Source: Modestobacter caceresii
Lineage (GTDB): Bacteria; Actinomycetota; Actinomycetes; Mycobacteriales; Geodermatophilaceae
DNA length: 64,000 bases
Assembly: GCF_000761485.1 (NCBI RefSeq)
Contig: NZ_JPMX01000119.1
Location: 1-64,000 of the forward strand
Reading direction: 5' to 3'
Positions 1-64,000 of this stretch are shown one piece after another. Under the pieces are notes generated by a model. It saw only the letters and a list, made by a program, of their open reading frames with translations. It was not told the origin of the DNA and ran no database searches. A program made the position numbers and the translations under genes. Each line of letters opens with the position of its first letter. The first letter of the stretch is position 1.

Positions 1-941
1 GCCGCCGTGTCGAACAGTGCGCTGACCGACTCCCCGTCGTGGATCCGCTGCACGGCCTGGGCGAGCGCGGGGGCCACCGACAGCACGGTCAGCTTCTCCG
101 AGGCCCCGGCCGGCACCGGCACGGTGTTGGTGCAGACGATCTCCACGACGTCGGACTGGGCGCCGATCCGCTCCAGTGCACCGGCGGTGAACAGACCGTG
201 CGTGCAGGCCACCCGGATCGTGCGGGCGCCGGCGTCCCGCAGCCGGTCGATGAGCTCCAGCACGGTGCTGCCCTTGGCGATCTCGTCGTCCAGCACGATG
301 ACGTCGCGATCGGCGACGTCCCCGATGATGGCGCTGATGCTGACCCGGTCGTCGGCGTACCGCTGCTTGGCGCCCGCCGCCACCGGCACCCCGAGCCGGC
401 GGGCGAAGGCCGCGGCCTCCTTGGCGTTGCCCAGGTCGGGGGAGACGACGGTGGTGCGGGAGAGGTCCAGGGCCCGGAAGTGGTCGGCCAGCTCCCGCAG
501 GGCGTGCAGGTGGTCGACCGGCACGCTGAAGAAGCCGTGCACCTGCGGGGAGTGCAGCGTCATGGCCAGCACCCGGCTGGCCCCGGCGGCCACCATGAGG
601 TCGGCGATCAGCCGGCCGCCGATGGAGATCCGGGGCGCGTCCTTCTTGTCCGACCGCGCGTAGGCGTAGTGCGGCATCACCACGGTGATCCGGGCCGCCG
701 AGGCGCCGCGGGCCGCGTCGATCATCAGCAGCAGCTCGACCAGGTTCTCCTGCACCGGGGTCACCAGCGGCTGCACGAGGAAGACGTCGCGTTCGCGACA
801 GTTGGCCTGCAGCTGGACCTCGAGGCAGTCGTTGGCGAACCGGGTCATCCGGACCGGCTGCAGCGGCACACCCAGCTGGGCGCACATCTCCGCGGCGAGT
901 TCGGGGTGGGCACTGCCGGCGAAGACGGCGATCTCACGCAA
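1..941 (-). CDS. Ribose-phosphate pyrophosphokinase family protein (divergent Prs homologue), 3' end cut by window edge
   Basis: Prs enzymes make PRPP from ribose 5-phosphate and ATP for nucleotide, histidine and tryptophan synthesis. About 313 residues are visible, nearly the family's full length of roughly 315-325, and the C terminus runs off the left edge. Seen: an N-terminal FAGSAHPELA segment, an ATP-loop-like ARSDKKDAPR near residue 95, TLHSPQVHGFF near 128, and the ribose-phosphate (PRPP) loop VLDDEIAKGST near 217-226. Canonical Prs has DDxxDTGGT in that loop; here a Lys replaces the usual Asp/Thr position. I chose TTG at 941 because GGAG lies 6 nt upstream and no ATG or GTG in frame fits the family's N terminus. 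It follows the transglutaminase gene on the same strand after 76 nt and has its own promoter-like sequence. Family membership is clear; full Prs activity is not certain, and it may be a paralogue of the housekeeping enzyme. Confidence 0.85.
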   Translation of the reverse strand, partial: MREIAVFAGSAHPELAAEMCAQLGVPLQPVRMTRFANDCLEVQLQANCRERDVFLVQPLVTPVQENLVELLLMIDAARGASAARITVVMPHYAYARSDKKDAPRISIGGRLIADLMVAAGASRVLAMTLHSPQVHGFFSVPVDHLHALRELADHFRALDLSRTTVVSPDLGNAKEAAAFARRLGVPVAAGAKQRYADDRVSISAIIGDVADRDVIVLDDEIAKGSTVLELIDRLRDAGARTIRVACTHGLFTAGALERIGAQSDVVEIVCTNTVPVPAGASEKLTVLSVAPALAQAVQRIHDGESVSALFDTA

Positions 942-966
942 GGGGCACTCCGCAGCTGGGGGGAGC

Positions 967-998
967 CGGTGACGACGTCACCGACTCCGGCCACCGTA
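967..998 (-). promoter_or_regulatory. Putative promoter and palindromic operator of the Prs homologue
   Basis: In the 76-nt gap before the gene, the minus strand shows TACGGT at 998-993, a TAnnnT -10 match. Just downstream is a perfect inverted repeat with 7-bp arms and a 3-bp centre, CGGTGACGACGTCACCG at 967-983. It lies between the predicted transcription start and the ribosome binding site, so it could be a repressor site or an RNA hairpin. The assignment is an inference from sequence alone. Confidence 0.4.
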
Positions 999-1017
999 AC
1001 CAGCTCCGGCGCCGCGG

Positions 1018-3372
1018 TCAGGCCGGGCGGGGTCGGCGGGGGGCCCGGGCGGCCGTCCACCGTGCGGCCGTCGCGAGCGTGGAAGCCGGCCACACCGCCG
1101 CCCGGATCCGCTGACCGCGGGAGGAGGACCGGAGCAACGCCCGCCGCACCGTCGTCAGCGCCTCGGTCAGCGTCGGGTCCGGGCCGGGCCGGCCCGCCGG
1201 CGGGCCGTACACCGAACGCTCCTGGGCCAGCGCCAGGGTCCGCACCGCCGGGACCGCGGCGGGGTCGGTGGCGGCGAGCCGCTGGGCCAGCTCGAGGGCC
1301 AGCTGGCGTGCCGTCGACGTGCCGGGCAGCTCGACGCCCAGGTCGGCGGTGGTCGCCAGCAGCTCGTCCCACAAGGCGCCCGGCCGTCCGTCGGCCAGCC
1401 GGGCGGCGCGCTGACGGCGGCGGACGGCGAACGGCACCGCGGCCAGGGCGAGCACGACCAGCGTGCCCGCTGCCCCGAGCAGCCACGGCCTGAGCTGCTG
1501 CTGCGGTACGGCCTGGGGCGCCAGCGGCGGCACGTACTGGTCGTCGCGGTCCAGCTCGGCGCTCGGCGCTGCCGGCAGCGGTGCGCCGACGTCCGGTGTG
1601 GCCGTGTCCGGGGTGTCGTCGTCGACCGCGTCGGTGCGGGGCGCCCAGGGGAGCTCCACGGCGCGGTCGGCGGCGATCGGGGTGGGGTCGAAGGGGATCC
1701 AGCCGATGCCGGCGAACCAGGCCTCGACCCAGGCGTGCGCGTCGTCGGTGGTGACCACCCGGTCGCCGTCCTCGCCGACCTGACCGGGCGTGTAGCCCAG
1801 CACCACCCGGGCCGGCACCCCCGCTGCCCGGACCAGCACGGCCATCGCCCCGGCGTACTGCTCGCAGTAGCCGCGCTTGAGCCGGAGGAAGTCGGCGAGG
1901 TCGTCACCGGTGGTGCCCTGGCTGGTGGACAGGCTGTAGGCGAAGCCGTTGGCCGGGTCGGTGAACAGCCCGAGCACGGCCCGGACCCGCTCGTAGGGCG
2001 ACTGCGCCGGGTCGGTGAGCTGGTCGGCCAGGGCGGTGACGGCGGGGTCGAGCTCGGGCAGCGCCGTGTAGCGCTCCACGAGGGGGTCGCCGGGGACCAG
2101 CGGCGCGGCGGCCAGCTCCGCCGTGCTCGGCCGCGGCTGCTGGGCGGTGAACCGGTAGGCCAGCCCCCCGGTGGTCACGTCCCGGCCGAAGACGGTCCGG
2201 GCGGCGGGGTCGAAGCGCCAGTCCTCGTCCTCGGACCCCAGCACCTGCACCGACAGCGGCGAGTCCAGCAGCGGGAGGAAGCGGTCGTCGTGCTGCAGCA
2301 CGGTGACCCGGGCCGTCACCGCACGGCTGGACCGCGGGTCGGGGAGCGGCGCCAGCGGTCGGTCGCCCGCGATCGACTCCTGGCCGTCGAGGTTGCTCAT
2401 CCGCCAACCGCCGTCGCCGCTGTACTCGTCGAGCGACACCGAGCGCAGGTACCCCGGGTCGGCCACCGACGCGTCGACCTGCAGCAGGTCGATCGGCTCG
2501 GGCAGGGTCAGCTGGCCGGCCATCTCCGCCACCGGGTCCAGCGACGTGCCCACCCCGTTGCCGGTGCCCGCCCCGCCCAGCCCCGCGGCGAGCGAGCCCT
2601 CGGCCAGCATGGGCACGAACGCCGGCACCAGCAGGCCGGCCACCAGGGCGACCACGCCGGTGCGCAGGGCCGGCAGGGTGCCGGTGCCCATCGGCGACCC
2701 ACTGCCACCCCGGGCGTCCCCGACCAGCCGCGCCCGCTGGTCGGCCCACAGCAGGACGGCGAACCCGGCCGCCGGGGCGGCGAAGGAGATCAGCGCGACC
2801 TCCCCGATCACGGTGCTCACCGGGACGCAGTAGAGGACCAGCAGACCGAGCCCGCCCAGCGCCGGCTGGCGGGCGGGGACGGCGAGCAGGTCGACGGCCA
2901 GCGCGATCAGGGCGACGAAGACGGTGGTCAGCGCCACCAGCCCGGTCAACGGCAACGCCGGCGTGGCCTGCTCCCGGATCTCCGCGGTGCCGTCCCCGAG
3001 CAGACCGGCCAGGTCGGCCAGGCTGCCCAGGGTCGGCAGCACGCCCGCCCAGCCGCGCTCGGGCGTGAAGACGACCGTCAGGACGACGAGCACCAGGGCC
3101 ACCTGGCCCAGCGGCACCGCCAGCCGGGCCGGGCCGGCCCACCACGGGGAGTCGTCCCCGGCGGAGTCGACCAACCGGTCCAGCAGCGCACGCAGCGCCA
3201 CCCCGCCCAGGCCGACGGCGGCCACCACCATGGTCACCGGCAGCAGCCACGTGCGGGCGGCGAAGACCGGGTCCAGCGCCAACGCTCCCAGTCCGACGGC
3301 GACGGCGACCGCGATCCCGGTGCCCGGCCCGCCGCGGGTGGCCCGGGGCAGCTCGTCGATCTGACCGCTCAC
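1018..3372 (-). CDS. TgpA-type membrane transglutaminase-like protein (DUF3488 + transglutaminase core)
   Basis: 784 residues from GTG. Several hydrophobic segments in the first 250 residues form the DUF3488 membrane domain, followed by an extracytoplasmic region and a transglutaminase-like core. The papain-like triad can be read: Cys in GYCEQYAGA (about residue 503), His in [11 protein letters not shown] and Asp in IPFDPTP. A further membrane segment ([20 protein letters not shown]) precedes a cytoplasmic tail of about 140 residues. The start GTG overlaps the DUF58 stop in a GTGA, so the two genes are translationally coupled. MoxR-DUF58-TgpA operons are widespread in actinobacteria beside mraZ. 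Their products are thought to act at the cell envelope, but no substrate is established, and none can be deduced from this sequence. Confidence 0.9.
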
Positions 3373-4721
3373 GCCGGCACCGGCCCTGCGGCACCGGCCC
3401 GGCTGCCCACCTGGCTCCACAGCTGCGCCACGTTCTGGTCCGGGCCGATCATGGCCACCTGCCAGCCGGCCGCGCGGAACAGGTCGCCGGCCTGCTGCTG
3501 CCGGGTGCACAGCTCCGCCCGGGCGGCGGGGCCGAGTGCACGCCGGCCCCGGGTGGCCCCGCCGTCCAGCCAGCCCGCCGCGTCCACCAGCACCGCGACG
3601 TCCCGGCCCGGGCCCGACCGGGCGCGGACCAGCGCCGCGACGTCCTCGGGGTCGACGAGGCCCAGCAGGCAGATGGCCGGCCCGTCGGCCCCCGACCGGC
3701 GCAGCGCCTCCACCCCCAGCTGCAGCCCGGGCTGGGGCGCACCGCCCAGTCCGGCGAGTCGCTCGAGCAGCTCGTCCGGGCCCAGCTGTCCGCGGCCCAG
3801 GGCCGGGGTGAGCTCCCCGCCGTCGGTCACCACGCGCAGGGCGGCGCCCCGGCGCAGCAGGTGGGTGCCGATGCTGGCCGCGGCCTCCACCACCCACTCC
3901 AGGGTGTCCTGCGGCGGGGCCGGGTCACCGGCTGCGCCGTCGACGCTGCCCCCCAGCAGGTGGACGGTCGACCGGGAGTCGACGAACACGGTCGCCGCGG
4001 CTCGCCACGGGCGCTCCTCCAGCCGGACCATCAGCTCGCCGGTGCGGGCGGTGGCGCGCCAGTGCACCAGGCGCAGGTCGTCGCCGTGGCGGTACTCCCG
4101 GGTGCTGACGTCGTCCTCGCCGTGCACGGCGATCGACCGGCGGGCGCCCTCGCCGCCGTCGCCGCCGGCGCCGGTCAGCGCTCCACCACCGGACAGCGGG
4201 ATGACCCGGGGGAGGACCAGCAGGGCGGCGGTGTCGGTGCCGGTCGCGGTGCGCAGCACCAGGCCGAAGGGGTCGACCAGCCGCAGGCTCAGCGGCCCGA
4301 GGGTGTACCGGCCGCGCCGGGAGCCGTGCAGCCGGTACCGGAGCGGGGCGGTGCTGCCGCTGAGCAGCCGCTCCACGACGAAGCGCGGCCGCGGGCCCAG
4401 GTCGACCGGCAGGTGCTCGGTGAGCAACCACAGGCCGCCCGGGCGCCGGTCGGTGTTGGCCACCTCCAGCAGCACGTCGGCGGTGCCGCCGCGCGGCAAC
4501 CGGGCCGGGGTGACGGTGCGCCGGGTGGCGACCCGGAAGCGCTGGCGGGCGACCCCGACGGCCGACACCACCGGCAGGGCGAGCACGAACACGGCCAGCT
4601 GCACCAGCGCCCGCTCGCCGAGCAGGGCGCCCAGCGCGGCAAGGGTCAGCCCAGCGGCGACCAGGCAGCGGCCGCGCAGGGTGAGGGAGGACGCGGCGTC
4701 GGCGATCCGGGTGCGGGCCAT
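3369..4721 (-). CDS. DUF58 domain-containing protein
   Basis: 450 residues from ATG 4721. Two hydrophobic stretches near residues 18-55 suggest an N-terminal membrane hairpin. The DUF58 signature [16 protein letters not shown] is present in the middle, and the C-terminal half looks von Willebrand A-like ([24 protein letters not shown]). DUF58 proteins typically partner a MoxR AAA+ ATPase; here moxR lies 32 nt upstream and the transglutaminase gene overlaps downstream. The function is inferred only from this conserved pairing, which suggests an envelope-associated complex remodelled by MoxR. Confidence 0.88.
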
Positions 4722-4753
4722 GGGCGGGGTGTCCGTCTCTGGAGCGGGCCGGC

Positions 4754-5812
4754 TCAGCGGCCGCCGTGGACGGGCACCGTGGCGAGCAGGTCGGTGACCA
4801 CCCGCTGGGCGTCCCGGCGCGCCAGCGCCGCGTCCGGGGTCAGCAGCAGCCGGTGCGCCAGCACCGGCACCGCCATGGCCTGCACGTCGTCGGGGAGCAC
4901 GTGGTCGCGGCCGGCCAGCGCCGCGGTGGCGCGGGCGGCGCGCAGCAGCTGCAGTCCCGCCCGGGGTGAGGCACCCAGTCGCAGGTCGGGGGAGCGGCGG
5001 GTGGCCTCGACGAGCGAGACGACGTACTGGCGCAGCGGCTCGGCGACGTGCAGCCGGCCCACCGCGGCCACCAGGGTCCGCACGTGCGCGGCGTCGACGA
5101 CCGGGGTGAGCGCGGTGAGCGGGTCGACGGTGGCCCGCCCGCCGAGCATCGCCAGCTCGGCGTCGCGGTCGGGGTAGCCCATCGAGACCCGGGCGGTGAA
5201 CCGGTCGCGCTGCGCCTCGGGGAGGGGATAGGTGCCCTCCATCTCCAGCGGGTTCTGCGTCGCGACCACCATGAACGGCCGGGCCAGCTCGTAGGTGACC
5301 CCGTCGACGGTGACCTGCCGCTCCTCCATGCACTCCAGCAGGGCCGACTGGGTCTTCGGCGAGGCTCGGTTGATCTCGTCGGCCACGACCACGTTGGCGA
5401 AGACGGCGCCGGGCTTGAACTCGAACGCCCGGGACTCCTGGTCGTAGACGGCGACGCCGGTGACGTCGCTGGGCAGCAGGTCGGGGGTGAACTGGATCCG
5501 GCGCACCGTGCCGTCGATGGTGCGGGCCAGCGCCTTGGCCAGGGTGGTCTTCCCGACCCCGGGGACGTCCTCGATCAGCAGGTGGCCCTCGGCCAGCAGC
5601 ACGACCAGCGCCAGCCGGACGACGTCGGGCTTGCCCTCCACCACGCGGCCGATCGCCTGGGCGAGCTGCGCCCCCTCGGCCGCCACGTCGACGTCGGTCT
5701 CCGGCTGCGTCGCTGCGGCGTCCTGGCCGGTGTCGTGCCGGGGTGCGGAGCGCAGCTCCGTCGTCCCCCGGTCCGACCGCAGCTCTGCCGTGCCCTCGGT
5801 CACCCCACTCAC
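4754..5812 (-). CDS. MoxR family AAA+ ATPase
   Basis: 352 residues. It shows Walker A PGVGKTT at 84-90, Walker B VVVADEIN at about 141-148, a sensor-like VVATQNPLEMEGTYPLPEAQ and the LDRF-like QRDRFTARVSMGYP. The first 40 residues are a charged, non-conserved extension. MoxR ATPases are chaperone-like AAA+ proteins encoded with DUF58 or VWA partners, matching the downstream DUF58 gene. It is the first gene of the minus-strand operon, divergent from mraZ with about 240 nt between the two starts. Confidence 0.93.
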   Translation of the reverse strand: MSGVTEGTAELRSDRGTTELRSAPRHDTGQDAAATQPETDVDVAAEGAQLAQAIGRVVEGKPDVVRLALVVLLAEGHLLIEDVPGVGKTTLAKALARTIDGTVRRIQFTPDLLPSDVTGVAVYDQESRAFEFKPGAVFANVVVADEINRASPKTQSALLECMEERQVTVDGVTYELARPFMVVATQNPLEMEGTYPLPEAQRDRFTARVSMGYPDRDAELAMLGGRATVDPLTALTPVVDAAHVRTLVAAVGRLHVAEPLRQYVVSLVEATRRSPDLRLGASPRAGLQLLRAARATAALAGRDHVLPDDVQAMAVPVLAHRLLLTPDAALARRDAQRVVTDLLATVPVHGGR

Positions 5813-6052
5813 GGTACGTGCTGATCAGCGGCGTGCACGGGCGATCCCGTCCCGATGCCGTTCCGCTGCCGCGCCGCTGGCCGTCCCGCTGCCCGGAGGT
5901 GGTCGGTGGGGCGCGGTGGAGGAGAGGGGGCGACACGGCGTGAAGTGGTGTCCAGTGGGGGTCAGTGGGTTACTGTGTCGCGCAATGGGGAGGCTGGGGC
6001 CACGGACGGTGCCCGGCACGACCACAGGAGGACTGATGCAGGGGGTGATCCG
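5813..6052. other. Divergent intergenic region between moxR and mraZ
   Basis: The 240 nt hold the mraZ operator repeats and -10 (listed separately) on the plus side. I could not pick a confident moxR promoter. A frame open from 5855 runs into mraZ, but its N-terminal part does not resemble MraZ. Confidence 0.6.
5944..5976 (+). promoter_or_regulatory. mraZ promoter with three MraZ-type operator repeats
   Basis: Three AGTGG units start at 5944, 5954 and 5964, giving TGGTG, TGGGG and TGGGT cores at exact 10-bp spacing. MraZ of E. coli is known to bind TGGGN direct repeats separated by 5 nt upstream of its own gene, so this is a textbook autoregulatory site. TACTGT at 5971-5976 fits a -10 hexamer, placing the operator over the -35 region. 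Repeats and spacing are seen directly; binding by this MraZ is inferred. Confidence 0.75.
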
Positions 6053-6487
6053 GTGTTCGTCGGCAGCTACCCCCTGCGTCTGGACGAGAAGGGCCGGCTC
6101 GCCCTCCCGGTCCGGTACCGCGAGCTGGTGGCCGACGGCATGGTGATCAAGAAGGGCCAGGAGCGCTGCGTCTACGGCCTGACCATGGCCCGGGTCGCCG
6201 AGCAGAGCGCCGCGCTGAAGTCCATGGCGCCGGCCGACACCAACGCCGGCCGCATGCACGCCCGGATGAGCTTCGGCTCGATGGTCGAGGTCGAGGCGGA
6301 CAAGACCGGCCGGATCACCATCCCCGCCACCCTGCGGGAGTACGCCGGCCTGGACCGCGACGTCGTCGTCGTCGGGGTCGACACCCGCTTCGAGATCTGG
6401 GACTCCGGCACCTGGGACGCCTACGTGGCCGAGCAGGAGGCCGTCTTCGCCGCGATGGAGAGCGAGGGGATGCCGACCCTGTCCTGA
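6053..6487 (+). CDS. mraZ: Transcriptional regulator MraZ
   Basis: 144 residues beginning [19 protein letters not shown], the canonical MraZ N terminus. It has two AbrB/MraZ half-domains; the second starts at [15 protein letters not shown] 6053 was chosen because it gives the conserved N terminus and has GGGGG six nt upstream; the ATG at 6036 is out of frame. MraZ is a DNA-binding regulator that heads dcw clusters and controls its own operon, consistent with the repeats upstream. A 338-nt gap separates it from rsmH, which is long for this position. Confidence 0.96.
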
Positions 6488-6825
6488 GTCGACCTCCACC
6501 CCACCCCACTACGGACCGCACCACCCGAGCGCCCCACCCCGCCCCACCCCCTGGACGAGCCGACTTCCCCGCGGCTCGACCGGACCCGGACAGCGAGCCG
6601 ACTTCCCCCCGGCTCGACGTCCACCGCACCGACCGCCCCACCCGCCCGGCTGCCCCAGCCCGGCTCCACCTGGTACCGCTTCCCCGGCGCCAGGCGAGCC
6701 CGGCGGGGCAGCGGGCCGGGGGAGTGCGCTCGTCCCGCCCCACCCGCACTCCACTGCCCACCACCCGCCCCACTGGGCCCCACCCCTCGCCCAGCCCGCC
6801 CCTGCGCCCCGAGAGGAACTCGTCG
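6488..6825. other. mraZ-rsmH intergenic region (338 nt, C-rich)
   Basis: No convincing gene. The region is strongly C-rich on the plus strand, with many CCCCACC runs, and contains a duplicated stem-loop (6556-6616, separate entry). The open frame from 6724 into rsmH encodes a Pro/Ser/Thr/Arg stretch with no family resemblance and is treated as leader. GAGAGGAA at 6811-6818 is the rsmH ribosome binding site. Confidence 0.6.
6556..6616 (+). repeat. Two tandem copies of one stem-loop between mraZ and rsmH
   Basis: Copy 1 has arms CGAGCCG (6556-6562) and CGGCTCG (6572-6578) around loop ACTTCCCCG. Copy 2 has the same arms at 6594-6600 and 6610-6616 around ACTTCCCCC. The copies are 38 nt apart and differ at one loop base. 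They lie in the untranslated stretch of the dcw transcript and could form paired RNA hairpins or DNA sites. No function is known to me. Confidence 0.7.
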
Positions 6826-7803
6826 ATGAGCAGCCCCGAGGCCGCCGGGCCCGCGCTGCACGTCCCCGTCCTCCTCGACCGGGTCACCGAGCTGCTCGCC
6901 CCCGCGCTGAGCGCACCGGGCGCCGTCCTGGTCGACTGCACGCTCGGGCTGGCCGGCCACTCCCTGGCCCTGCTGGGGGCCCACCCGGGGCTCCGGCTGA
7001 TCGGTCTGGACCGGGACCCCGACGCCCGCGCCGAGGCTGCTGCCCGGATCACCGCCGCCGGCCACGCCGAGCGCGCCACCCTGGTGCCCGCCGTCTTCGA
7101 CGAGCTGCCCGACGTGCTGGCCGAGCTCGGGGTCGACGAGGTGCAGGGCGTCCTGTTCGACCTCGGCGTCTCCTCCCTGCAGCTGGACCGCCCCACCCGC
7201 GGGTTCAGCTACTCCACCGACGCGCCGCTGGACATGCGGATGGACCCCACCGGGCCCCGCACCGCGGCCGACGTGGTCAACACCTACTCCCGGGGCGAGC
7301 TGACCCGGGTGCTCAAGGTCTACGGCGAGGAGCGCTTCGCCGGCCGGATCGCCGCCGCCATCGAGCGGGAGCGCGCCCGGGAGCCGTTCACCGGCACCGC
7401 CCGGCTGGCCGAGCTGGTGCGCTCCTCGATCCCCGCAGCCACCCGCCGCACCGGTGGACACCCGGCCAAGCGGACCTTCCAGGCCCTCCGGATCGAGGTC
7501 AACGACGAACTCGGGGTGCTCTCCCGGGCCCTTCCCGCCGCCATCGACGCGCTCGCGATCGGTGGCCGACTGGTCGTGATCAGCTTCCACTCCCTCGAGG
7601 ACCGCATCGTGAAGCAGACGCTTGCCGCAGAGGCCACTGACCGCACGCCGCCCGGCATGCCGGTCCCGATGCCCGAGCACGCTCCGGTGCTGAAACTGGT
7701 GACCCGGGGCGGTGAGGCGCCCGGTGACGCCGAGCTCGCCGTCAACCCGCGGGCCGCCTCGGCGCGGGTCCGGGCCGCCGAACGCCTCCGGCGGGCGGCA
7801 TGA
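6826..7803 (+). CDS. rsmH: 16S rRNA (cytosine-1402-N4)-methyltransferase RsmH (MraW)
   Basis: 325 residues. RsmH methylates N4 of C1402 in 16S rRNA using S-adenosylmethionine. Seen: N-terminal HVPVLLDRV, the SAM loop [28 protein letters not shown], the conserved [17 protein letters not shown], and [13 protein letters not shown] near the C terminus. ATG 6826 was chosen because GAGAGGAA precedes it and it yields a normal-length protein. Its stop overlaps the ftsL start as ATGA, tying it to the division genes. Confidence 0.97.
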
Positions 7804-8576
7804 GCCAGCCGGCGCGCTCCGCCCCGCGGAGCAGCAGCCCGCGCACCTCCACCCCGCGCACCCCGACGCCGCGCACCCCCCACGGCAGCACCGCCCGCAC
7901 CGGCTCGACCCGCGCAGGCACCGCCCGGACGACGCCCGCTCGCGCCACGACGGCCCGCACCACGACGGCCCGGGCCACCGGCCGCGCGACCACCGGCCCG
8001 GTGCACGTGCCCCGGGTCGCCCCGCCCCGGCGCAGCGGACCGGTCCCCAGTGGTCCGCAGCTGCGGCTGGTGCCGCCCAGCCGGCCGACCCCGGCCCGCG
8101 CGCCCCGCGGCAGCCGGCGGGCGTCGCTGCGCGGTCGCCGGGCGCCGTTCGTCATCGTGCTCGTCGCCCTGCTGGTCGGGACGACACTCGGCCTGCTCCT
8201 GCTCAACACCGCGATCGCCGTGGACTCCCTGCGCGCCACCGAGCAGCGGGTCGCGATGGCCGACCAGGCCAAGGAGGTGGCTCGACTGGAGCAGCAGGTG
8301 ATCGCTGCCGACACTGCTGCCGAACTGGCCCGCGCCGCTGCCGCGGTCGGGCTGGTCCCGCCGGGAGACGCGGCGCACCTGGTGCTGCAGCCCGACGGCA
8401 GCTCCGTCCTGCTGGGCAGCGCCACGCCGGCGACGGCCCCCGTCGTGCCGGAGGCCACCGACCAGGAGGCCACCGACCAGGAGACCGCCGACCCGGAGGC
8501 GATCGACCCCACCCCCGATCCCGCGCCGACCGACCCCCCGCCCACCGACGCCGCGTCGCCGACCCCCGGGAACTGA
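7800..8576 (+). CDS. ftsL: Septum formation initiator / FtsL-like membrane protein
   Basis: 258 residues. A long cytoplasmic N terminus rich in Thr, Pro, Arg and Ala repeats (first ~110 residues) leads into a single membrane segment at about 116-138 ([19 protein letters not shown]). A short coiled-coil-like stretch follows ([17 protein letters not shown]), then a Pro/Asp/Glu-rich tail containing [10 protein letters not shown]. Position between rsmH and ftsI, topology and coiled coil identify it as the FtsL position of the cluster. FtsL with FtsQ and FtsB activates FtsWI at the septum. Sequence conservation is weak, as usual for FtsL. Its start overlaps the rsmH stop; ftsI follows after 3 nt. 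Confidence 0.85.
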
Positions 8577-8579
8577 TCC

Positions 8580-10442
8580 GTGCCACCTGCAGGTCCACTG
8601 CCGCCGAACCGTCCGGTCGGGGCCCGTCGCACCCCGGCGCGGCCCAGCGGCCCGGCCGGGCGCGGTGCTCCGCTGTCCCGTCGCGAGCCCGGGGCGCGGC
8701 GGCTCCAGCCGCTGGGGCTGGCGGAGCGGGACCAGCGCAACCGCTGGGGGCTGGCGTTCCTGATCACCCTGCTGGTCGTCGTCGTCGGCAAGCTCGTGGT
8801 GCTCCAGGGGGTCGACGGGGCCGCCTACGCGCAGGCCGCCGCGAACGACCGGATGCGCACGTACCCGATCGAGGCCGTCCGCGGGGAGATCACCGACCGC
8901 AAGGGCAAGGTGCTCGCCTACTCGGTGGACGCCGAGCGGGTGACGGCCGACCCGACCCTGGTCTCCGACCCCACCCGTACGGCGCTGGCGCTGACCACGC
9001 TGCTCGGGGTCCCGGTCGACGAGCTCGTCGAGAAGCTCACCCGGAAGGGGCGCTACGTCGTCCTTGCCGACGAGGTCAGCACCGACGTCACTGACCAGAT
9101 CCGCGAGCTCCCGGCCTCGACGCAGGCCGGCCTGGTCTTCCAGGACGACCCGGTGCGGCTGTACCCGGCGGGCGCGGTCGGCGGGCAGCTGGTCGGCTTC
9201 GTCGGCAAGGAGGGCAACGGCCTGGCCGGGATCGAGCAGACCTTCGAGGACGTGCTGGCCGGGATCGACGGTGAGGAGCGGATCGAGGTCGACGGCGTCG
9301 GGAACCCGATCCCCTCGGGCATCGACGACACCCAGCCGGCCACCGACGGCAGCACCGTGCAGCTGACGCTGGACCAGGACCTGCAGTTCGTGGTGCAGCA
9401 GACGCTGGACGCCGCCTGCGCCGACGAGGCGACCGCCACGGCGTCGGCCGTCGTCCAGCACGTGCAGACCGGCGAGGTGGTGGCGATGGCCTCCTGCCCC
9501 GGCTACGACCCGGGCAGCTACAACACCACCGACCCGGACCTGCTCGGCAACCCGGTCCTCTCCGAGGTCTACGAGCCCGGCTCGGTGCTGAAGGCGGTGA
9601 CCCTGGCCGCTGCGATCGAGGAGGGCAAGGCCACCAAGGACACGGTGCTGAACGTCGACGGGCACATCCAGGCCGGGGACGTCGTGGTCACCGACGCCCA
9701 CGACCACGAGCCGATCGACTTCACCGTCACCGGGATCCTCGCCAAGTCCAGCAACGTGGGGTCGATCATGCTGGCCCGGGAGGTCGGCGACGCCACGTTC
9801 GAGGAGTACCTGCGCCGCTTCGGGCTCGGGTCGACCACCGGCATCGAGCTCCCCGGGGAGAGCGCCGGCATCCTGCAGGACTCGGCGGACTGGACCGAGA
9901 GCCGCGCGGCCAACGTGCCGATCGGTCAGGGCGTCTCGGTGACCACCCTGCAGATGGCGTCGGCGTACCAGGCCCTCGCCAACGACGGGGTGCGGATCGA
10001 GCCGCGGGTGGTCTCCTCGGTGACCGCCGCGGACGGTACCGTCACCGACGTGCCGCAGCCCGAGGGCGTGCGGGTGGTCAGCGAGTCCACCGCCGACCAG
10101 CTGACCTACATGCTGGAGGCGGTGGTCGGGCCCGGGGGCACCGCGCCACTGGGCGAGATCGACGGCTTCCGGGTCGCCGGGAAGACCGGCACCGCCCAGC
10201 GGGCCAACCCGGAGACGGGCAGCTACGCCGGCGGTGGCTACTTCACCACCTTCGTCGGCTACGCCCCGGCCGACGACCCGCAGTACGTGGTGGCCGTCGA
10301 CCTCGAGCGGCCCACCAGCGACGCCGAGGGCGGCCAGGTCGCCGCCCCGGTCTTCGCCGACGTCATGCGGTACGCGCTGATCTCCGGCGGCGTCGTCCCC
10401 TCCGGTGCGCCGCGCCCGGACTTCACCCTCACCGTCCCCTGA
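8580..10442 (+). CDS. ftsI: Septal peptidoglycan transpeptidase FtsI (class B PBP, PBP3)
   Basis: 620 residues from GTG 8580. An N-terminal cytoplasmic region precedes one membrane anchor (about 57-77, LAFLITLLVVVVGKLVVL). A PBP dimerisation domain begins at RGEITDRKGK, then the transpeptidase domain with the three catalytic motifs: SVLK (nucleophile Ser335), SSN (390-392) and KTGT (535-538). It crosslinks septal peptidoglycan together with FtsW, encoded 5.7 kb downstream. There is no PASTA domain, as expected for actinobacterial FtsI. The short 3-nt gap to ftsL implies co-transcription. Confidence 0.97.
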   Translation: MPPAGPLPPNRPVGARRTPARPSGPAGRGAPLSRREPGARRLQPLGLAERDQRNRWGLAFLITLLVVVVGKLVVLQGVDGAAYAQAAANDRMRTYPIEAVRGEITDRKGKVLAYSVDAERVTADPTLVSDPTRTALALTTLLGVPVDELVEKLTRKGRYVVLADEVSTDVTDQIRELPASTQAGLVFQDDPVRLYPAGAVGGQLVGFVGKEGNGLAGIEQTFEDVLAGIDGEERIEVDGVGNPIPSGIDDTQPATDGSTVQLTLDQDLQFVVQQTLDAACADEATATASAVVQHVQTGEVVAMASCPGYDPGSYNTTDPDLLGNPVLSEVYEPGSVLKAVTLAAAIEEGKATKDTVLNVDGHIQAGDVVVTDAHDHEPIDFTVTGILAKSSNVGSIMLAREVGDATFEEYLRRFGLGSTTGIELPGESAGILQDSADWTESRAANVPIGQGVSVTTLQMASAYQALANDGVRIEPRVVSSVTAADGTVTDVPQPEGVRVVSESTADQLTYMLEAVVGPGGTAPLGEIDGFRVAGKTGTAQRANPETGSYAGGGYFTTFVGYAPADDPQYVVAVDLERPTSDAEGGQVAAPVFADVMRYALISGGVVPSGAPRPDFTLTVP

Positions 10443-10523
10443 ACCGCACCGGCGCAGGGAGCCGCCCACCCACCGGCGCGACACGGGGTCAGGAGGTGAT
10501 CGGGCCGTCGTCCCCCGCGCCGG

Positions 10524-10529
10524 TAGATT
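10524..10529 (+). promoter_or_regulatory. Predicted leaderless promoter (-10) of murE
   Basis: TAGATT lies 8 nt before GTG 10538, so transcription would begin about at the start codon. An exceptionally strong Shine-Dalgarno-like AGGAGGTGAT sits upstream at 10491-10500 but is too far (37 nt) from this GTG. The only start near it is a GTG inside the motif itself. Confidence 0.45.
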
Positions 10530-10537
10530 GGACCGTC

Positions 10538-12097
10538 GTGACCCCGACCGCCGCCGGGGCGGCGTCCCGGCCAGCCGGGAACCGCCCGCTCTCCCTCGCC
10601 GATCTCGCCGACCTCATCGGCGTCCCGGTGACCGGCGCGACCGCCGTGGCCGTCACCGGCGTCACCCACGCGTCCGGGGACGTCCGCCCCGGTGACCTCT
10701 ACGCCGCTCTCCCCGGCGCCCGCACCCACGGCGCCCGCTACACCGCCGACGCCGCCGCGCGCGGTGCCCGCGCGGTGCTCACCGACCCGGCGGGGGAGGA
10801 GCAGGCCCGGGCCGCGGGCCTGCCGGTCTGCGTGGCCGACGACCCGCGGGCCGTGCTCGGCGCGGTCGCCTCCCGGGTCTACGGGATGCCCAGCGAGCGG
10901 CTGGCAGTGCTCGGCATCACCGGCACCAACGGCAAGACGACGACGAGCTACCTGGTCGAGGCCGGCCTGGCCGCCGCCGGCTGGGCCAGCGGCCTGATCG
11001 GCACCGTGCAGACCCGCACCCGGGGCCGGGACGCCGACGGTGCACCGGTCACCACGGAGCTGCCCAGCGTCCGCACCACCCCGGAGGCGGCCGACCTGCA
11101 CGCGCTGCTGGCCACGATGGTCGACTCCGGGGTGCGCGCGGTGGTCATGGAGGTGTCCAGCCACGCGCTGGTCCTGGGCCGGGTCGGTGGGGTGCGCTTC
11201 GCCGCCGCCGGCTTCACCAACCTCTCCCGCGACCACCTGGACTTCCACGGCGACCCGGAGAGCTACTTCCAGGCCAAGGCGCTGCTGTTCGACGGCCGCG
11301 CCGCGGTCGAGGTGGTCGACGTCGACGACCCCGCCGGACGGCGGCTGGTCCGCCCCGGCACGGTCACCGTCTCCGGCTCCGGTGCCGGTGGGGCGGACTG
11401 GTCGGCCACCGACGTGGCCGCCGTCCCCGCCGGTGGCTCGACCTTCACGCTGCACGGTCCCGGCGGCCGCAGCTGGCCGGCGCGGCTGCGGCTGCCGGGC
11501 AGCTTCAACGTGGCCAACGCGGTGCTCGCCGTCGCCCTGCTGGACGCCGTCGGGGTGCCGCCGGAGACGTCGCTGACCGGGATCGCCGAGACCGTCGTCC
11601 CCGGGCGGATGGAGCCGGTGGACGCCGGACAGCCGTTCGTCGCCGTCGTCGACTACGCGCACACCCCCGACGCGGTGCAGACCGCGCTGGCCGCGCTCCG
11701 GCCGGCGACCCCCGGGCGGCTGCTCACCGTGCTCGGCTGCGGCGGTGACCGCGACCCGGGCAAGCGGCCGGGGATGGGCGCCGCCGCGGCGGCCGGCAGC
11801 GACGTCCTGGTGATCACCGACGACAACCCGCGCTCGGAGGACCCCGCGGCCATCCGCGCGGCGATGCGCGCCGGTGCCGACGACGTCCCCGCCGACCGGC
11901 GGGCCGAGGTGCTGGAGATCGGTGACCGGCGGGCCGCCCTCGCGGCCGCCGTCGGGCTCGCCGGGCCGGGTGACACGCTGCTCGTGGCCGGCAAGGGCCA
12001 TGAGACGGGTCAGGAGGTGGGGGGCCAGGTGCTGCCCTTCGACGACCGCGTGGTGCTGCACGAGCTGCTGGCCGCCCACGCCGAGGTGGACGCGTGA
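10538..12097 (+). CDS. murE: UDP-MurNAc-L-Ala-D-Glu:meso-diaminopimelate ligase MurE
   Basis: 519 residues. It adds the third stem-peptide residue to UDP-MurNAc-dipeptide using ATP. Seen: the Mur ATP loop GTNGKTTT at 129-136, the central-domain SSHAL and FTNLSRDHLDFHG, and DNPR at 429-432, the motif that in known MurE proteins marks meso-DAP rather than lysine specificity. VAGKGHE lies near the end. The start is uncertain: GTG 10538 follows a -10-like TAGATT by 8 nt, while an in-frame GTG at 10496 lies inside an SD-like AGGAGGTGAT and would add 14 residues. The stop lies at the edge of a repeat element that separates murE from murF. Confidence 0.95.
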   Translation: MTPTAAGAASRPAGNRPLSLADLADLIGVPVTGATAVAVTGVTHASGDVRPGDLYAALPGARTHGARYTADAAARGARAVLTDPAGEEQARAAGLPVCVADDPRAVLGAVASRVYGMPSERLAVLGITGTNGKTTTSYLVEAGLAAAGWASGLIGTVQTRTRGRDADGAPVTTELPSVRTTPEAADLHALLATMVDSGVRAVVMEVSSHALVLGRVGGVRFAAAGFTNLSRDHLDFHGDPESYFQAKALLFDGRAAVEVVDVDDPAGRRLVRPGTVTVSGSGAGGADWSATDVAAVPAGGSTFTLHGPGGRSWPARLRLPGSFNVANAVLAVALLDAVGVPPETSLTGIAETVVPGRMEPVDAGQPFVAVVDYAHTPDAVQTALAALRPATPGRLLTVLGCGGDRDPGKRPGMGAAAAAGSDVLVITDDNPRSEDPAAIRAAMRAGADDVPADRRAEVLEIGDRRAALAAAVGLAGPGDTLLVAGKGHETGQEVGGQVLPFDDRVVLHELLAAHAEVDA

Positions 12098-12170
12098 CCG
12101 AGCTTGCGAGGGCACGCATGAGCGCAGCATCGTCGAGCACGCGGCCGACGAGCGCCAGCGAGGTGGACGC
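12098..12170 (+). repeat. 73-nt intergenic element between murE and murF (copy 1 of a two-copy family)
   Basis: The element fills the whole gap between the murE stop (GTGA at 12094-12097) and the murF start (GTGA at 12171-12174), a period of exactly 77 bp. A 16-bp direct repeat, CGAGGTGGACGCGTGA, flanks it (12082-12097 and 12159-12174). It matches the trpB-trpA gap (62902-62974) at 59 of 73 positions with no gaps, including the blocks ATGAGCGCAGCA and ACGCGGCCGACGAGCGCC. Its 3' end supplies the GAGG ribosome binding site for murF. A mobile or duplicated origin is inference. Confidence 0.8.
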
Positions 12171-13601
12171 GTGATCACGCTGACCCTGGCCGAGGTGGCC
12201 GCGGCCGTCGACGGCGAGCTCGTCGGGGACGGTGCGACCGAGGTGACCGGTGCGGTGCTGGTCGACTCCCGTGCCGTGGCCCCCGGCGACCTCTTCGTCG
12301 CCCTCCCCGGGGAGCGGGTCGACGGCGCCGACTTCCTCCCCGCCGCCGCGGCGGCCGGCGCGGCCGGTGCACTCACCGCCCGGGCCGACCCGGCGCTGCC
12401 CTGCGTGGTCGTGGCCGACCCGGTGGCGGCCCTGGGCCGGTTGGCCGCGGCCGTGCACGGCCGGCTGGTCGACGCGGGGCTGGTGACCATCGGCGTCACC
12501 GGTTCCTCCGGCAAGACCTCGACCAAGGACCTGCTGGGCCAGGTGCTGGCCGCCGCCGGTGCGACCGTCAGCCCGCAGGGCTCGTTCAACAACGACATCG
12601 GCCTGCCGCTGACCGTGCTCTCCGCCGACGCGGACACCCGCTTCCTGGTGCTGGAGATGGGCTCCCGCGGCTCCGGTCACATCGCCCGGCTGTGCGGGAT
12701 CGCCCGGCCGACGATCGGCGTCGTGCTCAACGTCGGGTCCGCCCACCTCGGGGAGTTCGGCAGCGCAGAGGTGATCGCCACCAGCAAGGGCGAGCTGGTC
12801 GCCGCGCTGCCGGCCACCGGCACGGCCGTGCTCAACGCCGACGACGCGCGGGTGGCCGGCATGGCACCCCGCACGGAGGCCGCCGTGCTGACCACCGGGC
12901 TGGCCGAGCACGCCGACGTGCGGGCCACCGGGGTCGAGCTCGACGACGCCGCCCGCGCCCGGTTCACCCTCCTCGCCCGCGGCGAGCAGCACCCGGTGGC
13001 CCTGCAGGTCGTCGGGGTGCACCAGGTCGCCAACGCGCTCTCCGCCGCCGGCGCGGCCCTGGCCGCCGGGATGACGCCCGCCGCCGTCGCGCAGGCGCTG
13101 TCGGAGGCCGCCCCGCGCAGCCGCTGGCGGATGGAGGTCACCACCCGCGCCGACGGGGTGACCGTCGTCAACGACGCCTACAACGCCAACCCCGAGTCGA
13201 TGCGCGCGGCGCTGGCCGCGCTCAGCCGGTTGCGCGGACGCCGCCGGATCGCCGTGCTCGGCGGGATGGGCGAGCTCGGCCCCACCGCCGGGGTCGCGCA
13301 CGAGGAGCTGGGCCGGGACGCCGTGCGCGCCGGGGTCGACCTGGTCGTCTCCGTCGGGCCCGACGCGGCCGGTGTGCACGCGGGCGCCCGGGCGGAACTG
13401 GACGCCCGTGGTCGCGCAGGCGACCGCGGGGGAGAGCAGGAGGAGTCCGTGCACCTGCCGGACCGGGCAGCAGCCCGGCGGTTGCTGGGCGAGGTGGTCG
13501 GGCCGGGTGACGTCGTCCTGGTCAAGGCCTCGCGCAGTTACGGCCTCGAGGAGCTCGCCGCCGACCTGATCGCCGACGGCGGCCCGGAGGTGACCGCGTG
13601 A
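12171..13601 (+). CDS. murF: UDP-MurNAc-tripeptide:D-Ala-D-Ala ligase MurF
   Basis: 476 residues from GTG 12171, giving VITLTLAEVAAAVDG at the N terminus with GAGG seven nt upstream. MurF adds D-Ala-D-Ala to complete the cytoplasmic pentapeptide precursor. Seen: ATP loop GSSGKTST near 111-118, GSFNNDIGLPLT, LEMGSRGSGHI, NVGSAHLGEFG, and NDAYNANPESMRAAL near residue 340. An open frame reaches further upstream through the repeat element, but that part is not MurF-like. The stop overlaps mraY as GTGA. Confidence 0.96.
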   Translation: MITLTLAEVAAAVDGELVGDGATEVTGAVLVDSRAVAPGDLFVALPGERVDGADFLPAAAAAGAAGALTARADPALPCVVVADPVAALGRLAAAVHGRLVDAGLVTIGVTGSSGKTSTKDLLGQVLAAAGATVSPQGSFNNDIGLPLTVLSADADTRFLVLEMGSRGSGHIARLCGIARPTIGVVLNVGSAHLGEFGSAEVIATSKGELVAALPATGTAVLNADDARVAGMAPRTEAAVLTTGLAEHADVRATGVELDDAARARFTLLARGEQHPVALQVVGVHQVANALSAAGAALAAGMTPAAVAQALSEAAPRSRWRMEVTTRADGVTVVNDAYNANPESMRAALAALSRLRGRRRIAVLGGMGELGPTAGVAHEELGRDAVRAGVDLVVSVGPDAAGVHAGARAELDARGRAGDRGGEQEESVHLPDRAAARRLLGEVVGPGDVVLVKASRSYGLEELAADLIADGGPEVTA

Positions 13602-14677
13602 GGTCCGTCCTCGTCGCCGCCGCCGTCGGGCTGATCGTCTCGATCCTGCTGACCCCGCTGGCGATCAAGGCCTTCCGGCGGCACGGCTTCGGCCAGGAGA
13701 TCCGGGACGACGGCCCGGAGAGCCACCTGTCGAAGAAGGGCACGCCCACCATGGGCGGCACCGTGATGGTGCTGGCCACGGTGGTGGGCTACCTGGTGGC
13801 GCACCTGTTCGTGATCAACCAGGAGGGCCGGGGCGTCACCGCCACCGGTCTGCTGCTGTTGTTCCTGCTGATCGGCCTGGGCACCGTCGGGTTCCTCGAC
13901 GACTACCTGAAGATCCGCTACCGGCGCAGCCTCGGCCTGAACAAGACCGCGAAGCTGGTCGGGCAGTTGGTCATCGGGGTCACCTTCGCCGTGCTCGCAC
14001 TGATGGCCGACGGCGAGGACGGCACCGCGGTGGCCACCACGACGGTCTCCTTCGTCCGGGACATCGCCCCGCTCACCCTGCCGACGGTCGCGTTCGTCGC
14101 GCTGGCCTACCTCTTCATCGCCGGTTTCTCCAACGCCGTCAACCTCACCGACGGCCTCGACGGGCTGGCCGCCGGCGCCTCGGCGATGGTGTTCGGCTCC
14201 TACGTGGTCATCTCGTTCTGGCAGTTCGGCAACGACTGCGCCGGCGGCCTCGTCGACGGCTGCTACACCGTCCGCGACCCGCTCGACGTCACCCTGGTGG
14301 CCGCCGCGGCGATGGGCAGCTGCCTGGGCTTCCTGTGGTGGAACACCTCACCGGCCCGGATCTTCATGGGTGACACCGGCTCCCTGGCCCTGGGCGGGCT
14401 GATGGCCGGGCTGGCCATCGTCACCCGCACCGAGCTGCTGCTGGTCGTGCTCGGCGGGCTGTTCGTGGCGGTCACCCTGTCGGTGGTGATCCAGGTCGGC
14501 TTCTTCCGGGCCACCCGACGGCGGGTCTTCCGGATGGCACCGCTGCACCACCACTTCGAGCTGGCCGGCTGGGCGGAGAACACCGTCATCGTCCGGTTCT
14601 GGCTGGTCACCGGGATGGCCGTCGCCTTCGGGCTGGGGCTGTTCTACGCCGACTGGCTCTCCGTCACGGGGCTGTAG
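13598..14677 (+). CDS. mraY: Phospho-MurNAc-pentapeptide transferase MraY
   Basis: 359 residues, about ten hydrophobic segments. This integral membrane enzyme transfers phospho-MurNAc-pentapeptide to undecaprenyl phosphate to give lipid I. Seen: SKKGTPTMGG, FLDDYLKI, NLTDGLDGLA and FMGDTGSLALGG, the conserved Asp-rich active-site loops, plus APLHHHFEL near the C terminus. The GTG start overlaps the murF stop; murD follows after 2 nt. Confidence 0.98.
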   Translation: MRSVLVAAAVGLIVSILLTPLAIKAFRRHGFGQEIRDDGPESHLSKKGTPTMGGTVMVLATVVGYLVAHLFVINQEGRGVTATGLLLLFLLIGLGTVGFLDDYLKIRYRRSLGLNKTAKLVGQLVIGVTFAVLALMADGEDGTAVATTTVSFVRDIAPLTLPTVAFVALAYLFIAGFSNAVNLTDGLDGLAAGASAMVFGSYVVISFWQFGNDCAGGLVDGCYTVRDPLDVTLVAAAAMGSCLGFLWWNTSPARIFMGDTGSLALGGLMAGLAIVTRTELLLVVLGGLFVAVTLSVVIQVGFFRATRRRVFRMAPLHHHFELAGWAENTVIVRFWLVTGMAVAFGLGLFYADWLSVTGL

Positions 14678-14679
14678 AG

Positions 14680-16110
14680 ATGGCGCACACGGACGGGACG
14701 GCGGAACGCCCGCTGGGCACGGTGCTGGTCGCCGGGCTGGGGGTCTCCGGCGCCGCGGCCGCCCGGGTGCTGCTGGCCCGCGGGGACGACGTCCTGCTCA
14801 CCGACGCCGCCGAGCCGGCCGTGCTGGCCGAGCTGGTCGCGGCGGGGGCCCGCTGGCTCGGCGCGCTCAGCGAACCGCCGGAGGACGTCCACCTGGTCGT
14901 CACCTCCCCGGGCTGGCGGCCGGACTCCCCGCTGCTGCGGACCGCCGCCGCCCGCGGCGTGGAGGTCATCGGCGAGCCGGAGCTGGCCTGGCGGCTGCGG
15001 ATCGCGGCCCCGGGCGCAGAACCGGCCCCCTGGTTCGCGGTCACCGGCACGAACGGCAAGACGACGACGGTCACGATGCTCGAGTCGGTCCTGCTGGCCG
15101 CCGGGCGGCGGGCGGTCGCGGCGGGCAACGTCGGCCGGCCGCTCATCGAGGTGGTCACCGCCCGCGACGCCGACGGCACCCCCGCCCACGACGCGATCGC
15201 CGTGGAGCTGTCCAGCTTCCAGCTGCACTGGTCCTCCTCGATCGCCCCCGCCGGCGCCTGCGTGCTCAACGTCGCCGACGACCACGTCGACTGGCACGGC
15301 TCGTTCGACGCCTACCGCGACGCCAAGGCCCAGCTGCTGCGGCTGGCACCGGTCGCGGTCGCCGACGCCGGTGACCCGGTGGCCTCCGGGCTCGTCGGCG
15401 GCCACCGGCACCCGGTCACCGTGACCCTCGGCGAGCCCGAGCGCGGCCAGCTCGGCGTCCGGGCCGGCGCCCTCGTCGACCGCGCGTTCAGCGCCGAGCC
15501 CGCCGGTGAGGTGCTGGTCGAGCTGGACGCCCTGCAGGTGCGGGGGCCGCACAACACGGTGAACGCCCTGGCCGCCGCGGCGCTGGCCCGGGTCGCCGGG
15601 GTCGACGCCGCCGCGGTGGGGCGCGGCCTGGCCGGCTTCCGCGGGGGCGCGCACCGCAACGTGCTGGTCGGCAGCGTCGACGGCATCGACTTCGTCGACG
15701 ACAGCAAGGCCACCAACCCGCACGCCGCCGGCGCCTCGCTGGCCGCCTACCCACGGGTGGTGTGGATCGCCGGCGGCCTGCTCAAGGGCGCCGACGTCGA
15801 TCCGCTGGTCGCCGCGGTCGCCCCACGGCTGGCCGGGGTGGTGCTGCTGGGCCGGGACCGGGAGGTGCTGGCCCGGTCGCTGGCGCGACACGCCCCGACG
15901 GTCCCACGCACGGTCGTCCCCAGCGGCGACGATGGCGGCGTGGTGACCGATGGGGACAGTGTGATGCGTGAGGTGGTCGCGGCCGCCGTCCGGCTGGCCC
16001 GCCCCGGGGACACCGTGCTGCTCGCCCCGGCGGCGGCCTCGATGGACGTGTTCACCGACTACGCGCACCGCGGCCGGGCCTTCGCCGACGCGGTACGCGC
16101 GCTGGGATGA
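14680..16110 (+). CDS. murD: UDP-MurNAc-L-alanine:D-glutamate ligase MurD
   Basis: 476 residues. It adds D-Glu to UDP-MurNAc-L-Ala. Seen: N-terminal nucleotide fold VLVAGLGVSGAAAARVL, TSPGWRPDSPLL, the ATP loop GTNGKTTT at about 123-130, ELSSFQLHW, NVADDHVDWHG, and FVDDSKATNPHA in the C-terminal domain. It begins 2 nt after the mraY stop and ends 7 nt before ftsW, within one transcription unit. Confidence 0.97.
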   Translation: MAHTDGTAERPLGTVLVAGLGVSGAAAARVLLARGDDVLLTDAAEPAVLAELVAAGARWLGALSEPPEDVHLVVTSPGWRPDSPLLRTAAARGVEVIGEPELAWRLRIAAPGAEPAPWFAVTGTNGKTTTVTMLESVLLAAGRRAVAAGNVGRPLIEVVTARDADGTPAHDAIAVELSSFQLHWSSSIAPAGACVLNVADDHVDWHGSFDAYRDAKAQLLRLAPVAVADAGDPVASGLVGGHRHPVTVTLGEPERGQLGVRAGALVDRAFSAEPAGEVLVELDALQVRGPHNTVNALAAAALARVAGVDAAAVGRGLAGFRGGAHRNVLVGSVDGIDFVDDSKATNPHAAGASLAAYPRVVWIAGGLLKGADVDPLVAAVAPRLAGVVLLGRDREVLARSLARHAPTVPRTVVPSGDDGGVVTDGDSVMREVVAAAVRLARPGDTVLLAPAAASMDVFTDYAHRGRAFADAVRALG

Positions 16111-16117
16111 CCGGCCG

Positions 16118-17779
16118 GTGACGGCGACCACCGGGCAGCGCTCGTCCCGCCGCGCCGGCCGCGAGGAGCCACCACCGGCCGCACCCCGCGCCGAGGGCCC
16201 GCGCTTCCGCGCCCCGGCCTGGCTCGACGGCCCGATGACCAGCTCGCACCTGGTGCTGGGCTCGGCCGGCATGCTGCTGGCGATCGGCCTGGTCATGGTC
16301 TTCTCCGCCTCCTCGATCGAGGCGGCCAAGGCCGGCCAGCCGGCCTGGCTGCCCGGCGTCCGGCAGATCGCCTTCGCCGTCATCGGGCTGCTGGCCATGC
16401 TTGTGGCGATGCACCTGCCGGTCGGCCGCATCCGCCAGTTCTCCGGCTGGGGGCTGCTCGGCGTCGTCGGGCTGCTGCTGCTGGTCCTGGTCCCGGGGAT
16501 CGGGCTCAAGCTGAACGGCTCCCGGGCCTGGTTCGACCTGGGCTTCACCAACTTCCAGCCCTCCGAGCTGGGCAAGCTGGTCTTCGCGCTCTGGGGCGCC
16601 CACGTCATCGCCCTGCGGGAGAAGTACCTGACCGTCCGGTCGCTGCTCGTGCCGGTGCTGCCGGTGTTCGGCGTGCTGTCGGTGCTCCTGCTGCTCGAGC
16701 CCGACATGGGTGCGGTGGTCAGCCTGGGGCTGGTGCTGGCCGGGCTGATGTGGGCCGGCGGGCTGTCCCGCCGCTACATCGCCGGTGCCGTCGCGCTCGC
16801 CGCCGTGGCCGTCGTCCTGATGGTCACGTTCGCGAGCTACCGGATGGCCCGGATCACCTCGTTCCTGGACCCCTTCGCCGATCCGGAGAACGGCGGCTAC
16901 CAGGCGATCCGCGGGCTGTACGCGCTGGCCACCGGCGGGGTGTGGGGCGTCGGGCTGGGCAACAGCGCGATGAAGTGGAACCTCCTGCCGCACGCGGAGT
17001 CCGACTACATCTTCGCGATCATCGGCGAGGAGCTGGGCTTCCTGGGCTGCCTCGTGGTGGTCACCCTGTACGGCATCCTCGCCTGGGCCGGCTTCCGGAT
17101 CGCCCGCCGGTCCACCGACCGCTTCGTCCAGCTGGCCAGCGTCGCCATCACCGTGTGGCTGGTCGGGCAGGCCGTGATCAACATGGGCTACGTGGTGGGC
17201 CTGCTGCCGGTCACCGGCGTGACCCTGCCGCTGATCTCCGCCGGCGGCACCTCGCTCGTCCTCACCCTCTTCGTCGTCGGGCTCCTGGTCCGCTTCGCCC
17301 GGGCCGAACCGGCCGCGATCGCCTTCCAGCGGGGCCAGCGCCGCGGTCGGCTCGCCCGGCTGCTGGCGCCGGTGCCCTCGGTGGCCGTCGACCCGGTGCC
17401 CTCCCGTCGGCGCCGGGAGACCCGGTCCGCCGGCCGCGCCGGCCCGCCGCCCTCGGCGCCCCGGCGCGGGAACGGCCGGACGGTCGCCCGGGTGACCGGT
17501 CACCCGCCGTCGTCCGCCACGGCCCGGGGACGTCGGCCCGAGGAGCCGGCGCCCACCCCGGACGCGCGCCGCAGCGGCGCGGAACGGCAGACTGTCGACC
17601 GCCGGCAGAACCCCGGTGACCGCCCGACCGTCCGCAGCCGGCCCTCGTCTGCTGCGGGGCCCGCCCTGCGCGAGGGGCTCCGCGACCGTCCCTGGTCCGG
17701 GGAGCCGCCCGCTGCCCGGGGCCGGCCCGTCCCGCGGTCCCGCCCCCCGAGAACCGAACGGCCAGGACGCCCGCAGTGA
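16118..17779 (+). CDS. ftsW: Septal peptidoglycan glycosyltransferase FtsW (SEDS family)
   Basis: 553 residues from GTG 16118. After a basic N-terminal stretch come about ten membrane segments with SEDS motifs: [62 protein letters not shown] split by short loops, and [11 protein letters not shown]. It polymerises lipid II with FtsI. The last ~120 residues form a basic, Arg/Pro-rich cytoplasmic tail with no recognisable domain, longer than in many FtsW proteins. The upstream extension of the open frame belongs to the murD shadow. The stop overlaps murG as GTGA. Confidence 0.97.
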
Positions 17780-18954
17780 CCTCTCCCCAGCCCGACCCCG
17801 GCGACGACGTCCCGGGCGCGCCCACGTCCGGTGCCGCACCGGTGCGCGTCGTCCTCGCCGGTGGCGGCACCGGCGGCCACATCGAGCCGATGCTCGCCCT
17901 CGCCGACGCCCTGACCCGCCGCACCGGTGCCGCGGATCCGGCGCCGCTGGTCACCTGCCTGGGCACCGCCCGCGGCATGGAGACCCGGCTGGTGCCGGCC
18001 CGCGGCTACGACCTGCGGCTCATCCCGCCGGTGCCGTTGCCGCGCAAGCCGACGCCGGACCTGCTGCGCGTCCCGGGCCGGCTCCACCGGGCCGTCGCCG
18101 AGACGCGGGAGCTGCTCACCGAGCTCGACGCGGACGTGGTCGTCGGCTTCGGCGGGGACGTGGCCCTGCCCGCCTACCTGGCCGCCCGCCGGGCCGGCGT
18201 CCCGATCGTGGTGCACGAGCAGAACGCGCTGCCGGGGCTGGCCAACCGGATCGGCGCCCGGCTCGCCGCCCGGGTCGCGGTCACCGTGCCGAGCACGCCG
18301 CTGCGCGGTGCCGAGCACGTCGGGATGCCGCTGCGGACGGCGATCAGCGGGCTGGACCGGGCCGCCCGGCGCGCCGAGGCGCGGGCCGAGTTCGGGCTGG
18401 ACCCCGACCGCCCGACGCTGCTGGTGTTCGGGGGCTCGCAGGGCGCCGCGTCGTTGAACCGGGCCGCGGTCGCCGCGGCCGATGCGCTGACCGCCGCCGG
18501 GGTGCAGGTGCTGCACGCCCGGGGGCCGAAGAACACCGAGGTGTCGGTGCCCGCGCGGCCGGCCGGGGCGGCTCCCTACGTCGTCGTCGACTACCTGGAG
18601 CGGATGGACCTGGCCTACGCCGCGGCGGACCTGGCGCTGTGCCGCTCCGGTGCGGTCACCGTCGCCGAGCTCTCCGCGGTCGGGTTGCCGGCCGCGTTCG
18701 TGCCCCTGCCGATCGGCAACGGCGAGCAGCGGCTCAACGCGCTGCCCGTGGTCGAGGCCGGTGGCGCGGTGCTGGTCGCCGACGCCGACCTGTCGCCGGC
18801 CTGGATCGAGAGCGAGCTGGTCCCGTTGCTCACCGACCCGCAGGCGCTGTCGGCGCTCGCCGAGCACGCGGCCGCCGCGGGCACCCCCGACGCCGACGAG
18901 CGGCTGGCCGACCTCGTGCTGCAGGTCGCCGGCCGGGAGGTGGGCGACCGATGA
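17776..18954 (+). CDS. murG: UDP-GlcNAc:lipid I N-acetylglucosaminyltransferase MurG
   Basis: 392 residues. It converts lipid I to lipid II on the inner membrane face. A 25-residue Pro/Asp-rich lead precedes [20 protein letters not shown], the MurG glycine loop. Also seen: [44 protein letters not shown] and the donor-binding [18 protein letters not shown]. Both ends overlap neighbours: GTGA with ftsW and ATGA with murC. Confidence 0.97.
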
Positions 18955-20414
18955 GCGCCGACGACGTCGCCGCCTGGCGCGGCCCCATCCCGTCGCTGGC
19001 CGAGCTCGGGCCGGTGCACTTCATCGGCATCGGCGGCGCCGGGATGAGCGGCATCGCCCGGATCATGCTCGCCCGCGGCGTGCCGGTGTCCGGCAGTGAC
19101 CGGCGGGACTCACCGGCGCTGCGCGCGCTGGACGCCCTCGGTGCGCGGATCGAGATCGGGCACGCCGCCGACCACCTGGGCGAGGCCACGACCGTGGTCG
19201 TCTCCACCGCGATCCGCGACGAGAACGCCGAGCTGGTGGCCGCACGGGGCCGCGGGCTGCGCGTGCTGCCGCGGGCGGTGGCGCTGGCGGCGGTGATGGC
19301 CGGCCGGCGCAGCGTCGCGGTGGCGGGCACCCACGGGAAGACCTCGACGACCTCGATGCTGACCGTCGCCGTCCAGGCCTGTGGCGTCGACCCCTCCTTC
19401 GCCATCGGCGGCACGCTGAACGAGTCCGGCTCCAACGCCCACGCCGGTCAGGGCGACGTCTTCCTCGCCGAGGCCGACGAGAGCGACCGGTCCTTCCTGC
19501 TGCTGGCCCCGCGCGGCGGCATCGTCACCAACGTCGAGGCCGACCACCTGGACAACTACGGCGACCTGGCCGCCGTCGAGGCGGCGTTCGACACCTTCGC
19601 CCGCACCGTGCCCGCCGACGGCTTCCTGGTGCTGTGTGCCGACGACCCGGGTGCCGCCCGGCTGGCCACGGTCGGCGCCGCCGCCCGGGTGCGCACCTAC
19701 GGCCAGTCGGCCGGTGCGGACCTGCAGCTGCTCGACCTGGAGGTCGGCCCGGACGGCACCCGGTACACCGCCGTCCTCGACGGCCAGGAGATCGGCGCGG
19801 TGCGCATCCAGCTGCCCGGCGTGCACATGGCGCTCAACAGCGCCGCCGCGCTCCTCGCCGGCATCGAGCTGGAGCTCCCGGTCGCCGGGCTGGTCAACGG
19901 GCTCGGCCGGTTCGGCGGGGTGCACCGGCGCTTCGAGCTCAAGGGCACCGCCGCCGGGGTCCGCGTGTACGACGACTACGCCCACCACCCCACCGAGGTG
20001 GCCGCCCAGCTCCACGCCGCCCGCGCGGTGGTGGGGGAGGGGCGCCTGCTGGTGCTCTTCCAGCCGCACCTCTACAGCCGGACGGCGGAGTTCGCGACCG
20101 GCTTCGGCGAGGCCCTGGGCCTGGCCGACGAGGTCGTGGTCATGGAGGTCTACGGCGCCCGGGAGGACCCGGTGCCCGGGGTCACCGGTGCCCTGGTCGC
20201 CGACGCGGTGCCGCTGCCCGCCGGGCAGGTCGCCTTCGAGCCGTCCTGGTCGGCGGCCGCCGGCGCGATGGCCGCCCGGGCACGCCCGGGTGACCTGGTG
20301 GTGACCATGGGCGCCGGCGACGTGTCGATGGTCGGACCCGAGGTCCTGGTGGCGCTCGCGCCGCCGCCGGAGCTGTCGGACGCGGTGGAGGACGGGCCGG
20401 AGCCACCACGGTGA
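18951..20414 (+). CDS. murC: UDP-MurNAc:L-alanine ligase MurC
   Basis: 487 residues from ATG 18951. It starts stem-peptide synthesis by adding L-Ala to UDP-MurNAc. Seen: [15 protein letters not shown] near residue 22, the ATP loop GTHGKTST at about 126-133, [31 protein letters not shown] and [12 protein letters not shown]. The start overlaps the murG stop and the end overlaps ftsQ as GTGA, so murG, murC and ftsQ are translationally coupled. Confidence 0.97.
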
Positions 20415-21226
20415 GCCGCACGGGGTCGACGACCCGCGACCGGTCCCGCAGACCGCGCCGCGGCGCCACCCCGGCGGGAGCCGCCGCGCCGGTCACCTCG
20501 CTGCGCGCCCGGCGCGGACGGTCCCGGCGCACCGGCACGCCCCGCCGCCGGCTGGTCGTGCTGGCGGTCGGGCTGGCCCTCGTGGTGGCGCTGGCGGCCT
20601 GGGTCCTGCTGGCCAGCCCGTTGCTGGCGGTGCGCACCGTGCGGGTCGACGGGGCGGTCGCGCTGTCGGACGCCCAGGTGGTCTCCGTCGCCGGGATCGA
20701 GGAGGGCACCCCGTTGGTGCGGGTGGACACCGAGGCGGCGGCCGCCCGGGTGGCGCAACTGCCCCAGGTCGACTCGGTGGAGGTGACCCGCGGCTGGCCG
20801 GGGACGGTCGTGGTCACGCTGGCGGAGCGGGTACCGGTCGCGGTCGTGCAGCAGGGCGGCACCCGAGGACTGGTCGACGCCCGGGGCGTCGTGTTCGACA
20901 CGATCACCGGCGACGCCCCGCCCGGGGTCGTCCCGCTCGACGTGCGCGAGCCCGGCCCGGACGACGCGGCCACCACCGCCGCGCTGGGTGCCCTCGTCGC
21001 GTTGCCGGACGCCGTGCGCAGCCAGGTGACCGGGGTGTCCGCGCGCACCGCCGACGACGTCACGCTGACCCTGACCGACGGTCGGTCGGTGCGGTGGGGG
21101 AGTGCTGAGCGCACCGACCGCAAGGCCGAGGTGCTGGGTGCGCTGCTGGACCAGATCGACGAGGGGACCCTCGACCCGGCCGACACCCTCGACGTCAGCA
21201 CCCCCGACGCGGTCGTCCTGCGCTGA
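20411..21226 (+). CDS. ftsQ: Cell division protein FtsQ/DivIB
   Basis: 271 residues. A basic cytoplasmic N terminus precedes a single membrane segment at about 45-66 (RLVVLAVGLALVVALAAWVLL), then a POTRA-type domain starting at VRTVRVDGAVALSDAQV and the FtsQ beta domain (VVTLAERVPVAVVQQGG, LVDARGVVF). FtsQ scaffolds FtsL and FtsB at the septum. It is coupled to murC by GTGA overlap, and the gene ends the first dcw block; ftsZ has its own promoter after 329 nt. Confidence 0.93.
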   Translation: MSRTGSTTRDRSRRPRRGATPAGAAAPVTSLRARRGRSRRTGTPRRRLVVLAVGLALVVALAAWVLLASPLLAVRTVRVDGAVALSDAQVVSVAGIEEGTPLVRVDTEAAAARVAQLPQVDSVEVTRGWPGTVVVTLAERVPVAVVQQGGTRGLVDARGVVFDTITGDAPPGVVPLDVREPGPDDAATTAALGALVALPDAVRSQVTGVSARTADDVTLTLTDGRSVRWGSAERTDRKAEVLGALLDQIDEGTLDPADTLDVSTPDAVVLR

Positions 21227-21555
21227 GGACCGGTGCCCCGAGGGGTGACGCGGAGCGTCCGACACGCCCGGCCGGGAAAAAGGTCCGCGAGTCCTCCGTC
21301 TCGGGCGTGCCGACGGGGTCGGGAGATGTCTCGAGGTGAACTGGAGACGCTGACCAGGCGGGTCGTCACGTCTGGTGAGTGCCAAGTGACGGATGGGTCG
21401 GGAGATCCTCGTGAGAATCCGCCCGATGGACACGCCGAGCCGAGGAGGGTGCTTGCTGCCCCGGATGGGCGCACCTAACTTCGTCCTCACAGCGACTCAG
21501 TTGACATAACTATAAGGCTTAACCTAAGGATGAGGGTCCAGTTGGGGAGCGCGGC
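21227..21555 (+). promoter_or_regulatory. ftsQ-ftsZ intergenic region with ftsZ promoter
   Basis: 329 nt without a convincing gene. Near the 3' end is an AT-rich island unusual for this window: TTGACA at 21501-21506, a perfect -35, followed by several A/T hexamers (TAACCT at 21520, TAAGGA at 21525 with 18-nt spacing). The -10 choice is ambiguous. GGGGAG at 21544-21549 is the ribosome binding site. Farther up, the 12-mer GGGTCGGGAGAT occurs at 21316-21327 and 21395-21406, and GACACGCC occurs at 21261-21268 and 21429-21436. GACAC is the known core of WhiA sites in Streptomyces, but a 5-mer is weak evidence. Confidence 0.6.
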
Positions 21556-22869
21556 ATGACACCTCCGCACAACTACCTAGCGGTCATCAAGGTCGTCGGC
21601 ATCGGCGGCGGCGGGGTGAACGCGGTCAATCGCATGATCGAGGTCGGCCTCAAGGGGGTCGAGTTCATCGCGATCAACACCGATGCGCAGGCACTGTTGA
21701 TGAGCGACGCCGACGTCAAGCTCGACGTCGGTCGTGAGCTCACCCGAGGTCTGGGTGCCGGCGCGCAGCCCGACGTCGGCCGGCAGGCCGCCGAGGACCA
21801 CCGCGAGGAGATCGAAGAGGTGCTCAAGGGCGCCGACATGGTCTTCGTGACGGCCGGCGAGGGTGGCGGCACGGGCACCGGCGGTGCGCCCGTCGTCGCC
21901 TCCATCTCCCGCAAGCTCGGCGCCCTGACGATCGGTGTGGTCACCCGCCCGTTCTCCTTCGAGGGGAAGCGGCGGGCGGTCCAGGCCGAGACGGGCATCG
22001 AGGAGCTGCGCAACGAGTGCGACACGCTGATCGTGATCCCGAACGACCGGCTGCTGCAGCTGGGCGACCGGAACGTCAGCGTGATGGACGCCTTCCGCAC
22101 CGCCGACCAGGTCCTGCTCTCCGGTGTGCAGGGCATCACCGACCTGATCACCACCCCCGGTCTGATCAACCTGGACTTCGCCGACGTCAAGTCGGTCATG
22201 TCCGGGGCAGGGTCGGCGCTGATGGGGATCGGCAGCGCCCGCGGCGACAACCGCGCGCTGCTGGCCGCCGAGCAGGCGATCGCCTCACCTCTGCTGGAGG
22301 CCTCGATGGAGGGCGCCCACGGCGTCCTGCTGTCGATCTCCGGTGGGTCGGACCTGGGTCTGTTCGAGATCAACGAGGCCGCCTCGCTGGTCTCCGACGC
22401 CGCGCACCCCGACGCCAACATCATCTTCGGTGCCGTCATCGACGACGCCCTCGGTGACGAGGTGCGGGTCACCGTGATCGCGGCCGGGTTCGACGGTGGC
22501 AAGCCCGGCACCCGCAAGGACGCCGGCAGCACGCCGTTGGCGACCTCGGCCCCGACCGCCCCGGCTGCTCCGGCCGCACCGGTCAGTGCTCCGCCGGCGG
22601 CCCGTCCGTCGGTGCCGGCACAGACCGGCGAGCGGCCGGCCAGCCAGGCTCCGGCCCAGGCTGCACCGCCGCAGGTCCCGGCGGCACCCGTGACCTCCTC
22701 GCCGTCGGCGCCGCGACCGGGACAGCCCGGCAGTGCGCCGCAGGGTGGCGGGATCACGGTGCCCCCGCTGCCGCCGATCGCCGGGCAGTCCGGCGGCACC
22801 CGCCGGCCGCTCGCGACCGACGACTTCGAGGAAGAGCTCGACATCCCCGAGTTCCTGCGCAGCCAGTGA
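21556..22869 (+). CDS. ftsZ: Cell division GTPase FtsZ
   Basis: 437 residues. This tubulin homologue forms the Z ring. Seen: [16 protein letters not shown], the tubulin signature GGGTGTG at 103-109, [17 protein letters not shown] and the synergy loop region [15 protein letters not shown] ~110-residue Ala/Pro-rich linker leads to the conserved C-terminal peptide DIPEFLRSQ, the docking site for SepF and FtsW in actinobacteria. ATG 21556 has GGGGAG upstream. Its stop is followed directly by repeated hairpin sequences that could end or attenuate the transcript. Confidence 0.98.
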
Positions 22870-22870
22870 G

Positions 22871-22980
22871 AGGACCCTCTTTCCCCCCACCCCTCGCAGG
22901 CTCGGGGCGGGACCCTGAAAGAGGGCCGTTCCAGCAGGTCGCCATGCTCGCAGCGGGACCCTGCACGGGGGCCGTTCCCA
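22871..22980 (-). repeat. Tandem copies of the 25-bp intergenic repeat after ftsZ; possible terminator
   Basis: Two units 46 bp apart share CGGGACCCTG (22908-22917, 22954-22963) and GGGCCGTTCC (22923-22932, 22969-22978). Read on the minus strand, 22893-22917 matches the 25-bp core found at 40550-40574 at 24 of 25 positions; 22943-22963 is a shorter copy. The first unit is enclosed by CCCTCTTTC (22875-22883) and GAAAGAGGG (22917-22925), a 9-bp stem that would form just after the ftsZ stop. Confidence 0.7.
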
Positions 22981-22986
22981 TGGGAT

Positions 22987-23724
22987 GTGTACGTGGTTGA
23001 CAGCGCGGCCGCTCTGCCGGCGGTGCGACCCCGACGGGTCGTCACCGACCGGCGGGGCGGCCGTTCTGCTGCGCCGTACGACTCCTTCAACCTGGGTGTC
23101 CACGTCGGCGACGACCCCGACGCCGTGGCCGCCAACCGGGCCCGGCTGGCCGGCGAGCTCGGCGTGCCCGGCGACCGGCTGCTCTGGATGACCCAGGTGC
23201 ACGGCACCGGCGTCGCGATCGTCGAAGACGCCGAGGAGAACCCGGTGGCCGACGTCGACGCACTGGTGACCGCCACCCCCGGGCTGGTGCTCTGCGTGCT
23301 GGTGGCCGACTGCGTGCCGGTGCTGCTGGCCGACCCCGTCGCCGGGGTGGTCGCCGCGGTGCACGCCGGCCGGGAGGGCGTGCGCGCCGGTGTCGTCCCG
23401 GCCACGCTGGCCGCGATGACCCGGCTGGGCTCCCGCCCCGGCGACGTGGAGGCGCTGCTGGGCCCGGCCGTCTGCGGCCTGGACTACGAGGTGCCGGCGC
23501 AGATGCAGGCCGACGTCGCCCGGGTCGCCCCGGCCAGTGCGGTCCGCACCCGGCGCGGCACGCCGGGGCTGGACCTGCGGGCCGGGCTGGCCGAGGTGCT
23601 CCGCCGAGCCGAGGTCGGGCAGGTCGTGCACGACCCACGCTGCACCGTCGAGGACCCCCGGCTGTTCAGCCACCGCCGCGACGGCGTGACCGGCCGCCAG
23701 GCGGGCGTCGTCTGGCTCGGTTGA
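22987..23724 (+). CDS. pgeF: Peptidoglycan editing factor PgeF (YfiH, multicopper-oxidase-like fold)
   Basis: 245 residues from GTG. YfiH/PgeF proteins share the laccase-domain fold; in E. coli the enzyme removes mis-incorporated L-Ser from cytoplasmic muropeptide precursors, fitting a place in the dcw cluster. Seen: NLGVHVGDDP, MTQVHGTGVAIV, VADCVPVLLADP, AAVHAGREG and the Cys in GPAVCGLDYEV, matching the His/Cys/His metal site. The start at 22987 gives VYVVDSAAALPAV; GTG 22993 is an alternative. yggS follows after 99 nt, the usual actinobacterial order. Confidence 0.9.
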   Translation: MYVVDSAAALPAVRPRRVVTDRRGGRSAAPYDSFNLGVHVGDDPDAVAANRARLAGELGVPGDRLLWMTQVHGTGVAIVEDAEENPVADVDALVTATPGLVLCVLVADCVPVLLADPVAGVVAAVHAGREGVRAGVVPATLAAMTRLGSRPGDVEALLGPAVCGLDYEVPAQMQADVARVAPASAVRTRRGTPGLDLRAGLAEVLRRAEVGQVVHDPRCTVEDPRLFSHRRDGVTGRQAGVVWLG

Positions 23725-23823
23725 TCCGGCGGGACCCCGCTCTCCCCGTGTCCCGGGCCGGCACTGGACCGGGCCGGGACACGGGCCCGGCAGCACGTCC
23801 GGGTCCAGGGGGAGGATCAGGGC

Positions 23824-24543
23824 ATGACGTCCCTCGCCGACAACCTGCGGGCCGTCCGCGCCCGGATCGACGACGCCGCCCGGGCGGCCGGCCGCGACCC
23901 GGCCGAGGTGCACCTGCTGGCGGTCAGCAAGACGTGGTCGGCCGAGGACGTCCGGGCCCTCGCCGCACTGGGGCAACGGCACTTCGCCGAGAACCGCGTG
24001 CAGGAGCTGGTCGGCAAGGCGGCGGCGCTGGCCGCCGACCCCACCGTCCCCGAGCTCCACTGGCACCTGGTCGGGCAGCTGCAACGGAACAAGGTCGGCC
24101 CGGTGGCCCGGCTCGGTGCCACGGTGCACTCGGTCGACCGGGCCTCGCTCGTGACGGCGCTGGCCCGGGCCGCCGAACGCGAGCAGCAGGTCCTGGACGT
24201 CTACGTCCAGGTCGACCTGGGCGGCCCGGAGGGCGAGCTCGGCAGTCGGGGTGGCGCCGCGCCGGCCGACGTCCCCGGCCTCGCCGATGCGATCGTCGCG
24301 GCGCCGGAGCTGCGCCTGCGCGGCCTGATGGCGGTGGCCCCGCGGGCCGAGGAGCCCGGCCCGGCGTTCGAGCGGTTGGCCCGGTTGTCCACCCGGGTGC
24401 GCGCCGATCATCCTGGTGCCTCGGAGACATCGGCAGGCATGAGCGGCGACCTGGAGGCTGCTGTGACAGCTGGGGCCACCGTGGTGCGTGTCGGTACCGC
24501 GTTGTTCGGCACCCGCCCCCTAACCTCCGACGCAGGGCAGTGA
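23824..24543 (+). CDS. yggS: YggS/PLPBP family pyridoxal-phosphate homeostasis protein
   Basis: 239 residues with the alanine-racemase-like TIM barrel only. The PLP lysine is in HLLAVSKTWSA (Lys36). HFAENRVQEL, WHLVGQLQRNKV and VRVGTALFG, where the C-terminal phosphate-binding region lies, are family hallmarks. YggS controls free PLP and amino-acid balance. GGAGG lies 9 nt before ATG 23824. It sits between pgeF and sepF, the conserved actinobacterial order. Confidence 0.95.
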   Translation: MTSLADNLRAVRARIDDAARAAGRDPAEVHLLAVSKTWSAEDVRALAALGQRHFAENRVQELVGKAAALAADPTVPELHWHLVGQLQRNKVGPVARLGATVHSVDRASLVTALARAAEREQQVLDVYVQVDLGGPEGELGSRGGAAPADVPGLADAIVAAPELRLRGLMAVAPRAEEPGPAFERLARLSTRVRADHPGASETSAGMSGDLEAAVTAGATVVRVGTALFGTRPLTSDAGQ

Positions 24544-24651
24544 CGCACCACCCGTACGCCCTGCCGAGTCACACCAGCACCACCTGAACCACCCAGCAAC
24601 CTGTTGCAGCGCGGGGCGTCCAGCGCCGACGAGACCAGAGGGAGACGTCCG

Positions 24652-25467
24652 ATGGCCGGAGCGATGCGGAGGATGGGGGTCTACCTCGGCCTCGTCGAGG
24701 ACGACGACACCCGCGGTGGGTACGACCGCTACGCCGCACGTCAGAGCGACTACGACCGGGACGACCGTGGCTACGACCACGGGTACGACCGCTACGCCGC
24801 CGACGACGCCGACCCCGTGGCAGAGGAGTCCCGCTACGGCTACGGCAGCGGCTACGGCGGTGGCTACGACACCGAGTACGCCGGCGTGCGCCTCGCCGAC
24901 GAGCCGGTCGAGGAGCGCGCCCCCGAGCCCGAGGTCTCGCTCGGGCGGCGTCCCGCCACCCCCCGGACGATCGGACTGGCGGGCACCCCGTCGAGCGGCA
25001 GCACCGCAGCGCGCCTCGCCGGTGGCGGCCTGTCCGCCGCCGGGAGCGTGGGCGCCGGCTCCTCGGGCCGCAGCCGGATCTCCTCCGGTGGGTCCGGAGC
25101 CGCGGCCGGTCTGGCCATGAGCGAGCCCGTGGCGCCGGTCCCCGAGCCCGCCCCGGCCCCGGCCCCGGCCCCCGCGCCGTCCCCGCAGAACTACCGCATC
25201 ACCACGGTGCACCCGGCCTCCTACAACGAGGCCCGCACCATCGGCGAGCGCTTCCGGGACGGCATGCCGGTGATCATGAACCTGACCGACATGGAGCACG
25301 CCGACGCGAAGCGGCTCGTCGACTTCGCCATCGGTCTCACGTTCGGGCTGCACGGTAGTATCGAGCGAGTCACGGCCAAGGTCTTCCTGCTCAGTCCGCA
25401 GGACGTCGACGTGACGGCTGAGGACAAGGCCCGCATCCGTGAGGGCGGGTTCTTCAGCCAGTCCTGA
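24652..25467 (+). CDS. sepF: Cell division protein SepF
   Basis: 271 residues from ATG 24652, with AGGGAGA upstream. The N-terminal [13 protein letters not shown] forms the amphipathic membrane-binding helix. A long low-complexity linker follows, with Tyr/Arg/Asp- and Gly/Tyr-rich stretches and an Ala-Pro run, then the SepF core from about residue 185 ([39 protein letters not shown]). SepF anchors FtsZ through its C-terminal tail in actinobacteria, which lack FtsA. The open frame extends upstream to 24604, but that part lacks SepF-like sequence. Confidence 0.96.
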
Positions 25468-25518
25468 CCCCGAGCACCTCACGCCCCGGCGCGAGGTGCT
25501 CCCGAACGAGCGAGGACC

Positions 25519-25818
25519 GTGGCTCTCCTTCTGCAGATCGTCTCGTCGATCCTGCTCGTCTTCCTGATCCTCCTGTTCGCCCGGTTCGTCGTGGACTGGG
25601 TGATGGTGCTCGCCCGCAGCTGGCGCCCGCAGGGTCTGGTCGCTGCGGGGCTCGAGGTCGTCTACGCGGCGACCGACCCGCCGCTCAAGGCGGTGCGCAA
25701 GGTCATCCCGCCGTTGAACCTCGGGTCCATCCGGCTGGACCTGGGGTTTATGGTGCTGCTGATCGGCGTGATCCTCCTGCGCAGCATCTTGAGCAGCCTG
25801 GCCTACTCCATCGCATGA
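25519..25818 (+). CDS. YggT family membrane protein
   Basis: 99 residues with two membrane segments (about 4-24 and 72-93) around the family motif [22 protein letters not shown]. YggT proteins commonly lie between sepF and divIVA; the molecular role is not established, though an envelope or division-linked one is assumed from context. GTG 25519 is preceded by CGAGGA. Confidence 0.93.
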
Positions 25819-25915
25819 TCCGTCGTACCGTGCCCGAGCGGGGTGTGGACCCGATGCGGTTCGCCGCCGATCTGGACCCGTTCCCGTTCCTCCCGCCCGA
25901 CCTGAGGTGAGCCGC

Positions 25916-26653
25916 ATGCCACTGACTCCCGCCGACGTGCACAACGTCGTCTTCAAGAAGCCGCCGATCGGCAAGCGCGGCTACGACGAGGACGAGGTCG
26001 ATGCGTTCCTCGACGTGGTCGAGGCCGAGCTCGCCCGGCTCATCGAGGAGAACAACGACCTGCGCGGCTCCGGTGCCGGTGGCTCCGGTGCGCGGGAGGA
26101 GCGGCCCGAGCCGGCGCCGATGACCGTCGCGGCCCCGCCGCCCCCGCCGACCCAGACGCCCGCGGCGCAGGTGCGCGAGGACGACGCGATCCGTGCCTCC
26201 CGGATGCTGGCGCTCGCCACGGAGACGGCCGAGCGGCACGTCAACGAGGCCAAGGCCCAGGCCGACCAGATGGTGGGCACCGCCAAGAGCAGCAGCGACC
26301 GGATGATGTCCGAGGCGCGGGCGAAGAGCGAGCAGATGGTCGGTGAGGCCAAGAGCCGCGCCGACGCCATGCTGGGCGACGCCCGCACCCGTGCGGACAC
26401 GATGGAGCGGGAGGCCCGCGCCAAGGCCACCGCCCTCGCCCAGGACGCCGAGCGCAAGCACGTGGAGGCGATGGGCTCCCTGGAGGAGAAGCGGGCCAGC
26501 CTCGAGCGCAAGGTCGACGAGCTGCGCACCTTCGAGCGGGAGTACCGCACCCGGCTGCGCTCCTACCTCGAGTCACACCTGCGTGACCTGGACAGCCGCG
26601 GCTCCGCCGAGCCGGCGTCCAACAGCCGGCAGACCCAGCACGTCAGCGCCTGA
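25916..26653 (+). CDS. divIVA: Polar growth organiser DivIVA/Wag31
   Basis: 245 residues. It begins [19 protein letters not shown], nearly identical to mycobacterial Wag31, then [21 protein letters not shown] Pro-rich linker (about 60-85) separates this lipid-binding head from a long heptad-rich coiled coil ([18 protein letters not shown] onward). DivIVA self-assembles at curved membranes and directs polar wall growth. I preferred ATG 25916 over in-frame GTG 25907 because GAGGTGA sits just upstream and the N terminus then matches the family. The gene ends before a strong convergent terminator. Confidence 0.96.
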
Positions 26654-26662
26654 CACACCACG

Positions 26663-26717
26663 CACAGCAGCACGAAGCCCCGCCGGACCTGGTCCGGCGG
26701 GGCTTCGTGCTGCTGTG
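26663..26717. terminator. Bidirectional terminator between divIVA and ileS
   Basis: Perfect inverted repeat: 27-bp arms (26663-26689 and 26691-26717) around a single T at 26690. It lies between two convergent genes, contains CACGAAGCCCCGCCGGACC in its left arm, and has no T-tract, which is common for actinobacterial terminators. The last ~85 nt before the ileS stop hold nothing further that I recognise. Confidence 0.9.
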
Positions 26718-26801
26718 GGCTCAGTTGGCTGCCGGTCCTCCGCGGCGCTGAGCAGGCCGGACGGGACGGGCCCCCGGGGCTGACCGGGGGCCCGTCCGAC
26801 G

Positions 26802-29972
<3,171 letters not shown>

Positions 29973-30026
29973 CCCCCTCGCGCAGCCGCCGGTCCGCGGC
30001 GCGCACGGCCCCGGGACGCCGTACGG

Positions 30027-30032
30027 GAGACT
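30027..30032 (+). promoter_or_regulatory. Predicted -10 of the leaderless leader ORF and antiporter
   Basis: GAGACT lies 6 nt before ATG 30039, the same geometry as the other leaderless starts in this window. The predicted transcription start falls inside the palindrome GCCCCCATGGGGGC (30033-30046), a possible operator. Confidence 0.4.
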
Positions 30033-30038
30033 GCCCCC

Positions 30039-30056
30039 ATGGGGGCCCGCCGATGA
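30039..30056 (+). CDS. Predicted 5-codon leader peptide MGARR overlapping the antiporter start
   Basis: ATG GGG GCC CGC CGA TGA ends in an ATGA overlap with the antiporter ATG at 30053. Its own start is 6 nt after a -10-like hexamer and sits at the centre of a 14-bp perfect palindrome. If translated as a leaderless ORF, it would couple translation into the antiporter gene, which has no clear ribosome binding site of its own. The two consecutive Arg codons include CGA. It is tiny and could be coincidental. Confidence 0.4.
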   Translation: MGARR

Positions 30057-31564
30057 ACACCACCATCACCGTCGCGCTCGCCCTCGGCGCACTGGTGGTG
30101 CTGGTCGCGGCGGTGGCCTTGCGGCTCGCCGACCGGCTCGGTCTCCCCTCCCTGCTGATCTACCTGGCACTGGGGATGGCCATCGGGGAGAGCGGACTGG
30201 GCGTGCAGTTCGACGACGTCCAGCTCACCCAGACGCTCGGGGTGGCCGCGCTGGTGGTGATCCTCGCCGAGGGGGGGTTGACCACCCGCTGGTCCGACCT
30301 CCGCCGCGCCATCGGCCCCGGGCTGACCCTGGCGACCGTGGGTGTGGCCGTCAGCATCACCGTCACCGCGGCGGTGACCGTGTGGCTCCTGGGCTACACC
30401 TGGGGCTTCGCCATCCTGCTGGCTGCGGTGATCAGCTCGACCGACGCCGCGGCCGTCTTCGCGACCCTGCGCAGGCTCCCGCTGCCCCGCCGGCTGGCCG
30501 CCTCGCTGGAGGCGGAGAGCGGGCTGAACGACGCCCCGGTCATCCTGCTCGTCCTGGTCCTGTCCGAACAGCTGACCGGCGGGACGACGGACGTCTGGTA
30601 CCTCGTGCTCGCCCGAGTGCTCCTCGAGCTCGTCGGCGGCTCGGTGATCGGGCTGGCCATCGGCTTCAGCGGTTCCTTGCTGCTGCGCCGGGCCGCGCTC
30701 CCGCTGGCCGGCTTCTACCCCCTGGCGATGATGGCGCTGTGCGTGCTGGCCTACTCCAGCGCCACGCTCGCGCAGACCTCGGGGATCGTGGCCGTCTACC
30801 TCTGCGGCCTGGTGCTCGGCAACGCACCGCTGCCGCACCGGGCAGCGAGCATCGGCTTCGCGGAGGGGCTCGCGTCCCTCGCGCAGATCGGCCTGTTCGT
30901 GCTGCTCGGGCTGCTGGTCTCCCCGTCCCGGCTCCCCGACGCCCTGCTCCCCGCCCTGCTCGTGGGCGGCGCGCTGCTGCTGGTCGCCCGGCCCCTGTCG
31001 GTCCTGCTCAGCCTGGTCTGGTTCCGGATCCCGGTCACCCAGCAGCTGTTCATCTCCTGGGCCGGACTCCGCGGTGCGGTGCCCATCGTGCTCGCGACCT
31101 TCCCGGTCGCCGCCCAGGTGCCGGGAGCCGGACGCATCTTCGACACGGTGTTCGTGCTCGTCGTCGTCTTCACGCTCATCCAGGGCTGGTCGCTGCCCTG
31201 GGTCGCCCGGCTGCTGCGGATCGCCACCCCGGTCACACCACGGGACATCGACGTCGAGTCCGCCCCGCTCGACGAGCTCGGTGCGGAGCTGATGCAGCTG
31301 CGGGTGCCCGAGACGTCCCGGCTGCACGGCGTCTACCTGCCCGAGCTCCGGCTGCCGGAGGACGCCGCGGTGGTCCTCGTCGTCCGCGACGGCAAGCCGT
31401 TCGTCCCCGACCGGTCCACCCGGCTGATGCACGGCGACCAGGCGCTGCTGGTGTCCGCGCGCGGCTCCCGCCAGGAGGCCGAGCGCCGGCTGCGCGCGGT
31501 CAGCCGGGCCGGCCGGCTGGCCACCTGGCGCGGCGAGAGCGGCCAGCCCAGCGAGAGTGATTGA
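30053..31564 (+). CDS. Potassium/proton antiporter, CPA1 type with C-terminal RCK_C (TrkA-C) domain
   Basis: 503 residues. The first ~390 form about 12-13 membrane segments with CPA features: LGLPSLLIYLALGM, ILAEGGLTTRW, SSTDAAAVFATLR, EAESGLNDAPVILLV and WAGLRGAVPIVLATF. The last ~110 residues carry a soluble RCK_C-like domain (LMQLRVPETSRLHGVYLPEL, LMHGDQALLVSA). That combination is typical of NhaP2/CvrA potassium/proton antiporters, so the likely job is K+ efflux and pH or turgor control. Ion specificity cannot be proved from sequence. A leader ORF overlaps the start. Confidence 0.88.
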   Translation: MNTTITVALALGALVVLVAAVALRLADRLGLPSLLIYLALGMAIGESGLGVQFDDVQLTQTLGVAALVVILAEGGLTTRWSDLRRAIGPGLTLATVGVAVSITVTAAVTVWLLGYTWGFAILLAAVISSTDAAAVFATLRRLPLPRRLAASLEAESGLNDAPVILLVLVLSEQLTGGTTDVWYLVLARVLLELVGGSVIGLAIGFSGSLLLRRAALPLAGFYPLAMMALCVLAYSSATLAQTSGIVAVYLCGLVLGNAPLPHRAASIGFAEGLASLAQIGLFVLLGLLVSPSRLPDALLPALLVGGALLLVARPLSVLLSLVWFRIPVTQQLFISWAGLRGAVPIVLATFPVAAQVPGAGRIFDTVFVLVVVFTLIQGWSLPWVARLLRIATPVTPRDIDVESAPLDELGAELMQLRVPETSRLHGVYLPELRLPEDAAVVLVVRDGKPFVPDRSTRLMHGDQALLVSARGSRQEAERRLRAVSRAGRLATWRGESGQPSESD

Positions 31565-31576
31565 GCTGCTGGATCT

Positions 31577-31707
31577 GTCGGCCTCCGGCCGACACCGCGG
31601 CCAGGAGCCGTTCCCGGTTAGCGGTCCTCCGGACCGCGAGGACCCGCTTCGGGTTGCGGTCGAGTGCCCCGGTCGGGAGCCCTCCGGGCCCCGCGACCGG
31701 GGCGCTC
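31577..31707. terminator. Cluster of four hairpins between convergent antiporter and mqo genes
   Basis: Hairpin 1: GTCGGCC-TCC-GGCCGAC (31577-31593). Hairpin 2: GCGGTCC-TCC-GGACCGC (31621-31637). Hairpin 3: ACCCG-CTT-CGGGT (31642-31654). Hairpin 4: 14-bp stem 31662-31675 / 31694-31707, with one G.U pair and an inner GGAGCCC-TCC-GGGCCCC. Hairpins 1, 2 and the inner part of 4 all read CTCCGG at the tip, which as RNA can form C(UCCG)G, a UNCG-type tetraloop. Hairpin 4 reaches the mqo stop codon. A joint terminator region is the natural reading. Confidence 0.75.
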
Positions 31708-33190
31708 AGCCCTGGAGTTCGAGCGTCTTCGTCGTGTCGGCGCGGACCTCGGCCATCAGGGCCGGGTCCTGGGACAGCTTGTGACCGTAGGAGGGGATGG
31801 CCTCCTGCAGCAGCGGACGCCAGGTGTCCATCCGCTCCGGGAAGCAGCGCTCCAGCAGCGTGAGCATCGCCGAGGTGGCGGTGGAGGCGCCCGGGGAGGC
31901 GCCGAGCAGACCGGCGATCGAGCCCTCGGCCCCCACGATCAGCTCGGTGCCGAACTGCAGCACCCCGCGGCCGGTCGTCGGGTCCTGCTTGATGACCTGC
32001 ACCCGCTGGCCGGCGGTGATGAGCTCCCAGTCGTCCTGCTCGGCGGTCGGCACGAACTCCTCCAGCGCGCGGAACCGCGCGCTGGTCGACTGCAGGACCT
32101 GGCCGACCAGGTACTTGGTGAGCGGGATGTTGGCGATCCCGGCGCCGAGCATGGAGCCCAGGTTGCCGCTGCGCACCGACTTCGGCAGGTCCCACATCGA
32201 CCCGGCCTTGAGGAACTTGGGGGAGAAGCCCGCGTAGGGCCCGAACAGCAGGGCCTGCTCGCCGTCGATCAGCCGCAGGTCCAGGTGCGGCACCGACATC
32301 GGCGGCGCGCCGACCTTCGCCTGGCCGTAGACCTTGGCCTGGTGCTGACCGACCAGCTCCGGGGAGCGGGTGCGCAGGAACTGACCGCTGACCGGGAACC
32401 CGCCGAAACCGCGGATCTCCGGGATGCCGGAGCCCTGCAGCAGCGGCAGCGCCCCGCCGCCGGCCCCGACGAAGAGGAAGCGGGTGCGCACGGTGCGGCT
32501 GCGGCCCGAGCCGGAGCGGACGGTGACCGCCCAGCGCCCGTCGGACTCCCGCCGCACCTTGCGGACCCGGGTGGAGGTGTGCAGCTCGACGCCGCGGCTG
32601 ACGGCGGTGTCCAGCAGCAGCCGGGTCAGCGCCCCGAAGTTGACGTCGGTGCCGGCCAGCGACCGGGTCGCGGCGGCGACCTCCCCGGCCGGTCGGCCGG
32701 CCATCATCAGCGGCACCCACGAGGCGAGCACGTCGCGGTCGTCGGTGTGCTCCATCTCGGCGAACAGCGGCTCGGTGGCCAGCGCGTCGTACCGGGTGCG
32801 CATGTACTGCCGCCCGGCCTCACCGGTGACGAAGCTGACGTGCGGCACCGAGGTGATGAACCGCTTCGGGGAGTCGGTCAGGCCGGAGCGCACCAGGTGC
32901 GACCAGAACTGCCGGGACACCTGGAACTGCTCGTTGATGCCGACGGCCTTGGCGGTGTCGACGTGCCCGTCGGGTGCGGCGGGGGTGTAGTTCAGCTCGC
33001 ACAGGGCCGAGTGGCCGGTGCCGGCGTTGTTCCACGCGTCGGAGCTCTCACCGGCGACCTGGTCGGCGGACTCGAAGACCGCGACGGTCCAGTCCGGCGC
33101 CACGACGCCCAGGAGCGCGGAGAGCGTCGCGCTCATGATGCCGCCGCCGACGAGGACTACGTCGGGGTTCGAGGAACCATCCGTGGTCAA
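31706..33190 (-). CDS. mqo: Malate:quinone oxidoreductase Mqo
   Basis: 494 residues. This FAD-dependent peripheral membrane enzyme oxidises malate to oxaloacetate and passes electrons to quinone. Seen: the FAD loop DVVLVGGGIMSATL, DAWNNAGTGHSALCELNYTP, FLFVGAGGGALPLLQ, GFPVSGQFLR and QAKVYGQAKVGAPPMSVPHL. I chose TTG 33190 because GGAGG lies six nt upstream and the product matches the family N terminus; no ATG or GTG fits. The open frame extends far upstream to 33928 but is shadow there. The gene ends within a hairpin cluster. Confidence 0.95.
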   Translation of the reverse strand: MTTDGSSNPDVVLVGGGIMSATLSALLGVVAPDWTVAVFESADQVAGESSDAWNNAGTGHSALCELNYTPAAPDGHVDTAKAVGINEQFQVSRQFWSHLVRSGLTDSPKRFITSVPHVSFVTGEAGRQYMRTRYDALATEPLFAEMEHTDDRDVLASWVPLMMAGRPAGEVAAATRSLAGTDVNFGALTRLLLDTAVSRGVELHTSTRVRKVRRESDGRWAVTVRSGSGRSRTVRTRFLFVGAGGGALPLLQGSGIPEIRGFGGFPVSGQFLRTRSPELVGQHQAKVYGQAKVGAPPMSVPHLDLRLIDGEQALLFGPYAGFSPKFLKAGSMWDLPKSVRSGNLGSMLGAGIANIPLTKYLVGQVLQSTSARFRALEEFVPTAEQDDWELITAGQRVQVIKQDPTTGRGVLQFGTELIVGAEGSIAGLLGASPGASTATSAMLTLLERCFPERMDTWRPLLQEAIPSYGHKLSQDPALMAEVRADTTKTLELQG

Positions 33191-33503
33191 GATCTGCCTC
33201 CGTGACTGAGTGCGTACCGGCCCATCGTCGTCCGCGTCGGCGGACGACACGTCCGGAACCCGGGCGTCCCCCCGAAGTGAGGGGATGAGATGCATCACAG
33301 GCGCACCCGTCCCAGGGTCCTCCGCGTCGCCTCCGCGCGCAGCGCCGGCCCGGATGACGCGTCGGGCCGACCGGCGCCGATCCTGCCCCTCGGCGCGGGC
33401 GCCCGGGACCGGGGGCACCGCCGCGGTCTGCCGGAGCGGGCCCGGCCGGCCGCTATCGTCGTCGCTGACGTGGTCACCGGGGCCGCCAGCGGGGAGGACG
33501 GCG
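33191..33503. other. Divergent mqo-lspA intergenic region (313 nt)
   Basis: No gene recognised. It contains the mqo ribosome site (CGGAGG on the minus strand), a GATGCATC palindrome near 33290, TATCGT at 33454-33459 that could be a -10 for lspA, and GGGGAGG before lspA ATG 33504. An open frame runs through it from 33210 into lspA, but its residues are not LspA-like. Confidence 0.5.
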
Positions 33504-34085
33504 ATGTCCGAGCAGCCCGACTCCTCGACCGGCGCGACCCCGGCGGCAGCCACCGGGCCGCGTGGGCGTTCCCGGGCCCGCCTGCTGCTGGTCCTGGCCA
33601 CCGTCGTCCTGGCGCTGGACCTGGCCACCAAGCTCGTCGTCGTGGCCACGCTGTCCGACCGGGAGCCGCTGCGGTTGCTCGGTGGGGCGCTGTACCTCAC
33701 CGAGGCGCGCAACACCGGTGCGGCGTTCTCCTTCGCCGAGGGCGCCACGGTGGTGTTCAGCCTGATCGCGCTGGCCGTGGTCGTGGTGATCGTGCGCAGC
33801 GCGCGGCGGATGTACTCGACCGCGTGGGCGGTGACCCTGGGCCTGGTGCTGGGCGGTGCCCTGGGCAACCTGATCGACCGGGTGTTCCGTGACCCGGGTT
33901 TCCTGCAGGGCGGCGTCGTCGACTTCATCTCGGTGTTCGACCCCTACGGCCGGGTGTTCCCGATCTTCAACATCGCCGACTCGGCGATCGTCTGCGGCGG
34001 CGTGCTGGGTGTGCTGCTCGCCTTCCGGGGCATCGAGTTCGACGGCAGTCGCAGCAGCGACCGGCCGGACGCCGTCACCGGCTGA
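33504..34085 (+). CDS. lspA: Lipoprotein signal peptidase LspA (signal peptidase II)
   Basis: 193 residues, four membrane segments. It cleaves the signal peptide of diacylglyceryl-modified prolipoproteins. Catalytic aspartates are Asp125 in GNLIDRV and Asp159 in [18 protein letters not shown] and GGVVDFI are further family motifs. GGGGAGG upstream supports ATG 33504. It precedes an rluD-type gene, the usual order. The partner enzyme gene lgt is at the far right end of this window. Confidence 0.96.
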
Positions 34086-34129
34086 GCGCAGGTCGGCCCG
34101 GCGGCGGCCGGGCAGGGTGCCCCACCCGT

Positions 34130-34135
34130 CACAAT
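34130..34135 (+). promoter_or_regulatory. Predicted leaderless -10 of the rluD-type gene
   Basis: CACAAT, then six nt, then GTG 34142. It lies 44 nt after the lspA stop, so the gene may have its own start of transcription as well as read-through. Confidence 0.5.
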
Positions 34136-34141
34136 GGTGCG

Positions 34142-35113
34142 GTGACCAGCAGTCCCGGCCAGGCGTCCTCCTCCGCCGGCGGGCGACCCGGTGAGCACCG
34201 GTCGCTGCCCGTGCCCGACGGGCTCGAGGGCCAGCGGGTCGACCAGGCCCTGGTGCGCCTCTTCGGGGTCACCCGCGCCGTCGCCGCCGACCTGGCCGAC
34301 GGAGGTGCCGTGGTCGTCGACGGGCGCGCCCGGGGCAAGGGTGACCGGCTGACCGCCGGCAGCTGGCTGGAGGTGGAGCTGCCGCCGCCGCCGGGTGAGC
34401 CTGCCGCGCCGGCGCCGGTCTCGGGGCTCCGGGTCGTCCACGACGACGACGACGTCGTGGTCATCGACAAGCCGGTCGGGGTGGCCGCGCACGGCAGCCC
34501 CGGCTGGACCGGGCCCACGGTCACCGGCGGACTGGCCGCGGCGGGCTACCGGATCTCCACCAGCGGTGCGGCCGAGCGGCAGGGCATCGTGCACCGTCTG
34601 GACGCCGCGACCACCGGCCTCATGGTCGTGGCGAAGAGCGAGCGGGCGTACACCCTGCTCAAGGCGGCGTTCAAGGAACGGACCGTCGACAAGGGCTACC
34701 AGGCCCTGGTGCAGGGGCACCCCGATCCGTCGAAGGGCACGATCGACGCCCCGATCGACCGGCACCCCAAGCACGACTGGCGGTTCGCGGTGGTGACCGG
34801 CGGCCGCCCCTCGGTCACCCACTACGAGGTGGCGGAGGCGTTCCCGGCGGCCAGCCTCGTCGACGTCCACCTGGAGACCGGGCGCACCCACCAGATCCGC
34901 GTCCACTTCTCCGCCCTGCGCCACCCGTGCGTCGGCGACATGACCTACGGCGCCGACCCGACCCTGGCCGCCCGGCTCGGCATGGAGCGGCAGTGGCTGC
35001 ACGCGGTGCGGCTCGGGTTCGCCCACCCGGCCGACGGGCGCTGGGTCGAGTTCAGCAGCGACCACCCGGCCGACCTGGCCGGCGCCCTGGCGATCCTGCG
35101 CGCCGAGAACTGA
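34142..35113 (+). CDS. RluA/RluD family pseudouridine synthase
   Basis: 323 residues: an N-terminal S4-like RNA-binding domain ([21 protein letters not shown], about 30-75), then the RluA-type catalytic domain. HRLD at 151-154 carries the catalytic Asp154; [27 protein letters not shown] and [14 protein letters not shown] are further motifs. Members isomerise uridines in 23S rRNA (RluD sites 1911/1915/1917), the likely target given the lspA-rluD order. The start is predicted to be leaderless. Confidence 0.94.
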
Positions 35114-35125
35114 GGCGTCCGACCG

Positions 35126-35923
35126 GTGTCCGGAGCCCCCGACCTCCCTGCTGCGCTCGCCGACTTCGGCGCCGCGCAGCTGGCGGCGGTGATCATCGCC
35201 GTCTACCTGGTCGTGGGGGAGCCGTTCGTCGGGTACGTGCTGCACCGGCGGTTCGAGGGCCGGCTGCGCACCGACCCGGCCGCGCGCCGCTCCTTCTACC
35301 GCCGGCTGCTGGTGCTCGAGTGGGGCCTGGCGCTGGTCGCCCTCGTGGTCTGGCTCGCCGCTCCGGAGGTGAGCGCGGCCGAGGTGGGCCTGCGCTGGCC
35401 GACGGGCTGGCCCGGGGTTGGCACCTGGCTGGCCGTCGTCGTGCTCGGGCTGCTCGTCCTGCTGACCACCCGGGCGCTGCGCGGCGGCGCCGTGGCCGGG
35501 CCGCCGCCGGAGACGCTGCGCCGCACCCGCCCCGGCGAGGCCCGGCACGCCGAGCCCCCGGGGCACTCGACGCTCGCCCTGCTTCCCCGCAGCCGCTCCG
35601 AGCGTCGGCTGTTCGCCCTGGTCGGCGTCACCGCGGGGGTGTGCGAGGAGTGGCTCTACCGCGGCTTCTTCCTCGCCGTGGTGGCCGCGCTGGCCCCGGG
35701 GCTGCCGGCGTTGGTGCTGGTCCTGGTGGCCGCGCTCGCGTTCGGCGTGGCGCACGCGTACCAGGGGCTGGCCGGGGTGGTGACCACCGGCGTCCTCGGG
35801 GGCGTGCTGGCCGGGGTCTACCTGGACACCGGGTCGCTGCTGCTGCCGGTGCTGCTGCACGCCGCGATCGACCTGCGGTTCCTCTTCGTGCCCTCCTCCG
35901 CGCTGCCGGCCGCCGCCCGCTGA
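35126..35923 (+). CDS. CPBP family intramembrane glutamic endopeptidase
   Basis: 265 residues with about seven hydrophobic segments. The three Abi/CAAX-protease motifs are present: EEWLYRG (Glu174-Glu175), FGVAHAYQG and LLHAAIDL. Homologues include CAAX proteases and bacteriocin-immunity proteins; the substrate here is unknown. The Arg/Pro-rich loop between residues 125 and 155 is not conserved. GTG 35126 lies 12 nt after the pseudouridine synthase stop, so the two are probably co-transcribed. Confidence 0.88.
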   Translation: MSGAPDLPAALADFGAAQLAAVIIAVYLVVGEPFVGYVLHRRFEGRLRTDPAARRSFYRRLLVLEWGLALVALVVWLAAPEVSAAEVGLRWPTGWPGVGTWLAVVVLGLLVLLTTRALRGGAVAGPPPETLRRTRPGEARHAEPPGHSTLALLPRSRSERRLFALVGVTAGVCEEWLYRGFFLAVVAALAPGLPALVLVLVAALAFGVAHAYQGLAGVVTTGVLGGVLAGVYLDTGSLLLPVLLHAAIDLRFLFVPSSALPAAAR

Positions 35924-36152
35924 GACCCCGGAGCGGCCGTGACGGAGTGGTCCGGATCGCCGAGACACGTTCTGTCGGACCCTCGGCGTAGACCTCCGGA
36001 GGTGCGAGGATCGACAGCACCGGTCCCCGTTCGACAGCACCACCGAGCGACACCGCTGAACGGCCTTCCCCGCCGGTCATGAGAACGACCACGTCGGTCC
36101 TGGCTGCCCTGCCTGGCCGGGCCGACGCGACCCGTGAGGAGCACCCCGCACC
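35924..36152 (+). promoter_or_regulatory. Region upstream of dnaE1 with a palindrome and a direct repeat
   Basis: 229 nt without a gene. ACCTCCGGAGGT at 35992-36003 is a perfect 12-bp palindrome. TCGACAGCACC occurs at 36011-36021 and 36031-36041, exactly 20 bp apart (two helical turns). GAGGAG lies 11-16 nt before GTG 36153. No standard -35/-10 pair is clear. Confidence 0.45.
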
Positions 36153-39100
36153 GTGAGCAGCACCCCGTCCTCAGAGAACTTCGTGCACCTGCACGTGCAC
36201 ACCGAGTACTCGATGCTCGACGGGGCCGCCAAGCTCGGTGAGGTCACCAAGGCCGCGGCCGACGAGGGCATGCCGGCGCTGGCGATGACCGACCACGGCA
36301 ACGTCTTCGGCGCCTACGACTTCTACAAGACCGCCAAGGCCGCCGGCGTGAAGCCGATCATCGGCATGGAGGGCTACTACACGCCCGGTTCGCGCTTCGA
36401 CCGCGCCCCGTTCGACTTCGGCGACAAGCTGATCGACGAGGAGGGCGACGGCGGGTCCAACCGCGGCAAGGCCGCCTACACGCACATGACCCTGCTGGCC
36501 AAGACCACCGAGGGGATGCACAACCTGTTCCGGCTCTCCTCGCTGGCCAGCCTGGAGGGGCAGTACCGCAAGCCCCGCTTCGACCGTGACCTGCTGGAGA
36601 AGTACGGCAAGGGCCTCATCGCGACCACCGGGTGCCCCTCCGGCGAGGTCAACATGTGGCTGCGTGCGGGCAAGGTCGACCGCGCCCGGCAGGCCGCCGC
36701 CGACTTCCAGGACATCTTCGGGCGGGAGAACTTCTACGCCGAGATCATGGACCACGGCCTGTCGATCGAGAAGAAGACCAAGCCCGCCCTGCTGGAGATC
36801 GCCAAGGAGCTCGGCATCCCGCTGCTGGGCACCAACGACCTGCACTACACCCACCGCGAGGACGCCGCCGCCCACGATGCCCTGCTGTGCATCCAGACCG
36901 GCTCACGGCTCAACGAGCCCAACCGCTTCAAGTTCAACGGCGACGGCTACTACCTGAAGTCGGCCGCGGAGATGCGCGCGCTGTTCTCCGAGCACCCCGA
37001 GGCCTGCGACAACACCCTGCTGATCGCCGAGCAGTGCGAGGTGACCTTCACCGAGGGCGCCGACCTGATGCCCAGGTTCCCGCTGCCCGAGGGCGAGGAC
37101 GAGACCTCCTGGTTCATCAAGGAGGTCGAGGCCGGGCTGCACAAGCGCTACCCCGCCGGCATCCCCGACCACGTGCGCAAGCAGGCCGACTACGAGGTCG
37201 GGATCATCACCCAGATGGGCTTCCCGGGGTACTTCCTCGTGGTCGCCGACTTCATCAACTGGGCCAAGGACAACGGCATCCGGGTCGGCCCGGGCCGCGG
37301 CTCGGCCGCTGGGTCGATGGCCGCCTTCGCCATGGGCATCACCGACCTCGACCCGCTGCAGCACGGGCTGATCTTCGAGCGGTTCCTCAACCCCGAGCGC
37401 GTCTCCATGCCCGACGTCGACATCGACTTCGACGACCGCCGCCGCGGTGAGGTGATCCGCTACGTCTCGGAGAAGTACGGCGAGGAGCGGGTCAGCCAGA
37501 TCGTCACCTACGGCACGATCAAGGCCAAGGCCGCGATCAAGGACGCCGCCCGGGTGCTCGACCGGCCCTACTCGGTGGGCGATGAGCTGACCAAGCTGAT
37601 GCCCCCCGGCGTCATGGGCAAGGACATCCCGCTGTCGGGGATCTTCGACCCCAAGCACGAGCGCTACAAGGAGGCCGGGGAGTTCCGGGCCCGCTACGAG
37701 TCCGACCCGGGCGCGGCCGAGGTCATCGACCAGGCCCGCAAGCTCGAGGGGCTGAAGCGGCAGTGGGGCGTGCACGCCGCCGGCGTCATCATCGGCCGGT
37801 ACCCGCTGATCGACAGCGTGCCGATCATGCGCCGCGAGGCCGACGGCGCGGTGATCACGCAGTTCGACTACCCGACCTGCGAGACCCTCGGCCTGCTCAA
37901 GATGGACTTCCTGGGCCTGCGCAACCTGACCGTGATCGACGACGCGCTGCGCAACATCGTCATCAACGGCAAGGACCCGGTCGACCTCGACGAGATCAGC
38001 AAGGACCTCACCGACAAGAAGACCTATGAGCTGCTCGGGCGCGGCGACACCCTGGGGGTCTTCCAGTTCGACGGTGGCCCGATGCGGTCGCTGCTGCGGC
38101 TGATGCGCCCGGACAACTTCGAGGACATCTCCGCCGTCGGCGCGCTTTACCGGCCCGGCCCGATGGGCGCGAACTCGCACACCAACTACGCGCTGCGCAA
38201 GAACGGCCAGCAGGAGATCACCCCGATCCACCCGGAGCTGGCCGAGCCGCTCGAGGAGATCCTGGGTCAGACCTACGGCCTGATCGTGTACCAGGAGCAG
38301 GTCATGGCGATCGCGCAGAAGGTCGCCGGGTACTCCCTCGGCAAGGCCGACCTGCTCCGCCGCGCGATGGGCAAGAAGAAGAAGTCGGTGCTGGACGCCG
38401 AGTACGTCGGCTTCGAGGCCGGCATGAAGGCCAACGGCTTCTCCGCCGCCGCGGTCAAGACGCTCTGGGACATCCTGGTCCCGTTCGCCGACTACGCGTT
38501 CAACAAGGCGCACTCGGCGGCCTACGGGCTGGTCTCGTACTGGACCGCCTACCTCAAGGCCAACTACCCGGCCGAGTACATGGCCGGGTTGCTCACCAGC
38601 GTGGGCGACGACAAGGACCGCCGACCGGTGTACCTGGCCGAGTGCCGCCGGATGGGCATCAAGGTGCTCCCGCCGGACGTCAACGAGTCCTCCTGGGACT
38701 TCACCGCCGTCGGCACCGACATCCGCTTCGGCATGGCCTCGGTGCGCAACGTCGGGCACAACGTCGTCGACTCGATCGTGCGGGCGCGCGAGGAGAAGGG
38801 CGCGTTCAAGGACTTCGCCGACTTCATGCGCAAGATCGACACGGTGGCCTGCAACAAGAAGGTCATCGAGTCCCTGGCCAAGGCCGGGGCCTTCGACTCC
38901 ATGGGCCACTCCCGGCAGGGCATCGCGGCGATCCACGCCAACGCCGTCGACCAGGCGATGGGTGTGAAGCGCAAGGAGGCCGAGGGGCAGTTCGACCTCT
39001 TCGGCAGCTTCGGCGAGACCGCCGACGACCCGTTCGGCTCCTCGCTGGACATCGCGATCCCCACCGCCGACTGGTCGAAGTCGGAGAAGCTGGTGTTCGA

Positions 39101-39710
39101 GCGGGACATGCTCGGCCTCTACGTCTCCGACCACCCGCTGCACGGGGTGGAGCACGTGCTCACCTCGCACGCCGACACCGCGCTGGCCGAGATCATCTCC
39201 GGCGGGGTCGAGGACGGCGCGAACGTCACGATCGCCGGCATCCTCACCGCGGTCGGCCCGCGTACGAACAAGCAGGGCGCCCCGTGGGCCATCGCCACCA
39301 TCGAGGACCTCGAGGCCGGGCTGGAGGTGCTGTTCTTCCCCAAGACGTGGGAGCAGGTCCAGGACAAGGTGGTCCGGGACCAGATCGTGGTGGTCAAGGG
39401 CCGGATCAACCGCCGGGACGACACCCCCTCGCTGTTCGCCTCCGAGGTGTACGTCCCCGAGGTCACCGACGGCCCCCGCGGGCCGGTACTGGTCTCGATG
39501 CCGGCGTCCCGCTGCACGCCACCGGTGGTGGAGCGTCTCCGCGAGGTGCTGGGCAGCCACCCGGGCACCACCGAGGTACAGCTCAAGCTGCTCAACGGCG
39601 GCCGCGAGACGGTCCTGCGGCTGGACCAGGGGCTACGGGTCCAGCCCAGCACCGCGCTGATGGGCGACATCAAGGCACTGCTGGGTCCGACCAGCGTCGC
39701 CCTCCTGTGA
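36153..39710 (+). CDS. dnaE: DNA polymerase III alpha subunit DnaE1
   Basis: 1,185 residues, normal for actinobacterial DnaE1. It is the replicative polymerase catalytic subunit. It opens with the PHP domain (HLHVHTEYSMLDGAAKL, MTDHGNVFGAY), which in actinobacteria provides 3'-5' proofreading. The polymerase core shows RVGPGRGSAAGS and PDVDIDFDDRRR with the catalytic aspartates, followed by QWGVHAAGVIIG, GVFQFDGGPMR and YQEQVMAIAQKVAGY. An OB-fold follows (VTIAGILTAV). Length and PHP domain point to DnaE1 rather than the ImuC/DnaE2 mutasome polymerase. Confidence 0.97.
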   Translation: MSSTPSSENFVHLHVHTEYSMLDGAAKLGEVTKAAADEGMPALAMTDHGNVFGAYDFYKTAKAAGVKPIIGMEGYYTPGSRFDRAPFDFGDKLIDEEGDGGSNRGKAAYTHMTLLAKTTEGMHNLFRLSSLASLEGQYRKPRFDRDLLEKYGKGLIATTGCPSGEVNMWLRAGKVDRARQAAADFQDIFGRENFYAEIMDHGLSIEKKTKPALLEIAKELGIPLLGTNDLHYTHREDAAAHDALLCIQTGSRLNEPNRFKFNGDGYYLKSAAEMRALFSEHPEACDNTLLIAEQCEVTFTEGADLMPRFPLPEGEDETSWFIKEVEAGLHKRYPAGIPDHVRKQADYEVGIITQMGFPGYFLVVADFINWAKDNGIRVGPGRGSAAGSMAAFAMGITDLDPLQHGLIFERFLNPERVSMPDVDIDFDDRRRGEVIRYVSEKYGEERVSQIVTYGTIKAKAAIKDAARVLDRPYSVGDELTKLMPPGVMGKDIPLSGIFDPKHERYKEAGEFRARYESDPGAAEVIDQARKLEGLKRQWGVHAAGVIIGRYPLIDSVPIMRREADGAVITQFDYPTCETLGLLKMDFLGLRNLTVIDDALRNIVINGKDPVDLDEISKDLTDKKTYELLGRGDTLGVFQFDGGPMRSLLRLMRPDNFEDISAVGALYRPGPMGANSHTNYALRKNGQQEITPIHPELAEPLEEILGQTYGLIVYQEQVMAIAQKVAGYSLGKADLLRRAMGKKKKSVLDAEYVGFEAGMKANGFSAAAVKTLWDILVPFADYAFNKAHSAAYGLVSYWTAYLKANYPAEYMAGLLTSVGDDKDRRPVYLAECRRMGIKVLPPDVNESSWDFTAVGTDIRFGMASVRNVGHNVVDSIVRAREEKGAFKDFADFMRKIDTVACNKKVIESLAKAGAFDSMGHSRQGIAAIHANAVDQAMGVKRKEAEGQFDLFGSFGETADDPFGSSLDIAIPTADWSKSEKLVFERDMLGLYVSDHPLHGVEHVLTSHADTALAEIISGGVEDGANVTIAGILTAVGPRTNKQGAPWAIATIEDLEAGLEVLFFPKTWEQVQDKVVRDQIVVVKGRINRRDDTPSLFASEVYVPEVTDGPRGPVLVSMPASRCTPPVVERLREVLGSHPGTTEVQLKLLNGGRETVLRLDQGLRVQPSTALMGDIKALLGPTSVALL

Positions 39711-39804
39711 AGGGGCACCCCGTCCTCCTCGGGACGGGGCCGGCGGTGGGCCCCCGCACGGGTGCGCTGGGTCGGGCCGCGGGAGCGCGCACAGCCGGGC
39801 CAGC

Positions 39805-39810
39805 GACACT
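39805..39810 (+). promoter_or_regulatory. Predicted leaderless -10 of the 39817 membrane protein gene
   Basis: GACACT lies six nt before GTG 39817, with no Shine-Dalgarno sequence between. Confidence 0.4.
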
Positions 39811-39816
39811 GGACCG

Positions 39817-40539
39817 GTGACCGATCCCCGCACCGCCGGGCCGGTACCGGGTGCGCCGGCCGGTCCCGGCGCCCCGCCGGCGTCCCGGCAGGCGCCACCC
39901 CCACCGGGCTGGGCGCCCCGGCAGCCGGCGAGCCGGGCCGGGTGGGGGCCCGGTCTGCGCGGCGGTCGCGCCGACCTGCGGGCCGGGCTGGTCACCGTCC
40001 TGGCGTTGACGGTCGCCGGCCTGGGGGCCGGTGCCCTGTGGGCCTGGCTCGCCCCGCGGGTCGACTACCGGGTCACCGAGGGCCAGCTCGTGCCGGTGGT
40101 CGGGGTGCCGAGCGCCGAGGTGTTCATGGCCGACGACGGCGTGTACGTCCTCGTGCTGGCCGGGCTGGGGCTCGTGGCCGGCGTCCTGGTGTGGCTGGTG
40201 CGCAGCCGCCGTGGGGTGCCCGCGCTGGTCGGCCTGGCCACCGGGATGGTCGGTGCTGGTGTCGTCGCCTGGCAGCTGGGGGAGTGGCTGGGGGCCGGGC
40301 CCACCGAGGCGGAGCTGACCGAGGTCGGGGCGACGGTCACCACCGGCGTCGACCTGGGCGCGACCGCGGCGCTGGCCGTCGGCCCCTTCGTCGCCGTCCT
40401 CACCTACCTGGTGGCCACCGCGCTCACGCCGGACGACGACCTCGGCCGCCCCGACGACGGTGCCCCGCGACCGGAGCACCAGCTGCCGCTCCGCCCGCCG
40501 CTCCCGCCGGTGCCACCGGCAGCTCCCCGCCGCCTCTGA
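39817..40539 (+). CDS. Uncharacterised actinobacterial membrane protein (four predicted TM segments)
   Basis: 240 residues; I do not recognise a named family with certainty. A Pro/Gly/Ala-rich cytoplasmic N terminus (about 55 residues) is followed by hydrophobic segments near 58-76, 108-128, 136-150 and 187-207. An acidic, Tyr-containing external loop (VDYRVTEGQLVPVVG) sits after the first, and the tail is Pro-rich. Similar 4-TM proteins are common near dnaE or hisD in this group, some annotated DUF2567; I cannot confirm that here. It is followed by a hairpin repeat and is convergent with the LON-domain gene. Confidence 0.75.
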   Translation: MTDPRTAGPVPGAPAGPGAPPASRQAPPPPGWAPRQPASRAGWGPGLRGGRADLRAGLVTVLALTVAGLGAGALWAWLAPRVDYRVTEGQLVPVVGVPSAEVFMADDGVYVLVLAGLGLVAGVLVWLVRSRRGVPALVGLATGMVGAGVVAWQLGEWLGAGPTEAELTEVGATVTTGVDLGATAALAVGPFVAVLTYLVATALTPDDDLGRPDDGAPRPEHQLPLRPPLPPVPPAAPRRL

Positions 40540-40540
40540 G

Positions 40541-40592
40541 GTCCCCTTGCAGGGTCCCGCCGCGAGCCTGCGAGCGGCGGGGGCAAGGGGGT
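40541..40592. terminator. Convergent hairpin carrying the 25-bp repeat core
   Basis: Nested inverted repeats: CCCCTTGC (40543-40550) pairs with GCAAGGGG (40583-40590), and inside them CCCGCCGC (40556-40563) pairs with GCGGCGGG (40574-40581). The top is GAGCCTGCGA. The 25-bp core of the dispersed repeat is 40550-40574. Its position between convergent genes suggests a bidirectional terminator. Confidence 0.75.
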
Positions 40593-40598
40593 CCTTCT

Positions 40599-41546
40599 TC
40601 AGTTGGGGGTCAGTGGAGTGGCGAACTGGCGCAGCGGCACCGGGACCGCCCCGAGGGTCCGCAGCAGGGTGAGCTCCCGGCGCAGCATCCGGGACTCCAT
40701 GGCCAGGCGGCGGCGCGTCGCGGACTCGGCCAGCAGCGCCTGCCGGTCCTCGGTGGTCAGCAGGGCCACCGAGGCCACCAGGTAGGACAGCCCCCGCGCG
40801 TCGTCACTGACCTCGCGCAGCAGGGCCGCGGTGTCGGCGATCCCGGCCGGGGCGGCGTCGTCCTCGGGCACCAGGTCGTCGGAGGTCAGTGCGTCCAGCA
40901 CCTCGTCCGGGAGCCCGTCGCCGCCGCCCTGGCGGATGGCGACGTCGGCGACGTACCGGGCGAACAGGTCGCGGACGTTCCCGGCCAACAGCTCCAGCGA
41001 GCCGCGGGCCACCTCGGTCACGACGTCGTCGGGCTCCAGCCCGGGGGCGGTGTCCACGCCGATCAGCCCCTCGGCGTCCCCAGCGGCCTCCTCGGCCGCC
41101 TCCTCCTCGTCGAGCCACTCGACGACCGCGCGCAGGTACGTCGGCGGGGCGCCGGCGCCGGCGTCGGTCTCCCCGCCGCCGGCGGGCACCGCGTGCTCGT
41201 CCAGGTCGGCGGGCGCCAGGACCTCGAGCAGCCGGAAGCGCTCATCGCCGACGGCCACCACCTGGTACCCACCGTCGGACTGGGGTGCGACGACGCGCAG
41301 CGCCGCGGTGCAGCCCACGTCGAACAGGGCCTCGGCAGGCGAGACGCGGTCCACCTCCCAGCCCTGGCGGATCGCCACGACCCCGAACCGGCGCGGTGTC
41401 CCCTCCGGGAGCGCGGAGAGGTCGGCGACGAGCTGGCGGTACCGGGGCTCGAAGATCTGCAGCGGCAGGACCACGCCGGGGAAGAGCGGGGTCTCCAGGG
41501 GGAACAGCGGGATGACCTCCCGGCCTGCGGTCCCGTCCTCGCCCAC
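40599..41546 (-). CDS. LON peptidase N-terminal (substrate-binding) domain protein
   Basis: 315 residues. The N-terminal half matches the Lon substrate-binding domain: [53 protein letters not shown] and [10 protein letters not shown]. There is no AAA+ or protease domain, so it is a stand-alone LON-N protein, common in actinobacteria; the role is unknown. An acidic linker (about 125-165) precedes a helical C-terminal half. GTG 41546 follows a TAGGCT -10 by six nt, predicting a leaderless mRNA. It is divergent from hisD. Confidence 0.88.
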
Positions 41547-41552
41547 GCCGGG

Positions 41553-41558
41553 AGCCTA
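41553..41558 (-). promoter_or_regulatory. Predicted leaderless -10 of the LON-domain gene
   Basis: On the minus strand, TAGGCT lies six nt before GTG 41546. The hisD -10 (41588-41593) faces the other way 30 nt away, so the two promoters overlap in their upstream regions. Confidence 0.55.
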
Positions 41559-41587
41559 CGGGCAGCGGGGCCGGTGCACCCGCCGTC

Positions 41588-41593
41588 TACCGT
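41588..41593 (+). promoter_or_regulatory. Putative -10 of the hisD operon
   Basis: TACCGT; the start of transcription would be near 41600, leaving a short leader with ribosome site CGGAGG (41616-41621) before GTG 41627. Confidence 0.45.
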
Positions 41594-41626
41594 GGGGTGT
41601 TCTCCCGTCGTACCCGGAGGTGCTCC

Positions 41627-42943
41627 GTGCTGTCCCGCATCGACCTGCGTGGTCCTGCTCTGCCCGGGCCGCGTGAGCTCGCCCAGCTGCTGCCGCGCGC
41701 CGGCGTCGACATCGACTCGGTGCTGGACGTCGTCCGGCCCATCTGCGACGACGTGCGGCTGCGCGGCGCGGAGGCGGTCCGCGAGATCACCGCGCGGCTG
41801 GACGGCGTGGACGTCCCGGACATGGCCGTGCCGCAGGCCGCGCTGGACGAGGCGCTGGCCACCGTCGACCCCGCGGTGCGCGCCGCCCTGGAGGAGTCGA
41901 TCCGCCGGGTGCGGATCGTGCACGCCGACCAGCGCCGGACCGACGTCACCACCGACGTGGTGCGCGGCGGCACCGTCACCGAGCGCTGGGTGCCGGTGCG
42001 CCGGGTCGGGCTGTACGTGCCCGGCGGCCTGGCCCCGCTGCTGAGCTCGGTGGTCATGAACGTCGTCCCGGCGCAGCTGGCCGGCGTCACCTCGATCGCG
42101 GTGGCCAGCCCGCCGCAGCGGGACAACGGCGGCCTGCCCGACCCCGGGGTGCTCGCGGCGTGCGCGCTGCTGGGCGTCACCGAGGTGTACGCGGTCGGCG
42201 GGGCCCAGGCGATCGCCGTCTTCGGCTACGGCGCCGGCTCCTGCGCGCCGGTCGACCTGGTCACCGGGCCGGGCAACGTCTACACGACCGCGGCGAAGCG
42301 GCTGCTGCGTGGCCTCGTCGGCATCGACTCCGAGGCCGGCCCGACCGAGGTCGCCATCCTGGCCGACGACACCGCCGACCCGGTGCACGTCGCCGCCGAC
42401 CTGATCAGCCAGGCCGAGCACGACCCGCTGGCCGGTGCGGTGCTGGTCACCACCAGCGAGGAGCTCGCCGACGCCGTCGGTGAGCTGCTGCCCGGACAGG
42501 TGGCGGCCACCAAGCACAGCGACCGGATCACCACCGCGCTCGGGGGCACCCAGTCGGGCATCGTGCTGGTCGACGACCTGGACGCCGGGCTGGCCGTGGT
42601 CGACGCCTACGCCGCCGAGCACCTGGAGATCCAGACCCGCGATGCCCGCGAGGTGGCGATGCGGGTGCGCAACGCCGGCGCCGTCTTCGTCGGCCCGTGG
42701 GCGCCGGTCTCCCTCGGCGACTACGCCGCCGGCTCCAACCACGTGCTCCCCACCGGCGGCTGCGCCCGGCACTCCAGCGGGCTCAGCGTCCAGACGTTCC
42801 TCCGTGGGATCCACGTGGTCGAGTACGACGAGCAGGCCCTCGCCGAGGTCGCCGGGCACATCGACGCCCTGGCCGGAGCCGAGGACCTGCCGGCACACGC
42901 CGCCGCGGTGCGGGCCCGGCAGCAGTCGCCGTCCCGGTCGTGA
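41627..42943 (+). CDS. hisD: Histidinol dehydrogenase HisD
   Basis: 438 residues from GTG 41627, with GGAGG upstream; the longer frame from 41597 lacks support. HisD performs the last two NAD-dependent oxidations from histidinol to histidine with a bound zinc. Seen: [70 protein letters not shown], and [19 protein letters not shown] with the zinc/catalytic His region. It is coupled to hisC by GTGA overlap. Confidence 0.97.
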
Positions 42944-44057
42944 CGGCGATGGAGGCGCTCCCGCTGCGGCCGGAGCTGCGTGGCCGGTCGCCGTACGGCG
43001 CGCCGCAGCCACCGGCCGAGCACCGGCTCAACACCAACGAGAACCCGCACCCGCTGCCCCCGGCGCTGCTGGCGGACCTCCAGGTGGCCCTGGCCGAGGC
43101 GGCCACCGGCCTCAACCGCTACCCCGACCGGGACGCCACGGCGTTGCGGGCCGACCTGGCCGCCTACCTCACCCGCACCAGCGGCGAGCGGGTCGCCCCG
43201 GCGCAGGTGTGGGCGGCCAACGGCTCCAACGAGGTGCTGCAGCAGGTGCTGCAGACCTTCGGCGGTGCGGGTAGGACGGCGCTGGGCTTCACCCCGTCCT
43301 ACTCGATGCACCCGATCCTCAGCGCGGGCACCGGCACCGCCTGGGTCGACGGGCACCGCCGCGCCGACTTCACCATCGACCCGGCGGCCGCTGCCGCCCA
43401 GGTGCGCGAGGTGCGGCCGGACGTCGTCTTCGTGACCAGCCCGAACAACCCGACCGGCACCGCGGTGGAGCTGGACACCATCGCCGCGCTGTACGAGGTC
43501 ACCGACGGCGTCCTGGTCGTGGACGAGGCCTACACCGAGTTCGCCCGCACCGGCACGGTCTCGGCGCTCTCGCTGCTGCCCGGGCGCCCACGGCTGATCG
43601 TCAGCCGCACGATGAGCAAGGCGTTCGGCATGGCGGGGCTGCGGCTGGGCTACCTGGCCGCCGACCCCACCGTGGTCGACGCGCTGCAGCTCGTCCGGCT
43701 GCCGTACCACCTCAGCTCGCTGACCCAGGCCGCGGCGCGGGCCGCGCTGGCGCACACCGAGCAGCTGCTGGCCACGGTCGCCCTGGTCAAGGCCGAGCGC
43801 GACCGGATCGTCGCCGCGCTGCCCGCAATGGGGCTGACCAGCGTGCCCAGCGACGCCAACTTCGTGCTGTTCGGGCACTTCACCGACTCCGCCGCGGCCT
43901 GGCAGGCGCTGCTGGACCGCGGGGTGCTCGTGCGCGACGTCGGCCTGCCCGGCTGGCTCCGGGTCACCGCCGGCACGACCGAGGAGACCGACGCGTTCCT
44001 CACCGCGCTGGGTGAGGTCGCACCGGCGCACCGCAGCTCTCTGGGAGGATCGCCGGC

Positions 44058-44061
<4 letters not shown>
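42940..44061 (+). CDS. hisC: Histidinol-phosphate aminotransferase HisC
   Basis: 373 residues. This PLP enzyme transaminates imidazole acetol-phosphate. The PLP lysine is Lys227 in [53 protein letters not shown] and [10 protein letters not shown] are family motifs. GTG 42940 overlaps the hisD stop in GTGA; ATG 42949 (three codons later) is the alternative. The stop overlaps hisB as ATGA. Confidence 0.96.
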
Positions 44062-44654
<593 letters not shown>

Positions 44655-44658
44655 GCTC

Positions 44659-44835
44659 GTGAGCTTCGGCGTCGCGCTCATGGTCCTCGGCGGGTTCCTG
44701 CTCGGCGGCGCGTACAGCATCTTCCGGGCCGACTCCGACACCGACGGGCGCACCGGGGTGCAGGTGGCCTTCGCCGTCATCCTGCTGGTCGCCGCGCTGC
44801 TGGCGACGGCGGCCGGCGTCCTGCGCCTGGTCTAG
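44659..44835 (+). CDS. Small two-TM membrane protein between hisB and hisH
   Basis: 58 residues from GTG 44659, 4 nt after hisB. Two hydrophobic helices ([18 protein letters not shown] and [20 protein letters not shown]) are joined by a short polar loop [12 protein letters not shown]. No family recognised. Because it lies in the his operon immediately after hisB, it is probably co-expressed with the his genes. hisH follows after 67 nt with its own promoter-like sequence. Confidence 0.7.
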
Positions 44836-44889
44836 GGGACGGTCGCCCCGCAGCCCGGGAATGCCGGCGGGCCGCAGAGGGCTGGTGGG

Positions 44890-44895
44890 TAGCGT
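44890..44895 (+). promoter_or_regulatory. Predicted leaderless -10 of hisH
   Basis: TAGCGT, then seven nt, then GTG 44903. An in-frame GTG at 44894 overlaps the hexamer and is therefore less likely to be the start. Confidence 0.5.
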
Positions 44896-44902
44896 GGCAG
44901 CT

Positions 44903-45541
44903 GTGAAGAAGGTCGTCGTCCTCGACTACGGGTCGGGCAACCTGCGCTCGGCAGAGCGCGCACTGACCCGGGTGGGCGCCGACGTGACCGTGTCCGCCGA
45001 CCCGGAGGTCGCGCTCGAGGCCGACGGTCTCGTCGTCCCCGGGGTGGGCGCCTACGCCGCCTGCATGGACGGGCTGCGGGCCGTCGACGGGCCCAAGGTC
45101 ATCGGCCGGCGGCTGGCCGGTGGGCGTCCGGTGCTCGGCATCTGCGTGGGCATGCAGATCCTGTTCGAGCGGGGCGTCGAGCACGGCCAGGACACCGAGG
45201 GCTGCGGTGAGTGGCCCGGCGTCGTCGAGCAGCTGCACGCGCCGGTGCTCCCGCACATGGGCTGGAACACCGTCTCCTCGCCGGCGGGCTCGAAGCTCTT
45301 CGCCGGCCTGGAGGGGCAGCGCTTCTACTTCGTGCACTCCTACGGGGTGCGGGAGTTCCCGCTCGCCGAGCCCGGCGTCACCGGCCGGCTGACCCCGCCG
45401 GCGGTCACCTGGGCCGAGCACGGCGACCGGTTCGTCGCCGGGGTGGAGAACGGGCCGCTGTCGGCGACCCAGTTCCACCCGGAGAAGAGCGGCGACGCCG
45501 GCGCCGCACTGCTCACCAACTGGCTCGACACGCTCGACTGA
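44903..45541 (+). CDS. hisH: Imidazole glycerol phosphate synthase, glutamine amidotransferase subunit HisH
   Basis: 212 residues. HisH hydrolyses glutamine and channels ammonia to HisF. It has the triad Cys81 in LGICVGMQ plus the His-Glu pair in QFHPEKS near the C terminus; [20 protein letters not shown] and HMGWNTV are family motifs. The start at 44903 gives [12 protein letters not shown]. Its partner HisF is encoded 4 kb away, beyond a minus-strand block. Confidence 0.96.
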
Positions 45542-45542
45542 C

Positions 45543-45619
45543 GAAGGACCCCCTCCTCCCGGCCCCGCTGCAGGGGCCCGCCGCGAGCTCGCGAGTGGTG
45601 GGGGGCAGCGGGGTCCTTC
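45543..45619. terminator. Convergent hairpin with 25-bp repeat core between hisH and the SDR gene
   Basis: Outer arms GAAGGACCCC (45543-45552) and GGGGTCCTTC (45610-45619) are perfect; CCCCGCTGC (45563-45571) can alternatively pair with GCAGCGGGG (45605-45613). The inner stem CCCGCCGC / GTGGTGGG keeps pairing with two G.U pairs. The repeat core is 45571-45595. Confidence 0.75.
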
Positions 45620-45620
45620 A

Positions 45621-46388
45621 TCAGCTGCGCAGGTAGCTGGCGCCGTTGACGTCGATGATCGTGCCGGTGGAGAACCGGGCGCCGGGGGAGGCCAGCCACA
45701 GCACCGCGGAGGCGACCTCGGCGGGGTCGGCGACCCGGCCGTAGGGCGACTGGGCCCGGACGGCGTCCCCTCCGGGACCGTCGAGCACCTCGCGGGCCAT
45801 CTCGGTCTGCACGAACCCGGGGGCCACGGTGCCCACGGAGATGCCGTGCGGGGCCAGTGCGAGCGCCATCGACTGGCCGAAGGCGTTCAGCCCGGCCTTG
45901 GACGCGCCGTAGGCGGGGTTGTTCGGCTCCCCCCGGAACGCGCCCCGGCTGGAGACGTTGACCACCGCGCCGCCACCGGCGGCGATCAGGTGCGGCAGCG
46001 CGCGGAAGGTCGCGTTCGCCGGGCCGACCAGGTTGACCGCCAGGGTGTGCTGCCAGGCCGCCTGCCACTCGTCGTAGTTCGTCTGCAGCGGCGGGTGCGC
46101 GGTGAAGACGCCGGCGTTGTTGACCAGCACGTGCAGCCCGCCCAGCGCCTCGGCGGCCTCGTCGACCATCCGGCCGACGGCGATGGGGTCGGTGAGGTCG
46201 GCCTGCACCAGCACGTGCCCGTCGCCGGGCAGCTCGGCGAGCACCTGCTCGGCCCGCTCCCGGGAGCCGCCCCAGTGCACCGCCACCCGGTCGCCCTGGG
46301 CGGCGAACGCGAGTGCGATCGCGCGGCCGATGCCGCGGGAGGCGCCGGTCACCAGGACGGCGCGCGAGGTCGGGGTCTGCGGGTCCAC
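45621..46388 (-). CDS. SDR family NAD(P)-dependent oxidoreductase
   Basis: 255 residues, classical short-chain dehydrogenase. Cofactor loop TGASRGIGRA near residue 15, NNAG at LVNNAGVF, catalytic Ser in VNVSSRG, and Tyr/Lys in AYGASKAGL. Substrate unknown. GTG 46388 gives VDPQTPTSRAVLVTG; an in-frame TTG 12 nt upstream is possible. It lies 16 nt after the nitroreductase stop and is likely in the same minus-strand unit. Confidence 0.9.
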   Translation of the reverse strand: MDPQTPTSRAVLVTGASRGIGRAIALAFAAQGDRVAVHWGGSRERAEQVLAELPGDGHVLVQADLTDPIAVGRMVDEAAEALGGLHVLVNNAGVFTAHPPLQTNYDEWQAAWQHTLAVNLVGPANATFRALPHLIAAGGGAVVNVSSRGAFRGEPNNPAYGASKAGLNAFGQSMALALAPHGISVGTVAPGFVQTEMAREVLDGPGGDAVRAQSPYGRVADPAEVASAVLWLASPGARFSTGTIIDVNGASYLRS

Positions 46389-46404
46389 GGGGGGAGTCAA
46401 CCAG

Positions 46405-47004
46405 TCACCAGCTGCCGCGGTGGACGACCTCGTCCACCCCCCGCCGACCGCGCTCGAGCGACGGCGACCGCTTGTCCTCGGTGCCGGGGTAGCCGACCGA
46501 GACGCAGCCGATCGGTGCGTACGCGGCCGGCACCCCGAAGGCCTCGCGGAAGGCAGCGATGCGCTCCGGCGGGACACCGAAGAAGCACGCGCCCAGCCCC
46601 TCGTCGACCGCGGTGAGCAGCATCAGCAGCGACGCCATCCCGGTGTCGACGTCCCAGTAGGGCACCGGCCAGCGGGCCTCGTCACGGTCGGTCCAGCCCT
46701 TGTCGGGCTCCGCGTAGCGCTCCAGGTAGGCGGCCTTGTGCGACAGCGGCACGACCAACAGCGGGGCGCGGCGCATCCGGGTCAGCCAGCCGTCGGGCGC
46801 ACCGGGACCGGTGGTCGCCGTCCAGAAGCGGTCGCGCTCCGCCGGCGTCTCCAGCACCAGGAACGCCCAGCCCTGGCTGAACCCGGCCGACGGCGCCCGG
46901 ATCGCGTGCTCGAGCAGCCGCTCGCGGACCTCGGCCGGCACCGGCCGGTCGGGGTCGTAGTCACGCACCATGCGGCGCCGGCGGACGACGTCCCTGAACT
47001 CCAT
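46405..47004 (-). CDS. Nitroreductase family protein
   Basis: 199 residues. FMN-binding features are RRRRMVRDYDPDRPVP, HAIRAPSAGFSQGW and MASLLMLLTAVDEGLGACFF, then GVPAAYAPIGCVSVGYPG near the C terminus, the typical nitroreductase layout. The physiological substrate cannot be inferred. ATG 47004 has AGGGTGGGG upstream; GTG 47013 is an alternative. It is followed by the SDR gene, so the two may act together on a small redox substrate. Confidence 0.88.
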   Translation of the reverse strand: MEFRDVVRRRRMVRDYDPDRPVPAEVRERLLEHAIRAPSAGFSQGWAFLVLETPAERDRFWTATTGPGAPDGWLTRMRRAPLLVVPLSHKAAYLERYAEPDKGWTDRDEARWPVPYWDVDTGMASLLMLLTAVDEGLGACFFGVPPERIAAFREAFGVPAAYAPIGCVSVGYPGTEDKRSPSLERGRRGVDEVVHRGSW

Positions 47005-47034
47005 GGGCCCCACCCTGCCGCAGCGGGCGCCGGG

Positions 47035-47583
47035 TCAGGCCACCCGGCCGAGCCGGGCCAGCAGGCGGGCCTCCCGGTCGGCGTCCGCGGGCACGTCCAG
47101 GGCCGGGCGGCAGATGCCCTCCATGTGGAGGGCGGCTCCGAAGCCGTCCGCGCCGGCCTCGACCCGGTCCAGCTCCTCGTCGCTGAGGTCGGCGTCGGCG
47201 CCGACGGCGCGGGCGACGTCCCAGCGGTGCACGACCATGTCCCACACGTAGAACTGCTCGAAGGTGGCGCCGACCGTGGTGCGCCCGAAGAAGCCGTCGA
47301 ACTCCCGGGAGGCCACGGCCTCGTCGGAGACGGCCCCGGTGACCCGCTCCGCGTGCCCGCGCCAGGCGGCGGCCGGGTCGGCGGCCACGTCGGGTGCCTC
47401 GCCCAGGTCCACGCCGTGCGTGGTGAGGAACTCCCGCTGCGTCCCGATCACGTGCCCGACGACGTCGGCGGCGGTCCAGCCCTCGCACGGGGACGGGCGC
47501 GACCAGCCGGCCGGGGGCACGGTGTCGAGCAACGCGGTGAGGGGACGGTCGGCTGCTGCGTAGCTCGTGGCGGTGGAGGTCAT
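47035..47583 (-). CDS. DinB-like / maleylpyruvate isomerase N-terminal (TIGR03086-type) protein
   Basis: 182 residues. The pattern PSPCEGWTAADVVGHVIGTQ early, and VWDMVVHRWDVARAVGAD in the middle, is typical of the DinB/mycothiol-dependent maleylpyruvate isomerase-like superfamily, with the metal-binding His residues in GHV and HRWD. Many members are mycothiol-S-transferases or of unknown function. The predicted start at 47583 follows TAGGTT by eight nt. It sits 30 nt before the nitroreductase start on the same strand. Confidence 0.82.
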   Translation of the reverse strand: MTSTATSYAAADRPLTALLDTVPPAGWSRPSPCEGWTAADVVGHVIGTQREFLTTHGVDLGEAPDVAADPAAAWRGHAERVTGAVSDEAVASREFDGFFGRTTVGATFEQFYVWDMVVHRWDVARAVGADADLSDEELDRVEAGADGFGAALHMEGICRPALDVPADADREARLLARLGRVA

Positions 47584-47591
47584 GGCCCGGG

Positions 47592-47597
47592 AACCTA
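47592..47597 (-). promoter_or_regulatory. Predicted leaderless -10 of the minus-strand redox block
   Basis: TAGGTT on the minus strand, eight nt before ATG 47583. The divergent AraC-type gene starts 25 nt away, so this short region would serve both directions. Confidence 0.4.
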
Positions 47598-47622
47598 GGG
47601 GCGTGCGGCAGGCTCGGTCTTG

Positions 47623-48507
47623 ATGAAAGCCGACAGCCGGCCCCCGGACGGCGGGACGACCCCGCGGGACGCCGTGGAGCGCGCCCACCTCAAGGAGCCG
47701 GACGACGTCTCGCACGTCATGTACCGGTACCCGGTGGACCCGGGGTTCGACGGGCTGCTGCAGCGGTTCTGGATCCCGGTCTGGTCGGTGCCCGCGGGGC
47801 GGGAGGCGCCGCAGCGGGTCCTGCAGTACCCGGTGTCGCTGGTCGTCGTGGCCGCCGACTACGCCCGCTTCTACGGCGTCGTGTCCGGGCTGTCCACGAC
47901 GACGTTGACCGGCACCGGGTGGGCGGTCGGGGTGATGTGCGCACCCGCCGCCGGCTCGCTCATCGCCGGCGGGCCGATGAGCGACCACACCGACCGGCAC
48001 GTCGACGTGGCCGACGTCCTGGGTCCGGCGGGGGAGACGCTGACCGCCCGGGTCCGCGCCGCGATGGCCCCCGACCCGCATGCCCCGGCCGCGCACTCCG
48101 CCGCCATGGCGGCCTTCGGCGCCGCACTGCGACCGCTGCTGCCGGTCGACGCCGACGGCGAGCTGGTCAACCGGGTGGTGGCGTACGTGGAGGGCGACCG
48201 TGAGGTCCTCCGCGTCGCCCAGGTCTGCGCGCAGTTCGGCCTCTCCGAGCGGGCCCTGCAGCGGCTGGTCCACCGCCGCCTCGGGCTGACCCCGAAGTGG
48301 CTGATCCAGCGACGCCGGCTGCAGGAGGCCGCGGAGCGGCTCCGCGCGGGCCCGGCCGACCTCGCCGGGGTGGCCGCGTCCCTCGGCTACGCCGACCAGG
48401 CGCACTTCACCCGCGACTTCGCCCGCGTCACCGGCGTCCCACCAGGGCAGTTCGCCGCCCGCTACGGGACCGGCGGCTCACGCGGCCCCGGGAGCGGCGT
48501 CTCCTAG
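47623..48507 (+). CDS. AraC family transcriptional regulator
   Basis: 294 residues. The N-terminal ~190 residues resemble the sensor domain found in DUF6597-type AraC proteins (MYRYPVDPGFDGLLQRFWIP, GWAVGVMCAPAAG). The C-terminal domain is a double helix-turn-helix (VAQVCAQFGLSERALQRLVH, VAASLGYADQAHFTRDFARV, TGVPPGQFAARYG). It is divergent from the maleylpyruvate-isomerase-like gene with 39 nt between starts, making that minus-strand block the likeliest target (inference). ATG 47623 is preferred; an in-frame TTG lies one codon upstream. It abuts priA by 9 nt. Confidence 0.85.
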   Translation: MKADSRPPDGGTTPRDAVERAHLKEPDDVSHVMYRYPVDPGFDGLLQRFWIPVWSVPAGREAPQRVLQYPVSLVVVAADYARFYGVVSGLSTTTLTGTGWAVGVMCAPAAGSLIAGGPMSDHTDRHVDVADVLGPAGETLTARVRAAMAPDPHAPAAHSAAMAAFGAALRPLLPVDADGELVNRVVAYVEGDREVLRVAQVCAQFGLSERALQRLVHRRLGLTPKWLIQRRRLQEAAERLRAGPADLAGVAASLGYADQAHFTRDFARVTGVPPGQFAARYGTGGSRGPGSGVS

Positions 48508-48510
48508 GCT
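48505..48510 (+). promoter_or_regulatory. Predicted leaderless -10 of priA
   Basis: TAGGCT overlaps the stop codon of the AraC-type gene and lies six nt before GTG 48517. The GTG at 48511 directly abuts the hexamer and is the less likely start. Confidence 0.55.
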
Positions 48511-48516
48511 GTGCCC

Positions 48517-49248
48517 GTGCCGAAGCTCCAGCTGCTCCCTGCCGTCGATGTCGCCGACGGCCTCGCCGTCCGCCTGGTCCAGGGGGAGGCCGGCAGCGAG
48601 ACCTCCTACGGCGACCCGCTCGAGGCGGCGCTGGCCTGGCAGCGCGACGGCGCCGAGTGGGTGCACCTGGTCGACCTGGACGCCGCCTTCGGGCGTGGCT
48701 CCAACCGCGAGCTGCTGGCCCGGGTGGTCGGTGAGCTGGACGTCGACGTGGAGCTCTCCGGTGGCATCCGGGACGACGAGTCGCTGACCGCCGCGCTGGC
48801 CACCGGCTGCCGCCGGGTCAACCTGGGCACCGCCGCGCTGGAGTCCCCGGAGTGGTGCGCGCGGGCGATCGCCGAGCACGGCGACCGGGTCGCCGTCGGT
48901 CTGGACGTGCGCGGCACCCGGCTGGCCGCCCGCGGCTGGACCAAGGAGGGCGGCGAGCTGTACGAGACCCTCGCCCGGCTGGACGCCGAGGGGTGCGCCC
49001 GCTACGTCGTCACCGACATCACCAAGGACGGCACGCTGCGCGGCCCGAACCTGGAGCTGCTGCGCGAGGTCTGCGCGGCCACGCCACGTCCGGTGGTCGC
49101 CTCCGGCGGCGTCAGCTCGCTGGAGGACATCCGCGCGCTGGCCGCGCTGACCGAGGTCGGCGTCGAGGGCTCGATCGTCGGCAAGGCGCTCTACGCCGGC
49201 CAGTTCACCCTGCCCGAGGCGCTGGCGCTGACCGAAGAACTGGCATGA
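48517..49248 (+). CDS. priA: Bifunctional phosphoribosyl isomerase PriA (HisA/TrpF)
   Basis: 243 residues, TIM barrel. In actinobacteria PriA isomerises both ProFAR (histidine) and PRA (tryptophan). Seen: [20 protein letters not shown] with the first catalytic Asp, [45 protein letters not shown] with the second Asp, and ASGGVSS. The sequence tracks mycobacterial PriA closely, and the trp genes downstream include no trpF, supporting dual function. Coupled to ridA by ATGA. Confidence 0.95.
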
Positions 49249-49634
49249 GCGCGCTCCGGCTCGGCTCGGGGGCTCCCTGGGAGGCGGTCGTCGGCTACAG
49301 CCGGGTCGTCGTCGCCGGCGACACCGCGTGGGTCAGCGGCACCACCGCGACCGTCGACGGGCAGGTGGTGCACCCCGGGGACGCCGGCGCGCAGACCCGG
49401 GTGGCGCTCGCCACCATCGCCCGCTCGCTGGACGAGGCCGGGTTCGCGCTCGGCGACGTCGTCCGCACCCGCATGTACGTCACCGACATCAGCCGCTGGG
49501 AGGACGTCGGGCGGGTGCACGGGGAGTTCTTCGGCGACGTCCGGCCGGCCACCGCGATGGTGCAGGTGGCGGCGCTGATCGACCCGGCGATGCTGGTCGA
49601 GGTCGAGGCGGACGCCGTACGGGGTGCGGCATGA
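49245..49634 (+). CDS. RidA family protein (reactive intermediate deaminase-like)
   Basis: 129 residues, a single YjgF/RidA domain: [52 protein letters not shown] and a C-terminal [19 protein letters not shown]. The Arg in RTRMYVT corresponds to the conserved substrate-binding Arg of RidA. RidA hydrolyses enamine/imine intermediates from PLP enzymes. It overlaps priA and hisF by ATGA on both sides, so it is made with the his enzymes; a specific role there is inference. Confidence 0.93.
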
Positions 49635-50425
49635 GCCTGGCCGTGCGGGTGATCCCCTGCCTGGACGTCGACGCCGGCCGGGTGGTGAAGGGCGTCAACT
49701 TCGTCGACCTGGTCGACGCCGGTGACCCGGTGGAGATGGCCCGGGTCTACGACGCCGAAGGTGCCGACGAACTGACCTTCCTGGACATCACCGCCAGCTC
49801 CGGTGACCGGGAGACCACCTACGACGTCGTCCGGCGCACGGCGGAGAGCGTGTTCATCCCGCTCACCGTCGGCGGTGGGGTGCGCAGCGTCGCCGACGTC
49901 GACCGGCTGCTGCGCAACGGCGCGGACAAGATCGCGGTGAACACCGCGGCGGTCACCCGGCCGGAGCTGATCGCCGAGATCGCCGACCGGTTCGGCAACC
50001 AGGTGCTGGTGCTGTCGCTGGACGCGCGCCGGGTGCGGGACGGCGTGCAGACCGACTCGGGTTTCGAGGTCACCACCCACGGTGGCCGGCGCGGCACCGG
50101 CCGGGACGCCGTGGAGTGGGTGGTGCAGGCCGCGCAGCTGGGCGTCGGTGAGGTGCTGCTGAACTCGATGGACGCCGACGGCACCCGCGCCGGCTTCGAC
50201 ACCGACCTGATCTCCGCCGTCCGCCGCGAGGTGACCGTGCCGCTGATCGCCAGCGGGGGAGCGGGCGCGGTCGACCACTTCCCGCCCGCGGTGGCGGCCG
50301 GCGCCGATGCGGTCCTGGCCGCCAGCGTCTTCCACTTCGGGCAGCTGCGCGTCGGCGACGTCAAGCAGGGGCTCGCCGCCGTCGGGGTGCCGATCCGGCA
50401 GGAGGCCGACCGCCCGCTGCGGTGA
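49631..50425 (+). CDS. hisF: Imidazole glycerol phosphate synthase cyclase subunit HisF
   Basis: 264 residues. HisF uses ammonia from HisH to make IGP and AICAR. Seen: [19 protein letters not shown] with the catalytic Asp, [61 protein letters not shown] and [13 protein letters not shown]. Coupled to ridA by ATGA. It ends 8 nt before a convergent gene with no obvious terminator. Confidence 0.97.
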
Positions 50426-50433
50426 GTGGGGAG

Positions 50434-51063
50434 TCAGTCGACGGTGAGGTCCACGCAGGCGACCTCGCGACGGCCGCTCACCCAGAGCAGCAGCTCCAAC
50501 GGGGCGCCGGTCACCGTGGTCGTCGGCTCACCGTCGTGCAGCCGGCGCTCGCTGCCCGGCGACCCGTCGGGCACGTCGCTGCGCCGCACCAGCAGGCCGG
50601 CCGTCGGCCGCTGCGACGCCTGGCCGCGGGCCAGGACCGGCACGCTCCTCCACAGCTGGTCCTGCACCTGCCGGGGCAGCTCCCGCGGTGCCCACCCCGG
50701 CTGCGCCCGCCGCACGTCCTCGTGGTGGATCACCATCTCGGCGGTGTTCATGAGCCGGTCCAGCACCGGCCAGGAGGTGGGCACCCAGGCCGGCGGGCCC
50801 GACCGCACCTCGTCGACCAGCCGGCCGTAGTCCTGCCGCTCCCGGGCCCGCCCGTGGACCCGGCCCGTCCACCGCGCGAACGGCCCACCCAGCACGAACC
50901 CCGGCATGGCGTCGGGGCGGCGGTCGCGCACCACCAGGTGGGCGGCCATGTCCTGCGTCGCCCAGCCCTCGCAGCAGGTGGGCCGGTCGGGCCCCAACTG
51001 CTCCAGCAGGTCGGCCAGCGCGGCGCGCTCCGACTGCGACACGGGCACGGCGGAGGTCGGCAC
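50434..51063 (-). CDS. TIGR03085-type metal-binding protein (DinB/maleylpyruvate isomerase superfamily)
   Basis: 209 residues. PTCCEGWATQDMAAHLVVRDRRPDA and MNTAEMVIHHEDVRRAQPGW are the hallmark segments of the TIGR03085 family, with likely metal-binding His residues in AAHL and IHHED. GAPLELLLWVSGRREV near the end is also typical. The function is unknown; the superfamily includes mycothiol-dependent enzymes. The start at GTG 51063 follows TAACCT by six nt. Confidence 0.88.
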   Translation of the reverse strand: MPTSAVPVSQSERAALADLLEQLGPDRPTCCEGWATQDMAAHLVVRDRRPDAMPGFVLGGPFARWTGRVHGRARERQDYGRLVDEVRSGPPAWVPTSWPVLDRLMNTAEMVIHHEDVRRAQPGWAPRELPRQVQDQLWRSVPVLARGQASQRPTAGLLVRRSDVPDGSPGSERRLHDGEPTTTVTGAPLELLLWVSGRREVACVDLTVD

Positions 51064-51069
51064 GAGCCG

Positions 51070-51075
51070 AGGTTA
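51070..51075 (-). promoter_or_regulatory. Predicted leaderless -10 of the TIGR03085-type gene
   Basis: TAACCT on the minus strand, six nt before GTG 51063. Confidence 0.55.
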
Positions 51076-51160
51076 TCGCCGTTCCGGCACCGACGGCCCG
51101 CCGACGAGACCGGCTCGTGACCGACACCGCGGACGCCGCCCTCCCCGGCCGCTCCGGCAA

Positions 51161-51194
51161 TTCCGTTAGGGGGCCTAAGGAACGCGAGTAGGCT
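51161..51194 (+). promoter_or_regulatory. Promoter and inverted-repeat operator of the ABC exporter operon
   Basis: An inverted repeat spans 51161-51182: TTCC, G, TTAGG, GGG, CCTAA, GGAA, with perfect arms apart from a one-base bulge. Seven nt after it is the -10 TAGGCT (51189-51194), so the repeat covers the -35 region, where a repressor would block RNA polymerase. Ribosome site GGAGG is at 51220-51224, before GTG 51231. It is unlike an IdeR box, whose TTAGG/CCTAA halves are nine bp apart. Confidence 0.6.
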
Positions 51195-51230
51195 GACCGC
51201 ACCGACCGCCCGACCCCCTGGAGGACCCCT

Positions 51231-53036
51231 GTGCCGCGCCGCAGAGACGCCGTCGTCCGGCGCGGGCTCCGCCACGTACGGCGCGCCGTGCGCGAGCAAC
51301 CGGGCATCTTCGCGCTGGCCTTCCTGGGCAGCAGCCTCTACGGCGGGATGACGGTCGCCAGCGCCTACGTCATCGGTGGGATCACCACCCGGGTGCTGCT
51401 GCCGGCCTTCGACGAGGGCGCCACCACCACGGCTGCGCTGACGCTGGCCGCCCTGGCGATCCTCGTCGTCGCCGTCCTGAAGATCGTCGGCATCATCGGC
51501 CGGCGGCTGTTCGCCGGGATGATGGCCTACCGGCTGCAGGCCGACTACCGCCGCCGGGTCACCGGCCAGTACCTCCGGCTCCCGCTGTCCTGGCACCAGC
51601 GGCACCCCACCGGGCAGCTGCTGTCCAACGCCAACTCCGACGTCGAGTCGGCCTGGTTCTTCGTCCAGCCGCTGCCCTTCGCCTGCGGCGCGCTGGTCAT
51701 GGTGGCCATCACCAGCGTCGCGCTGGTGCTCACCGACCCCCTGCACGCGCTTGTCGGGCTGGTCGTCTTCCCCCTGGTGTTCGTGATGAACGCCGTCTAC
51801 AGCCAGGTCATGTCGCCCCGGATGGCGCGCGCCCAGCAGCTGCGCGCCGAGGTCAGCGAGATCGCCCACGAGAGCTTCGACGCGGCACTGGTCGTCAAGA
51901 CGCTGGGCCGGGAGACCACCGAGACCACCCGGTTCGCGGTGAAGGCCGACGAACTGCGCGACGGGCTGATCTCCGTCGGCCGAGTCCGGGGTCTGTTCGA
52001 CCCACTGATGGAGGCGCTGCCGAACCTGGGCACGCTGGCGGTGCTGCTGATCGGGGCCCAGCGGGTCGCGGCCGGCGCTGCCGACGCCGGCGACCTGGTC
52101 TCCATCGCCTACCTGTTCACCCTGCTGGCGTTGCCGATCCGGGCCATCGGCTGGGTGCTGGCCGACCTGCCCCGGGCGATGGCCGGGTTCGACCGGGTGA
52201 CCCCCGTGCTCGAGGCCACCGGGGAGATCCCGCACGGGCCCGACGCGGCGCCCGCCGGCGACCAGGGCGCCGTGCTCGAGCTGCAGGACGTCTCCTTCCG
52301 CTACGGCGGTGCCGCCCGCCCGACCCTGGACGGCGTCACCTTCGACGTCGCCGCCGGGCGCACGCTCGCCGTCGTCGGCCCGACCGGCGCCGGCAAGTCG
52401 ACCCTCGCGGGGCTGCTGGTGCGGCTGACCGACCCGGACTCCGGGGCGGTGCTGCTCGACGGGGTCGACCTGCGCACCCTCCGCGAGGGCCAGGTCAGCG
52501 ACCAGGTGGCGTTCGTCGCGCAGACGACCTTCCTCTTCGACGACACCGTCCGCGACAACGTGACCCTGGGCGGGCCGTTCTCCGACGAGCAGGTCCACGA
52601 GGCGCTGCGCATCGCGGCTGCCGACGACTTCATCGGCCGGCTCCCCGACGGCCTGGACACCCGGGTCGGCGAGCGCGGCGCCAGTCTCTCCGGCGGCCAG
52701 CGGCAGCGGCTGGCGCTGGCCCGCGCCATCGTCCGCCGGCCCCGGCTGCTGGTCCTGGACGACGCGACCAGTGCGGTCGACCCTTCGGTGGAGGCCCGGA
52801 TCCTGGACGCGCTGCGCGCCGCCGACCGACCGGCCACCGTCGTCGTGGTCGCCTACCGGCAGGCCACCATCGCGCTGGCCGACGAGGTGCTCTGGCTGGA
52901 GGCCGGCCGGCTCGTCGCCCGCGGCACGCACACCGAGCTGCTCGCCCAGGTGCCCGGCTACGGCCGCCTGGTGCACGCCTACCAGCCGCCCGAGCCCGGC
53001 CCGGCCGAGCGGGAGACCGCGGGGGTGCCGGCGTGA
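51231..53036 (+). CDS. ABC exporter half-transporter, degenerate ATPase site subunit
   Basis: 601 residues: six-TM exporter domain (about 1-310), then a nucleotide-binding domain. Walker A GPTGAGKST starts near residue 383, the signature LSGGQ is intact, but Walker B reads LVLDDATSAVD, so Asp511 replaces the catalytic Glu, and the switch His is Tyr542 in VVAYRQAT. This is the degenerate partner of a heterodimeric exporter; the second subunit follows with GTGA overlap. Related pairs export drugs, lipids or peptides; the substrate here is unknown. Confidence 0.92.
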   Translation: MPRRRDAVVRRGLRHVRRAVREQPGIFALAFLGSSLYGGMTVASAYVIGGITTRVLLPAFDEGATTTAALTLAALAILVVAVLKIVGIIGRRLFAGMMAYRLQADYRRRVTGQYLRLPLSWHQRHPTGQLLSNANSDVESAWFFVQPLPFACGALVMVAITSVALVLTDPLHALVGLVVFPLVFVMNAVYSQVMSPRMARAQQLRAEVSEIAHESFDAALVVKTLGRETTETTRFAVKADELRDGLISVGRVRGLFDPLMEALPNLGTLAVLLIGAQRVAAGAADAGDLVSIAYLFTLLALPIRAIGWVLADLPRAMAGFDRVTPVLEATGEIPHGPDAAPAGDQGAVLELQDVSFRYGGAARPTLDGVTFDVAAGRTLAVVGPTGAGKSTLAGLLVRLTDPDSGAVLLDGVDLRTLREGQVSDQVAFVAQTTFLFDDTVRDNVTLGGPFSDEQVHEALRIAAADDFIGRLPDGLDTRVGERGASLSGGQRQRLALARAIVRRPRLLVLDDATSAVDPSVEARILDALRAADRPATVVVVAYRQATIALADEVLWLEAGRLVARGTHTELLAQVPGYGRLVHAYQPPEPGPAERETAGVPA

Positions 53037-54841
53037 GCGACCAGCCGGTGCTGGCCACCGACCACCGGTCAGAGAGCGCCACCGCGACCCTGCGTCGGGG
53101 CCTGCGGATGATGCCGGAGTTCCGCCAGGGCCTGCCCGCCACCTTCACCCTGGCCCTGATCGCCACCGCCGGCCGGGTGGTCGTCCCGATCGCGGTGCAG
53201 CAGACCCTGGACCGGGGGCTCGGCGCACCCGGCGGCCCGGACATCGACCTGGTCCGCGACCTGGTCGCCATCTGCGCGGTCGTCGTGCTGGTCACCAGCT
53301 TCGCGGTCTACCGGATGAACGTCCGGCTGTTCCGCACCACCGAGACGGCGCTGGCCGGTCTCCGGGTCCGGGCCTTCCGGCACGTGCACGACCTGTCGGT
53401 GCTGCACCAGCAGGGCCAGCGGCGGGGCTCGCTGGTGTCCCGGGTGACCAGCGACGTCGACCAGCTGTCGGTGTTCATGCAGTGGGGTGGGGTGCTCGGG
53501 CTGGTCAGCCTCGGCCAGCTCGTGGTGGCCACCGTCGTCATGGCGGTCTACTCCTGGCAGCTGACCCTGCTGGTGCTGATCTGCTTCATCCCGCTCGCCG
53601 TGGCGGTCAAGTTCTTCGCCCGCCGTCTCGCCGAGGTCTACGGGGTCGTGCGCGAGCGGGTCGGCGACGTGCTGGCCGCCGTGGGGGAGTCCGTCATCGG
53701 TGCGCCGACGGTGCGGGCCTACGGCGTCCGCGCCCGGACGGCGGCCCGGCTCGACGGCGCCATCGACCGGCACTACCGCGCCTCGGTGCACGCGCAGAAG
53801 GTGACCGCCGGCGTCTACGTCAGCGGGGAGTTCATCGCCGCCGTCGCCAACGCCGCGGTCGTCGTGGTCGGCGTGCTGCTCGGCATCGCCGGGGACATCA
53901 GCGCCGGCACCCTGGTGGCCTTCCTCTTCCTGGTCACGCTGTTCGTCGCGCCGGTGCAGACCGCCAGCGAGGTGCTGAACGAGGCGCAGAACGCCGTCGC
54001 CGGGTTCCGCCGGGTGCTCGACGTGCTGGACACCGAGCCCGACGTCCAGGACCCCGCCGATGGCCGGCCGCTGCCCGACGGGCCGCTGGACGTGCGCTTC
54101 GACACCGTCTCCTTCGCCTACGGCGCTGGCTCCGCGAAGGCCCTGGACGGCGTGGACCTGACCATCGCCGCCCGGACCCGCGTCGCGATCGTCGGGGAGA
54201 CCGGGTCGGGCAAGACGACGTTCGCCAAGCTCGTCACCCGGCTGATGGACCCCACCGGGGGCCGGGTGCTGGTCGGTGGCGTGCCGCTGGACGAGGTGGC
54301 CTTCGCCTCGCTGCGCGAACGGGTCGTGATGGTGCCCCAGGACGGGTTCCTCTTCGACGCCTCGGTGGCCGCCAACGTGCGCTACGGCCGACCGGACCTG
54401 ACCGACGCGGAGATCATCGCCGCCTTCGACGAGCTCGGCCTGCGGGACTGGCTGGACGGGCTGCCCGACGGCGTCGCCACCCCGGTGGGCCAGCGCGGGG
54501 AGTCGCTGTCGGCGGGGGAGCGGCAGCTGGTCGCGGTGGCCCGCGCCTACGTGGCCGACCCCGACCTGCTCGTGCTGGACGAGGCGACCAGTGCGGTCGA
54601 CCCGGCCACCGAGATGCGGCTGACCCGGGCGCTGGACGCGCTGACGAGCGGGCGCACCACGCTCACCATCGCGCACCGGCTGTCCACCGCGGAGCGGGCC
54701 GACGAGGTGCTGGTCGTGGACGCCGGCCGGGTGGTCCAGCGCGGCACGCACGCCCAGCTCGTGGACGCCGACGGGCCCTACGCCCGGCTGCACGCCTCGT
54801 GGCGCCGCAGCTCCGGCCGGCAACCCGAACCCGCCGCCTGA
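53033..54841 (+). CDS. ABC exporter half-transporter, catalytically competent subunit
   Basis: 602 residues with the same architecture: six-TM domain, then an NBD with Walker A GETGSGKTT, Walker B LVLDEATSAVD with catalytic Glu517, and switch His548 in IAHRLST. Its signature motif is LSAGE (492-496) instead of LSGGQ. It therefore complements the first subunit: the competent site pairs this Walker A/B with the partner's LSGGQ, and the degenerate site pairs the partner's Walker A/B with this LSAGE. Confidence 0.93.
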   Translation: MSDQPVLATDHRSESATATLRRGLRMMPEFRQGLPATFTLALIATAGRVVVPIAVQQTLDRGLGAPGGPDIDLVRDLVAICAVVVLVTSFAVYRMNVRLFRTTETALAGLRVRAFRHVHDLSVLHQQGQRRGSLVSRVTSDVDQLSVFMQWGGVLGLVSLGQLVVATVVMAVYSWQLTLLVLICFIPLAVAVKFFARRLAEVYGVVRERVGDVLAAVGESVIGAPTVRAYGVRARTAARLDGAIDRHYRASVHAQKVTAGVYVSGEFIAAVANAAVVVVGVLLGIAGDISAGTLVAFLFLVTLFVAPVQTASEVLNEAQNAVAGFRRVLDVLDTEPDVQDPADGRPLPDGPLDVRFDTVSFAYGAGSAKALDGVDLTIAARTRVAIVGETGSGKTTFAKLVTRLMDPTGGRVLVGGVPLDEVAFASLRERVVMVPQDGFLFDASVAANVRYGRPDLTDAEIIAAFDELGLRDWLDGLPDGVATPVGQRGESLSAGERQLVAVARAYVADPDLLVLDEATSAVDPATEMRLTRALDALTSGRTTLTIAHRLSTAERADEVLVVDAGRVVQRGTHAQLVDADGPYARLHASWRRSSGRQPEPAA

Positions 54842-54927
54842 CCCGCCCGTCCGGTGCCGGTGGGGCGGGTGGGACGACGCTCCCGCCCGCCCGCCGCCCG
54901 AGCGGCCCGGGACCCGCGCCGAGGCCC

Positions 54928-54933
54928 TACCGT
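54928..54933 (+). promoter_or_regulatory. Predicted leaderless -10 of the 54940 membrane protein gene
   Basis: TACCGT, six nt before GTG 54940. Confidence 0.5.
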
Positions 54934-54939
54934 CCGGCC

Positions 54940-55365
54940 GTGTCGTCCGAGTCCGCCAGCCGCCGTCCGCCACTGCCCGCCCTGGTCGCCGTGCTGGGGG
55001 CGGTGCTCACCGCGCTGCTGACCGCCTTCTTCAGCGTCATCGCGCTGGCCTTCTCCAACGGGCAGTACGACGGCGGCACCTGGCTGGTGATCGCGACGCC
55101 GGTGCTGCTCGCGGCGTGGCTGCTGGCCGGCGCGCTGCTGCTGATGACCGGCCGTTCCTGGCTGGCGCTCGTCCTGCCCGCCGCGGTCCTGTTCGGCCTG
55201 GTCGTCTGGGGCACCATCGCCGCCGGGCTCGGGTCGGACACCGACGGGTTCGTGGTGCTGATGTGGCTGCTGCCCGCCGGCACCGCGGTGCTCGCCGGGC
55301 TCCCCGGCGTCCGCCGTTGGGTCGCCGCCCGGCGGCTGGCCCGGTCGGCCCCGGTCCCCGGCTGA
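54940..55365 (+). CDS. Uncharacterised four-TM membrane protein
   Basis: 141 residues; no family recognised. Four hydrophobic segments lie at about 13-35, 46-68, 73-91 and 103-120, with a short polar loop SNGQYDGG after the first and a basic C terminus (RRWVAARRLARS). GTG 54940 follows a -10-like TACCGT by six nt. It is 98 nt after the ABC exporter, and its own promoter-like sequence argues for separate expression. The long frame through it starting upstream is a shadow of the ABC gene. Confidence 0.7.
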   Translation: MSSESASRRPPLPALVAVLGAVLTALLTAFFSVIALAFSNGQYDGGTWLVIATPVLLAAWLLAGALLLMTGRSWLALVLPAAVLFGLVVWGTIAAGLGSDTDGFVVLMWLLPAGTAVLAGLPGVRRWVAARRLARSAPVPG

Positions 55366-55442
55366 GCGCCATCGGGACGCGCACCCGACCCGCCTGGGCG
55401 ACTCGCACACGCCGGACCCGGCGTCCGGCGGCGGCGGCCCGC

Positions 55443-55448
55443 TAGCGT
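55443..55448 (+). promoter_or_regulatory. Predicted leaderless -10 of the FAD dehydrogenase gene
   Basis: TAGCGT, seven nt before GTG 55456. Confidence 0.5.
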
Positions 55449-55455
55449 CCACCGG

Positions 55456-57111
55456 GTGGGCAACGACGCTGACGTGATCGTGGTGGGTGCGGGGCTGGCC
55501 GGGCTGGTCGCCGCCGCCGAGCTGGCCGACGCCGGGAAGCGGGTGCTGCTGCTGGACCAGGAACCGGCCGCCTCCCTGGGCGGGCAGGCGCACTGGTCCT
55601 TCGGCGGCCTCTTCCTCGTCGACAGCCCCGAGCAGCGCCGGCTGCGGGTGAAGGACTCCCTGGAGCTGGCCCGGCAGGACTGGCTGGGCACCGCCGGCTT
55701 CGACCGCGCCGAGGACCACTGGCCCCGCCAGTGGGCCGAGGCCTACCTGCAGTTCGCCGCGGACGAGAAGCGCGCCTGGCTGCGCGCCCAGGGCGTCCGG
55801 TTCTTCCCCGTCGTGGGCTGGGCCGAGCGCGGTGGGTACACCGCCACGGGCCACGGCAACTCCGTCCCCCGGTTCCACATCACCTGGGGCACCGGGCCCG
55901 GTGTGCTCGCCCCGTTCCTCCGCCGGGTCGCCGACGCCGCCGCCCGCGGGCTGGTCGACGTCCGGCACCGGCATCGGGTCGACGGGCTGGTCGTCACCGG
56001 CGGAGCGGTCACCGGGGTGCGCGGGGCGGTCCTGGAGCCCAGCGACGTCGAGCGCGGCGCGGCCAGCTCCCGCACCGAGGTCGGCGAGTTCGAGTACTCG
56101 GCGCAGGCCGTCGTCGTCACCTCCGGCGGCATCGGCGGCAACCACGACCTGGTGCGGAAGAACTGGCCGGCGCGGCTGGGCCCGGTGCCGAAGCGGCTGC
56201 TCTCCGGTGTGCCGGCGCACGTCGACGGCCGGATGCTGGAGATCGCCCAGGGCGCCGGTGGCCGGGTGGTCAACCCCGACCGGATGTGGCACTACACCGA
56301 GGGCATCGCCAACCACTCACCGATCTGGGCCCACCACGGCATCCGGATCCTGCCCGGGCCCTCCTCGCTCTGGCTCGACGCCACCGGCACCCGCCTGCCG
56401 GTCCCGCTGTTCCCCGGCTTCGACACCCTCGGCACGCTCGCGCACATCGGCACCACCGGCCACGAGCACACCTGGTTCCTGCTCACCCAGAAGATCGTGG
56501 AGAAGGAGTTCACCCTCTCCGGCTCCGAGCAGAACCCCGACCTGACGGGGAAGGACCTCAAGCTGCTGCTCACCCGGGTGCGCGCGGGCGCGGCGGCCCC
56601 GGTGCAGAAGTTCCTGGACGACGGCGAGGACTTCGTCGTCGAGCGCACCCTGCCCGAGCTGGTGGCCGGGATGAACCGGCTCACCGGCGACTCCCCGCAC
56701 GTCGACCTGGCCACCGTGGAGCGCGAGGTCGTCGCCCGCGACCGGGAGATCGCCAACACCTTCACCAAGGACCTCCAGGTGACCGCGATGCGCCAGGCCC
56801 GCACGTTCCTGGGCGACAAGCTGATCCGAGTCGCCGCGCCGCACCGGCTGCTGGACCCCGATGCGGGGCCGCTGATCGCCGTCCGGCTCAACGTGCTCAC
56901 CCGCAAGTCCCTCGGCGGCCTGGAGACCGACCTGTCCGGCCGCGTGCTGCGGGCCGACGGGCAACCGTTCCCCGGGCTGTACGCGGCCGGGGAGGTCGCC
57001 GGCTTCGGCGGCGGGGGGATGCACGGCTACCGCTCGCTGGAGGGCACCTTCCTCGGCGGCTGCCTGTTCTCCGGCCGGGTGGCCGGGCGGGCGCTGGCGG
57101 CGGCGCTGTGA
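55456..57111 (+). CDS. FAD-binding dehydrogenase (3-ketosteroid-delta1-dehydrogenase-like)
   Basis: 551 residues. FAD-binding Rossmann motif VIVVGAGLAGLVAAAEL at 7-23, AHWSFGGLFLVDSPEQR, AVVVTSGGIGGNH and the C-terminal flavin segment GLYAAGEVAGFGGGGMHGYR with GTFLGGCLFSGRVAG. This matches the FAD_binding_2 dehydrogenases related to fumarate reductase and ketosteroid dehydrogenase. No steroid genes are nearby, so the substrate is open. The stop overlaps the next gene as GTGA. Confidence 0.9.
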   Translation: MGNDADVIVVGAGLAGLVAAAELADAGKRVLLLDQEPAASLGGQAHWSFGGLFLVDSPEQRRLRVKDSLELARQDWLGTAGFDRAEDHWPRQWAEAYLQFAADEKRAWLRAQGVRFFPVVGWAERGGYTATGHGNSVPRFHITWGTGPGVLAPFLRRVADAAARGLVDVRHRHRVDGLVVTGGAVTGVRGAVLEPSDVERGAASSRTEVGEFEYSAQAVVVTSGGIGGNHDLVRKNWPARLGPVPKRLLSGVPAHVDGRMLEIAQGAGGRVVNPDRMWHYTEGIANHSPIWAHHGIRILPGPSSLWLDATGTRLPVPLFPGFDTLGTLAHIGTTGHEHTWFLLTQKIVEKEFTLSGSEQNPDLTGKDLKLLLTRVRAGAAAPVQKFLDDGEDFVVERTLPELVAGMNRLTGDSPHVDLATVEREVVARDREIANTFTKDLQVTAMRQARTFLGDKLIRVAAPHRLLDPDAGPLIAVRLNVLTRKSLGGLETDLSGRVLRADGQPFPGLYAAGEVAGFGGGGMHGYRSLEGTFLGGCLFSGRVAGRALAAAL

Positions 57112-57842
57112 CCACACCCGACTGGGACGCCGTCCCCTACACCGGCCCGCCGTCCTACGCCCCGCCGCCCCAGCAACCGGGTCATGGCCACCCGTCCGGC
57201 TACGGGCCGCCGCCGCACGGATGGGCGCCGCCGCAGGAGTGGGCGGCGCCGCAGGAATGGGCGGCGCCGCAGGGCTGGGCGGCTCCGCAGGGCTGGCCCC
57301 CGCCGCCGGGCTGGGTGCCGCCCGGGTGGGGTCCGCCGGGGTGGGGTCCGCCGGGAGGCTGGGGCGGCCGGCAGCGCCCGGCCCGGCCCGGGTCGGTCAT
57401 CGCCGCCGCCGTGCTGACCTTCGTCTCCGCGCTGCTGGTGGTGCTCGGCACCATCTACGGCCTGGCGTTCAGCGCCCTGCTCAGCCTCGCCCAGGGGCCC
57501 GCGGCCGGCGTCGGCACCGGGACGGCGCTGGCCCAGCTCGCGCTGGTGGCCCTCCTGGTCGTGGGCGGGCTGCGGCAGCTGAACGGCGACCGCCGGTTCC
57601 TGCTCGCCGCCTGCGGGCTCCAGCTGGCACTGAGCCTGTACTGGGTGACGGTGCTCGCCGACCTCTCCTCGCGGACCGTCGGCGACGTCCTGGGCTTCGT
57701 CCCCGTCCTGTACGTCGTCCTGGCGGTGACGGCGGCCGGCCTGACCTTCCTGCCCGACGCCCGGGCGTGGGGTCGGCGGGCGGCACCACCGGCACCGGCG
57801 GGGGAGCAGCCGCCCGCAGGAGCGCCCCGGCCCGGGGTCTGA
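57108..57842 (+). CDS. Uncharacterised membrane protein with Trp/Pro/Gln repeat N terminus
   Basis: 244 residues. The first ~85 are a low-complexity Pro/Gly/Trp/Gln region with tandem EWAAPQ- and GWGPP-type repeats. Then come four hydrophobic segments (about 95-120, 135-155, 163-182 and 193-213) and a Pro-rich tail. Many actinobacterial membrane proteins carry such Pro-rich cytoplasmic tails; no specific function is known to me. Its start overlaps the FAD dehydrogenase stop, so they are co-translated. Confidence 0.75.
   Translation: MTTPDWDAVPYTGPPSYAPPPQQPGHGHPSGYGPPPHGWAPPQEWAAPQEWAAPQGWAAPQGWPPPPGWVPPGWGPPGWGPPGGWGGRQRPARPGSVIAAAVLTFVSALLVVLGTIYGLAFSALLSLAQGPAAGVGTGTALAQLALVALLVVGGLRQLNGDRRFLLAACGLQLALSLYWVTVLADLSSRTVGDVLGFVPVLYVVLAVTAAGLTFLPDARAWGRRAAPPAPAGEQPPAGAPRPGV
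57223..57294 (+). repeat. In-frame tandem repeat, four 18-nt units
   Basis: Four near-identical 18-nt units (57223, 57241, 57259, 57277; type GGGCGGCGCCGCAGGART) encode a WAAPQE/G hexapeptide repeat. Two exact 15-nt units, GGGTGGGGTCCGCCG at 57324 and 57339, encode a WGPPG repeat. Such arrays change length by slippage. Confidence 0.8.
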
Positions 57843-57887
57843 CCGGCGCCCGGTCCGGGGCCTGACCGGCCGCGGCGCGCCGGGTGG

Positions 57888-57893
57888 GACGAT
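57888..57893 (+). promoter_or_regulatory. Predicted leaderless -10 of hisI-trpE
   Basis: GACGAT, six nt before ATG 57900. The first T of the TAnnnT consensus is missing, so this is one of the weaker matches. Confidence 0.35.
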
Positions 57894-57899
57894 CAGCGC

Positions 57900-58274
57900 A
57901 TGTCCGCCCCTGCCCCCGACACCGCCCTGGACCCCGCCGTCGCCACGCTGCTGAGCCGCGACCCCGCCGGCCTCGTCGCCGCCGTCGTGCAGCAGCACGA
58001 CACCGGCGAGGTGCTGATGGTCGCCTGGATGGACGACGAGGCGCTGCACCGCACGCTCACCACCGGCCGGGCCACCTACTGGTCGCGCAGCCGGGGCGAG
58101 TACTGGGTGAAGGGGGAGACCTCCGGCCACCGGCAGTGGGTGCGCGACGTGCGGCTGGACTGCGACGGCGACGCCCTGCTCCTGCTGGTCGACCAGGAGG
58201 GCCCGGCCTGCCACACTGGGGAGCGCAGCTGCTTCCACCGCCCGCTGCCGGCCACGACCGGGATGCCGGCATGA
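57900..58274 (+). CDS. hisI: Phosphoribosyl-AMP cyclohydrolase HisI
   Basis: 124 residues, cyclohydrolase domain only. It opens the adenine ring of PR-AMP in histidine synthesis. Seen: [48 protein letters not shown] with metal-binding residues, and the zinc Cys segment [15 protein letters not shown] 57900 follows a -10-like GACGAT. The stop overlaps trpE as ATGA, directly coupling a his gene to the trp genes. Confidence 0.96.
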
Positions 58275-59776
58275 GCCTGCAGCTGGGCCGCACCAGCCCG
58301 ACCCGCGCCGAGTTCGCGCACCTGGACGCGCCCGTCGTCCCGGTCACCCGCCGGCTGCTGGCCGACAGCGAGACCGCCGTGGGCATCTACCGCAAGCTGG
58401 CCGGCAACCGGCCGGGCACCGTGCTCCTGGAGTCCGCCGAGCAGGGCAAGCAGTGGTCCCGGTTCAGCTTCGTCGGCGTGCGCAGCGCCGGCGTGCTCAC
58501 CGAGGCCGACGGGACGACGGCCTGGCTCGGCGACCCGCTGCCCGGGCTCACCGACGACCTGCCCGTCGACCCGCTGGCCGCCGTCCGCACCCTGGCCCGC
58601 CGGCTCCGCTCGCCGCGCACACCCGGCCTGCCGCCGCTGACCGGCGGGCTGGTGGGCTACCTGGGCTACGACGTCGTCCGGCGGCTCGAGCGGCTGCCGC
58701 AGACCGCCGTCGACGACCTGGGCATGCCCGAGCTGGCGCTCATGCTCGTCACCGACCTGGCGGTGCTGGACCACAGCGACGGCACCGTGCTGCTCATCGC
58801 CAACGTGCTGGGCGGGGCGCCCGGCGGCTACGACGACGCGGTCGCCCGGCTCGACGCGATGGCCGCGGACCTGGCCGAGGCCGCACCCCCGGGGGTCGCG
58901 ACGGTCGAGACCGCCGACGCGCCGCCGGTGACCAGCAACATGGGGCCGGGGGAGTACGAGGCCGGCGTCGAGCGGGTGCGCGAGCACGTCCGCGCCGGCG
59001 ACGTCTTCCAGACCGTGCTCGCCCAGCGCTTCGAGCTGGCCACCGACGTCGACGCCCTGGACCTCTACCGGGTGCTGCGGGCCACCAATCCCTCGCCGTA
59101 CATGTACCTGCTGCGCTTCGCCGGGCGGCAGTCGCCGTTCGACGTGGTCGGCTCCTCCCCGGAGGCGCTGGTCACCGTGACCGGGAGCCGGGCCGTGGTG
59201 CACCCGCCGGCCGGCACCCGTCCGCGCGGCGCCACCCCGGAGGACGACGTCCGGCTCACCGAGGAGCTGCTGGCCGACCCCAAGGAACGCGCCGAGCACG
59301 TGATGCTGGTCGACCTGGCCCGCAACGACCTGGGCCGGGTGAGCGAGCCGGGCACCGTCGAGGTCGCCGACTTCATGCGGGTCGAGCGGTACAGCCACGT
59401 CATGCACCTGGTCTCCACCGTGGCCGGTCAGGTGACCGCCGACCGGGACGCGCTGGACGTGTTCGACGCGACCTTCCCCGCCGGCACCGTCTCCGGGGCG
59501 CCCAAGCCGCGGGCGATGGAGGTCATCGAGTCCCTGGAGCCCACCCGCCGGGCGCTCTACGCCGGCACGGTCGGCTACGTCGACGCCAGCGGTGACATGG
59601 ACATGGCCATCGCCATCCGCACCGCGGTGCTGCACGACGGCCGCGCCTACGTGCAGGCCGGCGCCGGCGTCGTGGCCGACAGCGACCCGGCCAGCGAGGA
59701 GGCGGAGACCCGGCACAAGGCCCGCGCCGTGCTGTCGGCGATCGCCACCGCGGAGGGGCTGCGGGAGCTCCGGTGA
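58271..59776 (+). CDS. trpE: Anthranilate synthase component I TrpE
   Basis: 501 residues. It makes anthranilate from chorismate with ammonia from TrpG, which is not in this window. Seen: the feedback-site [92 protein letters not shown] and [13 protein letters not shown]. The longer frame upstream is a hisI shadow. Both ends overlap neighbours. No leader peptide is seen; the hisI coupling takes that place. Confidence 0.97.
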
Positions 59777-60432
59777 GCCACCCCGCGCCCCCGGTCCCGC
59801 CTCCGGCCACCACCCGGGGCCGGCGGGAGCTCACCGTCGCGGTCCTGTTGTGCGCGCTCTCCGGTGGGCTGGCGCTGTCGGCGTCCGGCGAGCCGTGGGC
59901 CGACGTCACGGTCGTGCGCGAACCGCCGCTGCCGCCGACGGCGCAGGTGCTGACCGGCAGCCAGGCCGCACCGCTGGTCGCCGCGTGCGGGCTGCTGCTG
60001 CTCGCTGCCGCGGTCGCGGTCATCGCCGTCCGCGGCGTCGGCCGGATGGTGGTCGGCCTGCTGGTCGCGGTGGCCGGTGGCGTGCTCGGGTGGTCGGGGC
60101 TGCGTGCGCTCACCGGCTCGCTCGACCTCGGCGGTGCCGACGTGACGTCGGGGGTCGGGCTGGGGCAGGCCCAGGTGACCACCGACCCCGTGGCCACCTG
60201 GCCCGCGGTGGCCCTGGTCGCCGGTGTGCTCGGCGTGCTGGCCGGGGCCCTGGTGGTGCTGCGCGGCCGGGACTGGCCGGGCATGGGGCGTCGCTACGAG
60301 CGCACCGGGCAGCCGGCGGGGGCGACGGCAGCGCCCGCCCGGCCGGCTCGTCCCGCTCGTCCGGAGACCGACGAGGACCGGCACCAGGCGGCCTGGAAGG
60401 CCCTGGACCGCGGAGACGACCCGACCGCGTGA
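59773..60432 (+). CDS. Trp biosynthesis-associated membrane protein (TIGR02234-type)
   Basis: 219 residues. Four hydrophobic segments: about 22-38, 66-86, 90-108 and 140-165. SASGEPWADVTVV after the first and a Gly-rich third segment are typical of the actinobacterial Trp_oprn_chp family, always found between trpE and trpC. The role is unknown. A charged C-terminal tail (PETDEDRHQAAWKALDRGDD) is the family's usual ending. GTGA overlap with trpE. Confidence 0.88.
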   Translation: MSHPAPPVPPPATTRGRRELTVAVLLCALSGGLALSASGEPWADVTVVREPPLPPTAQVLTGSQAAPLVAACGLLLLAAAVAVIAVRGVGRMVVGLLVAVAGGVLGWSGLRALTGSLDLGGADVTSGVGLGQAQVTTDPVATWPAVALVAGVLGVLAGALVVLRGRDWPGMGRRYERTGQPAGATAAPARPARPARPETDEDRHQAAWKALDRGDDPTA

Positions 60433-60624
60433 GGGCGGGGTCCTCGTCCTCACCGCGCGGCCCTGCCCCGGGCCCGCCCGCCGCTTCTTACACCCGGGCC
60501 GTCCGGGCGGTCTGCACCGGCCCCCGGGAGGGAACCGGTCCTGGCCCGTCTCTAGAGTGATCCGCGCGGTCCGAGTGGTGGGGGCCGGTCCGGTGCCACA
60601 TCCTGAGAGGTCCGAGGAGGGGTC
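60433..60624 (+). promoter_or_regulatory. Upstream region of trpC with a promoter
   Basis: 192 nt. TAGAGT at 60553-60558 is a good -10, placing transcription start near 60565 with a 60-nt leader. GAGGAGGGG (60614-60622) is a strong ribosome site. GC-rich inverted repeats around CGGGCCC are present near 60475, but no Trp-codon leader ORF or terminator/antiterminator pair is evident. Confidence 0.5.
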
Positions 60625-61434
60625 ATGAGCGTCCTCGACGAGATCGTCGCCGGTGTCCGGGAGGACGTCGCTGCCCGTCAGGCCACCACCCCGCTGACCG
60701 AGGTGCAGGCCGCGGCCCGCGATGCCCGGCCCGCTCTGGACGCCCTCGCCGCCCTCCGGGCCCCGGGCGTCGGTGTCATCGCCGAGGTCAAGCGGCGCAG
60801 CCCGAGCAAGGGCGACCTCGCTGCCATCGCCGACCCGGCCGCGCTCGCCGCGCAGTACGCCGCCGGCGGCGCCCGGGCGATCAGCGTGCTGACCGAGGGC
60901 CGCCGGTTCGGCGGGTCGCACGCCGACCTGGCCGCCGTCCGGGCCGCCGTCGACGTCCCGGTGCTCAACAAGGACTTCGTGATCAGCAGCTACCAGGTGC
61001 ACGAGGCCCGGGCGCACGGGGCAGACCTGGTCCTGCTCATCGTGGCCGCGCTCGACCAGCCGGTGCTCATCGGCCTGCTCGAGCGGATCGAGTCCCTCGG
61101 CATGACCGCCCTGGTCGAGGTGCACAGCGAGGCCGAGGCTGACCGCGCGCTCGCCGCAGGTGCCTCGGTGATCGGCGTCAACGCCCGCGACCTCACCACG
61201 CTGTCGGTCGACCGCTCCACCTTCGAGCGGATCGCCCCGGGCCTGCCCAGCGAGGTCGTCAAGATCGCCGAGTCCGGGGTGCGCGGCCCGCACGACCTGA
61301 TCAGCTACGCCGGCGCGGGCGCCGACGCGGTGCTGGTGGGGGAGGGCCTGGTCACCGCCGGCGACCCGCGGCAGGCGGTCGCCGACCTGGTCACCGCCGG
61401 CTCCCACCCGGCGACCCCGCGCACCACCCGCTAG
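60625..61434 (+). CDS. trpC: Indole-3-glycerol phosphate synthase TrpC
   Basis: 269 residues. It closes CdRP to indole glycerol phosphate. TIM-barrel motifs: [15 protein letters not shown] with two key lysines, [70 protein letters not shown] and VLVGEGLV. It has no fused TrpF domain. A strong GAGGAGGGG ribosome site precedes ATG 60625. Confidence 0.97.
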
Positions 61435-61496
61435 TAAGGCCTCGCTGCAGGGGCCCGCCGCGAGCCTGCGAGTGGTGGGGAGCAGGGAGGTCCTTA
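61435..61496 (+). terminator. Hairpin with 25-bp repeat core between trpC and trpB
   Basis: Arms TAAGGCCTCGCTGC (61435-61448) and GCAGGGAGGTCCTTA (61482-61496) pair with one bulge and one mismatch; inner CCCGCCGC and GTGGTGGG pair with two G.U. The repeat core is 61448-61472. The right arm ends on the first two bases of the trpB -10, so hairpin and promoter are physically linked. Confidence 0.65.
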
Positions 61497-61500
61497 GGCT
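61495..61500 (+). promoter_or_regulatory. Predicted leaderless -10 of trpB
   Basis: TAGGCT, six nt before ATG 61507, with no Shine-Dalgarno sequence between. Confidence 0.6.
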
Positions 61501-61506
61501 GGGCGC

Positions 61507-62901
<1,395 letters not shown>

Positions 62902-62974
62902 GCGAGCGTGCGAGCGAACCGATGAGCGCAGCAGCTCCGCGAACGCGGCCGACGAGCGCCGGCGAGGAGGACTC
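62902..62974 (+). repeat. 73-nt intergenic element between trpB and trpA (copy 2)
   Basis: It fills exactly the gap between the trpB stop (GTGA at 62898-62901) and the trpA start (GTGA at 62975-62978), period 77 bp. It matches the murE-murF copy at 59 of 73 positions without gaps. The flanking direct repeat is GTGAGCG (62898-62904, 62975-62981). GAGGAGG near its 3' end serves as the trpA ribosome site. Confidence 0.8.
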
Positions 62975-63775
62975 GTGAGCGCACTGCAGGAGCGCATCTC
63001 CGCGGCGCGGTCCGACGGGCGGGCGGCGTTGATCGCCTACCTGCCGGTCGGGTACCCCGACGTCGACACCTCGATCGCGGCGATGGTCGCAGCGGTCGAG
63101 GGTGGGGCGGACATCGTGGAGATCGGCGTGCCCTACTCCGACCCGGGGATGGACGGGCCGGTGATCCAGGAGGCCGTCGACGTCGCCGTCCGGGCCGGGG
63201 TCGGCATGGCCGACGTGCTGCGTGCCGTGACCGCGGTCGCCGCCGCCGGTGCCGTGCCGGTGGTGATGAGCTACTGGAACCCGATCGAGCGCTACGGGGT
63301 CGACCGGTTCGCCGACGACCTGGCCGCGGCCGGTGGCGCGGGCGCGATCACCCCCGACCTCATCCCCGACGAGGCCGGCGCGTGGCTGGCCGCCAGCGAC
63401 CGGGTCGGCCTGGACCGGGTCTTCCTGGTCGCGCCGTCGTCCACCGACGCCCGGCTCGCCGCCACCGTCGCCGCCTGCCGCGGCTTCGTCTACGCCGCCT
63501 CCACGATGGGCGTCACCGGCAGCCGGGCCACCGTCGGGGACGCCGCGGAACGACTGGTCGCCCGCACCCGTGCCGCCGCCGGCGGGCCGCCGGTGTGCGT
63601 CGGCCTGGGGGTCTCCACCGGCGACCAGGCGGCCGAGGTCGCCGGGTTCGCCGACGGGGTGATCGTCGGGTCGGCCTACGTGCGGCGGCTGCTCGACGGG
63701 CACGGCGCCGACGGCGTGCGTTCACTGTCCGCCGAGCTCGCCGAGGGCGTCCGGCGTGCGAAGGTGCAGGCATGA
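62975..63775 (+). CDS. trpA: Tryptophan synthase alpha subunit TrpA
   Basis: 266 residues from GTG 62975. It cleaves indole glycerol phosphate and channels indole to TrpB. Catalytic Glu49 (DIVEIGVPYSDP) and Asp60 (GMDGPVIQ) fall at the same positions as in the Salmonella enzyme. LIAYLPVGYPD, MSYWNPIERYGVD and CVGLGVSTGDQA are further motifs. The frame is open upstream through the repeat element, but that part is not TrpA-like. The stop overlaps lgt as ATGA. Confidence 0.97.
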   Translation: MSALQERISAARSDGRAALIAYLPVGYPDVDTSIAAMVAAVEGGADIVEIGVPYSDPGMDGPVIQEAVDVAVRAGVGMADVLRAVTAVAAAGAVPVVMSYWNPIERYGVDRFADDLAAAGGAGAITPDLIPDEAGAWLAASDRVGLDRVFLVAPSSTDARLAATVAACRGFVYAASTMGVTGSRATVGDAAERLVARTRAAAGGPPVCVGLGVSTGDQAAEVAGFADGVIVGSAYVRRLLDGHGADGVRSLSAELAEGVRRAKVQA

Positions 63776-64000
63776 CGCTGCTGGCGGACGCCTCCGTCCT
63801 CGCCGCGATCCCCAGCCCCACCCAGGGGGTGTGGGAGATCGGGCCGTTCCCGCTGCGCGCCTACGCGCTGTGCATCATCGCCGGCATCGTGCTGGCCTGC
63901 TGGCTGGGTGAGCGCCGCTGGGTGGCGCGCGGTGGCGCCCCCGGCGACGTGCTGGACATCGCCGTGTGGGCGGTGCCCTTCGGCATCGTCGGCGGTCGCA
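63772..64000 (+). CDS. lgt: Prolipoprotein diacylglyceryl transferase Lgt, 5' part (cut by window edge)
   Basis: 76 residues visible, no stop. MTLLADASVLAAIPSPTQGV is followed by WEIGPFPLRAYALCIIAGIV and an open second helix ending FGIVGGR at the edge, the standard Lgt N terminus in which the conserved Gly-Gly-Arg precedes the active-site region. Lgt attaches diacylglycerol to the lipobox Cys; LspA, encoded at 33.5 kb, acts next. ATGA overlap with trpA is typical of actinobacteria. Confidence 0.93.
   Translation, partial: MTLLADASVLAAIPSPTQGVWEIGPFPLRAYALCIIAGIVLACWLGERRWVARGGAPGDVLDIAVWAVPFGIVGGR

Follow-up and report, generated by a model that had tools for sequence, protein, structure and literature searches.

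A 77-bp dispersed repeat separates murE from murF in the stretch of Modestobacter caceresii DNA that we analysed (64,000 nucleotides, hereafter the window). The repeat belongs to a family whose copies lie immediately before the start codons of unrelated genes, and both occupied and empty versions of the same junctions are found among relatives. Base covariation across the copies defines two hairpins, one at each end, and ties the second of them to the host gene's own start codon. We consider it probable that the repeat is a short interspersed element resembling the mycobacterial interspersed repetitive units (MIRUs) and that it acts as a translational-coupling relay.

At the murE/murF junction, CGAGGTGGACGCGTGA is present at both 12082-12097 and 12159-12174 with a spacing of 77 bp, in agreement with the original prediction, which described a 77-bp unit inside a perfect 16-bp repeat. 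The murE stop codon TGA is at 12095-12097 and the murF start codon GTG at 12171-12173. By analogy with the empty sites described below, we place the element at 12094..12170 on the forward strand, a boundary that is ambiguous within 4 bp because both ends read GTGA. The unit holds an in-frame mini-ORF of 26 codons (12094..12174, +), whose GTG at 12094 overlaps the murE stop and whose TGA at 12172-12174 overlaps the murF start, and it supplies a Shine-Dalgarno-like GAGGTGG at 12160..12166 (+). The second copy named by the prediction, at trpB/trpA, is 83% identical to the first over 62898-62978, with the element at 62898..62974 (+), the trpB stop at 62899-62901, the trpA start at 62975 and the relay mini-ORF at 62898..62978 (+). 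Pfam domains fit the gene names at both junctions (Mur ligase domains for MurE and MurF, PALP for TrpB, Trp_syntA for TrpA). The prediction put such overlaps at 15 other gene junctions of the window; by a strict coding-frame test, 11 stop/start overlaps without the element lie there.

These two copies might have been the only ones in the genome, as the prediction had allowed, but a repeat profile built from 32 copies found seven strong matches there (E 7e-23 to 1.4e-9; next match 3.6e-4), and outside the window one copy precedes a cobalamin adenosyltransferase gene and another a ResB gene (Pfam). By MurF, the nearest named genomes are Modestobacter, followed by Geodermatophilus, Blastococcus, Goekera and Klenkia, which bears out the family named in the prediction. 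A single copy used as a BLAST query matched 39 of 59 relatives' genomes, and the profile matched 107 of 112 Geodermatophilaceae genomes (E up to 0.01). Copy number within the family ranges from 0 to over 40 per genome, the high counts being lower bounds because about 41 candidates were scored per genome. Across the order, 97 of 397 genomes match the profile at 1e-6, and 26 of these 97, from outside the family, are candidate matches. The repeat also forms tandem arrays with a period of 77 bp and up to seven copies (L178), which make up 12 of the 120 places in the first placement set below. Among the copies, 131 pairs are at least 94% identical and have different flanks, some of these pairs being tandem neighbours. 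A carrier on plasmids or phages was dropped as a candidate, since one copy used as a BLAST query had no match among them at E up to 1e-3.

Placement was scored in two sets. The first began as 143 profile-similar matches, which after merging gave 120 single copies or arrays (with orthologues kept), and coding was judged by codon usage trained on six window ORFs taken as genes. In this profile-chosen set, a coding start lies exactly at the right-hand DTG in 110/120 cases, which disposes of random placement in intergenic DNA, a prospect that the prediction had raised. An upstream coding stop overlaps the left DTGA in 83/120, both features occur together in 78/120, and 32/120 have the start codon but no recognised upstream stop overlap. 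The remainder comprises three cases with another forward frame downstream and seven that are unclear, including two (L042 and L095) whose best frame is a weak one on the opposite strand. Orientation is that of the host gene in 110/120; none of the 120 is clearly inverted, and none has a clear opposite-strand coding frame downstream. In the second set, chosen only by the left-end and middle pattern and after one extra copy without a right start was dropped, the right start is present in 98/107 and the stop overlap in 66/107. From the counts in both sets, the start codon is the constant feature, and the stop overlap is frequent and not required. The predicted mobile unit that targets overlaps is upheld in its dispersal, its strong preference for overlaps and its filled and empty sites, but an overlap is not strictly needed, as the 32/120 cases and an empty site reading GTGTCC indicate. 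The relay ORF is intact in 141/154 and 91/107 copies of two sets and scored as not intact in 13/154 and 16/107, some of the 13 being misplaced left ends, and these cases count against the relay reading given below. Upstream of the right start, an SD-like motif is present in 134/134 single copies; the ribosome site and start codon that the prediction gave to the element are upheld.

Junctions were also compared between relatives. The murE/murF junction is filled in G000, G001 and G015 with one copy each and in G014 with two, and it is empty in G019 (MurF 96% identical), G005 (95%), G009 (92%) and others; relatives both near and distant lack the gap, contrary to what a universal spacer would give. 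In G019, the closest relative, murE and murF overlap at GTGA and the junction reads gaggtggatgcGTGATCGCG, the arrangement that the prediction had expected from removal of the unit. When mapped onto a 30-row MurF tree, the five filled rows require five changes, of which well-supported branches force three or more. They cluster no more than under shuffled labels, so gains or losses at this junction are frequent. The scatter of similar murE/murF copies over G000, G001, G014 and G015 could also mean that losses are common, which is the point in favour of an immobile ancestral spacer with repeated losses. We give that explanation almost no credence, however, as it is already contradicted by the near-identical copies with different flanks, by the range in copy number within one family and by the tandem arrays.

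The search for filled and empty pairs among the collected loci returned 329 rows, many of those listed being comparisons of distant MurF loci or self matches inside arrays. Two sets of loci locate the ends of the element: in the first, L183 is empty and has GGTCATGACGG, and the filled L177 has GTGACC...ATGACGG; in the second, L185 is empty and has GCCGCGTGTCC, and the filled L161, L165 and L394 have ATGACC...GTGTCC or GTGCCC. The L185 site has GTGTCC and lacks TGA. These pairs assign the right-hand start codon to the host and the left DTGA to the element. Because the empty sites place the host start codon on the right, the left hairpin described below is internal to the element, and the same sites rule out the left DTGA as a target with positions 17-22 as its guide.

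The 16-bp direct repeat, which the original prediction had described, turned out to be incidental and is no hallmark of the family. Of the 134 single non-orthologous copies, 112 have 0-1 bases in common ahead of their left and right start codons, and the 12 shared bases outside GTGA in the murE/murF copy are the maximum, so the repeat is not general and was rejected as a target duplication. Shared bases average 0.96 against 0.69 in shuffled data (reached in 0/500 shuffles), an excess that comes from few copies. Of the features expected of a MITE, target-site duplication was not found in the 134 copies, nor were terminal inverted repeats: the ends are in direct orientation (GTGA...GTGA), and the partner of each is a separate internal arm.

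Counting from the first base of the element, the left hairpin joins positions 1-6 to 17-22 and covers the mini-ORF start codon (12094..12115, + in the murE/murF copy, where it is imperfect, GTGACC/GGGCAC). Base 22 follows the type of left start codon, being T in 85/108 copies with ATGA and C in 126/129 copies with GTGA (Fisher 1e-46; 8e-12 on distinct 22-mers). The right hairpin joins 41-48 to 77-84, and most copies carry a tandem G.A step at 44-45/80-81. In the murE/murF copy its arm is CGAGCAC, positions 41-47 (12134..12140, +), which would pair with the murF start codon and next bases (12171..12177, +); here 41:84 is unpaired and 44/81 is a G.A mismatch. An inner hairpin, C-GA-GC-GCCA-GC-GA-G, spans positions 56-69 (12149..12162, +) and is nearly invariant among copies, although the pattern by which copies were picked fixes some of its letters.

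Several lines of evidence support the pairing. In a slide test over 30 offsets and 154 copies, the best partners of positions 78, 82 and 83 were 47, 43 and 42. Among the 71 non-orthologous copies of the second set, these partners pair in 89%, 93% and 85%, against 62%, 44% and 57% in shuffles (0/2000 each). A structure set of 132 non-orthologous copies was assembled by motif and length, copies of other lengths or without the motif being dropped, so some of its columns are fixed. In this set, standard pairs occupy 85.8% of cells against 79.0 when shuffled, double changes number 120 against 30.2, and pairing drops to 16-41% in slid versions of the structure. RNAalifold recovered both hairpins with no structure given, and the eight top-ranked pairs of an all-against-all scan include 42:83, 43:82, 5:18, 47:78, 41:84 and 1:22. 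With G-U included, host-base pairing reaches 97% at 43:82 and 98% at 42:83. The G-U pairs, present at 42:83 in six copies and at 46:79 in 12, are what one would expect if the coding strand folds. The two central positions of the right stem are non-standard in 111/132 and 89/132 copies, mostly through tandem G.A (G44/A81 in 109/132, A45/G80 in 83/132).

Folding of single copies weighs against the relay reading. Alone, the two window copies did not outperform shuffles (z of 0.27 and 0.53) and lacked the consensus, which two of three other copies showed. Swapping positions 36-53 between copies worsened the MFE (p=0.001) without a significant change in start-codon accessibility (p=0.12). A search of Rfam with seven loci (E up to 1) gave three matches, all away from the element and below gathering score. 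The mini-ORF peptide lacks an excess of variation at third codon positions, and a function for the peptide was dropped on that ground.

Bases 82-84 belong to the host gene, and the element resembles them in a second way, as positions 37-39 repeat them in 121, 120 and 75 of 132 copies against 75.8, 99.5 and 47.4 expected, counts never reached in 2000 shuffles. In the murE/murF copy this mimic is ATCG, positions 36-39 (12129..12132, +), of which 37-38 copy murF bases 82-83 (TC). Such repetition is what would be left if template switching in imperfect inverted repeats perfects them, the arm copying its neighbour by mutation alone and without selection. The direct copying of host 82-84 by 37-39 above chance agrees with that mechanism. 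Together with 41-43, these positions also make up an inverted repeat around a single central base, which resembles a copying product. Correction of this kind would nevertheless erase the tandem G.A mismatches, which persist in the stem (in 109 and 83 of 132 copies), and the near invariance of hairpin 56-69, with the reservation on fixed letters made above, also counts against it; we therefore think mutation alone improbable.

Among copies at one gene, the arm itself often, though not always, changes together with the host codons, as several cases show. In one same-gene group (group 14), host and arm read ATGAGCC/GGCTCAT, ATGACCC/GGGTCAT and ATGACGC/GCGTCAT; in this group L348 and L355 each have two mismatched positions, and L377 has one. 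Eighteen same-gene groups were listed, two of them array-internal, and groups 2, 3, 5 and 6 also include mismatches. Copies that have a close relative at another gene were compared with all others as a test of age. At 41:84 the former are paired in 45/64 and the latter in 60/68 (p=0.017), and at non-GC hosts matched copies number 4/7 against 33/36 (p=0.045); over all hosts there was no difference at 42:83, 43:82 and 47:78 (p=1, 1 and 0.37). Together with the co-changes, the age test is suggestive of a partial adjustment of the arm after insertion.

A different account of the covariation is that a single-stranded transposition intermediate picks its target by pairing to DTGANN, so that the match between arm and host would record target choice and not RNA function. 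The ends of IS200/IS605 elements choose their targets by base pairing in this manner. We regard such a DNA guide as unlikely, even though it accommodates a number of observations. GC-type starts host 57/64 copies with a close relative elsewhere (62/67 with array-internal units included), against 32/68 other copies and 36/80 empty overlaps, an excess that allows target preference or purging. Bases 5 and 82 are associated (G/G 46, G/C 10, C/G 2, C/C 37, p=9e-15, orthologues and array-internal units included), the pairs 42:83, 43:82 and 47:78 are equally matched in close-relative copies and the rest, and clearly inverted copies number 0/120. On the other hand, purging of mismatched insertions predicts an identical GC bias, close-relative copies are worse matched at 41:84 and at non-GC hosts, and same-gene copies differ in host codon and arm together. 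A Y1 transposase (PF01797) was found in 0/112 family genomes, with 5/14 controls positive, and an IS200/IS605 mobiliser was dropped for this reason.

Returning to the relay that we favour, the element sits directly 5′ of the host start codon, in most cases at an overlap with the previous gene's stop, and its own left DTGA would serve both as the upstream gene's stop and as the start of the 26-codon mini-ORF. In the mRNA, the left hairpin may conceal the mini-ORF start, and the right hairpin may mask the host start, its internal arm pairing with the start codon and with bases of codons 2 and 3. A ribosome finishing the upstream gene would then restart on the mini-ORF, unfold the right hairpin and, stopping at the TGA over the host start, pass translation to the host gene with the help of the right-end Shine-Dalgarno sequence that the element supplies. 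If the mini-ORF relays translation in this way, insertion would leave the two genes coupled, not separated. Selection could keep the arm matched to the host codons, in part through adjustment after insertion. We see about even chances that an apparently mobile dispersed repeat refits itself to each gene, its arm and positions 37-39 matching the start and following codons to give a made-to-measure translational coupler, a principle that MIRUs may share.

MIRUs were reportedly introduced by Supply et al. in 1997. They include a 77-bp type, their orientation is fixed, and they have long served as typing markers; to our knowledge, how they spread and how they affect translation are open questions. 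The genome G041 bears PPE, and we take it to be Mycobacterium; in its genus, a MIRU repeat used as query matched 205/396 genomes, and the loci are mostly ATGA/GTGA-bounded units. Our element is likewise a small unit at start codons with an internal ORF that overlaps the next gene by 4 nt, is dispersed and also forms tandem arrays of variable copy number, and is oriented as the host gene in 110/120. It differs in length, at 77 bp, from the mycobacterial units inspected here (about 51-54 bp), and falls within the 40-100 bp given for MIRUs, which occupy 41 places in H37Rv, in PMC2734929. A 2025 review (PMC12548453) has MIRUs as apparently mobile, inserting at start codons and coupling an internal ORF with -4 spacing. 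The original prediction knew of no described family with this property and was mistaken there, because mycobacterial MIRUs have the same start-codon architecture (PMC12548453).

The element is thus of the same kind as a MIRU and works like one in layout, without detected sequence homology: the profile run on 20 MIRU loci gave no significant match, its best hit (E 0.015) lying outside the repeats and those inside them having E 1.5-2.1. Our literature search, which covered open-licence papers, retrieved no paper on such a repeat outside Mycobacterium. What is new here is the pair of hairpins with strong covariation, the second involving the host start codon and codons 2-3. The family adds to MIRUs a second of their kind, in soil actinobacteria, with hundreds of copies and without detectable sequence similarity. 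Its filled and empty sites, together with the covariation of repeat and host start, offer a testable handle on how an operon is entered without breakage and on translational coupling through structured start codons.

Two other systems share parts of this design. IS200/IS605 derivatives and REP/RAYT elements have terminal hairpins, a fixed strand, a tetranucleotide-like target and pairing between arm and junction. The element resembles REP/RAYT and non-autonomous IS200/IS605 members in its hairpins, single strand, tetranucleotide-like target and internal-arm pairing, and differs from IS200/IS605 in lacking a Y1 transposase in the 112 genomes and in sitting before, not after, the host start codon. 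In erm-type translational attenuators, a short leader ORF is combined with a hairpin that takes in the start codon and ribosome site of the gene downstream, and the element has a comparable leader ORF and a hairpin at the same two features. Unlike those attenuators, and without a known inducer, it is repetitive and dispersed across unrelated genes.

Beyond the stem that is matched to the host gene, covariation was found at three further pairs in the right hairpin of the 77-bp element, 48:77, 50:75 and 52:73. The 3′ partners lie within positions 73-77, the variable bases between the Shine-Dalgarno sequence and the start codon, which covary with positions 48-52 on the arm side, and the right hairpin is therefore longer than its host-matched part. 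The left hairpin may likewise be fitted to its surroundings, in this case the upstream flank, since position 0, the base preceding the left DTG, pairs with position 23 in 68 of the 132 non-orthologous copies, compared with 47 in shuffles.

Fitting to the host start may also extend to the mycobacterial interspersed repetitive units (MIRUs), as suggested by four mycobacterial MIRU arrays (L208, L214, L219 and L223) in which, array by array, the bases following the unit’s ATG or GTG repeat the first bases of the next gene (for example, ATGACTCCCG, ATGAGT and GTGTGCCCG). At another mycobacterial locus, L213, a tandem array of at least nine units with a period of 56 occupies positions 2468-3077, on the strand opposite to the MIRU array of the same locus.

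Outside Geodermatophilaceae, weaker matches to the element profile occur in 26 genomes from other families of the order, with 11 in one of them (G239), and these matches could reveal the reach of this kind of element, or a link to MIRUs.

The window also holds four copies of a partly palindromic 58-nt repeat, CTGCAGGG...GGGTCCTT, at 40540-40597, 45561-45618, 61438-61495 and, inverted, 22869-22927. This repeat, possibly terminator-like, contains the CGAGC..GCGAG motif that is present in both hairpins of the element.
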